Shown: in pieces, positions 1 through 64,000 of the stretch
Position numbering within the stretch: the first letter of the stretch is position 1
Layout: each line of letters opens with the position of its first letter
DNA from: Aromatoleum anaerobium
GTDB taxonomy: Bacteria > Pseudomonadota > Gammaproteobacteria > Burkholderiales > Rhodocyclaceae
Direction of reading: 5' to 3'
NCBI RefSeq assembly: GCF_012910705.2
Contig: NZ_WTVG02000036.1
Span: 124,001-188,000 of the forward strand
DNA: 64,000 bases
The notes under the pieces: model-generated
Told to the model about the DNA's origin: nothing
The model's database searches: none
Seen by the model: the letters and a program-made list of their open reading frames with translations, nothing else
Position numbers and translations under genes: made by a program

Positions 1-1267
1 CCGAGATGATCAGGATGCTCTGCAGCGACAATTCGGGATCGGACATCAGGTACGCAAGCAGCGGCCCGCGATGCATGCCGAGATCGAGGAACATCTTCGC
101 GATGGGAACTTCGACGAGCGTCGGGAAGTACATGAACACGCCGAAGGCGACGCCTGCGAGGTTGCCGGAAAGCGAATTGCTGCCGGCGATCGCTTCGATC
201 CATTCCGGGCGGATCAGCACGCGGATGACGCCGACGAGGAAGACGCCGATCACCAGCAACGGGAAGATCTGCTTGACGAAGCGCCACGACTCCCACAGCC
301 AGTCCTGAATGTTTTCCGCTGCGAGCCGGCGCGAGCCGAGGTGATACAGGACGGCGAGTGCAGCCGCCACGCCGAAGAACTTGCCGGTCAGGCCGATGCG
401 CAGGCCCTCCGGGGTCGCCTGCAGCGACAGCGCCGCAAACAGCAGGGTCACGCCGATCAGCGCGAGGCTCGTCCGTGTCCAGGCGGTGATGCCGTCCTGG
501 ATGTTTTCGAAGCCCCGCCACGCGGCGAAACCGATCGCAGCGAGCAGCGCGATCAGCACGACGCCCTGCACCGACACCCCTTCTTCGCCTCTGGCCGCAT
601 CGTAGGGCACGAGGCGATCGAGCGCAGCCTGCCAGCCGGCGGCGTTCGTCGCGGGAAGATCGAACGAAACCGCCGTACCCGTCAGGACGCTCAGCTTGAG
701 CGTGCCTGCCAGCAGCAGCGCAATCCAGACGAGCAGGAACAGCAGGGCTGCGCGTTGCATGCCCGCCGCCCGTTGCGCCGAAAACAGCGTGTCGGTCGCC
801 TTGTCGTGCGCGGCGTCGTCGGCACGGAAGACGAGCGCCATGATCAGCCCGATGCCGATGCCGAACGTCAGCGACAGGATGAAGCGGGCCGCTGCGAGAT
901 CGGGGCCGATGATGCCGCCCGTATAGACCAGGGCGAGGATGTTCGCCGCCGGGGCAAAGAACAGGAACGTGATCGCAGGGCCGAGGCCGGCACCTTTCCG
1001 GTAGATCCCCGCAAACAGCGGAACGATCGTGCACGAACAGACCGCCAGCAGCGAGCCCGCCGCAGCCGCGGCGGGATACGACACGGCCTTGCTCGAATTG
1101 CGTCCGAGAAAGCGCGTGATCGTTTCCTTCGGGATCAGCGCCGCCATCGCGCCGGCGATGAAAAAGGCCGGCAGCAGGCAAAGAAGCACGTGGGCCGCGA
1201 GATACGCCGCGAGATTGCCGAGCCCGCCATAAAGCAGCGGGACAAAGGCAGCGGAAAGGGCATCCAT
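1..1267 (-). CDS. CSCT-motif membrane permease (ArsP/YraQ-like), 3' end outside window
   Basis: The minus strand reads open from ATG at 1267 to the window edge, about 422 codons with no stop, so the C-terminus is missing. The start follows a GGGAGG ribosome site. The protein is very hydrophobic, and an early helix carries VCSCTIVPLF followed by a stretch ending FFAPAANIL. This is the hallmark of the DUF318 permease family (YraQ, ArsP), whose ArsP members export trivalent organoarsenicals; other members are uncharacterised. It begins 79 bp after the UbiU-like gene and is probably the last gene of the amine dehydrogenase operon. Substrate is unknown, and nothing in the context points to arsenic. 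Confidence 0.8.
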   Translation of the reverse strand, partial: MDALSAAFVPLLYGGLGNLAAYLAAHVLLCLLPAFFIAGAMAALIPKETITRFLGRNSSKAVSYPAAAAAGSLLAVCSCTIVPLFAGIYRKGAGLGPAITFLFFAPAANILALVYTGGIIGPDLAAARFILSLTFGIGIGLIMALVFRADDAAHDKATDTLFSAQRAAGMQRAALLFLLVWIALLLAGTLKLSVLTGTAVSFDLPATNAAGWQAALDRLVPYDAARGEEGVSVQGVVLIALLAAIGFAAWRGFENIQDGITAWTRTSLALIGVTLLFAALSLQATPEGLRIGLTGKFFGVAAALAVLYHLGSRRLAAENIQDWLWESWRFVKQIFPLLVIGVFLVGVIRVLIRPEWIEAIAGSNSLSGNLAGVAFGVFMYFPTLVEVPIAKMFLDLGMHRGPLLAYLMSDPELSLQSILIIS

Positions 1268-1346
1268 GAAACCTCCCGGAGGAGACGGTCACGATGTAAG
1301 GAGTATGCCGGAAAAGGCTGATGCCGGAGGCGATCCGGCCGCGACT

Positions 1347-2381
1347 TCAGGCGGGTTGTGCGTGAACGGGGATCTCCGGCCGGCTGCGCTTCTCCGGGTA
1401 ATAGCACATGTAACCGCTCGCGCAGTGGCTCGGCGCGTCGCGCAGTCCGACCGCGCATTCGCGGACTTTCGGCTCCGGTTCGCCGTCCTCGATACGGCGC
1501 AATACCTCATGGACGAGTTCGACGCTCTTCACCTTGCGTTCGCTCGCCCCTTCGCGCCCGGCGATCTTCACCGAATGCACGCCCGCCGCGTGCATCGCCG
1601 GCATCGCGCACAGGCCGCACGGGCCCCACGGGTAGCCGTTCGGCGCAACCGAAAAACCGTTGCCGAAGCGATACCACAGCCAGCGCTTGTAGTCCTGGTC
1701 GTTCTTTTCCAGCCGCCGCAGCGCCCGTTCCGCAGGCGCTTCGCCGCTCGCGGCGCGGTATTCGAACTGGTAGTTGTCGATGCAGATCGGGCCGCCCTTG
1801 TTCATCGGCAGATGCACGGTATGGCACGTGCCCTCCTCGAACACGCAGCCGTCGTTGAGGACGAAGGCTTCGATGTCGAGTTCGGGGAGTTCGGTCGCGA
1901 TCGCGGAGATTTCCGCAACGGTGACGTCGCGCGGCAGGATGATGCGGCGCGCGCCGAGCTGCGCGAAAAAGCGCGCCGATTCGACGTTGCGGCAGGTGGC
2001 CACCGAACTGACGTGGATCGGGAGCTCCGGCACGTTCGCCGCGAGCGAGGCGATCAGCGAGATGTCGGCGACGATCGCGGCGTTGCCGCCGATGCTGCGA
2101 AAGCGCGCGCCGATTTCGGTCAGCGCGTCCAGATGCTGCTCGCCGTATTGCTGCGCGTTGAGGACGAGGAACACTTCGGCATCGAGCGTGTGCGCCTTGT
2201 CGATGACGCGTTCGAGGTCGGCATAGCCGTTGAGGTTGCCGAATACGCGGCGATTGACGCCCGAGGTGTTGAAGCGCCGGACCCAGTCCGGCGGCACGAC
2301 GCCGCAATAGAGCTCGCGCGCGCCGGCCCGCACCAGCGGTTCGACTTCGGCAGGCGTGCTGATCGGGGCGGTGATTTTCAT
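1347..2381 (-). CDS. U32-family 4Fe-4S protein, UbiU-like
   Basis: A 344-residue protein starting at ATG 2381; an upstream in-frame TTG at 2420 would overlap the previous gene. It has the U32 barrel layout: an N-terminal AGARELYCGV segment, IHVSS near 122, IILPRDVTV near 147, then cysteines C179-x6-C186, C200 and the C255/C258 pair, followed by AGVHSVKIAGREG. The C-x6-C spacing and the later cysteines match the cluster ligands of E. coli UbiU (C169, C176, C193, C232). Characterised UbiU/UbiV, TrhP and RlhA are hydroxylation enzymes, the first pair being O2-independent. Here it lies with a UbiV-like partner inside a quinohemoprotein amine dehydrogenase operon without UbiT. A role in hydroxylating the CTQ tryptophan is inferred, not shown. 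Confidence 0.8.
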   Translation of the reverse strand: MKITAPISTPAEVEPLVRAGARELYCGVVPPDWVRRFNTSGVNRRVFGNLNGYADLERVIDKAHTLDAEVFLVLNAQQYGEQHLDALTEIGARFRSIGGNAAIVADISLIASLAANVPELPIHVSSVATCRNVESARFFAQLGARRIILPRDVTVAEISAIATELPELDIEAFVLNDGCVFEEGTCHTVHLPMNKGGPICIDNYQFEYRAASGEAPAERALRRLEKNDQDYKRWLWYRFGNGFSVAPNGYPWGPCGLCAMPAMHAAGVHSVKIAGREGASERKVKSVELVHEVLRRIEDGEPEPKVRECAVGLRDAPSHCASGYMCYYPEKRSRPEIPVHAQPA

Positions 2382-2400
2382 GCGTGGGGGTTGTTTCACT

Positions 2401-3372
2401 CTAGGCTCCCGACAGGACAATACGGCTGACCCAGCCCTTCGCTACCGCCTCGGCGATTGCCGCGGTCATGCCCGGCGCGTGCCGGTAATACATCGTGTTG
2501 CCGCGCTGCGACGTCTCCAGCTCACGCGTGCCGGGGCGCGCCCCGACTTCGGAGAAGCCGAGGCATTCGCGGCGGCACCGGTGGCCGGGCGAGAATTTTT
2601 CCGGCACATCAAGCGCGAGCGAACCGAGCTTGCAGATGCGACCTTTGGCGATGTAGCCGTAGGGCGCGCGCACGCCGACCGGGAAGTCGATGCCGGCATA
2701 CATGTCGGCTGCGCCGAACGGCGGGAAGTCGAGTTCCAGGCGGCCGATGCCCAAATTGTCGAGGATCTCGCGGAACGGACCGGCGCGCAGGCCGTTCGGG
2801 TACATGCGCGCCCACGTCGCGGACGGCAGCCGCGGGTCCTTCAGCATCTTCCCGAGCAGCCGCCCGGCGACCGGCCGCAGACCCGGGAATTCGCGCTGCA
2901 CGACGCGCGCGACGCCCCAGTCGTTGACGGTCACTTCGGCGCCCGCGGGCAGGCGCGCGAGCGCGGCGCGAAGCGGCTCGAACAGGCTGTCGCAGGCGAT
3001 CGGCGTGACGAGGCCGAACGTGACTCCCCAGCGCTCGCAGAGGGCCACGGCGCGATCGATCGCCTCGATGCTCGGCAGCAGGTGCTCGCAGAACTCGCTG
3101 CCGAGGAAGAAATGCGTCGGCTCGGCGTCGTCGGGCAGCGTGACGCACTGTCGGGCGTCGCCGAGCCGTTCGAGATAGTCGTCGCGCGTGACACGCTCCT
3201 GGCGCGCGAACGCGGCCAGCTCACGCTCGTCGACGAGCGCAAAGCCAAGCTCGATCGGGCCAGCCGGAGGTTTTGGCGGAATGGAAAGGTCGGGGTGGGG
3301 GTCGGGGTCGGGGTCGGTGTCATGAATCGGTCTCCGCGATTCTTCTGTTTTCGCGCCCCTGCCAGGTGGCAA
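2401..3372 (-). CDS. U32-family protein, UbiV-like partner
   Basis: About 300 residues of homology begin near GPIELGFAL (residue 38 from the TTG at 3372). The segment FFLGSEFC (C95) lines up with the YLGEAVC of UbiV, and C247, C266 and C270 (C-x3-C) match UbiV C180, C193 and C197, so a 4Fe-4S cluster is likely. TVNDWGVARVVQREF corresponds to UbiV's EASDLGVVNM region. The gene lies 19 bp upstream of the UbiU-like gene, so the two probably form a heterodimer. The start is uncertain: the only in-frame start is TTG 3372, inside qhpE. The ATG at 3323 that overlaps the qhpE stop is in another frame, and a GACCCC repeat lies between. A frame error or shift there is possible. Confidence 0.75.
   Translation of the reverse strand: MPPGRGAKTEESRRPIHDTDPDPDPHPDLSIPPKPPAGPIELGFALVDERELAAFARQERVTRDDYLERLGDARQCVTLPDDAEPTHFFLGSEFCEHLLPSIEAIDRAVALCERWGVTFGLVTPIACDSLFEPLRAALARLPAGAEVTVNDWGVARVVQREFPGLRPVAGRLLGKMLKDPRLPSATWARMYPNGLRAGPFREILDNLGIGRLELDFPPFGAADMYAGIDFPVGVRAPYGYIAKGRICKLGSLALDVPEKFSPGHRCRRECLGFSEVGARPGTRELETSQRGNTMYYRHAPGMTAAIAEAVAKGWVSRIVLSGA
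3292..3318. repeat. Imperfect GGGGTC hexanucleotide repeat at the UbiV-like gene's 5' end
   Basis: About four units of GGGGTC (GACCCC on the coding strand) encode the DPDPDPHPD stretch before the U32 domain. Whole-unit changes keep frame, but slippage in the C runs would join or separate the ATG at 3323 and the U32 frame. Confidence 0.8.
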
Positions 3373-4048
3373 AGGCCGCGAGGTGGTCGACGAGCCCGCG
3401 AAGGCCCGCGTCGGGGTGCTGCATGAGGTGATGCGCGACGATGCCGGTAAAGCGCGCCGCGGCCATGCTCGCGCCGCCCGGGGCTCCGCCGGGCGCGTCG
3501 GGACAGGTTCCCCACGCGGCGCCGGCTACGCTCGCCGGGTCAAGCCGCGACCATTGACCGGGAGCGCAGCGCGCATCACCGCTCACCGCGAGCACGCCGG
3601 GGTAACGCGCCGGATAGACCGGCGCGCCGCGCGCCGGCGCTGCGGCGACGAGCACCACGCCCTGCCCCACGGCCCGCTCGCAGGCTTCGCGCAGCACGCG
3701 GCGGTCGTCGGCAAGGCCGAGGCTCAGGTTGACGACCCGGGCCCCTTCGGCGACGCACCAGTCGATCGCGGCGGCGACGAGGCGCGGCGTCGCGGGTCGG
3801 GTAGCGGTGGCGACGCGGGCGTCGAGCAGGCAGGCGGCCGGCGCCGCATCGAGGACCAGCGCGGCGACGCATTCACCGTGCGGCAGCGCACGTCCGTGCG
3901 GCGCTTCGCAGCGCACGACCCCATCGGACTCGGCGCCATCGGACTCGGCGCCATCGAAGTCGCCGCTGGCGAACTGCGCCGCGGCGTGCAGCGCCGCCGG
4001 CGGCACGCGCTCGAAACCGCCATCGACGACGCCGACGCGCAGTTTCAT
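3320..4048 (-). CDS. qhpE: Subtilisin-like protease QhpE
   Basis: A compact 242-residue S8-type serine protease. The triad is visible as D9 in VGVVDGG, H57 in PHGEC and S194 in GGASMAA. There is no signal peptide, in keeping with a cytoplasmic enzyme. In characterised Qhp systems QhpE removes the leader of the gamma subunit after radical-SAM crosslinking and before export; the residue-28/29 junction of the QhpC encoded here is the expected site. The ATG at 4048 overlaps the stop of the ABC transporter gene (ATGA), so translation is coupled. A 15-bp duplication gives a GAESDGAESDG insert between Asp and His. QhpE assignment rests on family and operon position. Confidence 0.9.
   Translation of the reverse strand: MKLRVGVVDGGFERVPPAALHAAAQFASGDFDGAESDGAESDGVVRCEAPHGRALPHGECVAALVLDAAPAACLLDARVATATRPATPRLVAAAIDWCVAEGARVVNLSLGLADDRRVLREACERAVGQGVVLVAAAPARGAPVYPARYPGVLAVSGDARCAPGQWSRLDPASVAGAAWGTCPDAPGGAPGGASMAAARFTGIVAHHLMQHPDAGLRGLVDHLAAFATWQGRENRRIAETDS
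3921..3950. repeat. Two tandem 15-bp copies inside qhpE
   Basis: The unit ccatcggactcggcg occurs twice in a row and begins a third copy. It encodes a repeated acidic AESDG loop between the catalytic Asp and His. Confidence 0.85.
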
Positions 4049-5763
4049 ACGGCCCTCAGCAGCGGCGCCAGCGGTCGCGCCGGCGGCTGCTCGACGAGCG
4101 CGCCGTCACGCAGCTCGACGACGCCGTCGAGCTCTCCGACGGATGCGAGGTTGTGCGTGATGACGATGCGGGTACGCCCGGCGAACACGCGGTCGACCGC
4201 CATGACGATCGCTTGGGCGACCGGCAGATCGAGCCCGGAGGTTGTCTCGTCGAGGATCAGCACCGCCGGGTCCTGCAGGATCGCGCGGGCGAGCGCGATG
4301 CGCAGTCGTTCGCCGCGGGACAGCGCCGACGCCGACGCGCCGACTGCCTTGTCGAGGCCGCCGGCGTGGGCGAAGCGGGCGAGACCGGCGAGATCGAGCG
4401 CGCGCAGCAGCGCCGGCTCGTCGGCATCCGGCGCGACGAAGCGCAGGTTGTCGCGCACGCTGCCGGGCATCAGCACCGGGTCCTGGTCGACGACGACGAC
4501 GCGCCGGCGCAGTTCGGCGAGATCGAGCCGGTCGAGCCGCACCCCGTCGAGCAGGATGTGGCCGGCGCCCGGATCGTAATGACGCTGCAGCAGGTCGATC
4601 AGCGTCGATTTGCCGGCCCCGGACGCGCCGATCAGCGCGAGCTTGCGGCCGGCCGGAATGTCGAGCGACGCGCCGTCGAGCACGCGCGCCTCGCCGTAGC
4701 CGAAACGCACGTCGACGAGTCGGAGGTCGCCGCGCACCGGCTGCGCGAGCGCGACCGGCTGCGCCGGCGACGTGACCGTCGGCAATTCAGCGGCCAGTTC
4801 GCGGATGCGCTGCAGGCTGACTTTCGCCCGCTGCCAGCCCATGAAAACGCCCGCCGCGGTCTGCAGCGGACCGGCCGCACGGGTTGTGTAGGCGATGAAC
4901 GCGACGACGACGCCGACCGTCAGCTCGCCCGCCGCCGCGAGGCTGCCGCCGACCGCGAACACCAGCAGCACGCCGAGCCCGGACAGGATGCGCTGCACGC
5001 CCCCGGCGCCGAGCGAGGCGACCTGCGAGCGGCGCAGCGCCGCGAAATAATCGCCGTGATGCGCGCGCAGCTCCGCCTCCTGCCGCGCGCCGGCATTCGT
5101 CGCCTGGATGAACTTCATTGCGCGCAGCGATTCGACGAAAAAACTCGACATCGCCGCGCTCTGCTGCCGCACCGCCTGCGCGCTGCGTTCGAGCCACGGC
5201 CGCGACCCGAGCAGCGCCGCGACATGCAGCGGCACCAGCGCGAACACCAGCGCCGTCAGCAGCGGGCTCAGCGACAGCATCAGCGCCAGCGCGACGACCA
5301 GCGAGAACGCCGCGTTGAGGAGACCCATCGGCGCGTCGATCGCAAAACGCTGCACCTCGGCGACATCGCCGTCGAGCCGCGACAGGATCTCGCCGCCGCG
5401 GGTGCGCGCGTAGTACGTCGGCGCCAGCGTCTGGAGGTGGCGGTAGATCTGCTCGCGCAGGCCGAACAGCACGTGCGCGGACAGCTTCAGATACGCGAGC
5501 CGGGAAACGGCCTCGACCGCGACGCCGGCGACAAGCAGCGCGAGGAACACGCCGCACAACTGCAGCACCACGTCCATGCGCCCGCCGACGATGCCGTCGT
5601 CGACGAGGCGCTGCGTGAGATATGGCGGCAGCAACGCGGCCCCCGACGCGAGGAAGGACAGCACGACGATGCCCGCTGCCGCGCCCGCGCGCCCGCGCAC
5701 CGTCGGCCACGCCCACGCGAGCGCCTGCAGCGGCAGCGACCCCTTTTTCCGCAGCGCGATCAC
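4045..5763 (-). CDS. qhpF: ABC transporter QhpF (fused membrane and ATPase domains)
   Basis: A 572-residue half transporter. About five or six membrane segments fill residues 30-310, then an ATPase domain with Walker A GASGAGKST (379-387), signature LSRGE (481-485) and Walker B ILDETTSGLD (from 503). QhpF exporters are known to carry the crosslinked, processed gamma subunit to the periplasm. Start is GTG 5763, preceded by GAGGAG that overlaps the end of qhpB. The gene sits between qhpB and qhpE with ATGA overlap to qhpE. A general lipid or peptide exporter would look similar; context decides the call. Confidence 0.88.
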   Translation of the reverse strand: MIALRKKGSLPLQALAWAWPTVRGRAGAAAGIVVLSFLASGAALLPPYLTQRLVDDGIVGGRMDVVLQLCGVFLALLVAGVAVEAVSRLAYLKLSAHVLFGLREQIYRHLQTLAPTYYARTRGGEILSRLDGDVAEVQRFAIDAPMGLLNAAFSLVVALALMLSLSPLLTALVFALVPLHVAALLGSRPWLERSAQAVRQQSAAMSSFFVESLRAMKFIQATNAGARQEAELRAHHGDYFAALRRSQVASLGAGGVQRILSGLGVLLVFAVGGSLAAAGELTVGVVVAFIAYTTRAAGPLQTAAGVFMGWQRAKVSLQRIRELAAELPTVTSPAQPVALAQPVRGDLRLVDVRFGYGEARVLDGASLDIPAGRKLALIGASGAGKSTLIDLLQRHYDPGAGHILLDGVRLDRLDLAELRRRVVVVDQDPVLMPGSVRDNLRFVAPDADEPALLRALDLAGLARFAHAGGLDKAVGASASALSRGERLRIALARAILQDPAVLILDETTSGLDLPVAQAIVMAVDRVFAGRTRIVITHNLASVGELDGVVELRDGALVEQPPARPLAPLLRAV

Positions 5764-5776
5764 GCGGCGGCACTCC

Positions 5777-6850
5777 TCAGCGCTTCACGACCCGCAGCCA
5801 TCCGATCGACTGGTCCGCGCCGCCCGGCATCATGATCTCGCCGGTCTTCTCCAGCGTCTCGGCGTCGTGGATGACGATCTTGTCGAGCGCCCCGCCGAGA
5901 TAGACCTCCTTGCCGTCGCCCGAGATGTTGACCGCGTAGAACGTCTGCTCGAGGTCGACGCGCTTGATCAGCTTGCCGGTTTCGGTATCGACTTTCGACA
6001 GCTGGTTCATGACGAGGAAAGCCTCGTTGCGGGCGGCCGGATTGACCACCGACGAGAACATCGCCGTCTGCGCGTTCTCGAACTCGACCGTCTTCAGCGT
6101 CTCGGTGTCGAGGTCGAACACCGCGATGCCGGCCTTGAACGCCTCGGCGGAATCGGGCGCGGCATCGGTCTTGGCGACGAAGTACGGAGTGCTCAGCGCG
6201 CGCGCCTGCTCGAACGTTCCCCACATCGCCAGGACGTCCGGCTCACCGAGGCCGGGACGGTCCCAGTGGCGGATCGGGAAAGTCTTCTCGATCGTCCCGC
6301 TGCGCGTGTTGAACAGATACATGTCCCAGCCGAGCGCGAGCAGGTGATCCTTGTTGCCGGTCGGCGCGAGGAGGCTGATGCGGCGCGGCGCCGGGAACGT
6401 GCGGCGCGGTTTCGCGCCCACCCCGTCGGCGGTATCGAACACTGCGATGTAGGTGTCCTCGACCTTGTATTCCGAGCGTCCGAGCACGACCGGCGCCTGG
6501 TGCACGTACAGCTCGCGCCCGTCCTCGCTGACGGCGGCGGCAAAAAAGCCCTTGATGCGCTTGCCGGGACTCGAGAAATCGGCGCGGAACACCTGCTTGC
6601 CGCTGTCGAGGTCGATGCCGACGACGCTTTCCATGCGGTTGGTCAGCACATAGGCGACCTTGCCGTCCTTCGGCACGGTGATCGTGCCGGGCACGCCGTC
6701 GCCGGGGATCGTGATCGAACGCACGACTTCGCGTTTGGCCGGATCGATGACATGCAGGGTGTTCGGCCGCGTCACCGTCAGCAGGTATTCCGCGGCGATC
6801 GCGGACGCCGACGCCGCGACACAGCACAGCGCAACGAGCAGTTTCTTCAT
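5777..6850 (-). CDS. qhpB: Quinohemoprotein amine dehydrogenase beta subunit QhpB
   Basis: A 357-residue secreted protein with a signal peptide (MKKLLVALCC...AIAA). Repeats such as LHVIDPAKREVVRSI and IVIHDAETLEKTGEI mark a seven-bladed beta-propeller, as in the known QHNDH beta subunit, which covers the active site with the gamma subunit in the periplasm. ATG 6850 lies five bases after the qhpC stop. Length fits the family (about 37-40 kDa). Other YVTN-type propellers look alike, but position between qhpC and qhpF makes this firm. Confidence 0.92.
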   Translation of the reverse strand: MKKLLVALCCVAASASAIAAEYLLTVTRPNTLHVIDPAKREVVRSITIPGDGVPGTITVPKDGKVAYVLTNRMESVVGIDLDSGKQVFRADFSSPGKRIKGFFAAAVSEDGRELYVHQAPVVLGRSEYKVEDTYIAVFDTADGVGAKPRRTFPAPRRISLLAPTGNKDHLLALGWDMYLFNTRSGTIEKTFPIRHWDRPGLGEPDVLAMWGTFEQARALSTPYFVAKTDAAPDSAEAFKAGIAVFDLDTETLKTVEFENAQTAMFSSVVNPAARNEAFLVMNQLSKVDTETGKLIKRVDLEQTFYAVNISGDGKEVYLGGALDKIVIHDAETLEKTGEIMMPGGADQSIGWLRVVKR

Positions 6851-6855
6851 GATGC

Positions 6856-7176
6856 TCAATCTCCCGGGAACAGGGTCTGCAGCTCGCGCCAGTCGCGCAG
6901 CGCCGAGTTCTTGCCGTCGGTCCAGTCGCGCGCGGAGTTCAGGCCGTCGGCGAGCTGCGCCGGCCACCAGCACGGATCGGTGCAGCCGTAGAGATCCGCC
7001 TCCATCGGCTGGCACAGGCTCGCCAGTCCGCCGAACGCGTCGATTTCCCAGCCCGGATCGAAAGTCGTCGTGCAGCCGACGACGCTGCTCATCAGCTGCA
7101 CTTCCTCGCCGTGGCCTTCCTGCACGGCGTGTTCGAGCAGCTGTGCCTTGTGGTTGAGGGCTCGCAAGCGTTTCAT
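6856..7176 (-). CDS. qhpC: Quinohemoprotein amine dehydrogenase gamma subunit precursor QhpC (CTQ)
   Basis: A 106-residue precursor starting at ATG 7176, overlapping the qhpD stop (ATGA). Cysteines are C35, C55, C65 and C69. With a 28-residue leader these become mature C7, C27, C37 and C41, exactly the family numbering. Partners are all present: E44 (mature 16), D61 (33), D77 (49) for thioether bridges and W71 (43) for cysteine tryptophylquinone with C65. The core [11 protein letters not shown] and [10 protein letters not shown] is the family signature. The leader has no Sec or Tat features, fitting QhpE cleavage and QhpF export. This is the catalytic subunit that takes electrons from primary amines. 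Confidence 0.97.
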
Positions 7177-8606
7177 TGTCTGGCACTCCTTTGTCCGTTG
7201 GAGGCGTTGAAATACGCCGGATTGGCGATCGCAATCTCGCCGAAGGCTTCGAGGCCGAACGCGATCCAGGCGCGGATCTGCTCGCAGTACTCGAATGTCG
7301 GCAGGAACGGGTCGCCGTAGCGGGAATACGATTCGTGGTAGCAGCCGCCGGCGCACAGGCTGCGCGCAGGGCACGTGCGGCACGCAGCATGCGGGTTCTG
7401 CGCGGCGCTGACGAAACCGGACAGCGACTCGCGCGCGATGCCGCTCGTCACGTCGCCGAACCCCGAGAAGTCGGAGTCGGAGCCGGTGAAGCGGTGGCAC
7501 AACGAGATCTTGCCGGTCGTGCCGACCGCGAGCAGGCCGACACCGGCGCCGCACGGCAGCACCTTGCGCGTCCCCATCCACAGGTCGGTCATCAACTGGT
7601 GCATGTTGCCGAAGCCGTGGCGCCGGCCGCGCTTGGCTTCGCTGACGTATTCGCGGCCGAGCGCCTGCATCGCCGCGAACACTTCGTCAAGCTCCTGCGG
7701 CGACAGCCCGACCGGGGAATCCGGCCCCGCTGTCGCCGGCGCGAAGCCGACCTCGAAGAAGCCGAGCTCGTCGTGCAGGTGCCGGTAAATGCCGGCGACG
7801 TCCACGTTGCCCGACGCGAGCGTGACGCGGGCGCCGACCGGGCGCGACTTGTAGCGTTGGAGCAGGCGCTGCACGCGCATCGCGACCGTCTTGTAGGTGC
7901 CGCCGCCGGCGATCGTGCGGCGATGCCGGTCGTGCTGCGCTTCGCCGCCGTCGATGCTGACGGTGATGCCGAAGCGGTGCGCGTCAAGGAAATCGATGAC
8001 ATCGTCGGTGAGCAGCGTCGCGTTGGTCGTCAGCGAGAACTCGACGTCCTTGCCAGCGGCCGCGCCCTTCTCTTCGGCGTATTCGACGAGGTCGCGGATC
8101 ACCGCGATGCGCGTCAGCGGCTCGCCGCCGAAGAACACCACTGCGACGCGCTCGTTCTCGCTCGCTTCGGCAAGCAGCAGGTCGATCGAGCGCGTGCCGG
8201 TCTGGTAGTCCATCACCGACGAGTTCTTCGGCGAAGTCAGGTCCTCGCGGTAGCAGTAGCTGCAGCCGAGGTTGCAGCCGGTCGTCAGCGTCAGCACGAG
8301 CGTCTTCAGCGGCGAGCGCTCGACCAGCCGCGGCGGGATCTCGTAGTGCTTCGGCTGCGGCGCGACGATCCCCAGCTCGATGAAGTCGCTGAGACTGTCG
8401 CACAGCTCGCCCGGCGAATAGCGCCCGTCAAAGCGCGCCTGGATGTCCTCGGCGGCGACTGCGGGCGTCGACTCGAACAGTCCGAGCAGGTCGGTCGCGG
8501 CCGGATCGAGCTCGAAGATCGACGTCGTCGGCACGTGCAGCAGGACATGCCGGCCGCCGGAGCGGATCGAACGATAGTTGTGGGCCTGCACCTGTAATGT
8601 CGTCAC
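7173..8606 (-). CDS. qhpD: Radical SAM/SPASM thioether-forming enzyme QhpD
   Basis: A 477-residue protein. The SAM cluster motif CNLGCSYC has cysteines 111, 115 and 118. The C-terminal SPASM region carries [14 protein letters not shown] and a last cysteine in FEYCEQ for auxiliary clusters. QhpD makes the three Cys-to-Glu/Asp thioether bonds in QhpC before cleavage and export. The N-terminal hundred residues resemble a peptide-binding RRE-like region. Start is GTG 8606 after AAGGAG at seven bases. The gene lies 12 bp after qhpA and overlaps qhpC by four bases, which should match enzyme and substrate synthesis. Confidence 0.95.
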
Positions 8607-8618
8607 GGGATGTCTCCT

Positions 8619-10265
8619 TCAGCGCAGCGGTGTCGGGTTCCAGCGCTGCGCAACCACCATCAGCTGGCCCTTGCCGTTCAGCGTCTGGTCGCCGTCGGCA
8701 ACCGTCGCGATGACGGACAGGTTGCCGACGTTGTTGATGCCGCCGCGTCGCAGCGGATTGGGACCACCGAACGACGGCACGAACTGGCCGTGCGGCGCCA
8801 TGTGACCGGCGTAGCGCGCGTCCTCGTCGTGGCGCGCCCGGTCGTCGAACGGCTCGGTCGACCACGTCGCGGGGACGCTGCCGAGGCGGATGTCGTCGTC
8901 GGTGCCCGGTTTGCCGTCCGCGCCGTTGAGGAAGGCGATGGCGTCGAACTGCGCGCTCATCGGCGCGACAGTGCCGCCGCCGAGCCGCGCGACCGCGAAC
9001 GCAGGCTCGACGCGCACTGTGTCGAAGCGACGGAACACCGCCACGGTCTGCGCCGACTCGCGGCCGCCGACCACGACCTTGCGCACTCCTTCGGGCGCAT
9101 CGACCGCGACGCGGACGCGCACCTTCAGCTCGCCGGGCGACTTGCCGAGCCATTCGACGACTTCGATGCCGGGACCGAGGTCGACTTTCGCATCGAGCGC
9201 GACGCCGGCGAGCGTCACGTCGGTCGTCGCCCCGTTGCGCAGCATCCGCGGCGTGACCGCGACGAGCTCGTTCTTCACCGCGTCGTCGGCGCGCACCGCT
9301 TCGAAGCGGGCCCCGATCTCGTCGGCGCCCTTGAGGAACCAACGTCCCGACATGCGCGAACCATCCGGGCTCAGCGCGAAGATCGAGCGCGTGTCCTCGT
9401 TGCCGAGCTTCGCCGAGCCGCGCCATTCATAGCCGGTGTAGACGATCGCGTCGCCCTGCCCGCGCACCGTGTTGCCGGGGCCAAAGCGCAGCTCGTAGCT
9501 CACTTCGTAGCGATCCGGCCCGGCGGCCCGGGCTTTCATCGTGCCGGTGTACGCCCCCCAGCCCGGGCGCTCGCCGGCGACGACCCAGCTCCCCGTCGCG
9601 GGGCGGTGCTTCGCGCTGCGCCATTCGCGCCAGGCCGGCGTGTCCTTCGGATACAGCGCCGCCAGCCGCGCCGGCAACTGGTCGCGGGCGATCTCCCACC
9701 AGTTGCGGTCGCGGCCCATCGCCGAGTATTCCGCGCTCGGGAACTGGCCCAGGTGCGTGTGCATCAGCTTGCGCCATTCGCCCTCGTCGCGCCGCTGCAG
9801 CGCGACGCGTCCATAGCTGTGGCAACGGCCGCACATCTGCGCCATCTCCTCGTCGGGTGCGGTGTCCTGCATGTTCGGCCGGCGCTCGGTGAGGGGACGG
9901 TAGGGCGCACTCTCCGACGGCGCGAGGCCCTGCCGGTCGGCGAGGTACTTGACGATCGTCTGCCGCTCGCCGGGCGTCAGTTCGACCTTGTGCCAGATGC
10001 CCATGCGCACGACCGTCATGTCCCAGCCTTCCGGGCTCTTGCGCATCTCGGAGATGCGCGTCAGCTTGCCGTTGTCCAGGTGACAGGCGCCGCACTTCGC
10101 CTCGATCAGCCGCTGTGCCGCGGCGTCACCGTTCGCCGCGTGCGCCGCACCAGCCATGCCCATTGCGACGGCCAGCACGCCGGCGATCCTTGCACCACAC
10201 TGCATCGCGTCGCGAATCCCGTCGCGAACCCCTTCGCGAAACGCCTCGCTCATTTGCGCCTTCAC
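8619..10265 (-). CDS. qhpA: Quinohemoprotein amine dehydrogenase alpha subunit QhpA (diheme)
   Basis: A secreted diheme c protein of about 548 residues. A signal peptide ends at AGAAHA, then heme motifs CGACH (58-62) and CGRCH (145-149), followed by several beta-rich domains as in known alpha subunits. The hemes pass electrons from CTQ to a periplasmic acceptor such as cytochrome c or azurin. Start choice: GTG 10265 has GGAGG five bases upstream; an ATG at 10253 is possible with a weaker AAGG site. Two heme motifs, size and operon place identify it. Relatives oxidise 2-phenylethylamine, benzylamine, tyramine or butylamine; the substrate here cannot be read from sequence. Confidence 0.93.
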   Translation of the reverse strand: MKAQMSEAFREGVRDGIRDAMQCGARIAGVLAVAMGMAGAAHAANGDAAAQRLIEAKCGACHLDNGKLTRISEMRKSPEGWDMTVVRMGIWHKVELTPGERQTIVKYLADRQGLAPSESAPYRPLTERRPNMQDTAPDEEMAQMCGRCHSYGRVALQRRDEGEWRKLMHTHLGQFPSAEYSAMGRDRNWWEIARDQLPARLAALYPKDTPAWREWRSAKHRPATGSWVVAGERPGWGAYTGTMKARAAGPDRYEVSYELRFGPGNTVRGQGDAIVYTGYEWRGSAKLGNEDTRSIFALSPDGSRMSGRWFLKGADEIGARFEAVRADDAVKNELVAVTPRMLRNGATTDVTLAGVALDAKVDLGPGIEVVEWLGKSPGELKVRVRVAVDAPEGVRKVVVGGRESAQTVAVFRRFDTVRVEPAFAVARLGGGTVAPMSAQFDAIAFLNGADGKPGTDDDIRLGSVPATWSTEPFDDRARHDEDARYAGHMAPHGQFVPSFGGPNPLRRGGINNVGNLSVIATVADGDQTLNGKGQLMVVAQRWNPTPLR

Positions 10266-10335
10266 ATCGTCCTCCGTTTCCACCCGTGTGGTTCTTCGTG
10301 TTGAGGAATGCTCATCGTTGCGCCTTTCGTCCCTG

Positions 10336-10818
10336 TCAGTTTCCGCCGGCGCCATCGTCGAGCAGCCCGGCGCGGGCCACCGCGGCGGCTCGCGCCGCAT
10401 CCGCGGCTTCCGGCCCGATCTCGAGCTGCTTCGCGAGCCGGTTCATCAGGCGGTCCTCCAGCCCGACGAGATCCCCGTCGGCGTAGGCCACCTCCCATAA
10501 CATCGTCAACACCTCCTGGCGCTCGGCCGCGTCGAAGCCCGCGCGCACCGCTTCGCCGAACTCCCAGTCGTCGAGCACCTCGGCGAACCGTTCATCGGCG
10601 ACGGCCACGAGCTGGCGTGCGACGTCCTCCGTCAAGCCGAAATGCTCGTGCAGCAGGCGTCCGACGGCCGCGTGTTCCCGCTCGGTGGCGCGGTGGTCGA
10701 TGTACATCGCTTCGAGCAGCAGGACCGCGACGGCAATATGGCGTCGTTCGAACGGACCGGTTTCCAGCCCTTCGGGCTGGAGCTCGCCGGACAGCAGCGC
10801 CATCAGTTTTGTCAGCAT
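10336..10818 (-). CDS. TerB-like protein
   Basis: A 160-residue soluble, mostly helical protein with the TerB/DjlA-like pattern of acidic, metal-binding-type helices (LLLEAMYIDHRATEREHAAV near 33 and AYADGDLVGLEDRLMNRLA near 111). TerB domains occur in tellurite-resistance clusters and in DjlA; the isolated form (COG4103) has no settled function. It is the gene just before qhpA and shares its operon. Nothing else of a ter cluster is present, so a role in tellurite resistance is not supported. Confidence 0.75.
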   Translation of the reverse strand: MLTKLMALLSGELQPEGLETGPFERRHIAVAVLLLEAMYIDHRATEREHAAVGRLLHEHFGLTEDVARQLVAVADERFAEVLDDWEFGEAVRAGFDAAERQEVLTMLWEVAYADGDLVGLEDRLMNRLAKQLEIGPEAADAARAAAVARAGLLDDGAGGN

Positions 10819-10859
10819 GCGGAGGTCTCCACGGAATGTCCTGAATCCTGAATTCTGAG

Positions 10860-11846
10860 TCAGCGCGCCGACACGAGCCGCTCGACGCCGAGTTGTCCGG
10901 CCACGACGACGCCACCGCCGGCCGGGGCTGTCATCACTGCGGCGAGGTTCTGCCGGTCGGGTCGGATTTCCAGCTGCAGCGGGCCGCTGGCGTTGCCGCG
11001 CAGCACCACCCCGCCCGCCCCGACGACGATCACGCCGCCATCCGCGGTCGTCATGCCCGCGGTCAGCGACTGGTCGGTGCCGGTATCACGTGCCTGCCAG
11101 GTGTCGCCGCCATCCCGGCTCGTGATGACCTTGCCGCTCATGCCGAGCAGCACGACTTCGCCCCCGCTGCGCTCGAATCCGCTCCACAGCGAGCCCGAGA
11201 CGCCAGTGTCGAGCTTGGTCCAGCTCGCGCCGCGATCGGTCGAGCGGAACGCCAGGCCACTTTCGGCCGCGATGAACAGCGTGCCGTCACGCACCGAGAA
11301 CACATGGTTGAGGTGCAGATCGGCATCGTGGCCGCTACCCACCGCCATCGGCGCCCAGCTGCGGCCGCCGTCGGTGGTGCGGAACGCCGCGCCGTAGGCA
11401 CCCGTCGCGTAACCGCGCTGGGCGTCGAGGAAATGCACCGACAGCAACACCGGGCGCTCGTCGAGCACCTCAAGCAGTTTCCAGCTCGCACCGCCGTCGT
11501 CGCTGCCGAGGATCACGCCGCCGTGGCCGACTGCCCAGCCGTGGCGTTCGTCGACGAAATGCACGGCGGTGAGCAGCGCACTGACCGGCCCTTCGGCCTG
11601 CTGCCACGTGCTGCCGTCGTCGGTCGAGCGCACGACCATGCCGTAGTCGCCGACCGCGACGAGCGCGTTGCCGGCGCGTGCGATGCCGGTCAGCGGCACC
11701 TTCGCCGCGAGCCTTGCCTTCATCGCCGGGACGGCCGTCGTGATGCTTTCCGGAGCAGCGGGAGCGGCCACGCAGGCGAGCGCGCCCATCGCCAGGCCCA
11801 GCGCCACGATGCCGCGCGCGAATCGGTTCGATCTTTTCACGGGCAT
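10860..11846 (-). CDS. Secreted Ycf48/HCF136-like beta-propeller protein
   Basis: A 328-residue protein with a signal peptide and repeated BNR-like units ending STDDGSTW, SDDGGASW, TTDGGRSW, STDRGASW and SRDGGDTW. Such Ycf48-like propellers are known as photosystem II assembly factors in plants and cyanobacteria; in non-photosynthetic bacteria they are commonly coded beside RND exporters and DUF1302/DUF1329 proteins, as here. It starts four bases after the RND gene. A periplasmic role with that exporter is inferred. Confidence 0.82.
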   Translation of the reverse strand: MPVKRSNRFARGIVALGLAMGALACVAAPAAPESITTAVPAMKARLAAKVPLTGIARAGNALVAVGDYGMVVRSTDDGSTWQQAEGPVSALLTAVHFVDERHGWAVGHGGVILGSDDGGASWKLLEVLDERPVLLSVHFLDAQRGYATGAYGAAFRTTDGGRSWAPMAVGSGHDADLHLNHVFSVRDGTLFIAAESGLAFRSTDRGASWTKLDTGVSGSLWSGFERSGGEVVLLGMSGKVITSRDGGDTWQARDTGTDQSLTAGMTTADGGVIVVGAGGVVLRGNASGPLQLEIRPDRQNLAAVMTAPAGGGVVVAGQLGVERLVSAR

Positions 11847-11850
11847 CTCC

Positions 11851-14214
11851 TCAGTGAGCCATCAGCGGCGCGCGAACCGGGCCACGGCGCGGGATCAGCA
11901 TGTCGATCGTGACTGCCAGCGCCGGCAGCAGGGTGATCGCCATGATCATGTTCATCATGAACATGAAGGTCAGCAGCATCCCCATGTCGGCCTGGAACTT
12001 GAGTGCCGAGAACGACCACGTCGCGACGCCGATCGACAGCGTCACCGCGGTGAATACCGTCGCCACGCCGATCTCGCGCAGCGCCTGCTTGAACGCCGTG
12101 ACAATGTCGTCGCCATGCGCCAGATGCATCTGCAGGCGGTTGTAGATGTAGAACGCGTAGTCGACGCCGATCCCGACTGCCAGCACCATCACCGGCAAGG
12201 TCGCCACCGTGAGCCCGATGTCGAGCTCCTTCATGAACCAGTAGCCGAGGAAGGTCGCCAGCGTGAGCGGCACGCAGCACGCGACCATCGCGCGCCAGTC
12301 GCGATACACCGCGAACACCAGCACGAGGATCGTCGCATACACGTAGAGCATCATCGGCAGTTCCGAATGCTCGACGACTTCGTTCGTCGCCGCCTGCACG
12401 CCGGCGTTGCCGCTCGCCAGCCGCACGGTCACGCCGTCGAACGGCTGCATCTCGCGGAAATGCTTCACCGCGGCGACGACCTCCTTGATCGTCGAGGCCT
12501 TGTGGTCGGCGAGGTAGAGATTCACCGGCAACAGCGTGCAGTCGGCGTTGAAGAGCCGCATGCCTTCAGGCACCTGGCGCACCGCTTCGCCAAGCGTCAG
12601 TTCCTCGCGCGGCAGCGCGGCCCACTTCGGGTTGCCCTCGTTCACCCCGGACGCCGCGAGCTTCGTCATGCTCGGCAGCGACTGCGCCGACAGCACGCCG
12701 GGCACGTTCGCGAGATACCACGTCAACCGGTCGACATAGCTCATGACGTCGTGGCGGTAGCACCCGTCCGCAGGCGATTCGACGACCACCGTCAGCAAGT
12801 CGAGACCGAGCCCGTAGCGCCCGACGACCGCTTCGACGTCCTGGTTGTAGCGCGAATCGTCGTGCAGTTCCGGTGCGCCCGGCAGCACGTGGCCGACGTG
12901 GCGGCCCTGGCTCTGCCACACCGCGATGCCCATCAGCACCAGGCACACCAGCGTGCCGATCGCGGCGTTCCTCGGGTTCGCGATATGCACGCCGAGCGAC
13001 GACATCATGCGGTTGCGCATCGCCTCGACCTTGCCTGCACGCAGCACGAAAGCGTCGTCGAAGCGGAAATAGCTCGCGACCACCGGCAGCATGATCAGGT
13101 TCGTGACGATCTTGTACGCGACGCCGACCGAGGCGGTGATCGCGAGCTCGCGGATCATCGGGATCGGCACCAGCACCAGTGTGGCGAAGCCGACAAAGGC
13201 GGTGATCAGCGCGAGCGTGCCGGGCACCAGCAGGCCGGTGAAGCTGCGGCTCGCGGCGGTGTAGCCGTCCGCGCCGTTGATGACTTCCTTGGCGATGTAA
13301 TTGACCTGCTGGATGCCGTGCGACACGCCGATCGCGAAGACGAGGAACGGCACCAGGATCGCGAGCGGATCGAGCCCGAAGCCGAGCAGCGTGATCGTGC
13401 CGAACTGCCACACCACCGACACCAGCGAGCACACCAGCGGCAGGAAGGTCAGCAGCAGCGAGCGGGTGTACCAGTAGACCGCCGCGGCAGTGAGCAGGAA
13501 CGCGAGCGCGAAGAACTCGATGACGCTGGTCGCCCCTTCCGAGATGTCTCCCATCTGCTTGGCGAAGCCGATGATGCGGATGCGGATGTCGTCGTCGCTG
13601 AAGGTGTCGCGGATTTCGCGCTCGAGGCGCTCGCTGAACTCCTGGTAATTGAGCCGTTCACCGGTCTGCGGATCGGGATCGGCCAGCTCGGCGACGACCA
13701 TCGCGGACGACGAATCGTTCGCGACGAGGCTGCCGACGAAGCCGCCGACGATCGTACGCTCGCGGATCGCCGCGATGTTGTCGTCGGTCAGGGCCTTGAC
13801 GGTCACGTCGCCGCCGATCACGTCCTCGGCGCGCATGCCCTCCTCGGTGATCTGCACCGCCCGCGCGTTCGGCGTCCACAGCGACGTCACCGTGCGGCGG
13901 TCGACGCCTTTCATGAAGAACACCGCCTGCGTGACGTCGTGGAGTTTCGTCAGCGCCTTCTCGTTCCAGATGTCGCCGTTCTTCGCCTCGACGGTGACGA
14001 TGATGCGGTTCGCGCCGAACAGCACGTCGCGATACTGGTTGAAAGTCTGGATGTATTCGTGGTCCTGCGGCAGCTGCTTGTCGAAGCCGGCGCTCATCTC
14101 GAGGCGGGAAGCGAACACCGCCATCACCACGGTGAAGCCAAGCAGCGCGAGCAGGATGGTCAGGCGGTGCCGGAAGCACGCCTGCTGCAATGCACGCACC
14201 AGTGTCTCGATCAT
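11851..14214 (-). CDS. RND/MMPL-family exporter
   Basis: A 787-residue membrane protein with the two-fold RND layout: one N-terminal helix, a large periplasmic loop, a block of five or six helices (about 230-380), then the same again (helix near 415, loop, helices from about 620). The second half shows GVDYAFYIYNRLQ and the first GVSHGIQQVNYI, typical of COG1033 exporters and the sterol-sensing-domain-like core. It is driven by the proton gradient. Substrate is unknown; relatives next to DUF1302 and DUF1329 genes are linked to use of hydrophobic or steroid-like compounds. It sits 58 bp after the DUF1302 gene, with a strong hairpin between. Confidence 0.85.
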   Translation of the reverse strand: MIETLVRALQQACFRHRLTILLALLGFTVVMAVFASRLEMSAGFDKQLPQDHEYIQTFNQYRDVLFGANRIIVTVEAKNGDIWNEKALTKLHDVTQAVFFMKGVDRRTVTSLWTPNARAVQITEEGMRAEDVIGGDVTVKALTDDNIAAIRERTIVGGFVGSLVANDSSSAMVVAELADPDPQTGERLNYQEFSERLEREIRDTFSDDDIRIRIIGFAKQMGDISEGATSVIEFFALAFLLTAAAVYWYTRSLLLTFLPLVCSLVSVVWQFGTITLLGFGLDPLAILVPFLVFAIGVSHGIQQVNYIAKEVINGADGYTAASRSFTGLLVPGTLALITAFVGFATLVLVPIPMIRELAITASVGVAYKIVTNLIMLPVVASYFRFDDAFVLRAGKVEAMRNRMMSSLGVHIANPRNAAIGTLVCLVLMGIAVWQSQGRHVGHVLPGAPELHDDSRYNQDVEAVVGRYGLGLDLLTVVVESPADGCYRHDVMSYVDRLTWYLANVPGVLSAQSLPSMTKLAASGVNEGNPKWAALPREELTLGEAVRQVPEGMRLFNADCTLLPVNLYLADHKASTIKEVVAAVKHFREMQPFDGVTVRLASGNAGVQAATNEVVEHSELPMMLYVYATILVLVFAVYRDWRAMVACCVPLTLATFLGYWFMKELDIGLTVATLPVMVLAVGIGVDYAFYIYNRLQMHLAHGDDIVTAFKQALREIGVATVFTAVTLSIGVATWSFSALKFQADMGMLLTFMFMMNMIMAITLLPALAVTIDMLIPRRGPVRAPLMAH

Positions 14215-14230
14215 GTTGGGTATCCGTCAG

Positions 14231-14263
14231 GCCGGCACGGCGGAAAGGTTCCGCCGTGCCGGC
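14231..14263. promoter_or_regulatory. Perfect 15-bp intercistronic hairpin
   Basis: The arms 14231-14245 (gccggcacggcggaa) and 14249-14263 are perfect reverse complements around a 3-base loop. It lies between the DUF1302 stop and the RND start. No T-run follows on the minus strand, so it is more likely an mRNA-stability or partial-attenuation element than a full terminator. Confidence 0.75.
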
Positions 14264-14272
14264 ACTCTCTGG

Positions 14273-16054
14273 TCAGAACGAACGCGAAATGCTCGCGGAC
14301 AGGAAGTCGCGGTCGCGCATCAGGTTGTTCGCGCCGCCGCCGGAGAAGTTGACCCACTGGATCGCACCCTTCCAGTTGTCGCGGTAGTTCGCGAACAGCG
14401 ACAGCGTCAGCGCCTTGCGGCCCTCGACGAACGGCAGGCCGTTCGGGGTCGTGCCATTGACGTCGTGGTACCAGTCGATCTGCGGTGTCAGCGTGACGCC
14501 GGTGCCCCAGGCGTTCGGGTAGTTCAGCGCGGCCTCGACGACGTAGCCCCACGAGGTCTTGTCCGGCAACGAATAGTCGGGCAGGAAGTACGGCGTCACA
14601 CCGCTGCGGTCGAGGCCCGGGTAATGCGCGACCGCGGCCTCGGCGAGGATGAAGCCGTCGACCGCGCCGAGCGCCTTCGCGATGCCGCCGAGCGGGTCGT
14701 TGTGCGAGAAGGTGTAGAAGCCGGTGAGGTGGAACTGGTATTTCTCTTCCTCGACGAAACCGGGGTGGCTGCCGTTCTCGAAGCTGCTGAACTTGCCCGC
14801 GAATGGCACCGTCGGGTCGACGCCGACGCTGTCGTCGGGCCGGTACGACAATTCGGCGCCGACGGCGATGTTCATCAGCTTGGTGTTCGCCGAGATCGCG
14901 TACAGGTCCTTGTCCTCGCCGTATGCGAGGAAATAGCCCGTGACGGCGCCTTCCGGACTGCCGGTGAAGCCGAGGAACGGCAGCTTGTCGTGGTAGCGCT
15001 GGTACGTGAATGCGAACTCGGTGTCGATCTCCTCGGCGTTGTAGCGGAAATTCACGCCGTACTGGCCGCTCTTCTTCGGCTCGTCCTGGCCGAGATAGGG
15101 AACTGCCAGACCTTCGGCGATGAGATCGGCGTCGGGGAGGCCGGGATCGTCACCGCAGCGCCCGTTCGGCAGCCCTGCACAGGCTCCTACGCCGGCAAAG
15201 TCCTCGATGATGCTCGTCGGCACGTACGCGATGCGCCGCCCCTTGCCGAGCACGTCGACTGTCGAGAAGAACGTGCCGGACGGGTCGAACTTGAAGCCGT
15301 TCCAGCGCCACTGGTAGTACCCCTCGACGCCGAGCTGCTCGGTCAGGTCCATCGAAGCCGAAATCATCTGCGCCGGGATGAAGATTTCCTTCAGCTGCGT
15401 GCCGGGCACGTGGAACTTCTGCAGGTCGATCGCGTTGATCTGATTCACGCCGCCGACGATGAAGATGTCCTCGCCCCACGAGATCACCTGGTTGCCGACT
15501 TTCACCTTGCCGCGACGGTCGCCGAGGCTGAACGTCTTCGCGACCCACAGGTCGAGCAGCGTCGCGTCGTCGGTCGCCTCGCTCGCGACGTCGGTGCGCT
15601 GCGTGTCGTCGGCTTTCCAGTCGTGGAACCAGTTCACCCGCGCGAGCGCGCTCCAGCCACCGGGGTACTTCAGCGACAGGTCGTGCGTGCCTTTCAGCGC
15701 CGCGGAAACGATGTCCCCCTTGTCGTAGTTCAGGTTGCCATCGTCAAACTGGGTGTAGTTGAAGTCGGCGTTCGCGTAGCCCGTGCCGGCGTCGAGGTTA
15801 TAGACGCGCGACAGTGCATTGTCCGTGCCGTTGTTGCAGCCGCCGCTGTCGTTGCTGATTATCGAGCAGCTCGGCGATTCGAGCCGGCTCGCGACGCCGA
15901 ACGAAACCGTGCTGTCGAGGCTCCCCGACAGCCCTTCCTCGGAACCGAAGCGGAACGCCTGGCTCTCCGGCGCCCAGCAGGCCGCCGCTACCGACACGGC
16001 CAGGATCGACGGCGCGAACGCGCCCCGACGATGCGAAATCGTCTTTGTTTTCAT
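14273..16054 (-). CDS. DUF1302 outer-membrane protein
   Basis: A 593-residue protein with a signal peptide (cleavage after SQA) and alternating beta-strand character throughout, ending in SISRSF; a C-terminal phenylalanine is the usual outer-membrane barrel signal. Features such as FRFGSEEGLSGSLD after the leader and RVNWFHDW are typical of DUF1302, which is found with DUF1329 partners. It may let a hydrophobic substrate or product cross the outer membrane. Function is not experimentally known in the family as far as I recall. It follows the DUF1329 gene by 27 bp. Confidence 0.85.
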   Translation of the reverse strand: MKTKTISHRRGAFAPSILAVSVAAACWAPESQAFRFGSEEGLSGSLDSTVSFGVASRLESPSCSIISNDSGGCNNGTDNALSRVYNLDAGTGYANADFNYTQFDDGNLNYDKGDIVSAALKGTHDLSLKYPGGWSALARVNWFHDWKADDTQRTDVASEATDDATLLDLWVAKTFSLGDRRGKVKVGNQVISWGEDIFIVGGVNQINAIDLQKFHVPGTQLKEIFIPAQMISASMDLTEQLGVEGYYQWRWNGFKFDPSGTFFSTVDVLGKGRRIAYVPTSIIEDFAGVGACAGLPNGRCGDDPGLPDADLIAEGLAVPYLGQDEPKKSGQYGVNFRYNAEEIDTEFAFTYQRYHDKLPFLGFTGSPEGAVTGYFLAYGEDKDLYAISANTKLMNIAVGAELSYRPDDSVGVDPTVPFAGKFSSFENGSHPGFVEEEKYQFHLTGFYTFSHNDPLGGIAKALGAVDGFILAEAAVAHYPGLDRSGVTPYFLPDYSLPDKTSWGYVVEAALNYPNAWGTGVTLTPQIDWYHDVNGTTPNGLPFVEGRKALTLSLFANYRDNWKGAIQWVNFSGGGANNLMRDRDFLSASISRSF

Positions 16055-16081
16055 TGATTTTCTCCCTCGAGTGGGCGGCGG

Positions 16082-17461
16082 TCAGCGTTCGCCGCGGCGA
16101 CGCATTTCGTCCTGCGTGAAGTTCGCGGCGGTGACCCGGCCGTCCTTCGCGGCAGTCAGGTCGAGCACCTCGCCTTCCGCAGTCCAGTTGTCGACGACGT
16201 AGCGGCGCGCGACGAGGTCGTACATCTGCGTCTCGTAGGTGATGCACGCACCGACATCCGGCGCCGCCCACAGGCTGCCTTCCTGCACGCGCCACAGGTT
16301 GCCCTTGGCGTCGTACATATCGACCTGCAGCAGGGCCCACGAATCCTCGTCGAAGTGGAACACGCGCTTCGCGAACGAATGACGCTTGTCCGGCTTCACC
16401 GTCGCCTCGACGACCCACACGCGGTGCGGCTCGTAGCGCATGAGGTCGCGTTTGACATACTCCTGGCCGAGCATGTCCTTGAATTTCTGAGATTTGTCGA
16501 TCAGCTTGTACGAGTTGTACGGGACCAGCATCTCCTTCTTCCCGACCAGCTTGTAGTCATAGCGGTCGAGCGCGCCGGTGAACATGTTGATCTGATCGAC
16601 GAAATACAGGTTGTCGAAGCCGGCGACCTGGTTGTCGTAGGCGAAGGTCGGCGAACGGCGCACGCGGCGCTGGCCGGGGAAATAGATCCAGGCGTCCTGC
16701 GGCTTGTCGATATACGAGTGGATCAGGTAGCCCTCGCCGGCGCGCGACGGCGGCGTCAGCACGTCATACAGCAGCTTCGATTCGATGCCGGCGACGTCCG
16801 CCGGACCCGTCACCTTCGGGTCGTTGAACGGATACATCTCGTACGCCCACTGCTTGTTCTCGACGTAGGAACCGTCCTTCTCGGGCATCAAGGCCGCGAT
16901 CTGCGCGCGCCGGCCGAGCCCCGTGTAGCGCAGCTTGAAGTTCCACATCGCTTCGGCGCCGGTCTTCGGAATCGGGAACGGAATGCCGGCGCCGAACACC
17001 TGTTCGAGCTGCCAGCCGTCGCCGCCGAGCTTCGCGGCCGTCGCGTTCTTCTTCGTCTGCTCCGCGACGAAATCCGGCACCGGACAGCTGCGGCGGCTCG
17101 GATACACGTCCATCCGGTAGCCCTTGTAGGCCTTGATCAGCGCAAGCTGCCCGGCCGACAGCTTGTCGGCGTATTTGTCGACGTTCGCAGCATCGATCGA
17201 ATAGAGCGGCTTGTCATCCTTGAATGGGTCGAGGTGACCCGGCTTCCAGCCCGCGGGCACTTTCGTCATGCCGCCGGTCCAGGCGGGAATCGAGCCGTCC
17301 TTGTTGGCCGCGGCTTCGGCGCCGACCGGCGTCAGGTTCTTGCCGAGTGCGGCAGCCTCCGCGTCGGTGGCCGCTGCCCGCACCACCGAGCTGCCGACAA
17401 GGGCCGCCACGGCGAGACAGATAAGGCCCAGGCGGGGTGGTTTGATGGTCGTTCTGGTCAC
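16082..17461 (-). CDS. DUF1329 secreted protein
   Basis: A 459-residue protein starting at GTG 17461 with GAGGAG six bases upstream. After a signal peptide (VRAAA) come the family's typical segments: GKNLTPVGAE, IPAWTGG, YRMDVYPSRRSC and PGQRRVRRSPTFAYDN. DUF1329 proteins resemble LolB/outer-membrane lipoprotein-sorting folds and travel with DUF1302. First gene of the long minus-strand operon, facing the AraC-type regulator. Together with the barrel and the RND exporter it probably forms an envelope-spanning transport route. Function is inferred only. Confidence 0.87.
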   Translation of the reverse strand: MTRTTIKPPRLGLICLAVAALVGSSVVRAAATDAEAAALGKNLTPVGAEAAANKDGSIPAWTGGMTKVPAGWKPGHLDPFKDDKPLYSIDAANVDKYADKLSAGQLALIKAYKGYRMDVYPSRRSCPVPDFVAEQTKKNATAAKLGGDGWQLEQVFGAGIPFPIPKTGAEAMWNFKLRYTGLGRRAQIAALMPEKDGSYVENKQWAYEMYPFNDPKVTGPADVAGIESKLLYDVLTPPSRAGEGYLIHSYIDKPQDAWIYFPGQRRVRRSPTFAYDNQVAGFDNLYFVDQINMFTGALDRYDYKLVGKKEMLVPYNSYKLIDKSQKFKDMLGQEYVKRDLMRYEPHRVWVVEATVKPDKRHSFAKRVFHFDEDSWALLQVDMYDAKGNLWRVQEGSLWAAPDVGACITYETQMYDLVARRYVVDNWTAEGEVLDLTAAKDGRVTAANFTQDEMRRRGER

Positions 17462-17806
17462 GTTCGTCTCCTCGCTTTTTGTATGTGTTGCCGGTGCTTC
17501 TGCTGCCTTCACGTTCTCGATGACGTGTTGTCCTGCTGGCTTGGCGGATTGTATGAACGGCCCTTCAGCGAGCGTTATCCGAAATCGGCAAACGCAAATT
17601 CCCTTGCTCAGCTGCCCTGCCCGGAGCCGGAACGGGCGGGTGACCTGCACGACCGGCGACGAACCCCAGCCCCGCTCCGGGCAACTCTCACAAATCGCGA
17701 TACACGAAACAACGGAAAACGCTTGTTCGCCGTGTGGATTTGGGATTAGTCTGAAAAATATAAAGAAAACATCATCAGAACACTTTCCGGTCAGGAGACA
17801 GACCGA
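17462..17806. promoter_or_regulatory. Divergent control region between DUF1329 gene and AraC-type regulator
   Basis: This 345-bp gap has no gene. It must hold promoters for the 16-kb minus operon and for the regulator. A TATAAA at 17759-17764 could be the regulator's -10. I see no FNR box and no convincing sigma-54 site. Confidence 0.6.
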
Positions 17807-18856
17807 ATGGAAGCTCTTGCAATGACGGCGGAAAGCGACGACCCGGCGCTCGCCGGCGACGACGCCTTTTCCGCCGTCCAGCTCGACACGCGCGACGCCG
17901 ACGACCACGCATCCTGCCTTCAGCACTGGCGGCAGCGCTACGACCAGCTGTCGGCGGGTGCATTCGCCGGCAAGTTCGAGGAGTTCTGGTTCGGCAACGT
18001 CCAGGTCTTTCGCGAACGCACGAATCAGGTCGTGCACGAAATCGGCAGCGCGTGGGAAGGTTCGCGCACGGTGGGCGTGCCGGTCGCGCTGGACGGCACC
18101 GGCTGGTACTGCGGCGAAGCCTGCGGGCTGGATTCGCTGATCACGCTGCGCGGCGGCGACGATCTCGACTACCGCACCCCGCGCGTGCACGACGTCGTCG
18201 CGGTCACGACCGACACCCAGGCGTTCAGCGACTACGCGGCACAGGTCGAACACCGCGACATCGAAGCCGAAATCGGCAACCGCCGGGTCATCGCCGCGAC
18301 GCCCGAACAGGCCACGACACTCCGATCCTTTCTGCTGACGGTGATCTCCAGCCTCGAAGCGACGCCGGAACTGCTCCGGCACCCACAGATGCGCAAGGGC
18401 CTCGAGCAGGCGATCTACGCGAGCCTCCTCGCGGCCATCAGCGGTGCGCCGGACGCCGCGCGGGCGCCTACGCCGGGACGCGGCCGGCAACTCATCGTCG
18501 ATCGCGCGCGCGAATACATGAGCGCCCACATCGACGAGCCGATCACGGTCGCGGACCTGTGCACCGAGCTCGAGGTCTCACGGCGCACGCTGCAATACAG
18601 CTTCCAGGACATCCTCAACCTGAACCCCGTCAGCTTCCTGCGCGCCCTGCGCCTGAACGGCGTGCGCCGTGCGCTGAAGAATGCGGAGCACGGCCATGCC
18701 GCAGTCGCCGACATTGCCGCGCAGTGGGGTTTCTGGCACCTGTCGCACTTCGCGGCGGACTATCGCACGATGTTCGGCGAACTTCCGTCGGAGACGCTGC
18801 GCAGCACCGGTTCCAGTGCGAACCGGGCGAGCTGCGCCCTGGGCGGCACTGCTTAA
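17807..18856 (+). CDS. qhpR: AraC-family transcription regulator, QhpR-type
   Basis: A 349-residue regulator: an N-terminal sensing domain (to about 200) and a C-terminal double helix-turn-helix from about 225, with ITVADLCTELEVSRRTLQ and VADIAAQWGFWHLSHFAADY as recognition parts. ATG 17807 has AGGAG nine bases upstream. An AraC-type activator, QhpR, induces the qhp genes on amine substrates in Paracoccus. This gene is divergent from the operon, so the same role is likely. Similarity to EutR-type regulators is also expected; the exact inducer cannot be told. Confidence 0.8.
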   Translation: MEALAMTAESDDPALAGDDAFSAVQLDTRDADDHASCLQHWRQRYDQLSAGAFAGKFEEFWFGNVQVFRERTNQVVHEIGSAWEGSRTVGVPVALDGTGWYCGEACGLDSLITLRGGDDLDYRTPRVHDVVAVTTDTQAFSDYAAQVEHRDIEAEIGNRRVIAATPEQATTLRSFLLTVISSLEATPELLRHPQMRKGLEQAIYASLLAAISGAPDAARAPTPGRGRQLIVDRAREYMSAHIDEPITVADLCTELEVSRRTLQYSFQDILNLNPVSFLRALRLNGVRRALKNAEHGHAAVADIAAQWGFWHLSHFAADYRTMFGELPSETLRSTGSSANRASCALGGTA

Positions 18857-18918
18857 GGTTCCGGCGATCGTCCGCTCCACGCCTGCGCCCATCGCCCGTG
18901 ACGGGGCCAGCGATCACG

Positions 18919-20937
18919 TCATGACACCCTGAAGCGCCTCACATCCTGCAGCAGGTTTTCGGCGAGGCTCTCGAGCCGGTCCGCGGTGTGATGGCTTTCT
19001 GCTGCGGTGGCCGAGTTCTCGTCGGCCATCCGGGCGATGGTCTCGACATTCTTCGCGATCTCCGTCGACGCGGCGCTCTGCTCGCGCAGCGCGTCCGAAA
19101 TCTCGCCCACGGTGTCGACGACGCGGCGCGCCGCATCGCGCAGATGCGCCATTGCCTCGCCGGCCCGCTGCGCGCGCTCGACGCCGGCATTCACCTGGCT
19201 CACGCCTTGGTGCATGCGCTGCACCGACTCGCGCGCACCGGCCTGGATCGACTGGACCATGCCGGCGATTTCCTGCGTCGACTGTGTCGTGCGCTCCGCG
19301 AGCTTGCGCACCTCGTCGGCAACGACCGCGAAGCCGCGCCCCTGCTCGCCCGCTCGGGCGGCCTCGATCGCGGCATTCAGCGCCAGCAGGTTCGTCTGGT
19401 CGGCAATCTCCTTGATGACATCGACGATGGCCGAAATCCGCTCGGAGCTGCGGCCGAGATTCTCGATCGTGCGCGCCGAAGACCCGACCGTCTCGGCGAT
19501 ATCGCCGATCTCGCGGACCACCTCCGCGACGATCTCGCCGCTTTCGCGCGACAGCTTGCCGGACTCCTGCGCGAGCTCGTTGGCGGCGCCGGCGTTGGTC
19601 GAGATGTGCTCGATGCCGACGGTCATCTGCTCGACCGCCGCAGCCATGCTCGACGCCGCTTCGCTCTGGCTCGCCGACGCGCGGTCGATCTGCTGCGACG
19701 ACTCGACCATCCCCCTCGCGGTATCCGCAACGTGCCCGGAATTGCTCTGGATGTTCGAGATCAGCTTGCGCATCTCGACCGCCATATCGTTGAAACTGCT
19801 GGCGACCAGACACAACTCGTCGCGGGCCTTGAGCTCGATCCGGGTCGTCAGATCGCCCGCGGCGAAGTGGCGGCTGCCCTCGGCGAGGCGACGCACACTG
19901 CCCATGACTGACAGGTACGCGCCGACCGAGAAATAGGCGACGAGGGCAAGCCCCGCCAGCAGAACCGCGAGGTTGAAGTAAAGCATGCGCTGCGCTTCGG
20001 CGATCCGCTGGCGCAGCAGCTCGTCGAGCGTCGGCAGGAGGATCTCGTGCATCTGCGCATAGCCGACGCCGATCGTTTCCGTCGCCATCTCGTAAAACCG
20101 CTCCGCGGGCATGCTCGACGCATTGCCGCCGACGATGTCCGCCACGACGGCCTGGGTGCGGTCGAGCTTCTCTTTCAGTGCATCCCGTGTCGCATCGAGC
20201 TTCGGCTTGAGGTCCGGGCGACTCACCGTGATCTTGCCGATGTTCGATTCGAGATCGCGCATCGCGACGCTCACGTCGCCGGAGATCACGCCGATGTCGA
20301 CGCGCGCCGCGTCGTCGGCGTCGCCCCGCGCGAGCACCCCTGCCCCCTTGGCGCGCAGCTGGCCCGTGCGCTCGAGCAGGTAAGGCATCCGGACGACCGC
20401 GGTGGACATCAGGTAGAAGCTTTCCTGCTCGGGGTCGAACGTCAGTCCGTATTCGTCCGCGAGCGAGATCTGGAACGCCAGCAACCGGCCGATCATCGCG
20501 GTATGCACAGTGACGCTTTGGGACTGCGTCCAGCTCAGGCCCTCGCTCGTGATCAGCTTCCACTGGCTCTGGACGGATTGCCATTCTCCAGAGCGGCGGT
20601 CGGTCTCCGGCAGCGCTTCCTCTAGCGCCACTATCGCCCGATTCACCTCGTCCTCTTTCGCCGCCCGCCGGGCACCCATCGCCGAAGCGCCCCCGAGCAG
20701 CGAGGAAGACAGGCCGCGATGTTGCTGCATCAGCTCGACGGCTTTCGACAAGTGCCGCGACAGGCTCGATGCGACAAGCTCACGACGGGTGCGTTCGGCT
20801 GTCTCGTTGAGTTCGTTGGCGAGCGTCAGCATCAGGCTCGCGAAGGCAACAAGGATGATGACTCCGAGCAAGCCGAATTTAAACGGATAGCTCAGGCGAT
20901 TCATCATCGCTTCAGCGGGCGCAAATAATGTCTTCAC
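18919..20937 (-). CDS. Methyl-accepting chemotaxis protein with nitrate/nitrite-sensor-like domain
   Basis: A 672-residue chemoreceptor. One membrane helix ([17 protein letters not shown]) is followed by a long helical periplasmic domain with [18 protein letters not shown], like NIT nitrate/nitrite-sensing domains. A second helix near [15 protein letters not shown] leads to a HAMP segment and a cytoplasmic signalling tip with the conserved [22 protein letters not shown] 20937 has AGGA upstream; ATG 20907 is the alternative. Nitrate or nitrite taxis suits a denitrifier, but the ligand is inferred. It is convergent with the AraC-type regulator. Confidence 0.87.
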
Positions 20938-21022
20938 GATTTCGTTCCTGGATGTTCGCCCGACCTCACGGCACGCAGGCAAACGACAAAGTATAGGACG
21001 CCGGCGCCTGCACGTGATCTGA

Positions 21023-21094
21023 TTGACATCCTCCCCCACCTCTCGCTAACGCTCGCCGGCCTTGAGGCCGGAAAGGAGGGGGATTCCTACGGCG
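21023..21094 (-). ncRNA. Candidate omega-RNA/right-end scaffold of tnpB
   Basis: Downstream of the tnpB stop the minus strand folds: a 7-bp stem (21056-21062 with 21065-21071) within an outer TCCCCC/GGGGGA pairing (21032-21037 with 21078-21083). In studied TnpB systems the RNA from the 3' end of tnpB through the right end guides the nuclease; the guide here would be read from 21022 downward. The boundary is inferred. Confidence 0.5.
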
Positions 21095-22309
21095 CTATAC
21101 GCTGAACTGTATAGTCGCTTCGGTGGGTTCTTGGCCCGACGCCCTGACTTCAGGCGAAGTATCTGCACAAGCTAACCGGGCGTGTCCCGCCCTTAGCACA
21201 TTGATCGCGCCGACCACATCGGCGTTCTCCTCGAAACCGCATTCGACGCACAGAAACCGCGCCTGCGTCTGGCGGTTGTCCGCCGATACATGGCCGCAGC
21301 ACGGACAAGTGCGACTGGTGTTGCGTGGCGGCACGGCGATGAGGTGTCCGCCGTTCCACGCCGGCTTGTAGTCCAGTTGTCGTCGGAACTCGGCCCAGCC
21401 TTGATCGAGGATGGCTTTGTTCAGGCCGGATTTGGCCCGAACCTGTTTTCCCGGTTGCTCGCTACTGCCTGCTGCCGACCTGGACATGTTCCGTACCTGC
21501 AAATCCTCGATACACACCATCGCGTGGTTTTGGCTGATCGTGGTCGTGGCTTTGTGCAGGAAGTCGCGGCGGGCGTTGCCGATGCGGGAATGGATACGCT
21601 GGACGCGGACTTTCGCCTTCTTCCAGTTGTTGCTGAACTTGGTCTTGCGGCTCATCACCCGCTGCGCGCGACGCAAAGCGGTTTCGTGTCGCTTGAAGCT
21701 GTGGAGCGGCGCGTAGAACGTGCCGTCCGACAGCGTGGCGAAGCGGGCAATGCCCATGTCGATGCCGACCGCGCCGTCATGTGGCAGTTGGGTTTCAACG
21801 TCGCGGCGCGTCTGAATGCTGACGAACCATTTGCCGCCGCTCAGGCTGACCGTGACGTTGCGCAGCTCGCCCAGCGCTTCCCGACTGTTGCGGTAACGCA
21901 GCCAGCCCAGTTTGGGCAGAAAAATGCGGCCGTTGGCCTGATCGAGCTTGATCTGTTTCGGGTCGGGATAGCGGAAGCTGTCGCGCTGCCCCTTGCGCTT
22001 GAAGCGCGGGAAGTCGGCCCGTTTCTCGAAGAAGTTCTTGTAGGCTTTTTCGAGGTCTTTGAGGGCGTGTTGCAACGGATGGACGGGCGCATCCTTCAGC
22101 CAGAATGTCTCCAAGCTGTTGCGCCACGCCGTCAGATGCTTCGCCATCGCGACATAGCCGATGAACTTGCCGCCGGCCTCGTAGTTCTCTTTCTGCAACG
22201 CCAGCGCCTTGTTGAACACGAACCGGCACGAGCCTGCGAAGCGGCGCATCTGGTGCTGCTGCTCGCCGGTCGGCATCAGCTCGAATTTGAAGGCTTGGAG
22301 ACGTTGCAT
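21095..22309 (-). CDS. tnpB: TnpB RNA-guided endonuclease
   Basis: An intact 404-residue TnpB. RuvC residues are D184 (GIDMG), E268 (CIEDL) and D364 (NADVVGA), with a zinc finger C335/C338 and C354/C357. The N-terminal segment FKFELMPTGEQQ is typical of the OrfB family. Known TnpBs cut DNA next to a short target motif using an omega-RNA and help keep the element in place. ATG 22309 opens directly inside the left end. No frameshift or missing catalytic residue, so it may be active. Confidence 0.93.
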   Translation of the reverse strand: MQRLQAFKFELMPTGEQQHQMRRFAGSCRFVFNKALALQKENYEAGGKFIGYVAMAKHLTAWRNSLETFWLKDAPVHPLQHALKDLEKAYKNFFEKRADFPRFKRKGQRDSFRYPDPKQIKLDQANGRIFLPKLGWLRYRNSREALGELRNVTVSLSGGKWFVSIQTRRDVETQLPHDGAVGIDMGIARFATLSDGTFYAPLHSFKRHETALRRAQRVMSRKTKFSNNWKKAKVRVQRIHSRIGNARRDFLHKATTTISQNHAMVCIEDLQVRNMSRSAAGSSEQPGKQVRAKSGLNKAILDQGWAEFRRQLDYKPAWNGGHLIAVPPRNTSRTCPCCGHVSADNRQTQARFLCVECGFEENADVVGAINVLRAGHARLACADTSPEVRASGQEPTEATIQFSV

Positions 22310-22512
22310 GCGAAAAGACTATCTCAAAACTCCACCGCCGCAAAGGACGCCTGCGGCGTCCGCGCTATCCTTCCCCGGCCTGAAGGGCGAGGTTTGCCGC
22401 GCAACTGATCTGAATCAAGCAGCACCGCACGAAGGGCATCCGAACGAAGTCCGCCCGCCGCCGGCGCAAGCGCCCGGAGGGAAAACAGCCGGCGGAGGCG
22501 ATATAATCGGAC
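22310..22512. other. Element left end and region upstream of the riboswitch
   Basis: No gene. It has the left end of the TnpB element (to about 22405), an imperfect FNR-like site CTGAT-CTGA-ATCAA (22405-22418), and a TATAAT at 22502-22507 that is a good -10 for the riboswitch transcript, although no clear -35 is seen. Confidence 0.6.
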
Positions 22513-22630
22513 CGCTCGAAGGTGCCGCGACGATCGATGTCGCGGAGAATCGGGAAGCAGGTGAAATTCCTGCGCTGCCCCCGCAACGGTAGATGCGCGC
22601 CTTGCGCAAAGCCCGGAGACCGGCCTTCCT
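22513..22630 (+). promoter_or_regulatory. Cobalamin riboswitch
   Basis: Hallmarks are in order: GGTGCC near 22521, the B12 box gaaattcctgcgctgccc followed by CCGCAACGGT (22563-22590), and agcccggagaccggcc (22610-22625). This class binds adenosyl- or aquocobalamin and turns off downstream expression. It lies 88 bp before the tonB start, so B12 should repress that gene. Confidence 0.93.
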
Positions 22631-22717
22631 GATGGTGACTGCGTTGCGGGCCGGCCGCGCAGCACGCGCCTTGTGCCCGTGCCAGCCCCGCATTCGACAA
22701 CCTTTGCGCGGGATTCA

Positions 22718-23545
22718 ATGGGCTCACCAGGTTCTCAATTCCCCCGGTCCGGCAGCCGTACAGCCCGGCAGCGGTTCTCGTCGGTCCACTGGGGACCGCT
22801 GGCTTTCGTCGCCGGCGCCCATGCGGCCGGACTGCTCGCGCTGTCGGGTCTCGGCGGCCCCGCGCCGGCACAGGTTCCACCCGCTGCGCCGGCGACCCTC
22901 AGCGTGCGCCTGATTGCCCCGCCAGCGCCGGTAATGCCCACAGCGGTGATGCCCCCGTCCGTGATGCCTGCCCCCGTCGCTGCGCCGCCTGCGAAGGTCA
23001 CGCCGCCCAGCCCAATCGCAAAACCGGCCATACGCTCCACGCCCGGCACACCGCCACCCAAGGCGACGCCGCCCCGCCCGGCTACGGAAATCGTCCCGCC
23101 CGCAGAGGCATCGCCACGTCACGACAACGTCCCTCCCGACAACCCGCCCCGGCCCGTCGCGCAGGCAACGCCATCGTCCACGCACCCGGGCAGCGCAGCG
23201 GTCCCCGGCATCCCATCCGCGGCAACCACCCCACCCGCCCCGCCACCGACGACCGTTGCCTTGATTCCGGCGAGCTTCGACGCCGCCTATCTGCATAATC
23301 CGGCGCCCACCTACCCGCGCGCGTCACGGCGACGCGGCGACGAAGGGAAAGTCGTGCTCAGGGTGCATGTACTCGGGGACGGGAGCGCGGACGCGGTGGA
23401 AGTGGCGGAAAGCAGCGGTCATTCGCGCCTGGACGACGCCGCGCGCGAGGCCGTGCGCAACTGGCGTTTCACGCCTGCCCAGCGGGGGGAGGCGCGGGTC
23501 GACAGCTGGCTGCGGGTTCCGATCGTGTTCCGTCTCGACGATTGA
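22718..23545 (+). CDS. tonB: TonB-family energy transducer
   Basis: About 275 residues from ATG 22718 (a GTG at 22673 is also open). A weak N-terminal anchor helix (residues about 30-48) precedes a proline-rich spacer (about 60-190) and a C-terminal TonB domain: YPRASRRRGDEGKVVLRVHV and DDAAREAVRNWRFTPA, ending VPIVFRLDD. TonB links the proton gradient to outer-membrane receptors. With the B12 riboswitch just upstream it most likely serves cobalamin uptake, but no BtuB receptor or ExbB/ExbD gene is adjacent; those must be elsewhere. Confidence 0.88.
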   Translation: MGSPGSQFPRSGSRTARQRFSSVHWGPLAFVAGAHAAGLLALSGLGGPAPAQVPPAAPATLSVRLIAPPAPVMPTAVMPPSVMPAPVAAPPAKVTPPSPIAKPAIRSTPGTPPPKATPPRPATEIVPPAEASPRHDNVPPDNPPRPVAQATPSSTHPGSAAVPGIPSAATTPPAPPPTTVALIPASFDAAYLHNPAPTYPRASRRRGDEGKVVLRVHVLGDGSADAVEVAESSGHSRLDDAAREAVRNWRFTPAQRGEARVDSWLRVPIVFRLDD

Positions 23546-23546
23546 G

Positions 23547-23574
23547 CGCGCCAGCAGTGCCGCGCCAGCAGTGC
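23547..23574. repeat. Two tandem 14-bp copies between tonB and copZ
   Basis: The unit cgcgccagcagtgc occurs twice without gap in the convergent space after the tonB stop. No function is evident. Confidence 0.85.
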
Positions 23575-23576
23575 CA

Positions 23577-23786
23577 TTATGCCGGCGCGTCGAAACCGGC
23601 ATCCTCGACCGCCTCGCGCAGTTGCTGCTCGGAAACCGTTGCCGGGTCGTACTGCACGCGCGCCTGCGCGGATTCCAGCGACACATCTGCATCCGTGACG
23701 CCGGGGAGCGACTTCAGCGCCGCCGTGACGCTGCGCACGCACCCGCCACAGCTCATTCCTTCGACCCTGATTACCGTTTCAACCAT
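23577..23786 (-). CDS. copZ: Heavy-metal-associated (CopZ-like) copper chaperone
   Basis: A 69-residue single HMA domain with GMSCGGC near residue 11 and the ending AVEDAGFDAPA. CopZ proteins carry Cu(I) in the cytoplasm to CopA. It follows copA by 25 bp on the same strand. ATG 23786 has GGAG nine bases upstream; a GTG stands directly before it. A mercury or zinc role is less likely given the neighbour. Confidence 0.9.
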   Translation of the reverse strand: MVETVIRVEGMSCGGCVRSVTAALKSLPGVTDADVSLESAQARVQYDPATVSEQQLREAVEDAGFDAPA

Positions 23787-23811
23787 CACGAATTCTCCTG
23801 TCCACACAAAA

Positions 23812-26223
23812 TCACCGTCCTGGCCGCCAGCGCTTGAGCAACAACGAATTAGTGACGACCGACACCGAACTCATTGCCATCGCCGCGCCCGCGATCACCG
23901 GATTGAGCAATCCGAACGCTGCGAGCGGGATGCCGAGTATGTTGTAGATGAACGCGAAAAAGAGATTCTGCCGGATCTTCGACAAGGTCGCGCGCGACAG
24001 ATCGATCGCGTCGGCGACACCGTGCAGGCTGTTCCTCACCAGCGTGATGTCGGCTGCTTCGACCGCAACGTCCGCCCCGACCCCGATCGCGAACGACACC
24101 TCCGCCGCGGCGAGCGCCGGCGCATCGTTGATGCCGTCGCCGGCCATCCCGACCCGTTCGCCGCCTTGCGCGAAAGCCTGTACCACGGCCGCCTTGTCTG
24201 CCGGCATCACGCCCGCCTGCCACTCGTCGACGCCGGTTTCGCGAGCGATCGCGGCCGCCGTGGCGACGTGATCGCCGGTCAGCATCACGACCCGCAGGCC
24301 GCGCGCCTTCAAGCGCGCCACGGCGCTCGCCGAATCCTGCCGCACGCGATCGGCGACCGCGATCACGCCTGCGCACCGGCCGTCGACTGCGACCGCGACC
24401 ATCGTCTTGCCGGCCGCTGCGAGGCTCTCCCAGGAGACGCCCGACATGTCGATGCCGCGCTCGGCGAGGAAAGCGGGAGTACCGAGCACGACGTCCCGTC
24501 CATCGACCCGGCCCGACAGTCCCTTGCCCGGCTCGGCGACGCTGTCCCCGGCCGACGCAATCGAGACGCCCGTCGCGCGCGCCTCGGCGACGACCGCCGC
24601 AGCGATCGGGTGCGCGCTGGCCTGCTCCAGTGCCGCGGCAATCCCGAGCAGGCCGGCGCGGTCCCAGCCGTCGGCCGGCACGACGTCGCTGACTGCCGGC
24701 GTACCTTCGGTCAGCGTGCCCGTCTTGTCGACCACCAGCACGCGGATTTTCTCGGCGAGTTCGAGCGCTTCGGCGTTCTTTACCAGCATGCCCGCGCGCG
24801 CGCCCTGCCCGGTCCCGACCATGATCGCGGTCGGCGTCGCGAGCCCCAGCGCGCACGGACATGCGATCACGAGCACGGCGACCGCGCTGATCAGCGCCTG
24901 CGCAAAGTCCCCGCCGAGCCACCACCATGAGACGAACGTGACGACGGCAATGCCGACCACCACCGGCACGAACACAGCCGCGATGCGGTCCGCGAGGCGC
25001 TGCACGGGCGCCTTCGAGCCCTGCGCCTGCTCGACCATGCGGATGATGCCGGCGAGCAACGTGTGGGCGCCGACGCCCGTCGCCCGGCAGCGCAACACCC
25101 CTTCGCCGTTGAGCGTCGCGGCGAACACCTTGTCACCGGGCCGCTTGTCGATCGGCATGCTCTCGCCGGTCAGCATCGCCTCGTTGAGTGCCGACGCTCC
25201 GGAGACGACTTCGCCATCGACCGGCACGGCATCTCCCGGCCGCACGACGAACAGATCAGCCGGCTTCAGGCTGTCGACCGGGACTGCAACCAGAACCCCG
25301 TCCCGCTCGACATGCGCGACCCGGGGCTGCAGGCGCAGCAGCGCATCGAGCGCAGCGGTGGTGCGTGCCTTTGCGCGCGCCTCCAGCAGCTTGCCGAGCA
25401 ATATCAGGGTGATGATCATCGCGGACGCTTCGTAATACACGTGCAGATCGTGGCGGCCGAACAGCGTGACGATGGCGCTGTAGCTCCAGGCCATGCTCGT
25501 GCCAAGCACGACCAGCACGTCCATGTTCGCGCCGCCGCCTCGCAGCGAGGACCAGGCACCGCGGTAAAAACGCGCCCCGATCCAGAACTGCACCGGCGTC
25601 GCGAGCATCAATTGCAACCAGCGCGGCAGGAACTCGTGGTGCGCGTCGGCGGCCCAGCCCCCACCGAACATCGCAGGCATCTGGGCAGCGAGCGGCAGCG
25701 TCAGCAGCGCAGCAATCCAGAAGCGGCGCAGCTCGGCCTTCCACGCCGCGGCCTGCCGCAAACGCGCCTGCTCCCGGTCCGCAAGCCCGGTTTCCGTCGC
25801 AGCAAAACCGGCACGCTGCACGGCATCCTTCAGCGCTTCGATCGTGACCAGACCGGGCTGGTAACGCACGGTGGCGCGCTCGGTCGCGAAATTCACCACC
25901 GCCTCGGCGCCCGGCAGACGGTTGAGGACTTTTTCGAGCCGCGTGGCGCACGCCGCGCAGGTCATGCCCGAAATCGCCAGTTCCAGCGTCGCCGCCGGAA
26001 CATCGAAACTCGCCTTGCGGATCGCCGCGACGACCTCCGCGGGGCCGGCCTCGGCGCCGGAGAAGTTGACGCGCGCTTTCTCGGCTGCGAGATTCACATT
26101 CGCGCTGACCCCCGGCAGGCGGTTCAGCACTTTCTCGATGCGGGCGGCGCAGGCAGCGCAAGTCATGCCCGAGACCGGCAGTTCGATTACAGCGTTGCGC
26201 GGATCCATCACGGGATTGTTCAT
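23812..26223 (-). CDS. copA: Copper-exporting P1B-type ATPase CopA
   Basis: An 803-residue P-type ATPase with two N-terminal HMA domains, each GMTCAAC (C22/C25 and a second near residue 90). Then eight helices, TGES actuator, CPC ion site in ACPCALGLATPT, phosphorylation site DKTGTLTEG, and GDGINDAPALA. The CPC motif marks Cu(I)/Ag(I) export from the cytoplasm. Start ATG 26223; it is divergent from a MerR-family gene through a mer-like operator. It is separate from the cbb3-dedicated ATPase CcoI at 42954. Confidence 0.94.
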   Translation of the reverse strand: MNNPVMDPRNAVIELPVSGMTCAACAARIEKVLNRLPGVSANVNLAAEKARVNFSGAEAGPAEVVAAIRKASFDVPAATLELAISGMTCAACATRLEKVLNRLPGAEAVVNFATERATVRYQPGLVTIEALKDAVQRAGFAATETGLADREQARLRQAAAWKAELRRFWIAALLTLPLAAQMPAMFGGGWAADAHHEFLPRWLQLMLATPVQFWIGARFYRGAWSSLRGGGANMDVLVVLGTSMAWSYSAIVTLFGRHDLHVYYEASAMIITLILLGKLLEARAKARTTAALDALLRLQPRVAHVERDGVLVAVPVDSLKPADLFVVRPGDAVPVDGEVVSGASALNEAMLTGESMPIDKRPGDKVFAATLNGEGVLRCRATGVGAHTLLAGIIRMVEQAQGSKAPVQRLADRIAAVFVPVVVGIAVVTFVSWWWLGGDFAQALISAVAVLVIACPCALGLATPTAIMVGTGQGARAGMLVKNAEALELAEKIRVLVVDKTGTLTEGTPAVSDVVPADGWDRAGLLGIAAALEQASAHPIAAAVVAEARATGVSIASAGDSVAEPGKGLSGRVDGRDVVLGTPAFLAERGIDMSGVSWESLAAAGKTMVAVAVDGRCAGVIAVADRVRQDSASAVARLKARGLRVVMLTGDHVATAAAIARETGVDEWQAGVMPADKAAVVQAFAQGGERVGMAGDGINDAPALAAAEVSFAIGVGADVAVEAADITLVRNSLHGVADAIDLSRATLSKIRQNLFFAFIYNILGIPLAAFGLLNPVIAGAAMAMSSVSVVTNSLLLKRWRPGR

Positions 26224-26295
26224 TGGTCGACTCTGCAAAACACCGAAGGTCAGCGGTCCGCGGAAACGATGTTGCGGGCCGCAGCTGTCAGTGGC

Positions 26296-26327
26296 AGTCT
26301 AGACCCTGTACCAAAGTACGGAGTCAA
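26296..26327 (-). promoter_or_regulatory. MerR-type promoter/operator of copA
   Basis: On the minus strand a -35 TTGACT (26327-26322) and -10 TAGACT (26301-26296) are 20 bp apart, the long spacer typical of MerR-activated promoters. Between them lies the near-palindrome GACTCCGTACtttgGTACAGGGTC (coding-strand arms, 8 of 10 matching). The sequence is closer to mer operators than to the classic CueR site. Confidence 0.85.
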
Positions 26328-26332
26328 CTCCT

Positions 26333-26737
26333 ATGAGCAGCGAAATCACAATCGGCACGCTGGCACGTTCTGCCGGCGTCGGCGTCGAGACCGTGCGCTA
26401 CTACCAGCGTCGCGGCCTGCTGGCGACGGCAGGCACGAAGAAAGGGGCGTTTCGCGTCTATGGCGACTCGGAGCTCGCGCGCCTGCGTTTCATCCGCCGC
26501 GCCCAGGCGCTGGGTTTCAAGCTCGATGAAATCGCCAGCCTGCTCGCCCTCGACGAGGAAACCGACCGCGAAAGTGCCCGGGCCCTGGCAAGGGCGAAGA
26601 TTGCGGATGTTGAAGAGCGCATTCGGCAACTTCAGAGCGTGCATTCCGCGTTGCAGGAGCTCGTCAGCTGCTGCGAGCACACGGAAGCACCGGCACCGTG
26701 TCCGATCCTGCGCACCCTCGGCGGCGAGGCTAATTGA
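26333..26737 (+). CDS. MerR-family metal-responsive regulator of copA
   Basis: A 134-residue MerR-type activator. The winged helix (IGTLARSAGVGVETVRYYQR) and IRRAQALGFKLDEIASLLAL are close to mercury MerR. Metal-loop cysteines are C113, C114 and C123 (C-x8-C). The position of MerR C82, which in divalent-metal sensors completes the site, is R79. Absence of that cysteine is the feature of Cu(I)/Ag(I) sensors such as CueR. With copA divergent, copper sensing is the best reading. The start codon overlaps the promoter region closely and no clear ribosome site is seen. Confidence 0.85.
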   Translation: MSSEITIGTLARSAGVGVETVRYYQRRGLLATAGTKKGAFRVYGDSELARLRFIRRAQALGFKLDEIASLLALDEETDRESARALARAKIADVEERIRQLQSVHSALQELVSCCEHTEAPAPCPILRTLGGEAN

Positions 26738-26777
26738 CAAAGTGGCATACGGAGAAAGGTTCGCTTGATGGCTGCAT

Positions 26778-27488
26778 TCAGACTTCGCAGACCACCCCGC
26801 TCCACAGCTTGCCCCCGAGCGTCGGCGCGTTGAACAGCCCGAATACTCCGAACCCGAGCACCAGCAGACCGGCGGCGAAGCGAACCTTGCCGTTGCGCGT
26901 GACATCCCTGAACCGCTTGAAGAGCATTCCTGCCAGCATCAGGTTCGGCAGCGTCCCGAGCCCGAAGGCCAGCATCAGTCCGGCACCCCGCCCCGCCGAG
27001 CCGGTGACGAGCGCAGTGGTCAGCACGCTATAGACGAGACCGCACGGCAGGAACCCCCACAACAGGCCAAGCGGCAGGGCCTGAGCCGCCGAACGTGCCG
27101 GCAGGAAGCGCCGCGTCAGGGGCTGGACCCGCCGCCACAGCCGCAGTCCGACCCGCTCCACCGGGGTCAATAGACGCGTGAACCCGGTCAGGTACAAGCC
27201 GAGCGCGATGAGCATCAGGTTCGCCAGCACGTAGAGGCCGAGCTGGACCGGCAGCACGTCGTTGAACAGCAGCCCGACCGTGCCGAGCGCGCCGAGCACT
27301 GCGCCCAGCAGGGTGTAGGTGGCGATGCGGCCGAGATTGTAGGCGAGGTGGATCGGCCACTGCCGACGCGTGTCGCCCGGCATGCGCACCGAGGTCATCG
27401 CCCCGACGATCCCCCCGCACATGCTTACGCAATGAGTTCCGCCAAGCAGGCCGATGAGGAAAACTGCGATATAACCGGTTTCAGGCAT
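26778..27488 (-). CDS. SafE/TauE-like membrane protein (COG2836 type)
   Basis: A 236-residue protein with about six helices. GGTHCVSMCGGIVGA near residue 16 and GFLPCGLVYSVL near 145 are paired motifs with possible metal-binding cysteines, as in the COG2836 group near cbb3 oxidase genes. Members are labelled sulfite exporters, but in this setting a part in copper delivery to heme-copper oxidase is often suggested. It lies 100 bp after hemN on the same strand. Confidence 0.8.
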   Translation of the reverse strand: MPETGYIAVFLIGLLGGTHCVSMCGGIVGAMTSVRMPGDTRRQWPIHLAYNLGRIATYTLLGAVLGALGTVGLLFNDVLPVQLGLYVLANLMLIALGLYLTGFTRLLTPVERVGLRLWRRVQPLTRRFLPARSAAQALPLGLLWGFLPCGLVYSVLTTALVTGSAGRGAGLMLAFGLGTLPNLMLAGMLFKRFRDVTRNGKVRFAAGLLVLGFGVFGLFNAPTLGGKLWSGVVCEV

Positions 27489-27588
27489 CAGGTAGCGTCG
27501 AATACAAGCGAACGCGACGCGGTACCGCGTCGCAGAAAACGCTTCTATTCTAACACTCCCCCGTCGCCGGGCTCCGGCCGAGGCGCGG

Positions 27589-28980
27589 TCAGATCACCTT
27601 GGAGTAGCGAGCGCGCTCCCGATCGGCCCGCAGATACCGGTCGAACACCATCGCGATGCCCCGCACCAGAAGACGGCCTGCCGGCATGACGCTGATCCAC
27701 TTGTCGGTAACCTCGACAAGCCCGGCCTCTTCCATTGCGCGCAGGTCCTGCAATTCTTCGGCGAAATATTCGTTGAACTTGACCAAGTGCGCGATTTCGA
27801 TCGAATCGATCGAAAGCTCGAAATGACACATCAGCGCCTGGATGATCGAGCGGCGCAGCAGATCGTCGGCGGTCAGCTCGATGCCGCGCAGCACCGGCAG
27901 TTCGTCGCGATCGAGCGCGTCGTAATACTCGTCGAGCGACTTGTAGTTTTGCGAATATACCGGTCCGATCTTGCCGATCGCGGAGACGCCGAACGCGAGC
28001 AGGTCGCATTCGGCCTGCGTCGAATAGCCCTGGAAGTTCCGATGCAGCCGGCCCTGGCGCTGCGCGACGGTCAACTCGTCGTCGGGCTTCGCGAAGTGAT
28101 CCATGCCGATATACACGTAGCCCGCGTCGGTCAGCCGGCGGATCGCCAGTTGCAGGATCTGCAGCTTCGCGTCCGAAGTGGGCATATCGACGACGGTGAT
28201 GCGCCGTTGCGGCTTGAACAGACCCGGCAGATGCGCATAGCTGTAAAGCGAAATGCGGTCCGGGGACAGCGCAAGGACCTGTTCGAGCGTGCGGTTGAAG
28301 CTGATGATGTTCTGCTTCGGCAGCCCGTAGATCAGATCCAGGCTGATCGACTTGAAGCCGGTCGACCGGGCCGAGTCGATGACCAGCCTGGTTTCGTCGA
28401 AACTCTGCACGCGATTGACCGCGACCTGGACGTCCTCGTTGAAGTCCTGCACGCCGACGCTCATGCGGTTGAAACCCAGGTCGGCAAGCAGCTTGACCGT
28501 TTCGAAGTCGACTTTGCGCGGGTCCACTTCGATCGAGTATTCGCCGTTCGGCACCAGAGTGAAGCGCGAGCGGACCGAATCCATCAGCTGGCGCAACTCG
28601 TCGTGCGAAAGAAAAGTCGGCGTTCCTCCTCCGAGGTGCAACTGGGTGACCTGGTGGCTGCCGCCCAGCGCCTCGGCCTGCATCCCGATTTCTTTATCCA
28701 GATATTTCAGATACTTGGCGGAACGAGCATGATCTTTCGTGATGATCTTGTTACACGCGCAGTAGTAGCAAATCGTGTTACAAAATGGGATGTGGAAGTA
28801 TAATGAAAGAGGTTTGCTTACCCCGCCCACCGCACGCTGGGCAAGCCAGTCCCGGAGGGCGCGGTCATCGAAGGCTTCGACGAAGCGATCGGCGGTCGGA
28901 TAGGACGTATAGCGCGGCCCGTTGATATCAAAGCGGCGGATCAGCTGCGGGTCGAATACAAGATCGTTCTGGCTGGTCAT
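27589..28980 (-). CDS. hemN: Oxygen-independent coproporphyrinogen III oxidase HemN
   Basis: A 463-residue radical SAM enzyme with CNTICYYCAC (C67, C71, C74, C76), GGGTP and ERISLYSYAHLP-like segments of true HemN. It decarboxylates coproporphyrinogen III to protoporphyrinogen IX without O2, for heme synthesis under denitrification. ATG 28980. It is divergent from fnr with an FNR box in between, so anaerobic activation is expected. Confidence 0.96.
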   Translation of the reverse strand: MTSQNDLVFDPQLIRRFDINGPRYTSYPTADRFVEAFDDRALRDWLAQRAVGGVSKPLSLYFHIPFCNTICYYCACNKIITKDHARSAKYLKYLDKEIGMQAEALGGSHQVTQLHLGGGTPTFLSHDELRQLMDSVRSRFTLVPNGEYSIEVDPRKVDFETVKLLADLGFNRMSVGVQDFNEDVQVAVNRVQSFDETRLVIDSARSTGFKSISLDLIYGLPKQNIISFNRTLEQVLALSPDRISLYSYAHLPGLFKPQRRITVVDMPTSDAKLQILQLAIRRLTDAGYVYIGMDHFAKPDDELTVAQRQGRLHRNFQGYSTQAECDLLAFGVSAIGKIGPVYSQNYKSLDEYYDALDRDELPVLRGIELTADDLLRRSIIQALMCHFELSIDSIEIAHLVKFNEYFAEELQDLRAMEEAGLVEVTDKWISVMPAGRLLVRGIAMVFDRYLRADRERARYSKVI

Positions 28981-29034
28981 GGTTGTATCGCTCGGGTGCG
29001 TTTCGTACGATCGCAAAAAGCAGCGCCGTGGGGG

Positions 29035-29048
29035 TTGACGTGGATCAA
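29035..29048. promoter_or_regulatory. FNR box between hemN and fnr
   Basis: TTGAC-GTGG-ATCAA, one base from the consensus TTGAT-N4-ATCAA. It is 55 bp before hemN and about 60 bp before fnr. A TATTAT at 29093-29098 gives fnr a -10 at class I distance, with a start point almost at the fnr start codon. Confidence 0.88.
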
Positions 29049-29099
29049 CGGACTTCCTTGGCAATCGCAAGTCGGACTTGAACAGAGGGCATTATTATC

Positions 29100-29846
29100 G
29101 TGCAAATGAAGGCCACGGTGCCAATTACGGTAGCCAGTCTGAAAGTCGCGTGTTCCCAGTGCAACCTCGTCGAGCTGTGTCTGCCGTTCGGCATGTCGGA
29201 AAACGAGATCGACCGCCTCGACGAACTCGTCGGAGCGCGTCGCAAGATCAAGCGCCAGCATCACCTCTATCGTGCGGGCGACCCTTTCGAGGCGATCTAC
29301 GCGATCCGGGCGGGTTCGTTCAAGACGGACGTGCTGCTTGAAGACGGACGCGAGCAGGTCACCGGTTTCCAGATGACCGGCGAGATGCTCGGGCTTGACG
29401 GCATCAGCACGGAATTGCACTCGTGCAACGCGATCGCGCTCGAGGATAGCGAAGTGTGCGTGATCGCTTACGGCAAGCTCGAAGAGCTGTCGCGCGTCGT
29501 CGAAGGTTTGCAGCATCAGTTCCACAAGGTGATGAGCCGCGAGATCGTGCGTGACCACGGCGTCATGACGCTGCTCGGTTCGATGCGCGCCGAAGAACGC
29601 TTGGCGGCGTTCCTGCTGAACATGTCGCAGCGATTCACCGCGCGCGGCTTTTCTGCGGCGGAATTCCACCTGCGGATGACGCGCGAGGAAATCGGCTCGT
29701 ACCTGGGGCTGAAGCTGGAGACCGTGTCGCGGGCGTTCTCGAAGTTCCAGGAAGAGGGACTGATCGCTGTCCAGCAGAAGCACATCCGCATTCTCAATAT
29801 CGGCGGCCTGAAAAAGCTGATCCAGCACCCGTCGCCGCGGGCCTGA
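29100..29846 (+). CDS. fnr: FNR/ANR-type anaerobic regulator
   Basis: A 248-residue Crp/FNR protein. The O2-labile 4Fe-4S ligands are C18, C21, C27 and C109 (counting from GTG 29100), followed by the cyclic-nucleotide-like domain and a helix-turn-helix with EIGSYLGLKLETVSRAFSKF, whose E--SR reads TTGAT half sites. It activates genes for anaerobic respiration and controls most boxes seen here. GTG 29100 has AGGG ten bases upstream; ATG 29106 is the alternative and would be nearly leaderless. Confidence 0.95.
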   Translation: MQMKATVPITVASLKVACSQCNLVELCLPFGMSENEIDRLDELVGARRKIKRQHHLYRAGDPFEAIYAIRAGSFKTDVLLEDGREQVTGFQMTGEMLGLDGISTELHSCNAIALEDSEVCVIAYGKLEELSRVVEGLQHQFHKVMSREIVRDHGVMTLLGSMRAEERLAAFLLNMSQRFTARGFSAAEFHLRMTREEIGSYLGLKLETVSRAFSKFQEEGLIAVQQKHIRILNIGGLKKLIQHPSPRA

Positions 29847-29852
29847 GCTGCA

Positions 29853-30404
29853 TCAGGAACCGCGCGACGGCGCATCCTGCCGCCGTCGCGCAGTCATCGT
29901 GGCTGTCAGGGCGGCAATGTCCTGCTCCGTCAACAACTCGCGCGCATAGGGCAGCAGTTCGCCCTCTTCGCGCTCCATGTGGCGCCGGTAACGAGCGGTG
30001 AATTGCTCGACCTCGGCGGCCGACAGCTCCGCCGGCTCGCCCCGCGAGATCGGATCGAGCTTCGCCCGGATTGCCGCCCACGCAGCGAACATTTCCTGGT
30101 GGTCCGCCAGGATCCAGTCGATCAGCTCGTACAGCGCTTCCCGGCGCCCGCCATCAACGCGCGCGCGCAAGACCGGGAACAGATCATCTTCCTCGTCGAG
30201 ATGGTGATTCACGGCCGCGAGGTCGAAGTAACGCATCACGTTGACCGCCGCCTGTTGTGCCTGCCGGTCGGCGCCATGCTCGGGCAGCCACGCCGCGAGG
30301 CGCGACAGCGTCGCGAGCTGCGCCTGCAGACGTCCGTGGCAAGCTTCGAGCATTTCGAGCGGCGTCTCCAGGCCGGGAGCAACGGGTATCAGGGAATCAG
30401 CCAT
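29853..30404 (-). CDS. Hemerythrin-like protein
   Basis: A 183-residue helical protein with the HHE pattern: CHGRLQ (H23), NHHLDEEDDLFP near 66, DHQEMF near 101 and RRHMEREEGELLPYA near 141. These ligands suit a di-iron site that binds O2 or NO, or helps repair Fe-S clusters under nitrosative stress. ATG 30404 shares one base with the stop of the SirB2-like gene, so they are coupled, and both follow nnrS. Confidence 0.88.
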   Translation of the reverse strand: MADSLIPVAPGLETPLEMLEACHGRLQAQLATLSRLAAWLPEHGADRQAQQAAVNVMRYFDLAAVNHHLDEEDDLFPVLRARVDGGRREALYELIDWILADHQEMFAAWAAIRAKLDPISRGEPAELSAAEVEQFTARYRRHMEREEGELLPYARELLTEQDIAALTATMTARRRQDAPSRGS

Positions 30405-30799
30405 CAGAAAGCTCCGGTAAGAACAAGAAAGCCGGCCGCGTTCTTCGTCAACGCGACCGACACGATCCATGAAAAGACGAGCAATGCGCAGGCCAGCGCG
30501 AAGACGCGTATGCGCATCGTCGGGCCGCGGCGCAGCGCAACGTAACCGAGCACGACGTAGACGACCAGCCCGATCACCTTCGCCGTGACCCACGGGGCAA
30601 CGAACGGGTACTGCGCGCTCAGCGCGGCGAGCGTGATCGCGCTGGCGAGAAATACGGTATCGACCACGTGCGGCAGAACGCGGGTCGCGCGATGATCGAG
30701 CAGCGGGCTGCGCCGCATCATCCAGATCCCCTGCAGCAGGAATCCCGACCCGCTCAACATGGCACACAGGATGTGCAGGTGTTTGATCGCAGCGTACAC
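30404..30799 (-). CDS. SirB2-family membrane protein
   Basis: 131 residues with four predicted helices, starting MYAAIKHLHILCAMLSGSGF from GTG 30799, and ending ALTKNAAGFLVL. This fits the SirB family of invasion-gene-expression up-regulator proteins, whose real function is unknown; members often sit in respiratory or nitrogen-oxide gene sets, like here between nnrS and a hemerythrin gene (6 and -1 bp). Confidence 0.8.
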   Translation of the reverse strand: MYAAIKHLHILCAMLSGSGFLLQGIWMMRRSPLLDHRATRVLPHVVDTVFLASAITLAALSAQYPFVAPWVTAKVIGLVVYVVLGYVALRRGPTMRIRVFALACALLVFSWIVSVALTKNAAGFLVLTGAF

Positions 30800-30805
30800 C
30801 GCACT

Positions 30806-32029
30806 TCACCCCGGCCGGCCGTCACTGCGCGGACGCAGATAAACAGGCAGATAGCGGGTTCCCCACAAGCCGAACACGCCTATCCAGCCCAGCGCCGCCG
30901 CGAGCATCACGCCGCTCGACCAGGAAGGCGGCACCAGTTCGCCGGCCACGCGCACGACCACGACGAGTTCGAGCCCGAGGAACAGCGACCACGTCAGCTT
31001 GTCCGCCACGAGCTTGCCCCCCGAATGTCCCAAGGTCACTCGCGACACCATGCCCAGCAGCACCGAGCCGAAGAATCCGACGCCCAGCGCGTGCAGCGGC
31101 GCGAGGCCGAGCCACGCGTGGCCGAACAGCGCAGCGACGCCTTGCAGCGTCGAGAGCAGGAAAGCGATCCCGAGCCACGCGAAACCGATGTGCAGCATCC
31201 CCAGCAGCGGCACGCGCAACGCCGGGACCAGGCGCCATTGCACCGACAGCCAGAGGGCAGTCGCCGCCGCCGGTGCATCGACGATCCAGGTCATTGCGCC
31301 GAACCCCGCCATCGTCAGCGCGCCGTGGATGACACTCGCCCCCAGCACGATGCCGAGCGCCCAGCGCGGACGGACAACCACGTAATCCTTGACGATGTTG
31401 CTGGAAAAAAACGGAATCATGCGGTGACAGACCGTAAAGAACACCGGCAGCAGGCACCACCACACACCGAGGCTGATCGCGACGCGCGCCCAGACGCCGT
31501 CACCGGTGATCGCAAAAACGAACCAGGCGAGCACTCCGAAGCCACCCGCCGCGAGCGCAGTGGTCACAAGTCGGGCGTGCAGCGAATCGGGATTGTCGTT
31601 GAACGCCACGCCCCACAGCACCCGCAGAACACCGCCCCAGCCGGCCAGCACCAGCAGCAGGCCGGCCGCAAGCAGGCCGGGAATCCACAATCCGAGGGTG
31701 GCAACTGCCCACCCGGCAACGAGCAGGCGCCACGGCAGCAGCCAGGCTGCCGCGGGCACATCCTGCGCGCCCTGCCAGCGCGGCATCGCGGTGAGGAGAA
31801 AACCGAACATGAACAACGGAAACACGCCGGCGAGGACCAGCAACGCGTGCATCCAGCCCGGCGGAAGCGTCCACGGCAGCGGCGCCACCGCGCCGACGCG
31901 GCCCGCGAGCTCGACTGCCCACAGCACGAAGGCCACGAGCAACATCACGCCACCGGAAAAGAACATCGTCCGATGCGGCGCTGCAAAGAGAATCGGCGGC
32001 GCGGGCGCGGCCTTGGTTTGAGTCTGCAT
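30806..32029 (-). CDS. nnrS: NnrS, nitric-oxide response membrane protein
   Basis: A 407-residue protein with about 12 helices starting from ATG 32029. FAAPHRTMFFSGGV at the N-terminus and HRMIPFFSSN near 225 are typical of NnrS. NnrS is a heme- and copper-containing protein of denitrifiers that protects from NO stress. Divergent from a Dnr-type regulator, which likely controls it; downstream SirB2-like and hemerythrin genes follow as an operon. Confidence 0.92.
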   Translation of the reverse strand: MQTQTKAAPAPPILFAAPHRTMFFSGGVMLLVAFVLWAVELAGRVGAVAPLPWTLPPGWMHALLVLAGVFPLFMFGFLLTAMPRWQGAQDVPAAAWLLPWRLLVAGWAVATLGLWIPGLLAAGLLLVLAGWGGVLRVLWGVAFNDNPDSLHARLVTTALAAGGFGVLAWFVFAITGDGVWARVAISLGVWWCLLPVFFTVCHRMIPFFSSNIVKDYVVVRPRWALGIVLGASVIHGALTMAGFGAMTWIVDAPAAATALWLSVQWRLVPALRVPLLGMLHIGFAWLGIAFLLSTLQGVAALFGHAWLGLAPLHALGVGFFGSVLLGMVSRVTLGHSGGKLVADKLTWSLFLGLELVVVVRVAGELVPPSWSSGVMLAAALGWIGVFGLWGTRYLPVYLRPRSDGRPG

Positions 32030-32136
32030 GGTGCTGCGTTCCTTCAATGATCCCTGCGCGGGCCGCTGCGGCCGGGAATTCCGGGGGCAAGGGTCCGACA
32101 CGGTAGAATGTCCAGTTGTTTCCGCTGGAGGCCAAG

Positions 32137-32826
32137 ATGCCCAACCCCATTGCCGACATCCCCACCCTGCTGCGTCAGATTTCATTCTTCAGCGAACTTT
32201 CCGCCGACGACATCGACCGGGTTGCCCGCTACACCCGGGAACGCACGCTGGAAAAAGGTGAAGTCCTGTTTCAGCGCGGCGACCCGGTCCATGGTTTCTT
32301 TTTCGTCGTTTCCGGGCAGGTGAAACTCGCGGTTTCGTCGGCCCAGGGCAACGAGAAGGTTGTCGAGATCATCAGCCCGATGCACAGCTTCGGCGAAGCG
32401 GTGATGTTCCTGAACCGCCCGTATCCCGTTTTCGCCGAAGGACTCGTGCCCACCCGCCTCCTGCACATCGGGCAAGCGGTCGTCTCGGATCTGATCGACC
32501 AGGACTCCAGCTTCGCGCGCAAATTGCTGGCGGGCATGGCCATCCGGTTGCACAGCATGATCCAGGACGTCGAAATCTATTCGTTACGCTCGAGCACCCA
32601 GCGCGTGATCGGTTATCTGCTGCAGCAGGTCGAGCAGGACGGCGCCACCGGCGCTCGCGACATCCAGCTGCCGACCAGCAAGCAGGTCATTGCCTCGCGT
32701 CTGAACCTGACTCCCGAAACGCTTTCGCGAATTTTCCACGACCTCGTCAATGCAGGACTGATCACCGTCCACGGCAAACATATCGCACTGCACGATCCGG
32801 CCGGCCTCGCCCATTACCAGGGCTGA
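32137..32826 (+). CDS. dnr: Crp/FNR-family regulator, Dnr/Nnr type
   Basis: A 229-residue Crp/FNR-type protein from ATG 32137 (GGAG seven bases upstream). It has the cNMP-like domain and the HTH segment TSKQVIASRLNLTPETLSRIFHDL, with E--SR recognition residues, but lacks the four FNR cysteines. These features fit Dnr/NnrR, NO-responsive activators of denitrification genes. The divergent nnrS supports it. Confidence 0.87.
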   Translation: MPNPIADIPTLLRQISFFSELSADDIDRVARYTRERTLEKGEVLFQRGDPVHGFFFVVSGQVKLAVSSAQGNEKVVEIISPMHSFGEAVMFLNRPYPVFAEGLVPTRLLHIGQAVVSDLIDQDSSFARKLLAGMAIRLHSMIQDVEIYSLRSSTQRVIGYLLQQVEQDGATGARDIQLPTSKQVIASRLNLTPETLSRIFHDLVNAGLITVHGKHIALHDPAGLAHYQG

Positions 32827-32887
32827 TCGCAAGAGCTGGTGGGCTGGCAGGCCCGAAGCATTCTCCCCAGCGCCCGGAGTGCTCACC

Positions 32888-32901
32888 TTGACTCGGGTCA
32901 A
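32888..32901. promoter_or_regulatory. Orphan FNR box in a convergent 3' region
   Basis: TTGAC-TCGG-GTCAA, a perfect palindrome in the half sites. It lies between the dnr stop and the phaC stop, so no known gene is downstream in either direction. On the minus strand GAGAAT (32865-32860) stands at exact class II distance. Confidence 0.7.
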
Positions 32902-32962
32902 TTGCATAAAGAAGCCTGCGAAGAGGCCGTGACAACCGGAAAAACCGCGCCGCGAATGCTGC

Positions 32963-34723
32963 TCAACGCTCCAGGACATAGATTCCGGGCGCATCCGCGA
33001 GCCGGGGATATGCATCCGATGCGGCCGCCCGCGCATCGACCAGTTCTCCGCACCGCGGCGTGAGCCAGCTCATCCAGTCGGTCCACCAGCTGCCGGCCTC
33101 TTCCGCGGCTTTCGCGTACCACGCTTCCGCGGTGTCGGATCGGTGCGCGTCGGCGACACGGTACTTGCGCTTCGGCGGAGTCACGGGGGGATTGACGATG
33201 CCGAGGATGTGCCCCGAACTCGACAACACATAGCGCTTCGGTCCGGTGACGAAGTTGTTCACGCGATAGGCCTCGTGCCACGGCGCGATGTGGTCGTCCT
33301 CGGCGGCGACGGCGTACAGCGGCTGCGTGATGCGGGCGAGATCGATGGGCTCGCCCGCGATGGCCAGCGCATCCGGCTCGATCAGCCGGTTGTGCAGGTA
33401 GAGTTCGCGCAAATACCATGAGTGCATCGCGCACGGCATCCGCGTCGTATCCATGTTCCAGTACAGCACGTCGAACGGCGGCGGCGCCTCGCCATACAGC
33501 CAGCCGTGGACGACGTAGTGCCAGACGAGACTGTTGGAACGCAGCAGGCGAAAAGCGGAAGCCATCTCCTTGCCGTCGAGAAACCCCTTGCGCGCCATGC
33601 TGGCGGTCAGATAGCGAATGCTTCCCTCATCGATGAAGACTTCGATGTCGCCGGGTTTGCGGAAATCCACGAGCGTCGTCAGCAACGTCCAGTCCGCCAC
33701 CGGGACGTCTTCCGGCTGGAAACGCCGATTGGCCCACGCCATGTACATCGACAGCGCCGTCCCGCCGATGCAGTAGCCCACGGCATGCACCCGCGCGGCG
33801 CCGGTAAAGCGACGGGCCGTCTCGACAATCGCGTGAACGCCGTCCTGCAGGTAACGATCGAACCCCACATCGCGCATTCCGGCGTCCGGGTTCTTCCAGC
33901 TGGTGATGAACACGTCCAGCCCCTGGTCCAGGAGGAAGCGGATCATGCTTTTCCTCGGCACCAGATCGAGAATGTAGAACTTGTTGATCCAGGGCGTGAC
34001 GATCACGACCGGCTCCGCGTGCACTTTGGCCCGGGTCGGCGCGTAATGGATGATTTCCAGCAGATCGTTGCGGAAGATGACCGCGCCTGGCGTCGTTGCG
34101 AGGTTCCTGCCGACCTCGAAATCGTGCGGGTCGGTCATGCGCACGTCGCCCGCCTGCAGATCGCCGAGAAAAATGCCGTATCCGCGCAAGAGGCTCGCGC
34201 CGCGGGTCTGCATGGCCTTGCGCATCGCGACGGGGTTCGTCCAATAGAAGTTCGTCGGCGCAGCCGCATTGATCCACTGGCGCCACCAAAATGCCGCCCT
34301 GCGACGCTCCTTGCCGGACATTCCGGGAGTGTTGTACAGCATGTCCTGCATGTGGTGGGTAACTGCCAAATACCACTCCTTGACCAGATCCCAGGACGCC
34401 ATATCCGTCCATACCGGGTCGGCAAAGCGTTCGTCGTCGATGTTCGGGCTGATTGGATCGGGATTCGTCAGCCCCACGGCGCGGCGCCACGAGTGCTCCT
34501 GCAGACGCCAAAGATCGGAGGACAGGCTGGCGATCCTTTCCGCAAGTTCCTGCGGATGCGCAAACCAGGCGAGTTGTGCATGCACGATCGGCGCCGCGAC
34601 GCCGAGGGGATCGACGGTGCCCTCGACGTGCTCGTGGATCTCGCGCAGCGTCCGCCGCACTGCCTGCGGCGGCGTGAGCGGACTGGAGGGCTTTCCGTTT
34701 CTTGCTGTATTCACGATCATCAT
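32963..34723 (-). CDS. phaC: Polyhydroxyalkanoate synthase
   Basis: A 586-residue class I-like PHA synthase. The lipase-like box GYCIGG holds nucleophile C318, with D477 (EDDHIAPW) and H505 (SSGHILG) as partners. The N-terminal domain covers residues 50-230. It polymerises 3-hydroxyacyl-CoA to carbon-storage granules. No phaA, phaB or phaR is adjacent. It lies 60 bp downstream of the beta-CASP protein gene on the same strand and may be co-transcribed from the FNR-box region at 36.2 kb. Confidence 0.92.
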   Translation of the reverse strand: MMIVNTARNGKPSSPLTPPQAVRRTLREIHEHVEGTVDPLGVAAPIVHAQLAWFAHPQELAERIASLSSDLWRLQEHSWRRAVGLTNPDPISPNIDDERFADPVWTDMASWDLVKEWYLAVTHHMQDMLYNTPGMSGKERRRAAFWWRQWINAAAPTNFYWTNPVAMRKAMQTRGASLLRGYGIFLGDLQAGDVRMTDPHDFEVGRNLATTPGAVIFRNDLLEIIHYAPTRAKVHAEPVVIVTPWINKFYILDLVPRKSMIRFLLDQGLDVFITSWKNPDAGMRDVGFDRYLQDGVHAIVETARRFTGAARVHAVGYCIGGTALSMYMAWANRRFQPEDVPVADWTLLTTLVDFRKPGDIEVFIDEGSIRYLTASMARKGFLDGKEMASAFRLLRSNSLVWHYVVHGWLYGEAPPPFDVLYWNMDTTRMPCAMHSWYLRELYLHNRLIEPDALAIAGEPIDLARITQPLYAVAAEDDHIAPWHEAYRVNNFVTGPKRYVLSSSGHILGIVNPPVTPPKRKYRVADAHRSDTAEAWYAKAAEEAGSWWTDWMSWLTPRCGELVDARAAASDAYPRLADAPGIYVLER

Positions 34724-34783
34724 CCCGTCGTCTTGGGGGGCGAATCGCTGCGTGCTGCAATCGCCCCGCCGAAAGGGTCCTGC

Positions 34784-36193
34784 TCAATCGAGCGCGTAGA
34801 CTTGCCCCGCTGCAGGAATCGTAATCCCGGGCCAGTGCAGCCGCGCGGCGAGCGCATCGGCAAACGCCGACGCGGCTTCCTGCTCGCCGTGAACAACGAA
34901 CGTCCGACGCGGCGCCTCTTCGATGTGCGCGAGCCACTCCAGCAGCCCCGGCTGGTCTGCATGAGCCGAGAGTCCTCCGATGGTATGAACCTGCGCATGC
35001 ACTGCGATGGGTTCACCGAACAGCGTGATCGTGCGGGCCCCGTCGACCAGCCGGCGGCCCAGCGTCCCTGCCGCCTGAAAGCCGCAGATCACGATGCTGC
35101 ACTCGCTGCGGCCGACGTTGTACTTGAGGTGATGACGAATACGCCCGGCTTCGCACATGCCGCTTGCCGAGATGATGACCAGCCCTGAGGACTGTGCGTT
35201 CAATGCGATCGAGTCCTCGACGTCCTGCACGAAGCGCACGCTGATCCTTTCCGGATGGGCGCGAATCCAGGCGAGCAGGGACCGGGTTTCCTCGTCCCAC
35301 AGCTCATCGTACCGCAGCGTCAGCTCCGTCACGGCCGATGCCATCGGCGAATCGACCACGACCTCGAGGCGCGGGATCTTCCCCGCCCTGGCAAGATCGG
35401 CAAGAACAAAGATCACCTCCTGCGTCCGCCCTACGGCAAAGGCAGGAATGATCACGTTGCCGCGCCTTTGCTCCAGGGTGTCGCGCAGGACGTGGACGAG
35501 TTCCGCCTCGGTAGCCTCGATCGGACGATGAGCACGATTGCCATACGTCGATTCGATGCACAGATAATCCGCCCTCGGGATCTTCACCGGATCCCGCAGC
35601 ACCGGTCGCATCGGTCGCCCCAGGTCGCCGCTGAAAACCAGCCTGCGCGACGTCCCGCCCGTTTCGATATCGATTTCGATGATCGCCGAACCCAGGATGT
35701 GCCCGGCATCGCGGAACCGGCAGCGCACGCCGGGATGCGGAACGACCTCTTCATCGTAGGGAACCTTGCGCAGGCTCGCGAGGCTCTCGAGCGCCTGGTT
35801 AACCGTGTAGAGCGGCGCTGCCGACCAGCCGTGCCGCACGTTCTTCCGCCGGTTGTTGCGGACCGCCCACTCCGCCTCCTTCTCCTGTATGTGCGCCGAA
35901 TCGAGCAGCATCACGCCGAGAAGGTCGACGGTGGCGGCGGTAGCATAGATTTTTCCCCGGTAACCGAGCGAAACCAGTCGCGGCACGAGCCCTGAATGAT
36001 CGAGGTGGGCGTGGGTCAAGACAACGAAATCGACCTCACGAAGATCGAAATCGAGCGCCTGCAGGTTCTTTCGCATCGCATCGCGGCCACCCTGGAACAT
36101 GCCGCAATCCACGAGGAACAGGCCACCCTCGTGGCGTACCTTCGCGCACGACCCGGTAACTTCGCCGGCGGCGCCCAAAAATGTCAGATCCAT
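34784..36193 (-). CDS. Beta-CASP metallo-beta-lactamase, RNase-like
   Basis: A 469-residue protein with the metal motif THAHLDHSG (H61, H63, D65, H66), later HILGSAIIEI, FSGDLG, the beta-CASP block with IPAFAVGRTQE and SASGMCEAGRI, and a C-terminal GGLSAHADQPGL. This is the CPSF73/YSH1-like family of RNA-processing enzymes found in bacteria. Substrate is unknown. Commonly found beside stress and PHA genes under anaerobic control in proteobacteria. It is divergent from uspA. Confidence 0.87.
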   Translation of the reverse strand: MDLTFLGAAGEVTGSCAKVRHEGGLFLVDCGMFQGGRDAMRKNLQALDFDLREVDFVVLTHAHLDHSGLVPRLVSLGYRGKIYATAATVDLLGVMLLDSAHIQEKEAEWAVRNNRRKNVRHGWSAAPLYTVNQALESLASLRKVPYDEEVVPHPGVRCRFRDAGHILGSAIIEIDIETGGTSRRLVFSGDLGRPMRPVLRDPVKIPRADYLCIESTYGNRAHRPIEATEAELVHVLRDTLEQRRGNVIIPAFAVGRTQEVIFVLADLARAGKIPRLEVVVDSPMASAVTELTLRYDELWDEETRSLLAWIRAHPERISVRFVQDVEDSIALNAQSSGLVIISASGMCEAGRIRHHLKYNVGRSECSIVICGFQAAGTLGRRLVDGARTITLFGEPIAVHAQVHTIGGLSAHADQPGLLEWLAHIEEAPRRTFVVHGEQEAASAFADALAARLHWPGITIPAAGQVYALD

Positions 36194-36242
36194 AGCCCCT
36201 CCCGCATTGCGGGTAGCTTGTTCTCATATCCCTTCGCGCTGG

Positions 36243-36256
36243 TTGACCTGGGTCAA
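36243..36256. promoter_or_regulatory. FNR box between uspA and the beta-CASP gene
   Basis: TTGAC-CTGG-GTCAA. A TATAAT at 36300-36305 puts the box about 62 bp upstream of the predicted uspA start point, a class I position. It could also serve the divergent gene, though no good -10 is seen on that side. Confidence 0.85.
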
Positions 36257-36339
36257 TCGTCCGCTGCTGCCCGCATCGCGCCATTGCCCCCGAGCTGGCT
36301 ATAATCAACCGTCCATTCAAAAACCGAGGGAGCAGCGCG

Positions 36340-36783
36340 ATGTTCAAGCACATTCTCGTCCCCACCGACGGCTCGCCGCTGTCGGAAGGCACTGTCGCAC
36401 GTGCGGTTTCGTTCGCCAAGGATGCCGGCGCCCGGATCACCTTCTTTTATGCGCAGCCCGATTTTCCGATGCCGATCTATGGCGAAGGCGCACTGATCGA
36501 TCCGACCACGCCGGAGCAGTTCGCGAAATCGGCTGAAGAGGAAGCGAGGAAGATCCTCGGCAAGGCCAAAGCGCTGGCAGACAGCGAAGGTGTCGCTGCC
36601 GACACCGACACGATCGTGAACGAAGTGCCGTACGAAGCGGTCATCGACGCGGCCAAGCGGCACGGCTGCGACCTGATCTTCATGGCTTCACATGGTCGGC
36701 GGGGAATTGCCGGCCTGCTGCTGGGTAGCGAGACACAGAAAGTGCTTACGCACAGCAATATTCCCGTACTGGTGTATCGCTGA
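36340..36783 (+). CDS. uspA: Universal stress protein
   Basis: A 147-residue UspA domain: LVPTDGSPLSEG at the start and the ATP-loop pattern SHGRRGIAGLLLGSETQKVL at the end, with both Gly residues of G-x2-G-x9-G(S). ATG 36340 follows GAGGGA. FNR-dependent Usp proteins help anaerobic energy-stress survival in Pseudomonas; the FNR box and TATAAT upstream fit this. Confidence 0.93.
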   Translation: MFKHILVPTDGSPLSEGTVARAVSFAKDAGARITFFYAQPDFPMPIYGEGALIDPTTPEQFAKSAEEEARKILGKAKALADSEGVAADTDTIVNEVPYEAVIDAAKRHGCDLIFMASHGRRGIAGLLLGSETQKVLTHSNIPVLVYR

Positions 36784-36833
36784 GATTGACGACCGGCATG
36801 CGAGGCCTGCGAGGCGGGTCTCGCTGCAGTGAG

Positions 36834-37073
36834 CTAGGGCTGCGGCCGGTTGAGCTCTTCCGGGCTGCGCTGGAGAAACAGCGTCGCCAGGCTGGAGGCA
36901 GCACAGACGATCCAGAAACCGAAAAACCCGATCGAATAAGTGGCGGTCAGCGAATATTCGACGGGTTCGCCAAGAAAATACAGGGTCTTGGGATCGACAA
37001 CCGTAAAGAAGACCGCCTCGGCAATGCCCGCGACAAGAAACGAAGGCCACAGGACCTGGATCCATTTCAGCAC
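36834..37073 (-). CDS. Small two-helix membrane protein of the cco cluster
   Basis: 79 residues from GTG 37073 (AGGGGG six bases upstream). Two hydrophobic segments (PSFLVAGIAEAVFFTVV and YSIGFFGFWIVCAASSLATLF). It lies 23 bp after fixH in the same direction. I recognise it only as a conserved companion of cbb3 genes in betaproteobacteria; function unknown. Confidence 0.72.
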   Translation of the reverse strand: MLKWIQVLWPSFLVAGIAEAVFFTVVDPKTLYFLGEPVEYSLTATYSIGFFGFWIVCAASSLATLFLQRSPEELNRPQP

Positions 37074-37096
37074 TTGACACCCCCTTCACCAGTCAG

Positions 37097-37609
37097 TTAC
37101 GAATCCGCGGGGACTATCCGGATCTCCGCACCCGTCGGCACGAGGATGGTTTCACTGAGTCGCCACGTCTGCGCCTCATCCTCGAGCTGAATCAGCCACC
37201 GACCCGTCGATAGCGGCGCGACAGCACCGGTGAACACCCCGTCGCGTCCTTTGAGCAGGAGCTTCTGATCCTGCCCGGCGCGCGTCGGATGCGCGATCGT
37301 CAGCACCATCGTCGGGGGCAAGACGATTCCCTGCGCGGCGCCCAACCGAACATTGACCTCCTCCGCGCGAAGCCGGAAATCGGCGACGAGGCCCATTTCG
37401 CGTGCGCGGACCGAGCGCCCGATGGTTTTTTCGATTGTCTTGCCCTGCTGGTAGTAATCGTCCACCACCAGCCCGTCCCAGCTGGTGATCGCCAGCCACA
37501 AGGTCACCGCGCCCGCAATGACGGCGGTCGCCGGGATTGCGATCAGGAACCACGGCCAGCCCTGCTGGTACCACGGCTGAATGTCTTTCGTCAGGGCTGC
37601 TGTGCGCAT
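37097..37609 (-). CDS. fixH: FixH/CcoH, cbb3 oxidase assembly protein
   Basis: 170 residues: an N-terminal helix (WFLIAIPATAVIAGAVTLWLA) then a periplasmic domain with WDGLVVDDYYQQGKTI, the FixH signature, and a beta-rich part. CcoH/FixH is needed for stable cbb3 assembly. It follows ccoG by 14 bp. Confidence 0.92.
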   Translation of the reverse strand: MRTAALTKDIQPWYQQGWPWFLIAIPATAVIAGAVTLWLAITSWDGLVVDDYYQQGKTIEKTIGRSVRAREMGLVADFRLRAEEVNVRLGAAQGIVLPPTMVLTIAHPTRAGQDQKLLLKGRDGVFTGAVAPLSTGRWLIQLEDEAQTWRLSETILVPTGAEIRIVPADS

Positions 37610-37623
37610 TCGATTGATCCCTC

Positions 37624-39054
37624 TTAGCGAGGCAAATGGAAAGTCGTGTCTTCCTGCACCGACACGGACGGATCACCGCTCATGCCGACGTCGAAGACGA
37701 TTTCGTGCGAACCCGGCGCGCCCGATTCAGGCGGCACCCGCACATGCACCGTCACGGATTCGGTCGACGCCGGAGCGATGCTCACCTGCCGGACACCGTC
37801 GATGCGAATCCCGTCGAGACCCGACACCGCGATGTCGAACACGCGGGGAGTCTCGAGCATGTTCATGATCTGCAACTGGTAGACATTCTCGATCAGGCCG
37901 CCTTCGACCTCGCGCGCCAGCGTCGCCCGATCGCGGATCACGTCCACCCGCAGGTCCGAACGCGTCGCCAGGCCCCACAGCAGCGCGATGCAAACGGACG
38001 TCAGGATTGCGCTATAGATCAACGTCCTCGGTCGCAACACATGCGCGATGATTTCCTTTCGTCCCCAGTGCTGCTTGAGCGCATTGTCGGTGGAATAACG
38101 GATCAGCCCGCGCGGATAGCCCATCCGGTCCATCACCTGGTCGCAGCCGTCGATACACGCCGCGCAACCGATGCATTCGTACTGCAAGCCCTGCCGGATG
38201 TCGATCCCGGTCGGGCACACCTGGACACAGATCCCGCAATCGACGCAGTCACCCAACCCGGCCGAGCGCGGTGCGACGCCCTTCCTGCGCGAACCGCGCG
38301 GCTCGCCGCGTTCCTGGTCATAGGTGACGACGAGCGTATCGGGGTCGAACATCACGCTCTGAAAGCGCGCATACGGGCACATGTACAGACAGACCTGCTC
38401 GCGCATCACTCCGGCAAAAAGATAGGTGAAGCCGCCGTAGAACAGGATCCAGAATATTTCCCAGGGTCCGAAACTCAGCATCTTCGCCGCCTGGAGCAAC
38501 TCGTCGAGCGGCGTGAAATACGCCACCAGCGTGAAACCGGTCCACAGCGACAGAAGAATCCATGCGCCGTACTTTGCCGAGCGGATCGCGAGCTTTCGCG
38601 CCCCCATCGGCGCGCTGTCCAGTTTCTTGCGCTTGAGATGATCCCCTTCGATCTTCTCCTCGATCCACATGAATATTTCGGTGTAGACAGTCTGCGGACA
38701 CGCGTACCCGCACCACAGCCGCCCGGCAATCGCGGTGAAGAAGAACAGCGCAAAAGCGGAGATGATCAGCAGGATCGCGAGGTAGAACACGTCCTGCGGC
38801 CAGAACACCCAGCCGAAGATGTAGAACTTGCGCTCGGTCAGGTGGAACAGCACTGCCTGTCGATCGTTCCACGTGAGCCAGGGCAGGCCGTAATAGAGGA
38901 TCTGCGTAAACCACACCAGGACCCAGCGCCAGGTCGCAAAGCGGCCGCTCACCGAACGCACGTGGAGCTTCTTCCGCGCAGCATAGAGTTCGTCGGACTC
39001 GGCCGACTTGTCGCGCGGGGAAGGGAACTTCCGAAGGGGTATCGGGGCGGTCAT
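37624..39054 (-). CDS. ccoG: CcoG (FixG/RdxA) ferredoxin-like membrane protein
   Basis: 476 residues with five helices, two 4Fe-4S motifs CVDCGICVQVCP and CIGCAACIDGCD, CGYACPQ and a C-terminal IgG-like domain (from about 340). CcoG reduces Cu(II) to Cu(I) for cbb3 biogenesis in Rhodobacter. It follows ccoP by 83 bp, with no terminator seen between. Confidence 0.94.
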   Translation of the reverse strand: MTAPIPLRKFPSPRDKSAESDELYAARKKLHVRSVSGRFATWRWVLVWFTQILYYGLPWLTWNDRQAVLFHLTERKFYIFGWVFWPQDVFYLAILLIISAFALFFFTAIAGRLWCGYACPQTVYTEIFMWIEEKIEGDHLKRKKLDSAPMGARKLAIRSAKYGAWILLSLWTGFTLVAYFTPLDELLQAAKMLSFGPWEIFWILFYGGFTYLFAGVMREQVCLYMCPYARFQSVMFDPDTLVVTYDQERGEPRGSRRKGVAPRSAGLGDCVDCGICVQVCPTGIDIRQGLQYECIGCAACIDGCDQVMDRMGYPRGLIRYSTDNALKQHWGRKEIIAHVLRPRTLIYSAILTSVCIALLWGLATRSDLRVDVIRDRATLAREVEGGLIENVYQLQIMNMLETPRVFDIAVSGLDGIRIDGVRQVSIAPASTESVTVHVRVPPESGAPGSHEIVFDVGMSGDPSVSVQEDTTFHLPR

Positions 39055-39137
39055 ATATCGCTATATCCGTAAGTTCTAATTTGGCGGGCTTGAATTCCCC
39101 GGGTCGCCCCCGGGGAATGACTGCTGCCCGAAACGGT

Positions 39138-40040
39138 TTACTGCGCCGGCTTGTTCGAGAGGCCGTACACGTACGCCGTCAGCAGGTGCACTTTCGCCTC
39201 GCCGAGGAATTCGCCGAATCCCGGCATCCGGTTCATCCGGCCCTTCGTGACCGTTTCCATGATCGTCGCCTCCGAAGACCCATAAAGCCAGGCGTCATCG
39301 GAAAGATCAGGAGCGCCCATCGCCGGCATCCCTTTCGCTTCGGCTCCGTGGCATGCCACGCAGTTCTGCTGGAACAGCTCTGCACCGCGCTGCGCACGCA
39401 GCGAGTCGTGCGCGAGGCCGGACAGCGAGCGCACGTAGTTCGCGACATCCTTCACCCCGTCGGCACCGAGCGTCGGACCGAGAGGGGGCATCACGCCGAT
39501 CCGCCCGTTGGTGATGGTGGCCTTGATCGTCTCGGGATCGCCGCCCCAATGCCAGGCCTTGTCGGTGAGGTTCGGGAAGCCTTTCGCACCGCGCGCATCC
39601 GAGCCGTGGCACTGCGCGCAGTAGGTCACGAACAGCCGCTGCCCCATCCCCCGGGCCTCGGGGTCCGCGGCCACTCCCGCCACGTCCATGCCCTGGTACT
39701 TGGCGAAGATCGGCGCATAGCGCTCCTCCGCCTTCCGGGTCTCCGTTTCGTACTGCCCGACCGACGCCCAGCCGAGCACGCCCTTGGTGTTGCCGAATCC
39801 CGGATACAGGATCAGGTAGACCACCGCGAAAACCAGCGTCAGCCAGAACAGATACAACCACCAGCGCGGCAGCGGGTTGTTGTATTCGGCGAGGTTCTCG
39901 TCCCAGACGTGGCCGTGCAACTCGACCGGACCGGTCTCACGCTTGTTGTTCGACATCAGCACGAACAGGCAGAACAGCAGGCTCAGGGCCACCAGGCCCA
40001 TCACATACATGTTCCAGAAGCCGCTAACAAAGTCAGCCAT
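39138..40040 (-). CDS. ccoP: cbb3 oxidase subunit CcoP (diheme cytochrome c)
   Basis: 300 residues: two N-terminal helices (about 12-30 and 60-80) and two cytochrome c domains, CAQCH (141-145) and CVACH (227-231). Takes electrons from soluble cytochromes to CcoO/CcoN. Last gene of ccoNOQP, 3 bp after ccoQ. Confidence 0.96.
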   Translation of the reverse strand: MADFVSGFWNMYVMGLVALSLLFCLFVLMSNNKRETGPVELHGHVWDENLAEYNNPLPRWWLYLFWLTLVFAVVYLILYPGFGNTKGVLGWASVGQYETETRKAEERYAPIFAKYQGMDVAGVAADPEARGMGQRLFVTYCAQCHGSDARGAKGFPNLTDKAWHWGGDPETIKATITNGRIGVMPPLGPTLGADGVKDVANYVRSLSGLAHDSLRAQRGAELFQQNCVACHGAEAKGMPAMGAPDLSDDAWLYGSSEATIMETVTKGRMNRMPGFGEFLGEAKVHLLTAYVYGLSNKPAQ

Positions 40041-40043
40041 TTT

Positions 40044-40223
40044 TCATCCTTCCTTGGCTTGCCGGGCAGCATGTGGCACCGGCGCATCATCGTCGGTGAA
40101 GGGAAGCAGCGCCGCTTCATCGAATCCGGCCCGGGCACGCTTGCTGTAAGCCCAGAAACAGATACCCAGGAAGCAGGCCATGCCGAGTACGGTGATGAGG
40201 GATCGCAAATCGTTGATATCCAC
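40044..40223 (-). CDS. ccoQ: cbb3 oxidase subunit CcoQ
   Basis: 59 residues from GTG 40223 (AGGAG seven bases upstream). One helix (LITVLGMACFLGICFWAYS) and a short charged tail. CcoQ stabilises the interaction of CcoP with the core. It lies between ccoO and ccoP. Confidence 0.9.
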   Translation of the reverse strand: MDINDLRSLITVLGMACFLGICFWAYSKRARAGFDEAALLPFTDDDAPVPHAARQAKEG

Positions 40224-40240
40224 GGCGCTTCTCCTGCTCG

Positions 40241-40879
40241 TCACTTGAAGTTCGAAAGCGCGGTACCCAGCCCCTGCAGGTACGCGATCAGCGCTTCCAT
40301 CTCGGTCTTGCCTTCGAGCGCTGCCCGGGCCCCCGCGATTTCCTCATCGGAATACGGATGGCCGAGGGTGCGCAGCACCTGCATCTTCTGCTCGATGTCG
40401 TCCGCCTCGACCGGGCGTTCGAGCCACGAGAACGCAGGCATGTTCGATTCCGGCACGACATCGCGCGGATTGTTTAGATGCACCCGGTGCCACTCGTCCG
40501 AGTAGCGACCGCCGACGCGCTGCAGGTCGGGGCCGGTCCGCTTCGAGCCCCACTGGAACGGCCGGTCATAGATGAATTCGCCGGCGACCGAGTAGTGGCC
40601 GTAGCGTTCGGTCTCGGCGCGGAACGGGCGAATCATCTGCGAGTGGCAGTTGTAGCAGCCTTCGCGGACGTAGATGTCGCGCCCGACGAGCCGGACCGGA
40701 TCGTACGGCTTGACGTTCAGCGGGTTGCCCTGGCGATCGATCGGCATCGTCGTCGACTTCTGGAAGAACAGCGGGACGATCTCGACGAGACCACCGACGC
40801 TCACCGTCAGCAGCGTGAGCACGATCAGCCAGCCAACGCTGCGCTCGATGAAATCGTGATTCGATTTGGATTTGGCCAT
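40241..40879 (-). CDS. ccoO: cbb3 oxidase subunit CcoO (monoheme cytochrome c)
   Basis: 212 residues with one N-terminal helix and heme motif CYNCH (75-79) in the conserved [14 protein letters not shown] context. Membrane-bound, passes electrons to CcoN. 15 bp after ccoN. Confidence 0.96.
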
Positions 40880-40894
40880 GTCACGTTTCTCCGA

Positions 40895-42319
40895 TCAGGC
40901 GTGCGCAGCGGCGGGAAGCACGACGGGAGCGTCGTACGCGCGGTGGCCGGCCATCGTTTTGACCATGTTGTAGAACATGATGAGCATGCCGGTCAGGAAG
41001 AGCACTCCCCCTGCCAGGCGAATCGACCAGAACGGGTAGCTCGCCTTGACGCTCTCGACGAACGAGTACGTAAGGGTGCCGTCCGGATTCGTCGCGCGCC
41101 ACATCAGCCCCTGCATCACGCCGGCAATCCACATCGACGCGATATACAGCACGATGCCGATCGTCGCGATCCAGAAGTGGGCATTGATCAGGCCCGTCGA
41201 ATACATCTCGGTCCGGCCGTACATGCGCGGCAGGAGGTAATACATCGAGCCGATCGAGATCATCGCGACCCAGCCGAGCGCGCCCGAATGGACGTGACCG
41301 ACAGTCCAGTCCGTGTAGTGCGACAGCGCGTTCACCGTCTTGATCGACATCATCGGGCCTTCGAAGGTCGACATGCCATAGAACGACAACGCGGTGATCA
41401 GGAACTTCAGGATCGGGTCGGTGCGCAGTTTGTGCCACGCGCCGGACAACGTCATGATGCCGTTGATCATGCCGCCCCACGACGGCGCCAGCAGGATCAG
41501 CGAGAACACCATGCCGACCGACTGGGTCCAGTCGGGCAGCGCGGTGTAGTGCAGATGGTGCGGGCCCGCCCACATGTAGGTGAAGATCAGCGCCCAGAAG
41601 TGCACCACCGACAGGCGGTACGAATACACCGGGCGCTCGGCCTGCTTCGGCACGAAGTAATACATCATGCCGAGGAAGCCGGCGGTCAGGAAGAAGCCCA
41701 CCGCGTTGTGGCCGTACCACCACTGCACCATCGCGTCCTGCACGCCGGCGTACGCCGAATAGGACTTGGTGAGCGTCACCGGAAGCGCTGCGCTATTGAC
41801 GATATGCAGCAGCGCGACGGTCAGGATGAACGCGCCGAAGAACCAGTTCGCGACGTAGATATGCGAGGTCTTGCGCTTGGCGATGGTGCCGAAGAACACG
41901 ATCGCGTAGGACACCCACACCACCGCGATCAGGATGTCGATCGGCCATTCGAGCTCGGCGTACTCCTTGCTGCTCGTGATGCCGAGCGGCAGCGTGACCG
42001 CGGCCAGCACGATGACCAGTTGCCAGCCCCAGAACGTGAAAGCCGCGAGACCCGGCGCGAACAGCGTGGTATGACAGGTGCGCTGGACGACGAAATATGA
42101 CGTCGCAAACAAGGCGCAGCCGCCGAACGCGAAAATCACCGCGTTTGTGTGAAGCGGACGCAACCTGCCGAAGTGGAACCATTCCCCGACGTTGAGTTCC
42201 GGCCATACAAGCTGTGCCGCAATGATCACGCCGACCAGCATGCCCACGATTCCCCACACCACTGTCATGATGGAGAACTGGCGCACGACTTTGTAGTTGT
42301 AAGTCGCTTGCGATTGCAT
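40895..42319 (-). CDS. ccoN: cbb3 oxidase catalytic subunit CcoN
   Basis: 474 residues, twelve helices, with histidines for heme b and the heme b3-CuB site ([48 protein letters not shown]). ATG 42319 with a GGGGG site. High-affinity terminal oxidase for low oxygen. FNR box at 42422-42435 lies upstream, and the gene is separated from ccoS by a 437-bp region with two terminators. Confidence 0.97.
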
Positions 42320-42421
42320 GTAACTGCCCCCCTGATGAAAAACCTTTGCGTCCGGTCTGCAATCATCCACGCGCTAGCAGCCCGGACGAACACGTTGATG
42401 CACAACACCGCTGACCGGCCG

Positions 42422-42435
42422 TTGACTTAGGTCAA
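42422..42435 (-). promoter_or_regulatory. FNR box of ccoNOQP
   Basis: TTGAC-TTAG-GTCAA, 103 bp before the ccoN start. Expected to activate ccoNOQP-ccoG-fixH under low oxygen. Confidence 0.87.
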
Positions 42436-42487
42436 CATTATATTGCACCGCGCAATCGGGCGGAAGCACATGAGGCATCAATCGCGC

Positions 42488-42510
42488 AAAAAACCATGTT
42501 GGTAACATGG
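42488..42510 (-). terminator. Second Rho-independent terminator before ccoN
   Basis: On the minus strand a 7-bp stem (CCATGTT with AACATGG, 3-base loop) is followed by six T residues. Confidence 0.75.
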
Positions 42511-42524
42511 TGAAAATCGCAGGC

Positions 42525-42553
42525 AAAAAAAAGGGTGCGTATCGAACGCACCC
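42525..42553 (-). terminator. Strong Rho-independent terminator
   Basis: Perfect 8-bp stem (gggtgcgt 42533-42540 with 42546-42553), 5-base loop, then eight T residues on the minus strand. It ends a transcript that starts upstream, in the ccoS-ccoN gap. Confidence 0.92.
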
Positions 42554-42631
42554 CCAACCCCAACAGAGAGACATGAATACCAGTTGCCGGAATGCCGCCC
42601 GAAACTTCGCGGCGACACCCGTGAAAACCAT
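42525..42631 (-). ncRNA. Predicted FNR-activated small RNA
   Basis: An FNR box (42679-42666), exactly 22 bp, a -10 CATACT (42643-42638) and a purine at the expected start 42631 form a class II FNR promoter. The transcript would run about 107 nt to the terminator at 42525. No convincing coding frame with a ribosome site lies in it. FNR/ANR-driven small RNAs (FnrS, AniS, PhrS) are known in other proteobacteria; similarity to them was not tested. Confidence 0.6.
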
Positions 42632-42637
42632 GGGAAA

Positions 42638-42679
42638 AGTATGCCCATCTCGCCCGGATGAAGTTTTGACCAGGGTCAA
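42638..42679 (-). promoter_or_regulatory. Class II FNR promoter in the ccoS-ccoN gap
   Basis: Box TTGAC-CCTG-GTCAA on the minus strand centred at -41.5 relative to 42631, with -10 CATACT (4 of 6). It points away from ccoS toward the terminators. Confidence 0.75.
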
Positions 42680-42714
42680 CAAAGAGTGCCCCCGGCAGCG
42701 CTGCGATGTGCCCC

Positions 42715-42765
42715 GACTCACTTCGCCGACTCACTTCGCCGACTCACTTCGCCGACTTACTTCGG
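42715..42765. repeat. 13-bp tandem repeat at the ccoS 3' end
   Basis: The unit gactcacttcgcc is present three times and a fourth, degenerate time covering the ccoS stop codon. It appears to be a duplication of the end of ccoS. Confidence 0.85.
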
Positions 42766-42954
42766 CGGCTCGCAGTCGGTGCCGTCCGGCTGCTTCTCGG
42801 CAGGCGGCGGGGCGTCGCGGTCGTCCATCAGCACCCGGTACGCCGGACCTTCCATATCGTCGTACTGCCCTGACTTGAGCGACCACCAGAAGATCACGCC
42901 GATCACGAAAACCAGCACGACCGAGAGCGGGATCAGGATGTAAAGGCTTTCCAT
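42757..42954 (-). CDS. ccoS: CcoS, cbb3 oxidase maturation protein
   Basis: 65 residues with one helix (LIPLSVVLVFVIGVIFWWSL) then SGQYDDMEGPAYRVLMDDD-like CcoS consensus. ATG 42954 shares its A with the ccoI stop (TGATG), so both are coupled. Needed to insert heme and copper into CcoN. Confidence 0.92.
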   Translation of the reverse strand: MESLYILIPLSVVLVFVIGVIFWWSLKSGQYDDMEGPAYRVLMDDRDAPPPAEKQPDGTDCEPPK

Positions 42955-45443
42955 CAGCGAACCCGGCTGCGCGGTTGGCGCTGCAGGCGCAGCGCGTTGA
43001 GAACGACGAGCAGCGAGCTTCCGGCCATGCCGATGCCCGCCATCCAGGGCGTGACGAGGCCCGCCATCGCAAGCGGCACCGAAGTGAAGTTGTACGCGAA
43101 CGACCACCACAGGTTCTGCCGGATGATCCGCAACGTGCGGCGCGAAAGATCGAGCCCGCACCCCAACCCCGCGAGGCTCTCGCTCAACAGCACGATGTCG
43201 GCTTCGTTGCGGGCGAGCTCGGTGCCGCCGCCCATCGCCACCGACACGTGGGCCTGGGCAAGCACCGGAGCATCATTCACGCCGTCGCCGACCATCGCCA
43301 CCACTGCCCCGGGAGCACGCTGCAACCTCGCCAGGAACTGCTGCTTGCCCTGCGGCGTCAGCGCGCCGTGCGCGTCGTCGATGCCGAGACCATGCGCGAC
43401 CGCATCGACCGCGCCGGGCGAATCGCCGCTCAGCACCGTCAGGCGCACTTTCTCTGCGCGAAGCTTCGCCGTCAGCTGCGCGGCTTCCTCGCGGGGCACG
43501 TCCGCGAGGCGGAACAGCGCGAGCCATTCGCCCGTCCTGCCGAGCGCGATCATCGACCCGCCCCGCGCCTCGAACTCCGCGCAGCGCGCCGATTCAGGGA
43601 TGCCCAGTTGCGCAGCGACGTATGCCGCCCGCCCGATCGCATGGCGCACGCCCTCGATCCGCCCCGCGATGCCTTGCCCGGTTTGCGCGACGACCTCCTC
43701 GACCGCGGGCAGAACGGCGTCTTCTGCCGCGCGGCGCAGTCCCTCGGCGACCGCATGCTCGGAGTCGCGCTCGAGCGCCGCCGCCAACGTGCGCAATTCG
43801 GCTTCACCAAGGTCGCCGAGCGGCAGAACTTCCTCGAGGCTCATCCGCCCCCGCGTCAGCGTGCCGGTCTTGTCGAAGACGAAGTGGTTCGCGCGCCCGA
43901 GCGTCTCGATCGCATGCCCGCGCGTCACCAGCACGCCCATTCGGGCCAGCGCGTCGGTCGCCACCGTCAGCGCCGTCGGCGTCGCCAGCGACAGCGCACA
44001 AGGACACGCGACCACCAGCACCGACACGAACACCCACAGCGCCCGTTCCGGCTCGATGAAGTACCACGCGAGACCCGTCGCGAACGCAAGCGCGAGCAGC
44101 GCGACGATGAACACGGCCGCAAAGCGGTCCGACTGCTGCGCGATGCGGGGCTTTTCGCTCGCGCCGCGCTCCATCAGGCGGCGGATCGCCGCGAGGCGGG
44201 TCGAGTCCCCGACCTGCTCGACGCGCACCGTCAGCGGGCTCGAAATGTTGATGCTGCCGCCGGTGACCGGACTCCCGGCAGACTTCGGCACCGGCAGGCT
44301 CTCGCCGGTCAAGAGCGCCTCGTTCGCCTCGCTGCGCCCGTCGACGACGACGCCGTCGGCGGGCATCACTTCACCGGGACGCACCCGCACGAAGTTGCCC
44401 GGCACCAGCTGCGACACCGGCACGCGCTCACCCTCCGGCGCCGGCCAGCCGGGCAGGCACTCGGCAAACGCCGGCAGCACCTTGCCAAGTTCCTCGACGC
44501 CACGCACCGCTTTCTGGCGCGCCACCATCTCCAGATAGCGCCCGCACAACAGGAAGAACACGAACATCGTCACCGAGTCGAAATACACTTCCCCGCTCCC
44601 GGCGAGCGTCGCCCAGACGCTCGCCGCGAAGGCGCTGCCAACTCCAAGCGCCACCGGCACGTCCATGCCCAGGCGGCGCAACTTCAGATCGCGCAGCGCC
44701 CGCCGGAAAAACGGCGCCGCGGAATACAGCACGACCGGAAGCGTCAACAGCAGGCTCGCCCAGCGCATCAGCTGCGCGATGTCCGGCGCGAGGTCGCCCT
44801 CCGGGGCGATGTACGCCGGGAAGGCGTACATCATCACCTGCATCATGCCGAAGCCGGCGACGAAGACGCGCCACAGCATCGAGCGGCGCTCGCGCTTGCC
44901 GATCTGCTCCGAGCGCTCGGCGTCGTACGGATACGCGCGGTAGCCGATCGCCTGGATCGCGGAGAGGATCCCGGACAGCTTGATGCGCCGCTCGTCCCAG
45001 CGCACCCGCGCCCGCCGCGTCGCATAGTTGACCTCGACCAGCGAAACACCCGGCTGGCGCGCGACATGCTGTTCGTTCAGCCACACGCACGCGGCGCAGG
45101 TGATGCCTTCGAGGATCAGCGCCGCCTCGCGCTCATGCTCGCCGATCGGCTGCACGAAGGTTTTCTGGAAATCGGGATGATCGAACAGCCCGAGTTCCTG
45201 CAGTTCGGCCGGCAGCGCCTCCTTCTGCGGCTCGGGCATCGCGTCGCGATGGCGATAGTAATCAGTGAGTCCGTTCGCGACGATCGACCCGGCGACAGCC
45301 TCACAGCCGACGCAGCACATGCGCCGCGACGCGCCGTCGATCGTCACGTAGTGGTGCGTGTCGGGCGGGACCGGCAGGCCGCAGTGATAGCAGTCCTGCT
45401 CAGGCAACGATGCTCGGACAGACTCGATTTCGGAAGCGCTCAT
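42954..45443 (-). CDS. ccoI: CcoI (FixI) copper-transporting P1B-type ATPase
   Basis: 829 residues. N-terminal CYHCGLPV (C18/C21) and CCVGC region typical of CcoI, an HMA domain with GITCAAC, CPC motif in ACPCALSLATPT, DKTGTLTRG and GDGVNDAPVL. Exports Cu(I) slowly for cbb3 assembly rather than for resistance. First gene of ccoI-ccoS. Confidence 0.95.
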   Translation of the reverse strand: MSASEIESVRASLPEQDCYHCGLPVPPDTHHYVTIDGASRRMCCVGCEAVAGSIVANGLTDYYRHRDAMPEPQKEALPAELQELGLFDHPDFQKTFVQPIGEHEREAALILEGITCAACVWLNEQHVARQPGVSLVEVNYATRRARVRWDERRIKLSGILSAIQAIGYRAYPYDAERSEQIGKRERRSMLWRVFVAGFGMMQVMMYAFPAYIAPEGDLAPDIAQLMRWASLLLTLPVVLYSAAPFFRRALRDLKLRRLGMDVPVALGVGSAFAASVWATLAGSGEVYFDSVTMFVFFLLCGRYLEMVARQKAVRGVEELGKVLPAFAECLPGWPAPEGERVPVSQLVPGNFVRVRPGEVMPADGVVVDGRSEANEALLTGESLPVPKSAGSPVTGGSINISSPLTVRVEQVGDSTRLAAIRRLMERGASEKPRIAQQSDRFAAVFIVALLALAFATGLAWYFIEPERALWVFVSVLVVACPCALSLATPTALTVATDALARMGVLVTRGHAIETLGRANHFVFDKTGTLTRGRMSLEEVLPLGDLGEAELRTLAAALERDSEHAVAEGLRRAAEDAVLPAVEEVVAQTGQGIAGRIEGVRHAIGRAAYVAAQLGIPESARCAEFEARGGSMIALGRTGEWLALFRLADVPREEAAQLTAKLRAEKVRLTVLSGDSPGAVDAVAHGLGIDDAHGALTPQGKQQFLARLQRAPGAVVAMVGDGVNDAPVLAQAHVSVAMGGGTELARNEADIVLLSESLAGLGCGLDLSRRTLRIIRQNLWWSFAYNFTSVPLAMAGLVTPWMAGIGMAGSSLLVVLNALRLQRQPRSRVR

Positions 45444-45595
45444 CAGGGAAACACCGAGGGCGGCGAGTGGGCGGCCCCACCCGTCCGTTCAGGCATCGAA
45501 ACGTCTTTTAGCACAGTTGACGTCCCGCCGCTATTGCAGTGCAGCAAAACTTGCGGCACGCCAGCCCCCGAAGAGCCGCAATCGTCCGCTTCAGT

Positions 45596-46363
45596 TTATT
45601 TCGCCGTCATGCGAATCGCGCCGTCGAGGCGGATCGTCTCGCCGTTGAGGTAGGCGTTCTCGATGATGTGGCGCACCAGCGCCGCGTATTCCGCAGGCCG
45701 TCCCATGCGCGACGGGAACGGCACCGTCTTGCCGAGGGAATCCTGCACTTCCTGCGGCATGCCCATCAGCATCGGCGTCTCCATGATCCCCGGCGCGATC
45801 GTCATCACCCGCACGCCGAAGCGTGCCAGTTCGCGCGCCACCGGCAACGTCAGCCCGACGACGCCCGCCTTCGACGCCGCATACGCGGCCTGACCGATCT
45901 GGCCGTCATAAGCCGCGACCGACGCGGTGCTGACGATCACGCCCCGCTCGCCTTCGTCGTTCGGCGCCGCCTTCGTCATCACGTCCGCCGCCAGGCGCAT
46001 CATGTTGAAGCTGCCGATGAGGTTGACGGTGATCGTGCGCGCGAACGACTCGAGCCGATGCGGTCCCTCGCGACCGACGACTTTTTCGGCCGGAGCGATG
46101 CCGGCGCAATTGACCAGCCCGTGCAGTGCGCCGAAGCCGGACACCGCGCGATCGATCGCCGCTTTCGCGCTCGCCTCGTCGGTCACATCGGTCGCGACGA
46201 ACGCAGCAGCGGCGCCCAGCTCCGCCGCCAGCGCCTCGCCCGCGTCACGATTCACGTCGGCCAGCACCACCTTGCCTCCGGCGCCGACCAGCATCCGCGC
46301 AGTCGCCGCCCCCAGTCCCGATCCGCCCCCGGTGACGACGAACACGCCATTTTCGATCTTCAT
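45596..46363 (-). CDS. Short-chain 3-hydroxyacyl-CoA dehydrogenase (HSD10-like)
   Basis: 255-residue SDR. NAD site TGGGSGLG (11-18), NCAG (85-88) and catalytic S148, Y161, K165. The insert around [21 protein letters not shown] and the MMRLAADVM part match type II 3-hydroxyacyl-CoA dehydrogenases (HSD10, 2-methyl-3-hydroxybutyryl-CoA), which serve isoleucine or fatty-acid breakdown. A single gene; a palindromic operator overlaps its promoter. Confidence 0.85.
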
Positions 46364-46410
46364 TGCGAGACTCTCCGTGAATGCCGCCCGACGCGGGCGT
46401 ACGAGGGCGC

Positions 46411-46439
46411 AACATAATGTCCGTTGACGTCAACGTCAA
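46411..46439 (-). promoter_or_regulatory. Promoter with palindromic operator for the SDR gene
   Basis: On the minus strand TTGACG (46439-46434), 17 bp, TATGTT (46416-46411). The 16-mer TTGACGTCAACGTCAA (46424-46439) overlaps the -35. It resembles, from memory, the LiuR-type motif of branched-chain amino-acid catabolism genes. Confidence 0.65.
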
Positions 46440-46550
46440 CTGGCAAGCCGATACCGATGGATTTTCCACCCCTTCCCACGCAGCAGTTCGTCTATCGCGC
46501 CAGCGACTGACGCGCATAGGCTAAACTTCATTCGATCCCGACGCCCCCCC

Positions 46551-46871
46551 ATGGAGACGACAGTGATTGCTCTCGTCGAGTCACAACGCGCACGAATCGC
46601 CGAACTTTGCCGATCGCTCGGGGTTCAGCGCTTGGATCTTTTCGGCTCAGGGGTTCGCGGCGACTATTCGCCGTCCAGCAGCGATCTCGACTTCCTGGTT
46701 GAGTTCAACGATAGTCCCCCTGCCAAGTACGCTGAGGCGTGGCTTACCCTGCACGAAGAACTGGAACTGCTGTTCGGGCGCCCGATCGATCTCGTCACGA
46801 GCAGCGCGATGACCAACCCTTATTTCCGGGATCGTGTCCTGCAGACGCGAGAAACGGTCTATGCACCCTGA
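46551..46871 (+). CDS. mntA: MntA-type nucleotidyltransferase antitoxin
   Basis: 106-residue minimal nucleotidyltransferase. GSGVRGDYSPSSSDLDFLVEF-type motif: GS followed after 11 residues by D-x-D, near 32-47. MntA proteins neutralise HepT by adding AMP to its tyrosine. The stop overlaps the start of the next gene by 11 bp. Confidence 0.9.
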   Translation: METTVIALVESQRARIAELCRSLGVQRLDLFGSGVRGDYSPSSSDLDFLVEFNDSPPAKYAEAWLTLHEELELLFGRPIDLVTSSAMTNPYFRDRVLQTRETVYAP

Positions 46872-47202
46872 TTCGCCCAAGTATCTCTGGGACGTGCAAA
46901 ACGCTGCGGCGCTCATAGAGCGGTTCGTATCGGGCAGATCTTACGAGGACTACGTCAGCGACCCGATGCTCAAGTCCGCAGTCGAGAGGCAACTCGAAAT
47001 CATCGGAGAAGCGCTCAATGCGCTTTCGCGCCGTGACCCGGCAACAGCGAAAGTCATCCCCGATCTCGCGCGCATCGTGTCGTTTCGAAACGTGCTGATC
47101 CATGGCTATGCGTCAGTCGACGACAAGCTCGTATGGGGCGTCGTCGAAGCGAAACTATCTACCCTCCGCCATACGATCACCGACCTCTTGGCCCCTTCCT
47201 GA
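46861..47202 (+). CDS. hepT: HepT-type HEPN toxin
   Basis: 113-residue HEPN protein from ATG 46861. The RNase motif R-x4-H-x-Y is present as RNVLIHGY near residue 80, with the tyrosine that MntA modifies. Helical, with ERQLEIIGEALNAL near 42. Forms an operon with mntA. Confidence 0.9.
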   Translation: MHPDSPKYLWDVQNAAALIERFVSGRSYEDYVSDPMLKSAVERQLEIIGEALNALSRRDPATAKVIPDLARIVSFRNVLIHGYASVDDKLVWGVVEAKLSTLRHTITDLLAPS

Positions 47203-47252
47203 TCTGAACCGCCACCCCCCGGCAACGGGGCGTCGATTCACGCAGTCCCCGT

Positions 47253-47843
47253 TCACGATCCGCCCAGGAACCGGTACAGCGACACCAGGATTCCCGCCGT
47301 CGCACCCCAGATGAAATACCCTTCGTACGGCATCGCGTAATACTGTCGCATCCGGCCCTGGTACTCCATCGTGTGGCGCTCGTGGTTCGCCGGATCGAGG
47401 AAATGCGCCAGCGGCACCTCGAACGCTTCGGCAACTTCGAACGTGTCGAGCTTCAGCTCGAACGGCGGATGCACGAGCCCGACCACCGGCGTGATCCTGA
47501 AGCCGGTCCCGGTGAAGTACTCGGGCAGCTCGCCGAGCAGCTCGATGCGTTCCGGATCGAGACCGGTCTCCTCCTCCGTCTCGCGCAACGCCGTCATCAC
47601 CGCCGAGACGTCCGCCTTCTCGACCCGCCCGCCGGGAAAGCTGATCTGCCCCGGATGATGGTGCAGATGATCGGTGCGGCGCGTCAGCAGCACCGCGAGC
47701 CGTTCCGGGCGCAGGACCACCGGCACCAGCACCGCGGCCGGCCGGAACTCGCCCCGGTGGGAGCCGTCTTCGCGCACCGGCGCCATCTGCGGCGCATCGA
47801 CAAACCGGCGCCGCAGCCCCTCGGCATCGAACGCCGCTTCCAT
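47253..47843 (-). CDS. Nudix hydrolase, CoA pyrophosphatase type
   Basis: 196 residues from ATG 47843. RTDHLHHHPGQISFPGGRVE then ALRETEEETGLD is the Nudix box with the UPF0035/NudL LLTKR-like lead sequence. Expected to split CoA or its derivatives to phosphopantetheine and 3',5'-ADP. Convergent with hepT, 50 bp apart. Confidence 0.88.
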   Translation of the reverse strand: MEAAFDAEGLRRRFVDAPQMAPVREDGSHRGEFRPAAVLVPVVLRPERLAVLLTRRTDHLHHHPGQISFPGGRVEKADVSAVMTALRETEEETGLDPERIELLGELPEYFTGTGFRITPVVGLVHPPFELKLDTFEVAEAFEVPLAHFLDPANHERHTMEYQGRMRQYYAMPYEGYFIWGATAGILVSLYRFLGGS

Positions 47844-48187
47844 GAGCCTCTTTTCGATCACTCGTCTTACCTTTTGAGAAAACCCGGCCCCCCAAGTTTT
47901 CTTGTCCCCTCGGGGGGCGGAAACGGCAAAGCCGCCTCCTGGAGGGCTCAGTAACGCTTGCGCAGCACGAGCCGGCCGCTCTCCCGCTGCATGTCCATGC
48001 GGCCCGGAAAGCGACTCCAACGGCTGATCGTGTCGTGAACGAGGACATCCCCGGCAAGCACAAGGTTACGGCCGGAACTCCGGCCGCTCCGCGCCCACAT
48101 TCTCCTCACATTGGACACCGAATCCAGTATGGCGGACAAGCAAGCCCAAGGGTCGGCCCTGAATACTCATACCGGACTCCTCTTGTC
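47844..48187. other. 344-bp stretch without a recognised gene
   Basis: A minus-strand frame of 63 codons (47948-48139) ends RLVLRKRY and a 44-codon frame begins at the kinase stop after an AGAGGAG. I recognise neither. A GC-rich part (47885-47950) has short inverted segments. It is where a response-regulator gene would be expected. Confidence 0.4.
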
Positions 48188-49234
48188 TCATGCGCCCGGA
48201 TTACTGGGGGAGCGGCCGGGGTGACATTCGGTGAGCGGCAATCTCACCCGCACGACAAACTGGGCGTCCTTCTCGAACGTGCGCAATTGCGCCTCGGAAT
48301 CGAAGTGCAAGTCGAGACGTTCGCGGATGTTGGCGAGCGCGATGCGGTTGCCGGCGGAAGCCTCCGCGGCCGAATCGTGAATCGAGTTGCGGACCTCGAT
48401 GCACAACATCCTGTCCCGCGCACCTATGCTGACCAAGACATCGCCGCCCGCCGCCGCAGGCTCGACTCCATGGCGCACCGCATTCTCGAGCAAGGGCTGC
48501 AGTAACAGAATCGGCACCGACGCATCAAGGGGCGCGCCCGCGCAATCCCATTTCACCCGTAGGCGCTCGGCGAGCCGCAACTGCTCGATCTCTAGATACG
48601 AACGCGCGAGACGGATCTCGTCCGCGAGCGGCACGAGCGAACGGGGTTCCGCCAGCAGTACGCGGAACAGATCGGATATGTCGAGCAGGACCGCTTCGGC
48701 CTGCCGTGCATCCTGCCGCACCAGCGACAAAACCGTATTGATGCTGTTGAAAAGGAAATGCGGCCGGATGCGTGATTGAAGCGCCATCAGGCGAGCTTCA
48801 GCCAGCGCCGGTGACAAGACACGCTGGCGCCAGTTGAAGTACCCGAGAATCAAACCGGCGAGCAACGCAGCCAGCACTGCCGCCTTCACGGCACTTTCCG
48901 GGGACCCCGCACCCACCAGGGTTCGCATGCCGACATCGAATCCTGCGGCAACCAGCGACACCAGTCCCGTCACCAAGACGACGCCCCGGGGATACGGAGC
49001 TTTTGCAAGCCACGGAGACAGGACGAATAGCGCCAGAACCGTGGCAAGAACCGCCGCCTCGAATATGAAACCCCAGTTCGCCGCCTCGGGCAGGACGAAA
49101 AACCCTTCCGGCGAGTGAGCAACCAGCGAACCGAGATTTGCAACCTCGGCGATGACGAGGATGCGGAGCATGACACCGAGGTTGCGAAAGTCGGGGAGAG
49201 TGATTTGCGGCTGCGGCCGCCCACTGTCGATCAT
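48188..49234 (-). CDS. LytS/AlgZ-type sensor histidine kinase
   Basis: 348 residues: four hydrophobic segments (to about 135), then RIRPHFLFNSINTVLSL with phosphoacceptor H159 and an ATPase domain with PLLENAVRHGVEP and NIRERL. This His_kinase family usually works with a LytTR response regulator such as AlgR, coded directly after it. None is found downstream. It faces the pilus gene fimT, recalling FimS/AlgZ control of type IV pili in Pseudomonas. Confidence 0.85.
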   Translation of the reverse strand: MIDSGRPQPQITLPDFRNLGVMLRILVIAEVANLGSLVAHSPEGFFVLPEAANWGFIFEAAVLATVLALFVLSPWLAKAPYPRGVVLVTGLVSLVAAGFDVGMRTLVGAGSPESAVKAAVLAALLAGLILGYFNWRQRVLSPALAEARLMALQSRIRPHFLFNSINTVLSLVRQDARQAEAVLLDISDLFRVLLAEPRSLVPLADEIRLARSYLEIEQLRLAERLRVKWDCAGAPLDASVPILLLQPLLENAVRHGVEPAAAGGDVLVSIGARDRMLCIEVRNSIHDSAAEASAGNRIALANIRERLDLHFDSEAQLRTFEKDAQFVVRVRLPLTECHPGRSPSNPGA

Positions 49235-49409
49235 GGGGTCATCCTACAAGAAACCGCCCTCCCCCCCCGGCTCGACCATTCGTAAGCGGAAAATACGCGC
49301 TCGTCGGCGGTGCCGGCACCATCGGCAGACCTTTCGCTATGCTGGGTCGAGGCACAGTCTCGGCATCAGCCGGTGCCCCGTACAACTCACCAGCACAAAC
49401 GGAAACCTC

Positions 49410-49940
49410 GTGGCCTCCGCACACCTCAATGCCCGGTATCCGGTTCGAGGATTCACCCTGATCGAACTGATGGTCGCCATTGCCATATTGGGGATCGTTC
49501 TCGGCCTGGGGATGCCCGCGTTCAACTCCGCAATACAGAACAATCGCGCCACCTCGGCCACCAACGATCTAGTCACCGCCCTTCAACTGGCCCGCTCCGA
49601 AGCCGTCAAGCGCCGGCAGGACATCGTGGTTTGCCGGCGTAATGGGGACGGTGACGCGTGCGCGAATGGAACCGATTGGGCGGTCGGCTGGCTGGTGCAA
49701 GGCCCCCAGGAGCAAGACGACGGAACTGTCGTTCAAATTACTATTCAGGTATGGGATCCACCTCATGGGAGGGCGATCCTAACCGGCCCCAACGCGGGCA
49801 TTACGTTTCAGCAGAACGGTCAGGCCAGCAGAGAGGTTGACTTTTCGGTGGTTTTCAAGGACTGCAGCGGTAATGAAAAGCGCACAATCAACGTAAAGAC
49901 CACCGGTCGCGTTTCGACCACGAGGACGGCCTGCCCATGA
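49410..49940 (+). CDS. fimT: Minor pilin FimT/GspH type
   Basis: 176 residues from GTG 49410. A prepilin site YPVRG|FTLIELMVAIAIL follows a 14-residue leader, with Glu at +5. GspH-like body with LQLARSEAVKRRQDIVVCR. First gene of the minor-pilin operon; its stop overlaps pilV (ATGA). Confidence 0.9.
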   Translation: MASAHLNARYPVRGFTLIELMVAIAILGIVLGLGMPAFNSAIQNNRATSATNDLVTALQLARSEAVKRRQDIVVCRRNGDGDACANGTDWAVGWLVQGPQEQDDGTVVQITIQVWDPPHGRAILTGPNAGITFQQNGQASREVDFSVVFKDCSGNEKRTINVKTTGRVSTTRTACP

Positions 49941-50410
49941 AAGCGCCTTCCATCGTCCCGTTGGCAACGCGCGCGGTTGCCCGTGTTTGCGCGCCGCAGC
50001 GCGGCGCCACGCTTATCGAGGTACTGGTCGCGGTGGTAGTGCTTTCGATCGGCCTGCTCGGGCTCGCCGGCCTGCAAATGACCAGCCTCCAGAGCAACCA
50101 CAGCGCCTACATGCGATCGCAGGCGAGTCTGCTCGCGTACGATCTTAGCGATCGCATGCGGGCGAATTGTGAAGGCGTACGCGGCGACGCCTACGCCGAT
50201 GGAAGCAGTGGAGATCGCGCCGACTGGGATGCGAGCGTCGTCCAGCTTCTGGGGCCGGGCGCTCAGGGAACACTCGAATTGAACGGCCAGGACGCGACGA
50301 TCGCCATCCAATGGAACGACAACCGGGGACACATCAAGACAGGCGGGGATAGCACCAGCGACAGCACCAAGACCTTCGCTTATCGGACAGAACCATGCGC
50401 AGACCGCTGA
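49937..50410 (+). CDS. pilV: Minor pilin PilV
   Basis: 157 residues. Prepilin site QRG|ATLIEVLVAVVVLSIG and LLGLAGLQMTSLQSNHSAYMRSQA, typical of PilV. Acts in priming pilus assembly with PilW, PilX and PilY1. Overlaps pilW by 16 bp. Confidence 0.92.
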   Translation: MKAPSIVPLATRAVARVCAPQRGATLIEVLVAVVVLSIGLLGLAGLQMTSLQSNHSAYMRSQASLLAYDLSDRMRANCEGVRGDAYADGSSGDRADWDASVVQLLGPGAQGTLELNGQDATIAIQWNDNRGHIKTGGDSTSDSTKTFAYRTEPCADR

Positions 50411-51378
50411 CGAGCCGGCAACAGCAAGGCCTTACGATCGTCGAATTAATGATCAGCCTGACGTTGAGCCTGCTCCTGCTCGGTGGGGTATTGCAGGTCT
50501 TTATTGGCAGCAAGCAGGCTTACCGCACCAACGAAGCGCTGTCGCGAATGCAGGAAAGCGGACGCTTCGCGATCGAATTTCTCTCTAGGGATTTGCGCAT
50601 GACGGGATATCAGGGCTGCGCCAACCTGGAGACGATGGTTCCGAACATCATTGCCGACCCCCCTGTCGTATTTACGAGTGGCACCGCATTGCAGGGTGCG
50701 AATAATGTGGCCGCTGGCACGATCGTAGGAGGACGAAGTGTCGCCGCCGGCACCGACACTGTCACCATGCGTTTTGCCGACCCTGCCGACGCCCAACTGA
50801 GAGGCAACCTGACCGCTGACAACGCAAACATCCAGGTAACAAGTAATCCTTCGAACTGGAAAGCTGGTGACGTATTGTTCATTACCGATTGTGAAACCGC
50901 AGACATATTCCGCGCTACAAACGTGTCAAACGGAAACGTCACGATAGCGCATGCGCAAAACAGCAATACCAGCAACAGGCTTTCGAAGGCTTATGGCGAG
51001 GATGCAATCGTGATGTCCTTCAGGGACTATACCTATTACGTTTCCGACACCGGCCGCCTCACTCCGACCGGCCATCCCATCCTGTCCCTCTACCGCGATG
51101 CGGAAGAACTCGTAGAGGGAGTCCGCAGCATGCAGGTGCTTTACGGCGTGGATCCCGACGACGACCTCGATGCCGACAACTACGTCACAGCAAACGCCGT
51201 CACCGACTGGGCCAGCGTGGTAGCCGCCCGTGTATGCGTCGTCGCCGAAAGCGTCGAGACCAACGTCGCCACCGAAGCGATCACAGTGCCCTGCAATGGT
51301 GTGAATGTCGCCATCCCGAACAACCGCCTTGGCCAGATCTTTACGACCACGATCGGCCTGCGCAACCGGCTTCAATGA
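50395..51378 (+). CDS. pilW: Minor pilin PilW
   Basis: 327 residues. Prepilin site QQQG|LTIVELMISLTLS and SGRFAIEFLSRDLRMTGYQGC, the PilW signature. ATG 50395. The stop overlaps the pilX start. Confidence 0.92.
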   Translation: MRRPLTSRQQQGLTIVELMISLTLSLLLLGGVLQVFIGSKQAYRTNEALSRMQESGRFAIEFLSRDLRMTGYQGCANLETMVPNIIADPPVVFTSGTALQGANNVAAGTIVGGRSVAAGTDTVTMRFADPADAQLRGNLTADNANIQVTSNPSNWKAGDVLFITDCETADIFRATNVSNGNVTIAHAQNSNTSNRLSKAYGEDAIVMSFRDYTYYVSDTGRLTPTGHPILSLYRDAEELVEGVRSMQVLYGVDPDDDLDADNYVTANAVTDWASVVAARVCVVAESVETNVATEAITVPCNGVNVAIPNNRLGQIFTTTIGLRNRLQ

Positions 51379-51968
51379 TCATGACCCACCCACTCAGTCC
51401 TCCCGTACCCGTTCCTCGTCAGCGTGGCGTGGTGCTCGTCATCTCCCTAATCATGCTCCTGCTGCTCACGATGCTGGGTGTAAGCGGCATGCGGGGCACC
51501 ACTCTGGAAGAGCGCATGGCGGGCAACATGCGCGACCAAAACCTTGCTTTCCAGGCCGCCGAGGCAGCACTGCGGGCAGGCGAAGCTGCGATGGCCCGGT
51601 ACGCTGAACGCCCGACGCCAGCCGGATACCCTTGCGCGGACGGAGCACAATGCAGTGTCTACAGCAAGATCGCCCCTGCTTCGCTGGACCTCGCCACCGT
51701 AAGCCACTGCTGGTGGACCGGCGGCGACTCATGCGCCGACAATAACGCGATCGAATATACGCCTTTGGCCGACACGGATATCCCTTGGGCTACCAACCCC
51801 CGCTACGTGATCGAAGAATACGGATCCATCAAAGACACGTTGAGAGTGGGCCACGGACACACCCCAGGCAGGGATATTTATCGCGTCACCGCCCGCGGAA
51901 CCGGGCAGACAGACGACGCCGAGGCTCGCCTGCAAACCACCTACGTCCCCGAGCAGCGTTTCGACTGA
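51375..51968 (+). CDS. pilX: Minor pilin-like PilX
   Basis: 197 residues from ATG 51375. RQRGVVLVISLIMLLLLTMLG and RMAGNMRDQNLAFQAAEAAL fit PilX, which lacks a standard prepilin glutamate. Works with PilV/PilW in the tip complex. Confidence 0.92.
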   Translation: MIMTHPLSPPVPVPRQRGVVLVISLIMLLLLTMLGVSGMRGTTLEERMAGNMRDQNLAFQAAEAALRAGEAAMARYAERPTPAGYPCADGAQCSVYSKIAPASLDLATVSHCWWTGGDSCADNNAIEYTPLADTDIPWATNPRYVIEEYGSIKDTLRVGHGHTPGRDIYRVTARGTGQTDDAEARLQTTYVPEQRFD

Positions 51969-51982
51969 GAGAACAGAATATC

Positions 51983-54900
51983 GTGAAGAACCATTCCGTC
52001 GCTCGTATCGTTGTCGGCATGTTGAGCTTCGGGAGTTTGATTCCGGGCGCAGCCCTGTCCTCTCCCCTTGCCCTGTCGGAAGCCCCGCTCACGGTATCCA
52101 CTTCGGTTCAACCGAACGTCATGCTCATGCTCGACAATTCTGGCTCGATGCAGAACATCGTGCCGGACACGCCCTACAACCCAAATACGACGTATCTGGC
52201 CAGTTGCCCGAGCGAAAATCGTGTCTCGGCAAGCACCCAGCTAGAAACCCGCATCGTCGATGGGAGTCCCCGCATACGCATCGGCAGTGACAATTACAGA
52301 TTCGGTATCGCCGCTGGAAGGCGCTGCTTTGCAAGCAATACAGACTACATGGCAAAGCTTTATGCCGATGGCTCCAATGGGGGAAGCACCAGCAGCTATC
52401 TTCCGGCGCAATACACGGGAAATTATCTCAACTGGTACTTCGATACCGCCAACGACCCCACCGGCTGTTCCAATACATGGTCATCCGGGAGGAAGCCATG
52501 TTCACAAAGCCGAATGATGATTGCAAAGAAAGCCGGGAAGAACCTGATCGATACGATGAGTGCCGGAATGCGGGTCGGGCTATCCTCATATAACAGCGGT
52601 GATGGAGGCAGTTTGAAGGAGGTCGTCGGCAATCTGACCACATCGAAAAAGACGACCCTCAAGAGCAAAATCGACGGCCTGGCCGCTTCGGGTGCCACCC
52701 CCCTGGCCGAAACGCTTTCCGACATCGGACGGTACTTCGCGACGGGCTACACCGGAGCCCTCACCCTGCATCCGGGACGCCCCAACCAGAGTACAGCGAC
52801 TGTCTCGCAGGTGTTCAACAATCACAGTTTCGAGAACGACAGCGACCAGAGCATTGTGGCGCCAATCGAGTATTCATGCCAGAAGAGCTTCGCCGTGCTT
52901 CTTACCGACGGCCGGCCGCAGCAGGACCAGGACATCAGTACGTATCTGAGGGATTATGACGGGGACTGCGCTGGCGCAAGTCCGCCCTGTCAAACCCATG
53001 ACCGGAAGCCAGATCAGGAGTACGAGTCGGCCGGCAGCGACTATCTCGACGATGTCGCCCAGGCACTCTACGAAATGGACTTGCGCCCCGATCTGGACGA
53101 TCCGCCCGGGGCCAAAAACAACATCCGCACACATCTGATCAGCTTCGCCGACGATCAGGCGATCAACGACCCGCTGATGCAGAGCACCGCAACCCAGGGC
53201 GGGGGAAAATTTTTGGTAGCCGGCAATGAGGCGGAACTTGCCACCGCGTTCCAGGCTGCTCTCGCCTCGATTCTCGAACAATCCGGCTCCTCGTCTTCTG
53301 CCACCGCCAATGCGGGTTTCATCGGTGCTGACACGAAGGTCTACCAAGCCCGGTTCAACAGTGGGGACTGGAGCGGACAATTGCTGGCCTTTGCGATCGA
53401 GGATGATTACGCAAAAGCCAACTATGGTCGTGTGTTGACCAGTGGTTCCGGACCGGGCGGGGCGCTGTGGGATGCGGGATCGAAGCTCCCTGCGTGGTCT
53501 TCCCGCAATATCTTCACGGTGAAGAATGGCGACGGAATCCCTTTCCGGTGGAGCGAACTCAGCACGGCCGCAGAGCCGAGTACCGAAGGAAATCAGCAGG
53601 GCGCGCTCGGCAGCAGTGCCGTGCTCGAGTACCTTCGGGGCAACGATGCTCTGGAGCTGCGGAACGGCGGTACTTTCCGGAACCGGACGGTCAAACTCGG
53701 AGACATTGTCAACTCCGCCCCCGTGTTTGTCGGTGCACCCCGTTTCCGCTACCCGGACAGTCTGGAGAGCGCCGCCTATTCGACCTTTGTGACCAACAAG
53801 AAAAACCGCACCAAAATGATCTACGTGGGCGCCAACGACGGAATGCTCCACGGCTTCAATGCCGACACCGGCATCGAACAAATGGCCTACGTTCCCGGCC
53901 CTGTGTACGGCCGATTGAGCGAGCTCCCCTCCACCACTTACAGCCATCGCTACTACGTCGATGGATCGCCCACCGTGATCGATGCATTTATTGGCAGCGC
54001 ATGGAAATCCGTGCTCGTCGGCGGACTCAACAGGGGAGGACAAGGAATCTACGCCCTGGACGTGACCGATCCCGCAAGTTTCAGCGAGACAGCAGCGAAT
54101 GCGGCAAAACTCGTACTGTGGGAATTCACGCATCTGAATGACGCCGACCTTGGCTACACATACAGTCGTCCGGCCATTGTGCGGTTGAAGACCGGCAAGT
54201 GGGCTGCCGTATTCGGCAACGGTTACAACAACACGGAAGCCGACGGACGGGCGAGCATAACCGGCAACGCAGTGCTTTTCATCGTTGACCTTGAAACCGG
54301 GGCCCTCCTCCGCAAGATCGATACCGCAGTCGGCACCGCCCAGGACCCCAAGGGAACCGGCCGTCCCAACGGGCTTGCGACCGTGGCGCCGGCGGACGTC
54401 GACGGCGATCACATCATCGAGGCAATTTATGCCGGCGATTTCTTCGGCAATCTCTGGAAATTCGACCTCAGTAGCGACACCGCCGCCAAGTGGGACGTGG
54501 CATTCAAGCAGGGCAGCACCCCGAAGCCGCTGTTCACGGCCTGCGCCGCGAACGCCTGCACGACGGGGTCGAGTTCAAATCGTCAGCCGATTACTGTTCG
54601 TCCTGAAATCGGCAAACACCCCACGGGTTCTGGCGTGATCGTCTATTTCGGTACCGGACAATACCTGGAGACCGGTGATAACAATGGCGCAGCGGGGGGC
54701 AAGCAAACCTTCTACGCCATCTCGGACAAAGATGCCACCACCGTGGGCGGCCGCTCCAGTCTGGCTCAGCAGAGCATCCTCCAGGAGGGGGCTTATCGGG
54801 TCACCACGAAGAATGCGGTGGACTGGGAAACAAAGGGGGGGTGGTTCATCGATCTGCTGCCGCCGTCGAACACATTGCAGGGCGAGCGACAGGTCACTGA

Positions 54901-55273
54901 CCCGTTATTGCGCAACAACCGCATCATCTTCACGACTGTCATACCTGCAAACGATCCCTGCATCCCCGGTGGCCCGAGTTGGTTAATGGAGTTCGATGCC
55001 GGCAGCGGATCGCGCCTTGCCTACTCACCGTTCGACGTGAATGCCGACAGTAAATTCTCGACGGGCGATTTCTTGTCTATCTCCGACACGCAGAAGGCTC
55101 CCCCTTCCGGAATGAAGCTTGATGGCGGTGCCGCTGCTACGCCGAGCGTCATGGCCGGCAAGGGCGGGCAGGAACGGAAGTACATTTCCAATTCCGCGGG
55201 TCTCGAGACGATTATCGAGAACTCGGGCCCGTGGGACACGGGCCGCCAGACCTGGCGCCAACTCGGCCGTTGA
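51983..55273 (+). CDS. pilY1: PilY1, type IV pilus tip adhesin
   Basis: 1096 residues from GTG 51983. Signal peptide, then a von Willebrand A-like domain with MIDAS start DNSGS (51-55), and a C-terminal beta-propeller with NDGMLHGFNADTG and calcium-loop-like DVDGDHIIEAIYAGD (about 804-818). PilY1 caps the pilus, senses surfaces and needs calcium to control retraction. Confidence 0.95.
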   Translation: MKNHSVARIVVGMLSFGSLIPGAALSSPLALSEAPLTVSTSVQPNVMLMLDNSGSMQNIVPDTPYNPNTTYLASCPSENRVSASTQLETRIVDGSPRIRIGSDNYRFGIAAGRRCFASNTDYMAKLYADGSNGGSTSSYLPAQYTGNYLNWYFDTANDPTGCSNTWSSGRKPCSQSRMMIAKKAGKNLIDTMSAGMRVGLSSYNSGDGGSLKEVVGNLTTSKKTTLKSKIDGLAASGATPLAETLSDIGRYFATGYTGALTLHPGRPNQSTATVSQVFNNHSFENDSDQSIVAPIEYSCQKSFAVLLTDGRPQQDQDISTYLRDYDGDCAGASPPCQTHDRKPDQEYESAGSDYLDDVAQALYEMDLRPDLDDPPGAKNNIRTHLISFADDQAINDPLMQSTATQGGGKFLVAGNEAELATAFQAALASILEQSGSSSSATANAGFIGADTKVYQARFNSGDWSGQLLAFAIEDDYAKANYGRVLTSGSGPGGALWDAGSKLPAWSSRNIFTVKNGDGIPFRWSELSTAAEPSTEGNQQGALGSSAVLEYLRGNDALELRNGGTFRNRTVKLGDIVNSAPVFVGAPRFRYPDSLESAAYSTFVTNKKNRTKMIYVGANDGMLHGFNADTGIEQMAYVPGPVYGRLSELPSTTYSHRYYVDGSPTVIDAFIGSAWKSVLVGGLNRGGQGIYALDVTDPASFSETAANAAKLVLWEFTHLNDADLGYTYSRPAIVRLKTGKWAAVFGNGYNNTEADGRASITGNAVLFIVDLETGALLRKIDTAVGTAQDPKGTGRPNGLATVAPADVDGDHIIEAIYAGDFFGNLWKFDLSSDTAAKWDVAFKQGSTPKPLFTACAANACTTGSSSNRQPITVRPEIGKHPTGSGVIVYFGTGQYLETGDNNGAAGGKQTFYAISDKDATTVGGRSSLAQQSILQEGAYRVTTKNAVDWETKGGWFIDLLPPSNTLQGERQVTDPLLRNNRIIFTTVIPANDPCIPGGPSWLMEFDAGSGSRLAYSPFDVNADSKFSTGDFLSISDTQKAPPSGMKLDGGAAATPSVMAGKGGQERKYISNSAGLETIIENSGPWDTGRQTWRQLGR

Positions 55274-55291
55274 ATCGGCAAAGGATCTGCC

Positions 55292-55633
55292 GTGACGACC
55301 AAATCGCTGAATTGCCTGGTTACAGCCCTTCTGGTGTCCGTCCTCGTCTGGCATCAGCCCAATGCCCATGGCGCCTCACATGCGCCCCACGGGAAAGAGG
55401 AGACCAGCACTTCAGGGGGCCGTATCCGCAGTATTCATCCGTCAGCCTCGAAGATAGTCATCGGCAACACCGAATATGCGTTGTCGCGTTCTGTTCGTGT
55501 CTCAGGCCTTGGACCGGCTCCCGTCGGCCCCGAGCGATTGGCGCGGGGCCTGCTGGTGCGCGTCACATTCCATACACCACCAGATGGCGAACAGACACCA
55601 ATTATCATTGCGATCCATGTGCTTGCCGAATAA
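55292..55633 (+). CDS. Small secreted protein of the pil operon (PilY2-like position)
   Basis: 113 residues from GTG 55292 with a signal peptide (ending NAHG). A conserved core IRSIHPSASKIVIGNTEYALS resembles short beta-rich proteins after pilY1, such as PilY2 in Pseudomonas. The role is not known; co-transcription with pilY1 and pilE is likely. Confidence 0.75.
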   Translation: MTTKSLNCLVTALLVSVLVWHQPNAHGASHAPHGKEETSTSGGRIRSIHPSASKIVIGNTEYALSRSVRVSGLGPAPVGPERLARGLLVRVTFHTPPDGEQTPIIIAIHVLAE

Positions 55634-55771
55634 TTGCTGCGGTACGTGATGCTCGGTGACTCTCACCGGCAGGACGAAAAACCACCAAGACAATCGCCTA
55701 CCCTTGTCTCGCGACAAAATTTTTCAGGAAACGGGGGAGTATGCCCCCGCGACATCAAACGGATCCCTTCC

Positions 55772-56194
55772 ATGCATTCAACAATCCGCGGCATCACCCT
55801 GATCGAACTGATGATAGTCGTCGCGATCGTCGCAATTCTCGCCTCGGTCGGCTATCCATCCTATCAGGACCATGTACGCAAGGCTCGACGCGCCGATGCG
55901 CAGACTGCGTTACTCGAATTGGCTCAGTTCATGGAGCGCTATTACACGACGAACGGAACTTATGTCTTTGACGATGACGACAACCTCCCGTTTGGTGAAG
56001 CTCCCAAGGAGGGCGCGACGAAATACTACAATCTGGATTTCAGCGACGACACGGTAACTGCAACCACTTATACCCTTGAAGCCGTCCCGAAAGGCCTAAT
56101 GACCGGAGACCCCTGCGGCTCCCTCAGGATCACAAATACAGGCGCAAAATCCCGCACCGGCACGGCCGATGAATCGCTCTGCTGGCGCCGTTGA
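55772..56194 (+). CDS. pilE: Type IV (minor) pilin PilE
   Basis: 140 residues from ATG 55772. Prepilin site MHSTIRG|ITLIELMIVVAIVAIL with Glu +5, then YPSYQDHVRKARRADAQ, and C-terminal cysteines (DPCGSL, SLCWRR) for the D-region disulfide. Last gene of the operon. Confidence 0.92.
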   Translation: MHSTIRGITLIELMIVVAIVAILASVGYPSYQDHVRKARRADAQTALLELAQFMERYYTTNGTYVFDDDDNLPFGEAPKEGATKYYNLDFSDDTVTATTYTLEAVPKGLMTGDPCGSLRITNTGAKSRTGTADESLCWRR

Positions 56195-56241
56195 AGCCGC
56201 TCGATACGCCTCCCGCACGGGGCTTGCCGGCAGGGTTTCTG

Positions 56242-56853
56242 TCAGCTGGAACGCCAGTCGCAACTGGCAACACGGACGACCCTCGGCCGTCCGCTTGCAC
56301 TAATCACGATCTGCCGCGCCGCGCCCCCGTCACAGAACGTTATGGTCCCCATCTGCAAGGCGCCTCCCAACCTGCGGGAGGCGCCGGAGGAAACATAAGA
56401 AACATAGTCCCGCACCGGCGTGTTACCGGTGATGACCGGACCGCCGTTCCAGCCATCACCAACCAGCAGGATGCTCTCCCCCTCCTCGCGTTCTCCGTTG
56501 GCACTGCGGTCTTCGAACACGATCCAGCCGCCATGCCAACCTGTGTTCGGCTTGCAATCGATCAAGCCTGAGCTGGTACAGATCGTCACTCGGCTTCCTC
56601 GCTTGATCGCTTCGGACCGCGCATAAAGGATCGCTCCGAGCAATTCGTTGGCGGCGGCAGTCAGGCGGTTTTCACGCATGAGAGTCGCGAAGGAGGGCAC
56701 GGCAACACCAGCCAGCACCATCGCAACCGTCAGCACCGCAAGCAACTCGATTAACGAGAATCCATCGAGTCCTCGCTGCCGCGGAGATACAAGCCCGTGA
56801 CTTTCCAGGCAGAAGTCCCGGCTGATCCTGCATGAACCCCGATCTCGCGTCAT
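56242..56853 (-). CDS. Second FimT/GspH-type minor pilin
   Basis: 203 residues from ATG 56853. Prepilin site LDG|FSLIELLAVLTVAMVLAGVAVPSF after an unusually long 31-residue leader, then LLGAILYARSEAIKRGSRVTICTS. It is a paralogue of the 49.4 kb fimT, transcribed toward the end of pilE (47 bp convergent gap). Confidence 0.87.
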   Translation of the reverse strand: MTRDRGSCRISRDFCLESHGLVSPRQRGLDGFSLIELLAVLTVAMVLAGVAVPSFATLMRENRLTAAANELLGAILYARSEAIKRGSRVTICTSSGLIDCKPNTGWHGGWIVFEDRSANGEREEGESILLVGDGWNGGPVITGNTPVRDYVSYVSSGASRRLGGALQMGTITFCDGGAARQIVISASGRPRVVRVASCDWRSS

Positions 56854-57068
56854 GGTTTCCACCGCGGCGGTCAAACAATGCGATGAATTCTAATGTCATT
56901 TTCTTGAACTTCCAAATAGCATTTTATGAGGCCTGAAAAAAGGCCGTACCCCTGCTGCAACATGACTGTCGGCAGCCCGGCCGGCAGAGCCGACCTACAT
57001 TCACCATGATCGCCGTGCCGATTGGACAGTCGCCCTACTGGAACAGGTTCTTGCTCACCCGCTCCCCA

Positions 57069-57359
57069 TCAAAAATCCATCAATTTACTGAGTCGCCGCA
57101 ACTCATCCTCGAATCCCGGCGGCAGGTCGGGTTCGGGGCCGGCGGCCACGGGGCTTTCGAGATCGATCACCGGTTCCGCCGAAGGCGACTCCTGCACTCG
57201 TCTGATAGTAGCGGCGGCGGGTGCGGCAGATGCTTCCGTCCCCGATTTCACTCTCGCGATCAGCTGATCGTGCCTCAGGACTTTTTCGGCGTTCTCTCTC
57301 AGCGACCGCTTGTTGTCGTCGTGCTTCCTGCGCGTGATTCTGTTCAGGATTCCAATCAC
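57069..57359 (-). CDS. Hypothetical protein
   Basis: 96 residues from GTG 57359. A basic, charged N-terminus (ITRRKHDDNKRSLRENAEKVL), a Pro/Ala-rich middle and an acidic helix at the end (FEDELRRLSKLMDF). No domain recognised; no helix for a membrane. Reality is moderately supported by composition only. Confidence 0.5.
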   Translation of the reverse strand: MIGILNRITRRKHDDNKRSLRENAEKVLRHDQLIARVKSGTEASAAPAAATIRRVQESPSAEPVIDLESPVAAGPEPDLPPGFEDELRRLSKLMDF

Positions 57360-57562
57360 TCTTCAACGTCCCTTTGCTTGTGTATCGGAGCCTCGATCGG
57401 GCGGTGGTGCTGTCGATGAAGGGGCACAGTCTACTCGACGAGCGGCTGCGATGACCCCCGGAGGGTGAGACCGTCGCCGATCACGCCGCGGCCTCGCAGC
57501 CCCGCGTCGAGGGAGGAACGGGGCATCCTCGTGAAGCGCGCCACACCATCCCGCCCTTTTCC

Positions 57563-59107
57563 CTACAGCTGCCGCATGAACGCGACCAGGTCGGCCTTCT
57601 CCTGCCCGTTCAGCTTCAGCGCCAGCACGAGGTTGAAGAATTCGACCGTGTCCTCGAGCGTGAGGCAGCGCCCGTCGTGCATGTACGGCGGGCTGTCCTT
57701 GATGCCGCGCAGCGTGAACGTCTTCATCGGTCCGTCGCCCGGTTCGTTGAGGAAGCGTTCCAGGTGCAGGTCGTGCATCTGGTGGTCGAGGTAGGCCGGC
57801 GGCTCATGGCAGCCCGCGCAGCGGCCTTTGCCGAAAAAGATCGCCTCGCCGCGCAGCTCCTGCTCGGTCGCCTTGGCCGGGTCCAGCCGCCCTTCGACGT
57901 TGAGCTTGGGCGTCGGCGGAAAGTCGAGCATGTTTTGCAGCTGCGCCATGTGGCTGACGTGGATGCGGTCGAAGATCGTGAACCCTTTTTTCATCGCGTG
58001 GATCGGGTCGCCGTTGAAGTAGGCGGTGCGGAATTCGAACTCGGTGAAATCCTCGACGGACCGCAGGCTGCGCTTGGAGCCGTGGATCTGCTGGTTGAAC
58101 AGCCCGCGCAGGCTGACTGTATCGAGGCGGAAGCGCCGTTCCTGCGGGCGGTCGTCCGGGTTCAGGTGGAACTGCCCGGTGGTGTGGCCGTTGACGTGGC
58201 AGTCGAAACAGGCGACCCCCAGGCTCGGCTGCGCGCTCTTGCGGTCGTCGGTCGCGTTGAACTCCTCCTGCGGGAAAGGCGTGACCAGGAGGCGCAGTCC
58301 GTCGAGCTGGACGGGCGTCAGGATGCCCTTGAACAGACGGTGGAAGTTGTTGATCGACACCACTTCGCCGCGCGACACGTCGCCGAGCTCCGGCCGGTTC
58401 TGCAGGAAAATCGCCGGCGGGAATTCCGGCAGGAAAGCTTCGGGGAGGTCGAACTCGACGTCGAAGCGCTCCAGCCGCGGGAACATGTCGATCTGCATCT
58501 GCGGAAACACCTGGCCGCCCGTGGCCTGCTTCGGATGAGGCAGCGACGGATAGGGGAAGAGGCCGCGCTCGCGGATCTGCTCCGGCGGCATTTCGGCGAG
58601 GGCATCCCAGTCCACGCCTCGCGCAAGACGCGCGGTCGGGCCGACCGGCAACGGCTTGCCGCGCGACATCCGCGCTTCCGGGTCGAGGCGCGGCGTCAGG
58701 TCGTAGCGGCTCGCCAGCAGCCCGCGCTGAGTCTGCATGACTTTTGCGCGGGCGGCGACGTCGGCACGCATCGTCTCCTCGAAAGTCTGCATCGGCTCCT
58801 TGGCGTTCAGGGGATCGCGGGCGAAATCGAAGCCCAGCACGCGGCCATTGTCGGGCTGGTTGCGGAAAGCCGGGGACAGCGGCGCTCCGTCCGGCGGGTT
58901 GAACACGTTCGACCGGTCATGTTCGGACAGGGCGCTGCTCGGGGCGGGTGACGGGGACTTGTCGCGGGGTTTGCACTTCGGCCGCTGCATCGCGGGGGCC
59001 GCGGCGGGGCGGTCGGGGCTGTCCTGGGCATGACTCGGTGCTCCACCCGCCAAGAGGGCGGCGACCACAACACTTGCACCGATAACCGGGCTACGTCGTC
59101 TGTTCAT
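57563..59107 (-). CDS. Periplasmic diheme cytochrome c peroxidase-like protein
   Basis: 514 residues with a signal peptide (PSHA|Q). Heme motifs CFDCH (300-304) and CAGCH (430-434), then MHDLHLE, FTLRGIKDSPPYMHDGRCLTLEDTVEFFN, typical of the CcpA/MauG superfamily C-terminal domain. A long N-terminal extension of about 270 residues is unlike ordinary CcpA (about 330 aa). Substrate is unknown; a peroxidase or oxidative modification role are both open. Confidence 0.82.
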   Translation of the reverse strand: MNRRRSPVIGASVVVAALLAGGAPSHAQDSPDRPAAAPAMQRPKCKPRDKSPSPAPSSALSEHDRSNVFNPPDGAPLSPAFRNQPDNGRVLGFDFARDPLNAKEPMQTFEETMRADVAARAKVMQTQRGLLASRYDLTPRLDPEARMSRGKPLPVGPTARLARGVDWDALAEMPPEQIRERGLFPYPSLPHPKQATGGQVFPQMQIDMFPRLERFDVEFDLPEAFLPEFPPAIFLQNRPELGDVSRGEVVSINNFHRLFKGILTPVQLDGLRLLVTPFPQEEFNATDDRKSAQPSLGVACFDCHVNGHTTGQFHLNPDDRPQERRFRLDTVSLRGLFNQQIHGSKRSLRSVEDFTEFEFRTAYFNGDPIHAMKKGFTIFDRIHVSHMAQLQNMLDFPPTPKLNVEGRLDPAKATEQELRGEAIFFGKGRCAGCHEPPAYLDHQMHDLHLERFLNEPGDGPMKTFTLRGIKDSPPYMHDGRCLTLEDTVEFFNLVLALKLNGQEKADLVAFMRQL

Positions 59108-59360
59108 CGATCTCTCCTTTGGCTTTCCCCGGAAGCTTTGCACGCGCCCCCCCCGACCGGCTGTCCGAGGCCAAAGCCGGTCACCAGATCGAACACTAGA
59201 CGCTGAACAGCAGGATTGTTATGACGAACAGGACGTACATCGACTACCAGAAACGGGTAGTGGACGTCGAAAACGCGTTCTTTGGGAGGATTTGCGGGGG
59301 AGTTTTCGGAGAATCGCCCGCCGCTTCGGCGCCGGATCGCTCGCGCCGCGACGCGCGAAG

Positions 59361-59561
59361 TCAGACGAAGATGTCGATCGAGCCGCCGACGGTTGCGCCG
59401 GAAACGGGCGCGACCGCGGCTTGAGGGAGCGCCTGAAGGAGCTGCGCGGCCTGGGACTGCTGCAGGTCCATCGCTTTCCTGAGGACGAGCAGCGAGGCCT
59501 GCGCCTGGACGCTGGCCGCGCTGTTCGCGGAAGCGGCAGCGGCGATCGCGGCGACGTTCAT
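59361..59561 (-). CDS. YjfB-family putative motility protein
   Basis: 66 residues: NVAAIAAAASANSAASVQAQ, then LLVLRKAMDLQQSQAAQLLQALP. This is the pattern of the short YjfB family, coiled and Ala/Gln-rich; function is unproven. It lies 12 bp downstream of yajQ. Confidence 0.78.
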   Translation of the reverse strand: MNVAAIAAAASANSAASVQAQASLLVLRKAMDLQQSQAAQLLQALPQAAVAPVSGATVGGSIDIFV

Positions 59562-59572
59562 CAGCGGCGCCG

Positions 59573-60058
59573 TCAGTCGCGGAAGTTGCCGAACTGCAGC
59601 GGGAAGTCGGTGATCTCCTTCTTCACCAGCGCGATCGCTTCCTGCAGGATGTCGCGCTTGGCGCCCGAGACGCGGATCGCTTCGCCCTGGATCGCGGCCT
59701 GGACCTTGAGCTTGCTGTCTTTGAGCAGCTTGACGATCTTCTTCGCGAGGTCCTGCTCGACGCCGACGCGGACCTTGAGTTCCTGCTTGAGCTTGTTGCC
59801 GCCGATCTTCTGCAGGTCGCCATATTCGAGACAGCGCACATCGATTTTCTTCGCTGTCATTTCGGGCAGCAGGATCTGGCGCATCTGGTCGATCTGGAAG
59901 TCGCTGTCGCCGAACAGCGTCAGCACTTTTTCGCCCTGCTCGACCCGCGCGTCGCTGCCTTTGAAGTCGTAGCGGCCGCTGATCTTGCGATTGGCGACGT
60001 CGACCGCGTTCTTCAGCGAAGGCAGGTCGACTTCGGACATGATGTCGAAGGATGGCAT
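59573..60058 (-). CDS. yajQ: YajQ-family nucleotide-binding protein
   Basis: 161 residues of full family length: [32 protein letters not shown] and [22 protein letters not shown]. YajQ members bind nucleic acids or cyclic di-GMP. It follows ppnP by 13 bp. Confidence 0.96.
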
Positions 60059-60071
60059 GGCTCGACTCCGG

Positions 60072-60395
60072 TCAGCCGAAGTGGCAGACGTAGTGGTACG
60101 GTTCGCCGGCGACTTCGATGTCGAAGCTGGAATTGGCCGGCACCTTGAAGGACTCGCCGGCGCCGTACCCCTTCCACTCAGACTCGCCTTTCAGGCGCAC
60201 GCGGCAGCTTCCGGCGACCCCTTCCATGATCTCCGGCGCGCCGGTGTTGAACGTCAGCGTCGCCGGCAGGATCACGCCGACGGACTTCTTCGTGCCGTCG
60301 GCCAGCACGATGCCGTGGCTCACGCATTTGCCGTCGAAATAGACGCTGGCCTTGGTGGCGACCGTGACGCCGTCGAACTTGTCGGTGAGGCTCAT
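60072..60395 (-). CDS. ppnP: Pyrimidine/purine nucleoside phosphorylase PpnP
   Basis: 107 residues from ATG 60395, a small cupin (DUF1255): [35 protein letters not shown], and YHYVCHFG at the end. PpnP splits nucleosides with phosphate. Confidence 0.93.
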
Positions 60396-60408
60396 GATTG
60401 CTGCTTTC

Positions 60409-60639
60409 CTATTCGATGCCGAGAAATCTCTGGATGAAACTCTTCGCAACGAAGCCGACAAAACCCAGCCCGAGCGCGAGGAACAGCCACACGGTGCCGT
60501 ATCTGCCGGCTTTCGATTGCTTCGCGAGGTTGCCGATGATGAACAGCATGTAGAGGATCAGCGCAGTCAGCAGGATCTTGAGCGACCAGTCCTCGAACTC
60601 CGCGATCGTCAGTCCGAAGATGACTGCGTCGCCGTCCAT
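60409..60639 (-). CDS. DUF2788 two-helix membrane protein
   Basis: 76 residues; ILLTALILYMLFIIGNLAKQSKAGRYGT and a second helix WLFLALGLGFVGFVAKSFIQ. This fits DUF2788, unknown function. Between argG (12 bp) and ppnP (13 bp). Confidence 0.82.
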   Translation of the reverse strand: MDGDAVIFGLTIAEFEDWSLKILLTALILYMLFIIGNLAKQSKAGRYGTVWLFLALGLGFVGFVAKSFIQRFLGIE

Positions 60640-60651
60640 CGATCGGCCTCC

Positions 60652-61881
60652 TTAGCCGCGCTTCGTCTTCGCGTTCGCCGCGATGCGCATGCGCAGTGCG
60701 TTGAGGCGGATGAAGCCGTGCGCGTCCTTCTGGTTGTAGGCGCCCTGGTCGTCCTCGAATGTCGCAATCGTCGGGTCGAACAGCGAATCGGTCTTCGAGT
60801 CGCGCCCCGTTACGATGACGTTGCCCTTGTAGAGCTTGACGCGTACCCAGCCGTTGACCGATTCCTGCGTGTTGTCGATCAGCGCCTGCAGCGCGCGACG
60901 CTCCGGGCTCCACCAGTAGCCGTTGTAGATCAGGCTGGCGTAGCGCGGCATCAGGTCGTCCTTGAGATGCGCGACTTCGCGGTCGAGCGTCACGGACTCG
61001 ATCGCGCGGTGTGCACGCAGCAGGATCGTGCCGCCCGGCGTCTCGTAGCAGCCGCGGCTCTTCATGCCGACATAGCGGTTCTCGACGAGGTCGAGGCGAC
61101 CGATGCCGTGCTTGCCGCCGAGCTCGTTGAGCTTCGCGAGCAGTTCGTGCGCCTTCATGCGCGTGCCGTTGATCGCGACGAGGTCGCCGCGCTCGAATTC
61201 GAGGTCGACGTATTCGGCGGCATCCGGCGCCGCTTCCGGCGACACGGTCCAGCGCCACATCGACTCCTCGGCTTCCGCAGCCGGATTCTCGAGGTGGCGG
61301 CCTTCGAACGAGATGTGCAGCAGGTTCGCGTCCATCGAATACGGCGAGCCGCCCTGCTTGTGCTTCATCTCGATCGGGATGCCGTGCTTCTCGGCGTAAG
61401 CGAGCAGCTTTTCACGCGACAGCAGGTCCCATTCGCGCCACGGTGCGATGACCTTCACGCCCGGCATCAGCGCGTAGTAGCCGAGCTCGAAGCGGACCTG
61501 GTCGTTGCCCTTGCCGGTCGCGCCGTGCGACACCGCGTCGGCGCCGGTCGCGCGTGCGATCTCGATCTGGCGCTTGGCGATCAGCGGGCGGGCGATCGAC
61601 GTGCCGAGCAGGTATTCGCCTTCATAGACGGTGTTGCAGCGGAACATCGGGAAGACGAAGTCGCGCACGAACTCTTCGCGCAGGTCATCGATGAAGATGT
61701 TGTCGGGCTTGATGCCGAACTTCAGCGCTTTCTGGCGCGCAGGCTCGAGCTCTTCGCCCTGGCCGAGGTCGGCCGTGAACGTCACCACTTCGCACTGATA
61801 GGTATCCTGCAGCCACTTCAGGATGACCGAGGTATCCAGCCCGCCCGAATAGGCAAGCACCGCTTTCTTGACGTCGCTCAT
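60652..61881 (-). CDS. argG: Argininosuccinate synthase
   Basis: 409 residues from ATG 61881. PP-loop [33 protein letters not shown]. Joins citrulline and aspartate with ATP in arginine synthesis. It follows argF by 83 bp. Confidence 0.98.
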
Positions 61882-61964
61882 GTCGATTTCCGCTTTTTCC
61901 GATTTCCGCTCAACAGACGGGCCGCAGCCTTGTGGTCCGTGGCCCGGACTTGCAAAGGCGCCGG

Positions 61965-62888
61965 CTAGTCTTCGACTTTGCCGAGCACCAGGTACTCCAT
62001 CAGGGCCTTCTGCACGTGCAGGCGATTCTCCGCTTCGTCCCACACGACCGACTGCGGACCGTCGATGACATCCGCGGTGACCTCCTCACCGCGGTGGGCG
62101 GGCAGACAGTGCATGAACACCGCATCGGCGCGAGCCGCCGCCATCATTTCGGCGTCGACGCACCAGTCGGCGAAATCCTTCATCCGCTCGTCGTTTTCCG
62201 CCTCGAAGCCCATCGACGTCCACACGTCGGTGGTGACGAGGTCGGCACCCTTGCACGCCTCCATCGGGTCGGCGAACTGCTCGAAATGACCGGTGCCGTA
62301 CAGTCCGGCCCGTTCCGGCTCGACTTCGTAGCCGGGCGGCGTCGACACGTGGACGTTGAAATCGAGCAGCTCGGCGGCCTGCAGCCAGGTGTTGCACATG
62401 TTGTTCGAATCACCGACCCAGGCGACCGTCTTGCCCTGGATCGAGCCGCGGTGCTCGATGAAGGTGTAGATGTCGGCGAGGATCTGGCACGGGTGGTATT
62501 CGTTCGTCAGTCCGTTGATGACCGGGACGCGCGAATGCGCGGCGAAGCGCTCGATGATGTCCTGCTCGAAGGTGCGGATCATCACGACATCGCTCATGCG
62601 CGAGATCACCTGCGCCGCGTCTTCGACCGGCTCGCCGCGACCCAGCTGCGAGTCGCGCGTGTTGAGGTAGATCGCCGAGCCGCCGAGCTGCTGCATGCCG
62701 GCCTCGAACGACAGCCGCGTGCGCGTGCTCGCCTTCTCGAAGATCATCACCAGCGTGCGGTCGAACAGCGGGTGATACGGTTCGTAGCGCTTGAACTTGT
62801 CCTTGATCCAGCGCGTGCGGTCGAACACGTGCCGGTAGTCGTCGCGCGTGAAATCCTTGAACTGCAGGTAATGCCTGGGTTTGGTCAT
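61965..62888 (-). CDS. argF: Ornithine carbamoyltransferase
   Basis: 307 residues from ATG 62888 (AGAGGAGG just upstream). Carbamoyl-phosphate site STRTR, HPCQ and [11 protein letters not shown]. Makes citrulline from ornithine. Confidence 0.98.
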
Positions 62889-62899
62889 CGCGCCTCCTC

Positions 62900-64000
62900 T
62901 CATTCGAGATGCTTGCGCACCAGCGGCGCGAGACGCGACACCAGCTCCTGGGCATTGGCCTCGGTGAACACCAGCGCCGGCAGCAGGCGGATCACCCGGT
63001 CGGCGGTGACGTTGATCAGCAGGCCGGCATCGAGCGCCTGGCGGACCAGGTCGCCGCAGGGACGATCGAGCTCGATGCCGATCATCAGCCCGCGCCCGCG
63101 GATATCGACGACGCCGGAAAGCCCTGCGAGCGCTTCCTGCAAGCCGACGCGGATCGCTTCGCCGACCTTGACGGCATTGGCCATCAGCCCGTCGTCCTCG
63201 ATCGTCGCGAGCGTCTCGAGGCCCGCGGCGCAGGCGAGCGGATTGCCGCCGAAAGTCGAGCCGTGATTGCCTGGTCCGAACAGGCCGGCGGCGAGTCCGG
63301 TGGTGACGCACGCGCCGATCGGCACGCCGGAACCCAAGCCCTTCGCGAGCGTCATCACGTCAGGGGCCACGCCGCCCTGCTGGAAACCGAACCAGCGTCC
63401 GGTGCGTCCCATGCCGCACTGGACTTCGTCGCAAATCAGCAACCAGCCGCGCTCGTCACAGAGCGCGCGCAGGTCGCGCTGGAAGGTTTCGTCGGCGATA
63501 TTGACGCCGCCCTCGCCCTGGATCATTTCGAGCATGACCGCAACGATGTTGTGATTGTGCTCGCCGACCGTGCGGATCGCGCCGATGTCCTTGTACGGCA
63601 CGCGCAGGAAACCGGACACCAGCGGCTCGAAGCCGGCCTGCGTCTTGCGGTTGCCGGTCGCCGACAACGTCGCCAGCGTGCGCCCGTGGAACGCGTTTTC
63701 CATGACGACGATCGCCGGCTGGTCGATGCCTTTCCGGTGTCCGTGGAAACGCGCGAGCTTGATCGCGGCCTCGTTGGCCTCGCAGCCGGAGTTGCAGAAG
63801 AACACTTCGTCCATGCCCGACACCGCGGCGAGCCGGTCGGAGAGTTCTTCCTGCAGCGGGATGCGGTAGATGTTCGACGTATGCAGCACTTTCGCCGCCT
63901 GGCCGGCGATCGCCCGCACCAGACGCGGGTGATTGTGACCGAGCGTCGACACGGCGATCCCGGACAGGCCGTCCAGATAACGCTTGCCCGTCTCATCGAA
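62900..64000 (-). CDS. argD: Acetylornithine aminotransferase, 5' end outside window
   Basis: 366 codons, open at the right window edge, starting inside DETGKRYLDGLSGIAVSTLGHNHP. PLP lysine in MTLAKGLGSGVPIG, ICDEVQCGMGRTG and AFHGRTL. Fold-type I transaminase; with argF (11 bp) and argG it forms an arginine operon, so ArgD is preferred over GabT. Confidence 0.94.
   Translation of the reverse strand, partial: FDETGKRYLDGLSGIAVSTLGHNHPRLVRAIAGQAAKVLHTSNIYRIPLQEELSDRLAAVSGMDEVFFCNSGCEANEAAIKLARFHGHRKGIDQPAIVVMENAFHGRTLATLSATGNRKTQAGFEPLVSGFLRVPYKDIGAIRTVGEHNHNIVAVMLEMIQGEGGVNIADETFQRDLRALCDERGWLLICDEVQCGMGRTGRWFGFQQGGVAPDVMTLAKGLGSGVPIGACVTTGLAAGLFGPGNHGSTFGGNPLACAAGLETLATIEDDGLMANAVKVGEAIRVGLQEALAGLSGVVDIRGRGLMIGIELDRPCGDLVRQALDAGLLINVTADRVIRLLPALVFTEANAQELVSRLAPLVRKHLE

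Follow-up and report, generated by a model that had tools for sequence, protein, structure and literature searches.

A candidate two-protein U32-type hydroxylase in place of QhpG in the QHNDH operon of Aromatoleum anaerobium

The stretch of Aromatoleum anaerobium DNA analysed here (the window, 64,000 nucleotides) encodes quinohemoprotein amine dehydrogenase (QHNDH) on its minus strand. NCBIfam models, all scoring above their cut-offs, name five proteins in one run of minus-strand genes: QhpA, the di-heme alpha subunit (8619–10400; TIGR03908, 788.4 bits, cut-off 274.35); QhpD, the radical SAM thioether maturase (7173–8606; TIGR03906, 776.4 bits, cut-off 453); QhpC, the gamma subunit with the precursor residues of cysteine tryptophylquinone, CTQ (6856–7176; NF037958, 136.6 bits, cut-off 50); QhpB, the beta subunit (5777–6850; TIGR03907, 522.9 bits, cut-off 223.2); and QhpE, a subtilisin-like protease (3320–4048; NF049966, 228.9 bits, cut-off 165). 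With all three subunits, the maturase and QhpE recognized, the run is a QHNDH (qhp) operon. QhpB and QhpC were scanned as 5777–6796 and 6856–7128, and their ATG starts at 6850 and 7176 were taken from the frame. The ABC exporter gene qhpF (4045–5763) was assigned from Pfam ABC_membrane and ABC_tran matches and from homologues in other qhp operons. The window QhpD is 98% identical to that of A. buckelii. Just upstream of qhpA lies a TerB-domain gene (10336–10818, minus strand, 98 bits), with homologues near qhp genes in other Aromatoleum loci and in genome G464.

The genes run in the order qhpA-D-C-B-F-E and are followed on the same strand by two genes of another kind, U32V (2401–3323) and U32U (1347–2381), for which we propose the provisional names qhpV and qhpU. 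The original prediction was that this operon has qhpA, D, C, B, F and E without a flavin monooxygenase, and that two open frames downstream of qhpE (2401–3372 and 1347–2420) encode proteins with the cluster-cysteine spacings of UbiV and UbiU. These points are borne out. Both frames are present, all 37 sequences of each protein share the spacings, and none of the nine window proteins scanned with Pfam and NCBIfam is a flavoprotein.

QhpG, a flavin-dependent peptidyl-Trp dihydroxylase, adds two oxygens that are not from water in a reaction started by O2 (PMC7876137). The QhpG route to CTQ depends on O2, whereas in Aromatoleum QHNDH is reported to initiate the breakdown of amines under anoxic conditions, going by the title of a study by Schmitt et al. 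(2019, J Bacteriol 201, e00281-19) on two QHNDHs in anaerobic aromatic-amine degradation by Aromatoleum aromaticum EbN1, which PMC11231019 and PMC10413684 cite. This suggests that Aromatoleum is a fitting host for an O2-independent route to CTQ. The window QhpC retains both CTQ-precursor residues, the Cys at 6984–6982 and the Trp at 6966–6964. In the numbering of the scanned fragment these are C49 and W55, spaced like Cys37 and Trp43 in PMC7876137. Both residues are invariant in QhpC from 67 of 67 genomes, including 25 that lack QhpG. CTQ is presumably still made in those 25 genomes, and something other than QhpG must therefore hydroxylate the Trp there.

U32U, a protein of 344 residues whose start is likely the ATG at 2381 rather than at 2420, is a U32-family member by Pfam Peptidase_U32 (PF01136; 150.8 bits, cut-off 22.4). 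The assignment is backed by its cysteines and by a clade of its own in the U32 tree described below. Four cysteines, C179-x6-C186, C200 and C255, match the cluster type of UbiU (C-x6-C, C, C). Unlike UbiU, the protein has three further cysteines, C258, C320 and C326, which are likewise invariant in all 37 sequences, the window copy included. These additional residues (window 1404–1610) might bind a second cluster. U32U and U32V are both predicted to adopt a TIM-barrel fold. The solved U32 member is 5d88, and PDB sequence searches found no usable relative, 5d88 itself appearing at E 0.18 for U32U. No match to U32U patterns was found in viral contigs.

U32V is the divergent partner. At E 0.001 it matches no model in either Pfam or NCBIfam and so falls outside PF01136; for this reason we call it U32-like rather than file it as a family member, the label resting on its cysteines, its predicted TIM barrel and its partner. 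The cysteines, GSEFC and C-x18-C-x3-C, are those conserved throughout the 37 sequences, a set drawn from 38 copies with Motiliproteus entered once (L162, not also L066). The initial description of U32V as UbiV-like holds for the four-cysteine pattern (C ... C, C-x3-C in UbiV), which a weak alignment superposes. In overall similarity the resemblance is weaker than first put forward, being negligible by profile (hhalign probability 7.2% and 4.8%): a UbiV profile does not detect U32V, and UbiV has C-x12-C-x3-C in place of C-x18-C-x3-C. Compared with U32U, hhalign gave 0.2% with alignments of 10 and 9 sequences and 90.9% only with 37-sequence alignments.

The predicted TTG start of U32V at 3372 fits the frame, which is open from there, but is unsafe. 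In 12 of the 13 other copies from the genus an in-frame ATG lies 64–74 codons before GSEFC, and the thirteenth (G304) is cut at its start region by a contig end. The window has an ATG at 3323, overlapping the qhpE stop, but as assembled it is not in frame with the body of U32V. This may reflect a mutation, an assembly slip in a short repeat, or the use of another start. A GACCCC repeat is present in the start region (3250–3330, minus strand).

The distribution of the pair links it to QHNDH. When a profile built from 10 U32V sequences was run over 297 genomes of the family, with up to seven candidates scored per genome, U32V was found in 29. QhpC (PF08992) occurs in 44 of the 297, and all 29 U32V genomes are among these 44, an overlap with a hypergeometric probability of 1.6e-29 when genomes are treated as independent. 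None of the 253 family genomes that lack QhpC gave a U32V match. Moreover, in a class-wide draw of 369 genomes (up to six candidates scored per genome), U32V and QhpC occur in exactly the same two. The U32V survey covered Pseudomonadota genomes, and some runs scored part of the first-look candidates, so that single misses are possible. In a phylum draw, 5 of 299 genomes had QhpD-model matches above the cut-off, and matches below it were left unused. Altogether 38 copies of the pair are known from 35 genomes. By coordinates read by eye, 30 of the 38 have a qhp gene no more than about 5 kb away, six share a contig with qhpC at a distance of 12–32 kb, and two are near the end of another contig.

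Could the pair nevertheless be a duplicated ubiquinone UbiU/UbiV that sits near the operon by chance and serves quinone synthesis? UbiU and UbiV (YhbU/YhbV) are likewise an adjacent two-protein pair with one clear U32 homologue, predicted TIM barrels and four cluster-type cysteines each. As reported in PMC6747719, each binds a 4Fe-4S cluster, and they hydroxylate without O2. By profile, U32U is indeed closest to UbiU (hhalign 99.8%). However, its 81.9 bits on the NCBIfam UbiU model NF047963 are far below the cut-off of 440 and place it outside that family, and the genome already has a separate UbiU/UbiV pair on contig 38. In a quick U32 tree, 31 U32U rows form one clade (SH-aLRT 100) on a long stem and 12 UbiU rows another (98); this tree used 31 of the 37 U32U sequences, six close Aromatoleum relatives having been dropped. 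The original prediction had raised the question of whether the pair would fall inside ubiquinone UbiU/UbiV, and the tree places U32U outside UbiU. The lack of U32V in family genomes without QhpC also speaks against a quinone role, and the pair differs from UbiU/UbiV in its link to qhp genes and in its supposed substrate, a protein Trp. We therefore regard a duplicated UbiU/UbiV as very improbable.

TrhP and RlhA hydroxylate RNA. These prephenate-dependent enzymes are also of the U32 family, and U32U reaches 99.7% against a TrhP-like profile, but it lies in a different clade from both (the labels TrhP-like and RlhA-like in our tree were assigned from profile similarity and length).

The pair and QhpG complement each other. 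With a 12-sequence QhpG profile, the 44 family genomes with QhpC divide into 22 that have the pair only, 15 that have QhpG only, seven that have both and none that has neither (Fisher p 1.5e-6, genomes treated as independent). QhpG was counted from full or split matches of at least 278 bits, up to 38 candidates being scored per genome; QhpG was taken as absent from G417 (63.5 bits) and as present in G425, where it is in two pieces, and in G491, where a contig end truncates it. When 23 genomes from outside the family draw are added, the 67 genomes comprise 25 with the pair only, 32 with QhpG only, 10 with both and none with neither. The NCBIfam QhpG model scores above its cut-off in none of the 25 pair-only genomes (up to 30 candidates scored per genome) and in all 18 QhpG-bearing genomes tested with it, namely the 10 with both and eight of the 32 with QhpG only.

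The count of 67 omits L056 (a 6.8 kb fragment), the plasmid records L069–L072, and L067 and L068, which turned out not to be QhpD. Six loci (L041, L043, L044, L045, L047 and L064) belong to genomes with match coordinates identical to those of family-draw genomes and were counted once. Also omitted is G312, a fragmentary Lysobacteraceae MAG that has no U32V and matches the NCBIfam QhpG model at 187.6 bits, below the cut-off. Its 3.2 kb qhp contig (L048) carries qhpA and qhpD 74–88% identical to those of the window, the QhpD fragment being 88% identical, and is perhaps misbinned.

The original prediction had envisaged mutual exclusion of QhpG and the pair across qhp operons. The complementarity stands, with no genome among the 67 lacking both, but strict exclusion is rejected by the 10 that have both. 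Genomes with both systems suggest aerobic and anaerobic modules side by side. On a quick QhpD tree, in which 20 of 64 inner branches are unsupported, the pair changes state at least eight times and QhpG at least 10 times, so the switch between them seems to have recurred. An independent-pairs test on the tree, with 5–6 pairs, found none opposite to expectation and was not significant (median p 0.25); the other trait was the same in about half of these pairs, and the sample is too small.

We also looked for a remote qhpG in the window's genome and found none. The best match to our own 12-sequence profile is 25 bits, and the best to NCBIfam QhpG (NF049967), among the 30 of 70 candidates scored, is 103.4 bits against a cut-off of 240. 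That top match is a GoxB/LodB-like protein on contig 13, which scores 103 bits to GoxB and 80.5 bits, or 103 in the genome scoring, to QhpG. It could cause confusion in reading this strain. It adjoins pieces of a GoxA/LodA-like CTQ oxidase (626000–645900 of contig 13). Transposase-like genes, including two that are identical, separate and flank the flavoprotein gene and the oxidase pieces, and the stretch is apparently a second CTQ system, broken. One may ask whether QhpG is replaced in this genome by a GoxB/LodB-type flavoprotein encoded away from the operon, leaving the pair another role, a reading to which this protein and a 179-bit NCBIfam QhpG match in G417, also a pair-only genome, lend some colour. 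Against it, such matches do not recur: in the other 23 pair-only genomes the NCBIfam QhpG model scores no higher than 62.5 bits or has no match at E 1e-10. We consider this explanation extremely improbable. A. toluolicum has a full QhpG (549 bits; L163, 9764–11182) next to an operon for RND efflux, and no further qhp gene was detected in the 19 kb of sequence analysed.

Gene order was compared across QhpD-bearing loci, comprising 28 from named genomes (26 with a true QhpD), others from plasmids (four of 45 records opened) and more from further genomes. The order QhpF-QhpE-QhpG occurs in 10 Oceanospirillum/Neptuniibacter loci, and QhpF-QhpE-U32V-U32U in five Aromatoleum/Azoarcus loci, one Rhodocyclaceae MAG and Sedimenticola selenatireducens. 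S. hydrogenitrophicus carries both in succession, as QhpF-QhpE-QhpG-U32V-U32U. QhpG is instead found upstream of qhpA in Caenispirillum, Paracoccus, Pseudomonas and Leisingera, so the slot after qhpE is common to some relatives only. A constant partner gene downstream of the pair was considered and rejected, the neighbours differing in the four loci examined. A very divergent qhp operon (L161; QhpC 36% and QhpD 34% identical) has the order A-D-C-B-U32V-U32U and no QhpG above the cut-off. In the Aromatoleum genome G422, both of the qhp operons present have a U32 pair nearby; the pair of the second operon lies some 2 kb upstream of qhpA and is encoded on the other strand. G422 also has one QhpG near the second operon, so that in a strain of this kind activity under anoxic conditions would not alone exclude QhpG.

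Taken together, co-occurrence, complementarity, the absence of a remote qhpG and the U32U tree support the central claim of the original prediction, that the pair stands in for QhpG as the CTQ hydroxylase. On this genomic evidence the pair is most likely a hydroxylase of the QhpC Trp and an alternative to QhpG. We think it probable that the pair is a dedicated two-protein Fe-S enzyme of U32 type that replaces QhpG in CTQ biogenesis independently of O2, probably with prephenate. The heterodimer, its 4Fe-4S clusters, the reaction, the O2 independence and the oxygen donor are what we infer from the genes, and prephenate as donor is a guess at the level of the family. QhpG would differ from it in using flavin and O2, and has no sequence relation to it (hhalign 0.1%); the two would share the same job on QhpC.

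We propose that QhpD would make the three thioether links in QhpC. The pair, by analogy with UbiU/UbiV, would next introduce the oxygens into the CTQ-precursor Trp independently of O2, probably with prephenate as donor, and the quinone and the Cys-Trp bond would then form as in the QhpG route. In genomes with both systems, QhpG might be used with air and the pair without air, as UbiIHF and UbiUV are for ubiquinone. With rather less confidence, we favour a fuller version in which the pair inserts both Trp oxygens in the cross-linked protein, with prephenate as donor and without O2, and the QhpG and U32 routes are interchangeable aerobic and anaerobic modules.

The pair's reaction is proposed from genomic data, and QhpG and the pair are found together in 10 of the 67 genomes. 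It is conceivable that the pair serves CTQ maturation otherwise, in forming the Cys-Trp thioether, oxidizing the dihydroxy form or in repair, and that another enzyme hydroxylates the Trp. We judge this improbable: 32 genomes have QhpG without the pair and 25 the pair without QhpG, no other candidate hydroxylase was seen among the scanned proteins of the window operon, and the genes downstream of the pair differ in the four loci examined. A second possibility is that the pair does hydroxylate the Trp but draws on water, another donor or traces of O2 rather than on an O2-independent reaction of the prephenate type. The ubiquinone hydroxyl made by U32 oxidases is reported in PMC11574389 to come from prephenate; the same paper leaves the exact chemistry open, supporting a role for prephenate in U32 enzymes generally while its transformation and direct enzyme evidence are still awaited. 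Nonetheless, the known U32 oxidases are O2-independent (PMC11574389 and PMC6747719), and for UbiUV this independence is reported to hold in the presence of O2 as well (PMC10470549). We give this second possibility a small chance.

Such an enzyme, if the proposal is right, would resolve how CTQ is supplied anaerobically in Aromatoleum. GoxB/LodB, which act on CTQ in the GoxA/LodA oxidases, and MauG, which acts on TTQ, also make tryptophylquinone cofactors, but they are flavin or heme enzymes and not of the U32 kind. To our knowledge, the pair would provide the first O2-independent tryptophylquinone route and the first case of a U32 enzyme hydroxylating a residue in a protein. The literature searched, which covered few subscription journals, held no prior report of U32 proteins with QHNDH or of UbiU with a tryptophylquinone. 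If the proposal is true, protein side chains would join quinone and RNA as targets of U32 hydroxylases, and QhpC would offer a soluble peptide substrate for studying the unsettled U32 chemistry.

Other U32 arrangements came to light among relatives. Three U32-family genes are clustered in A. diolicum (L235, 5516–10480) and in A. tolulyticum (L236, 4101–9078), and the U32 tree groups them as a separate clade. In a Rhodocyclaceae MAG (L239, 1828–3831), matches to UbiU and UbiV lie in one open frame of 667 residues, possibly a fused UbiU-UbiV.
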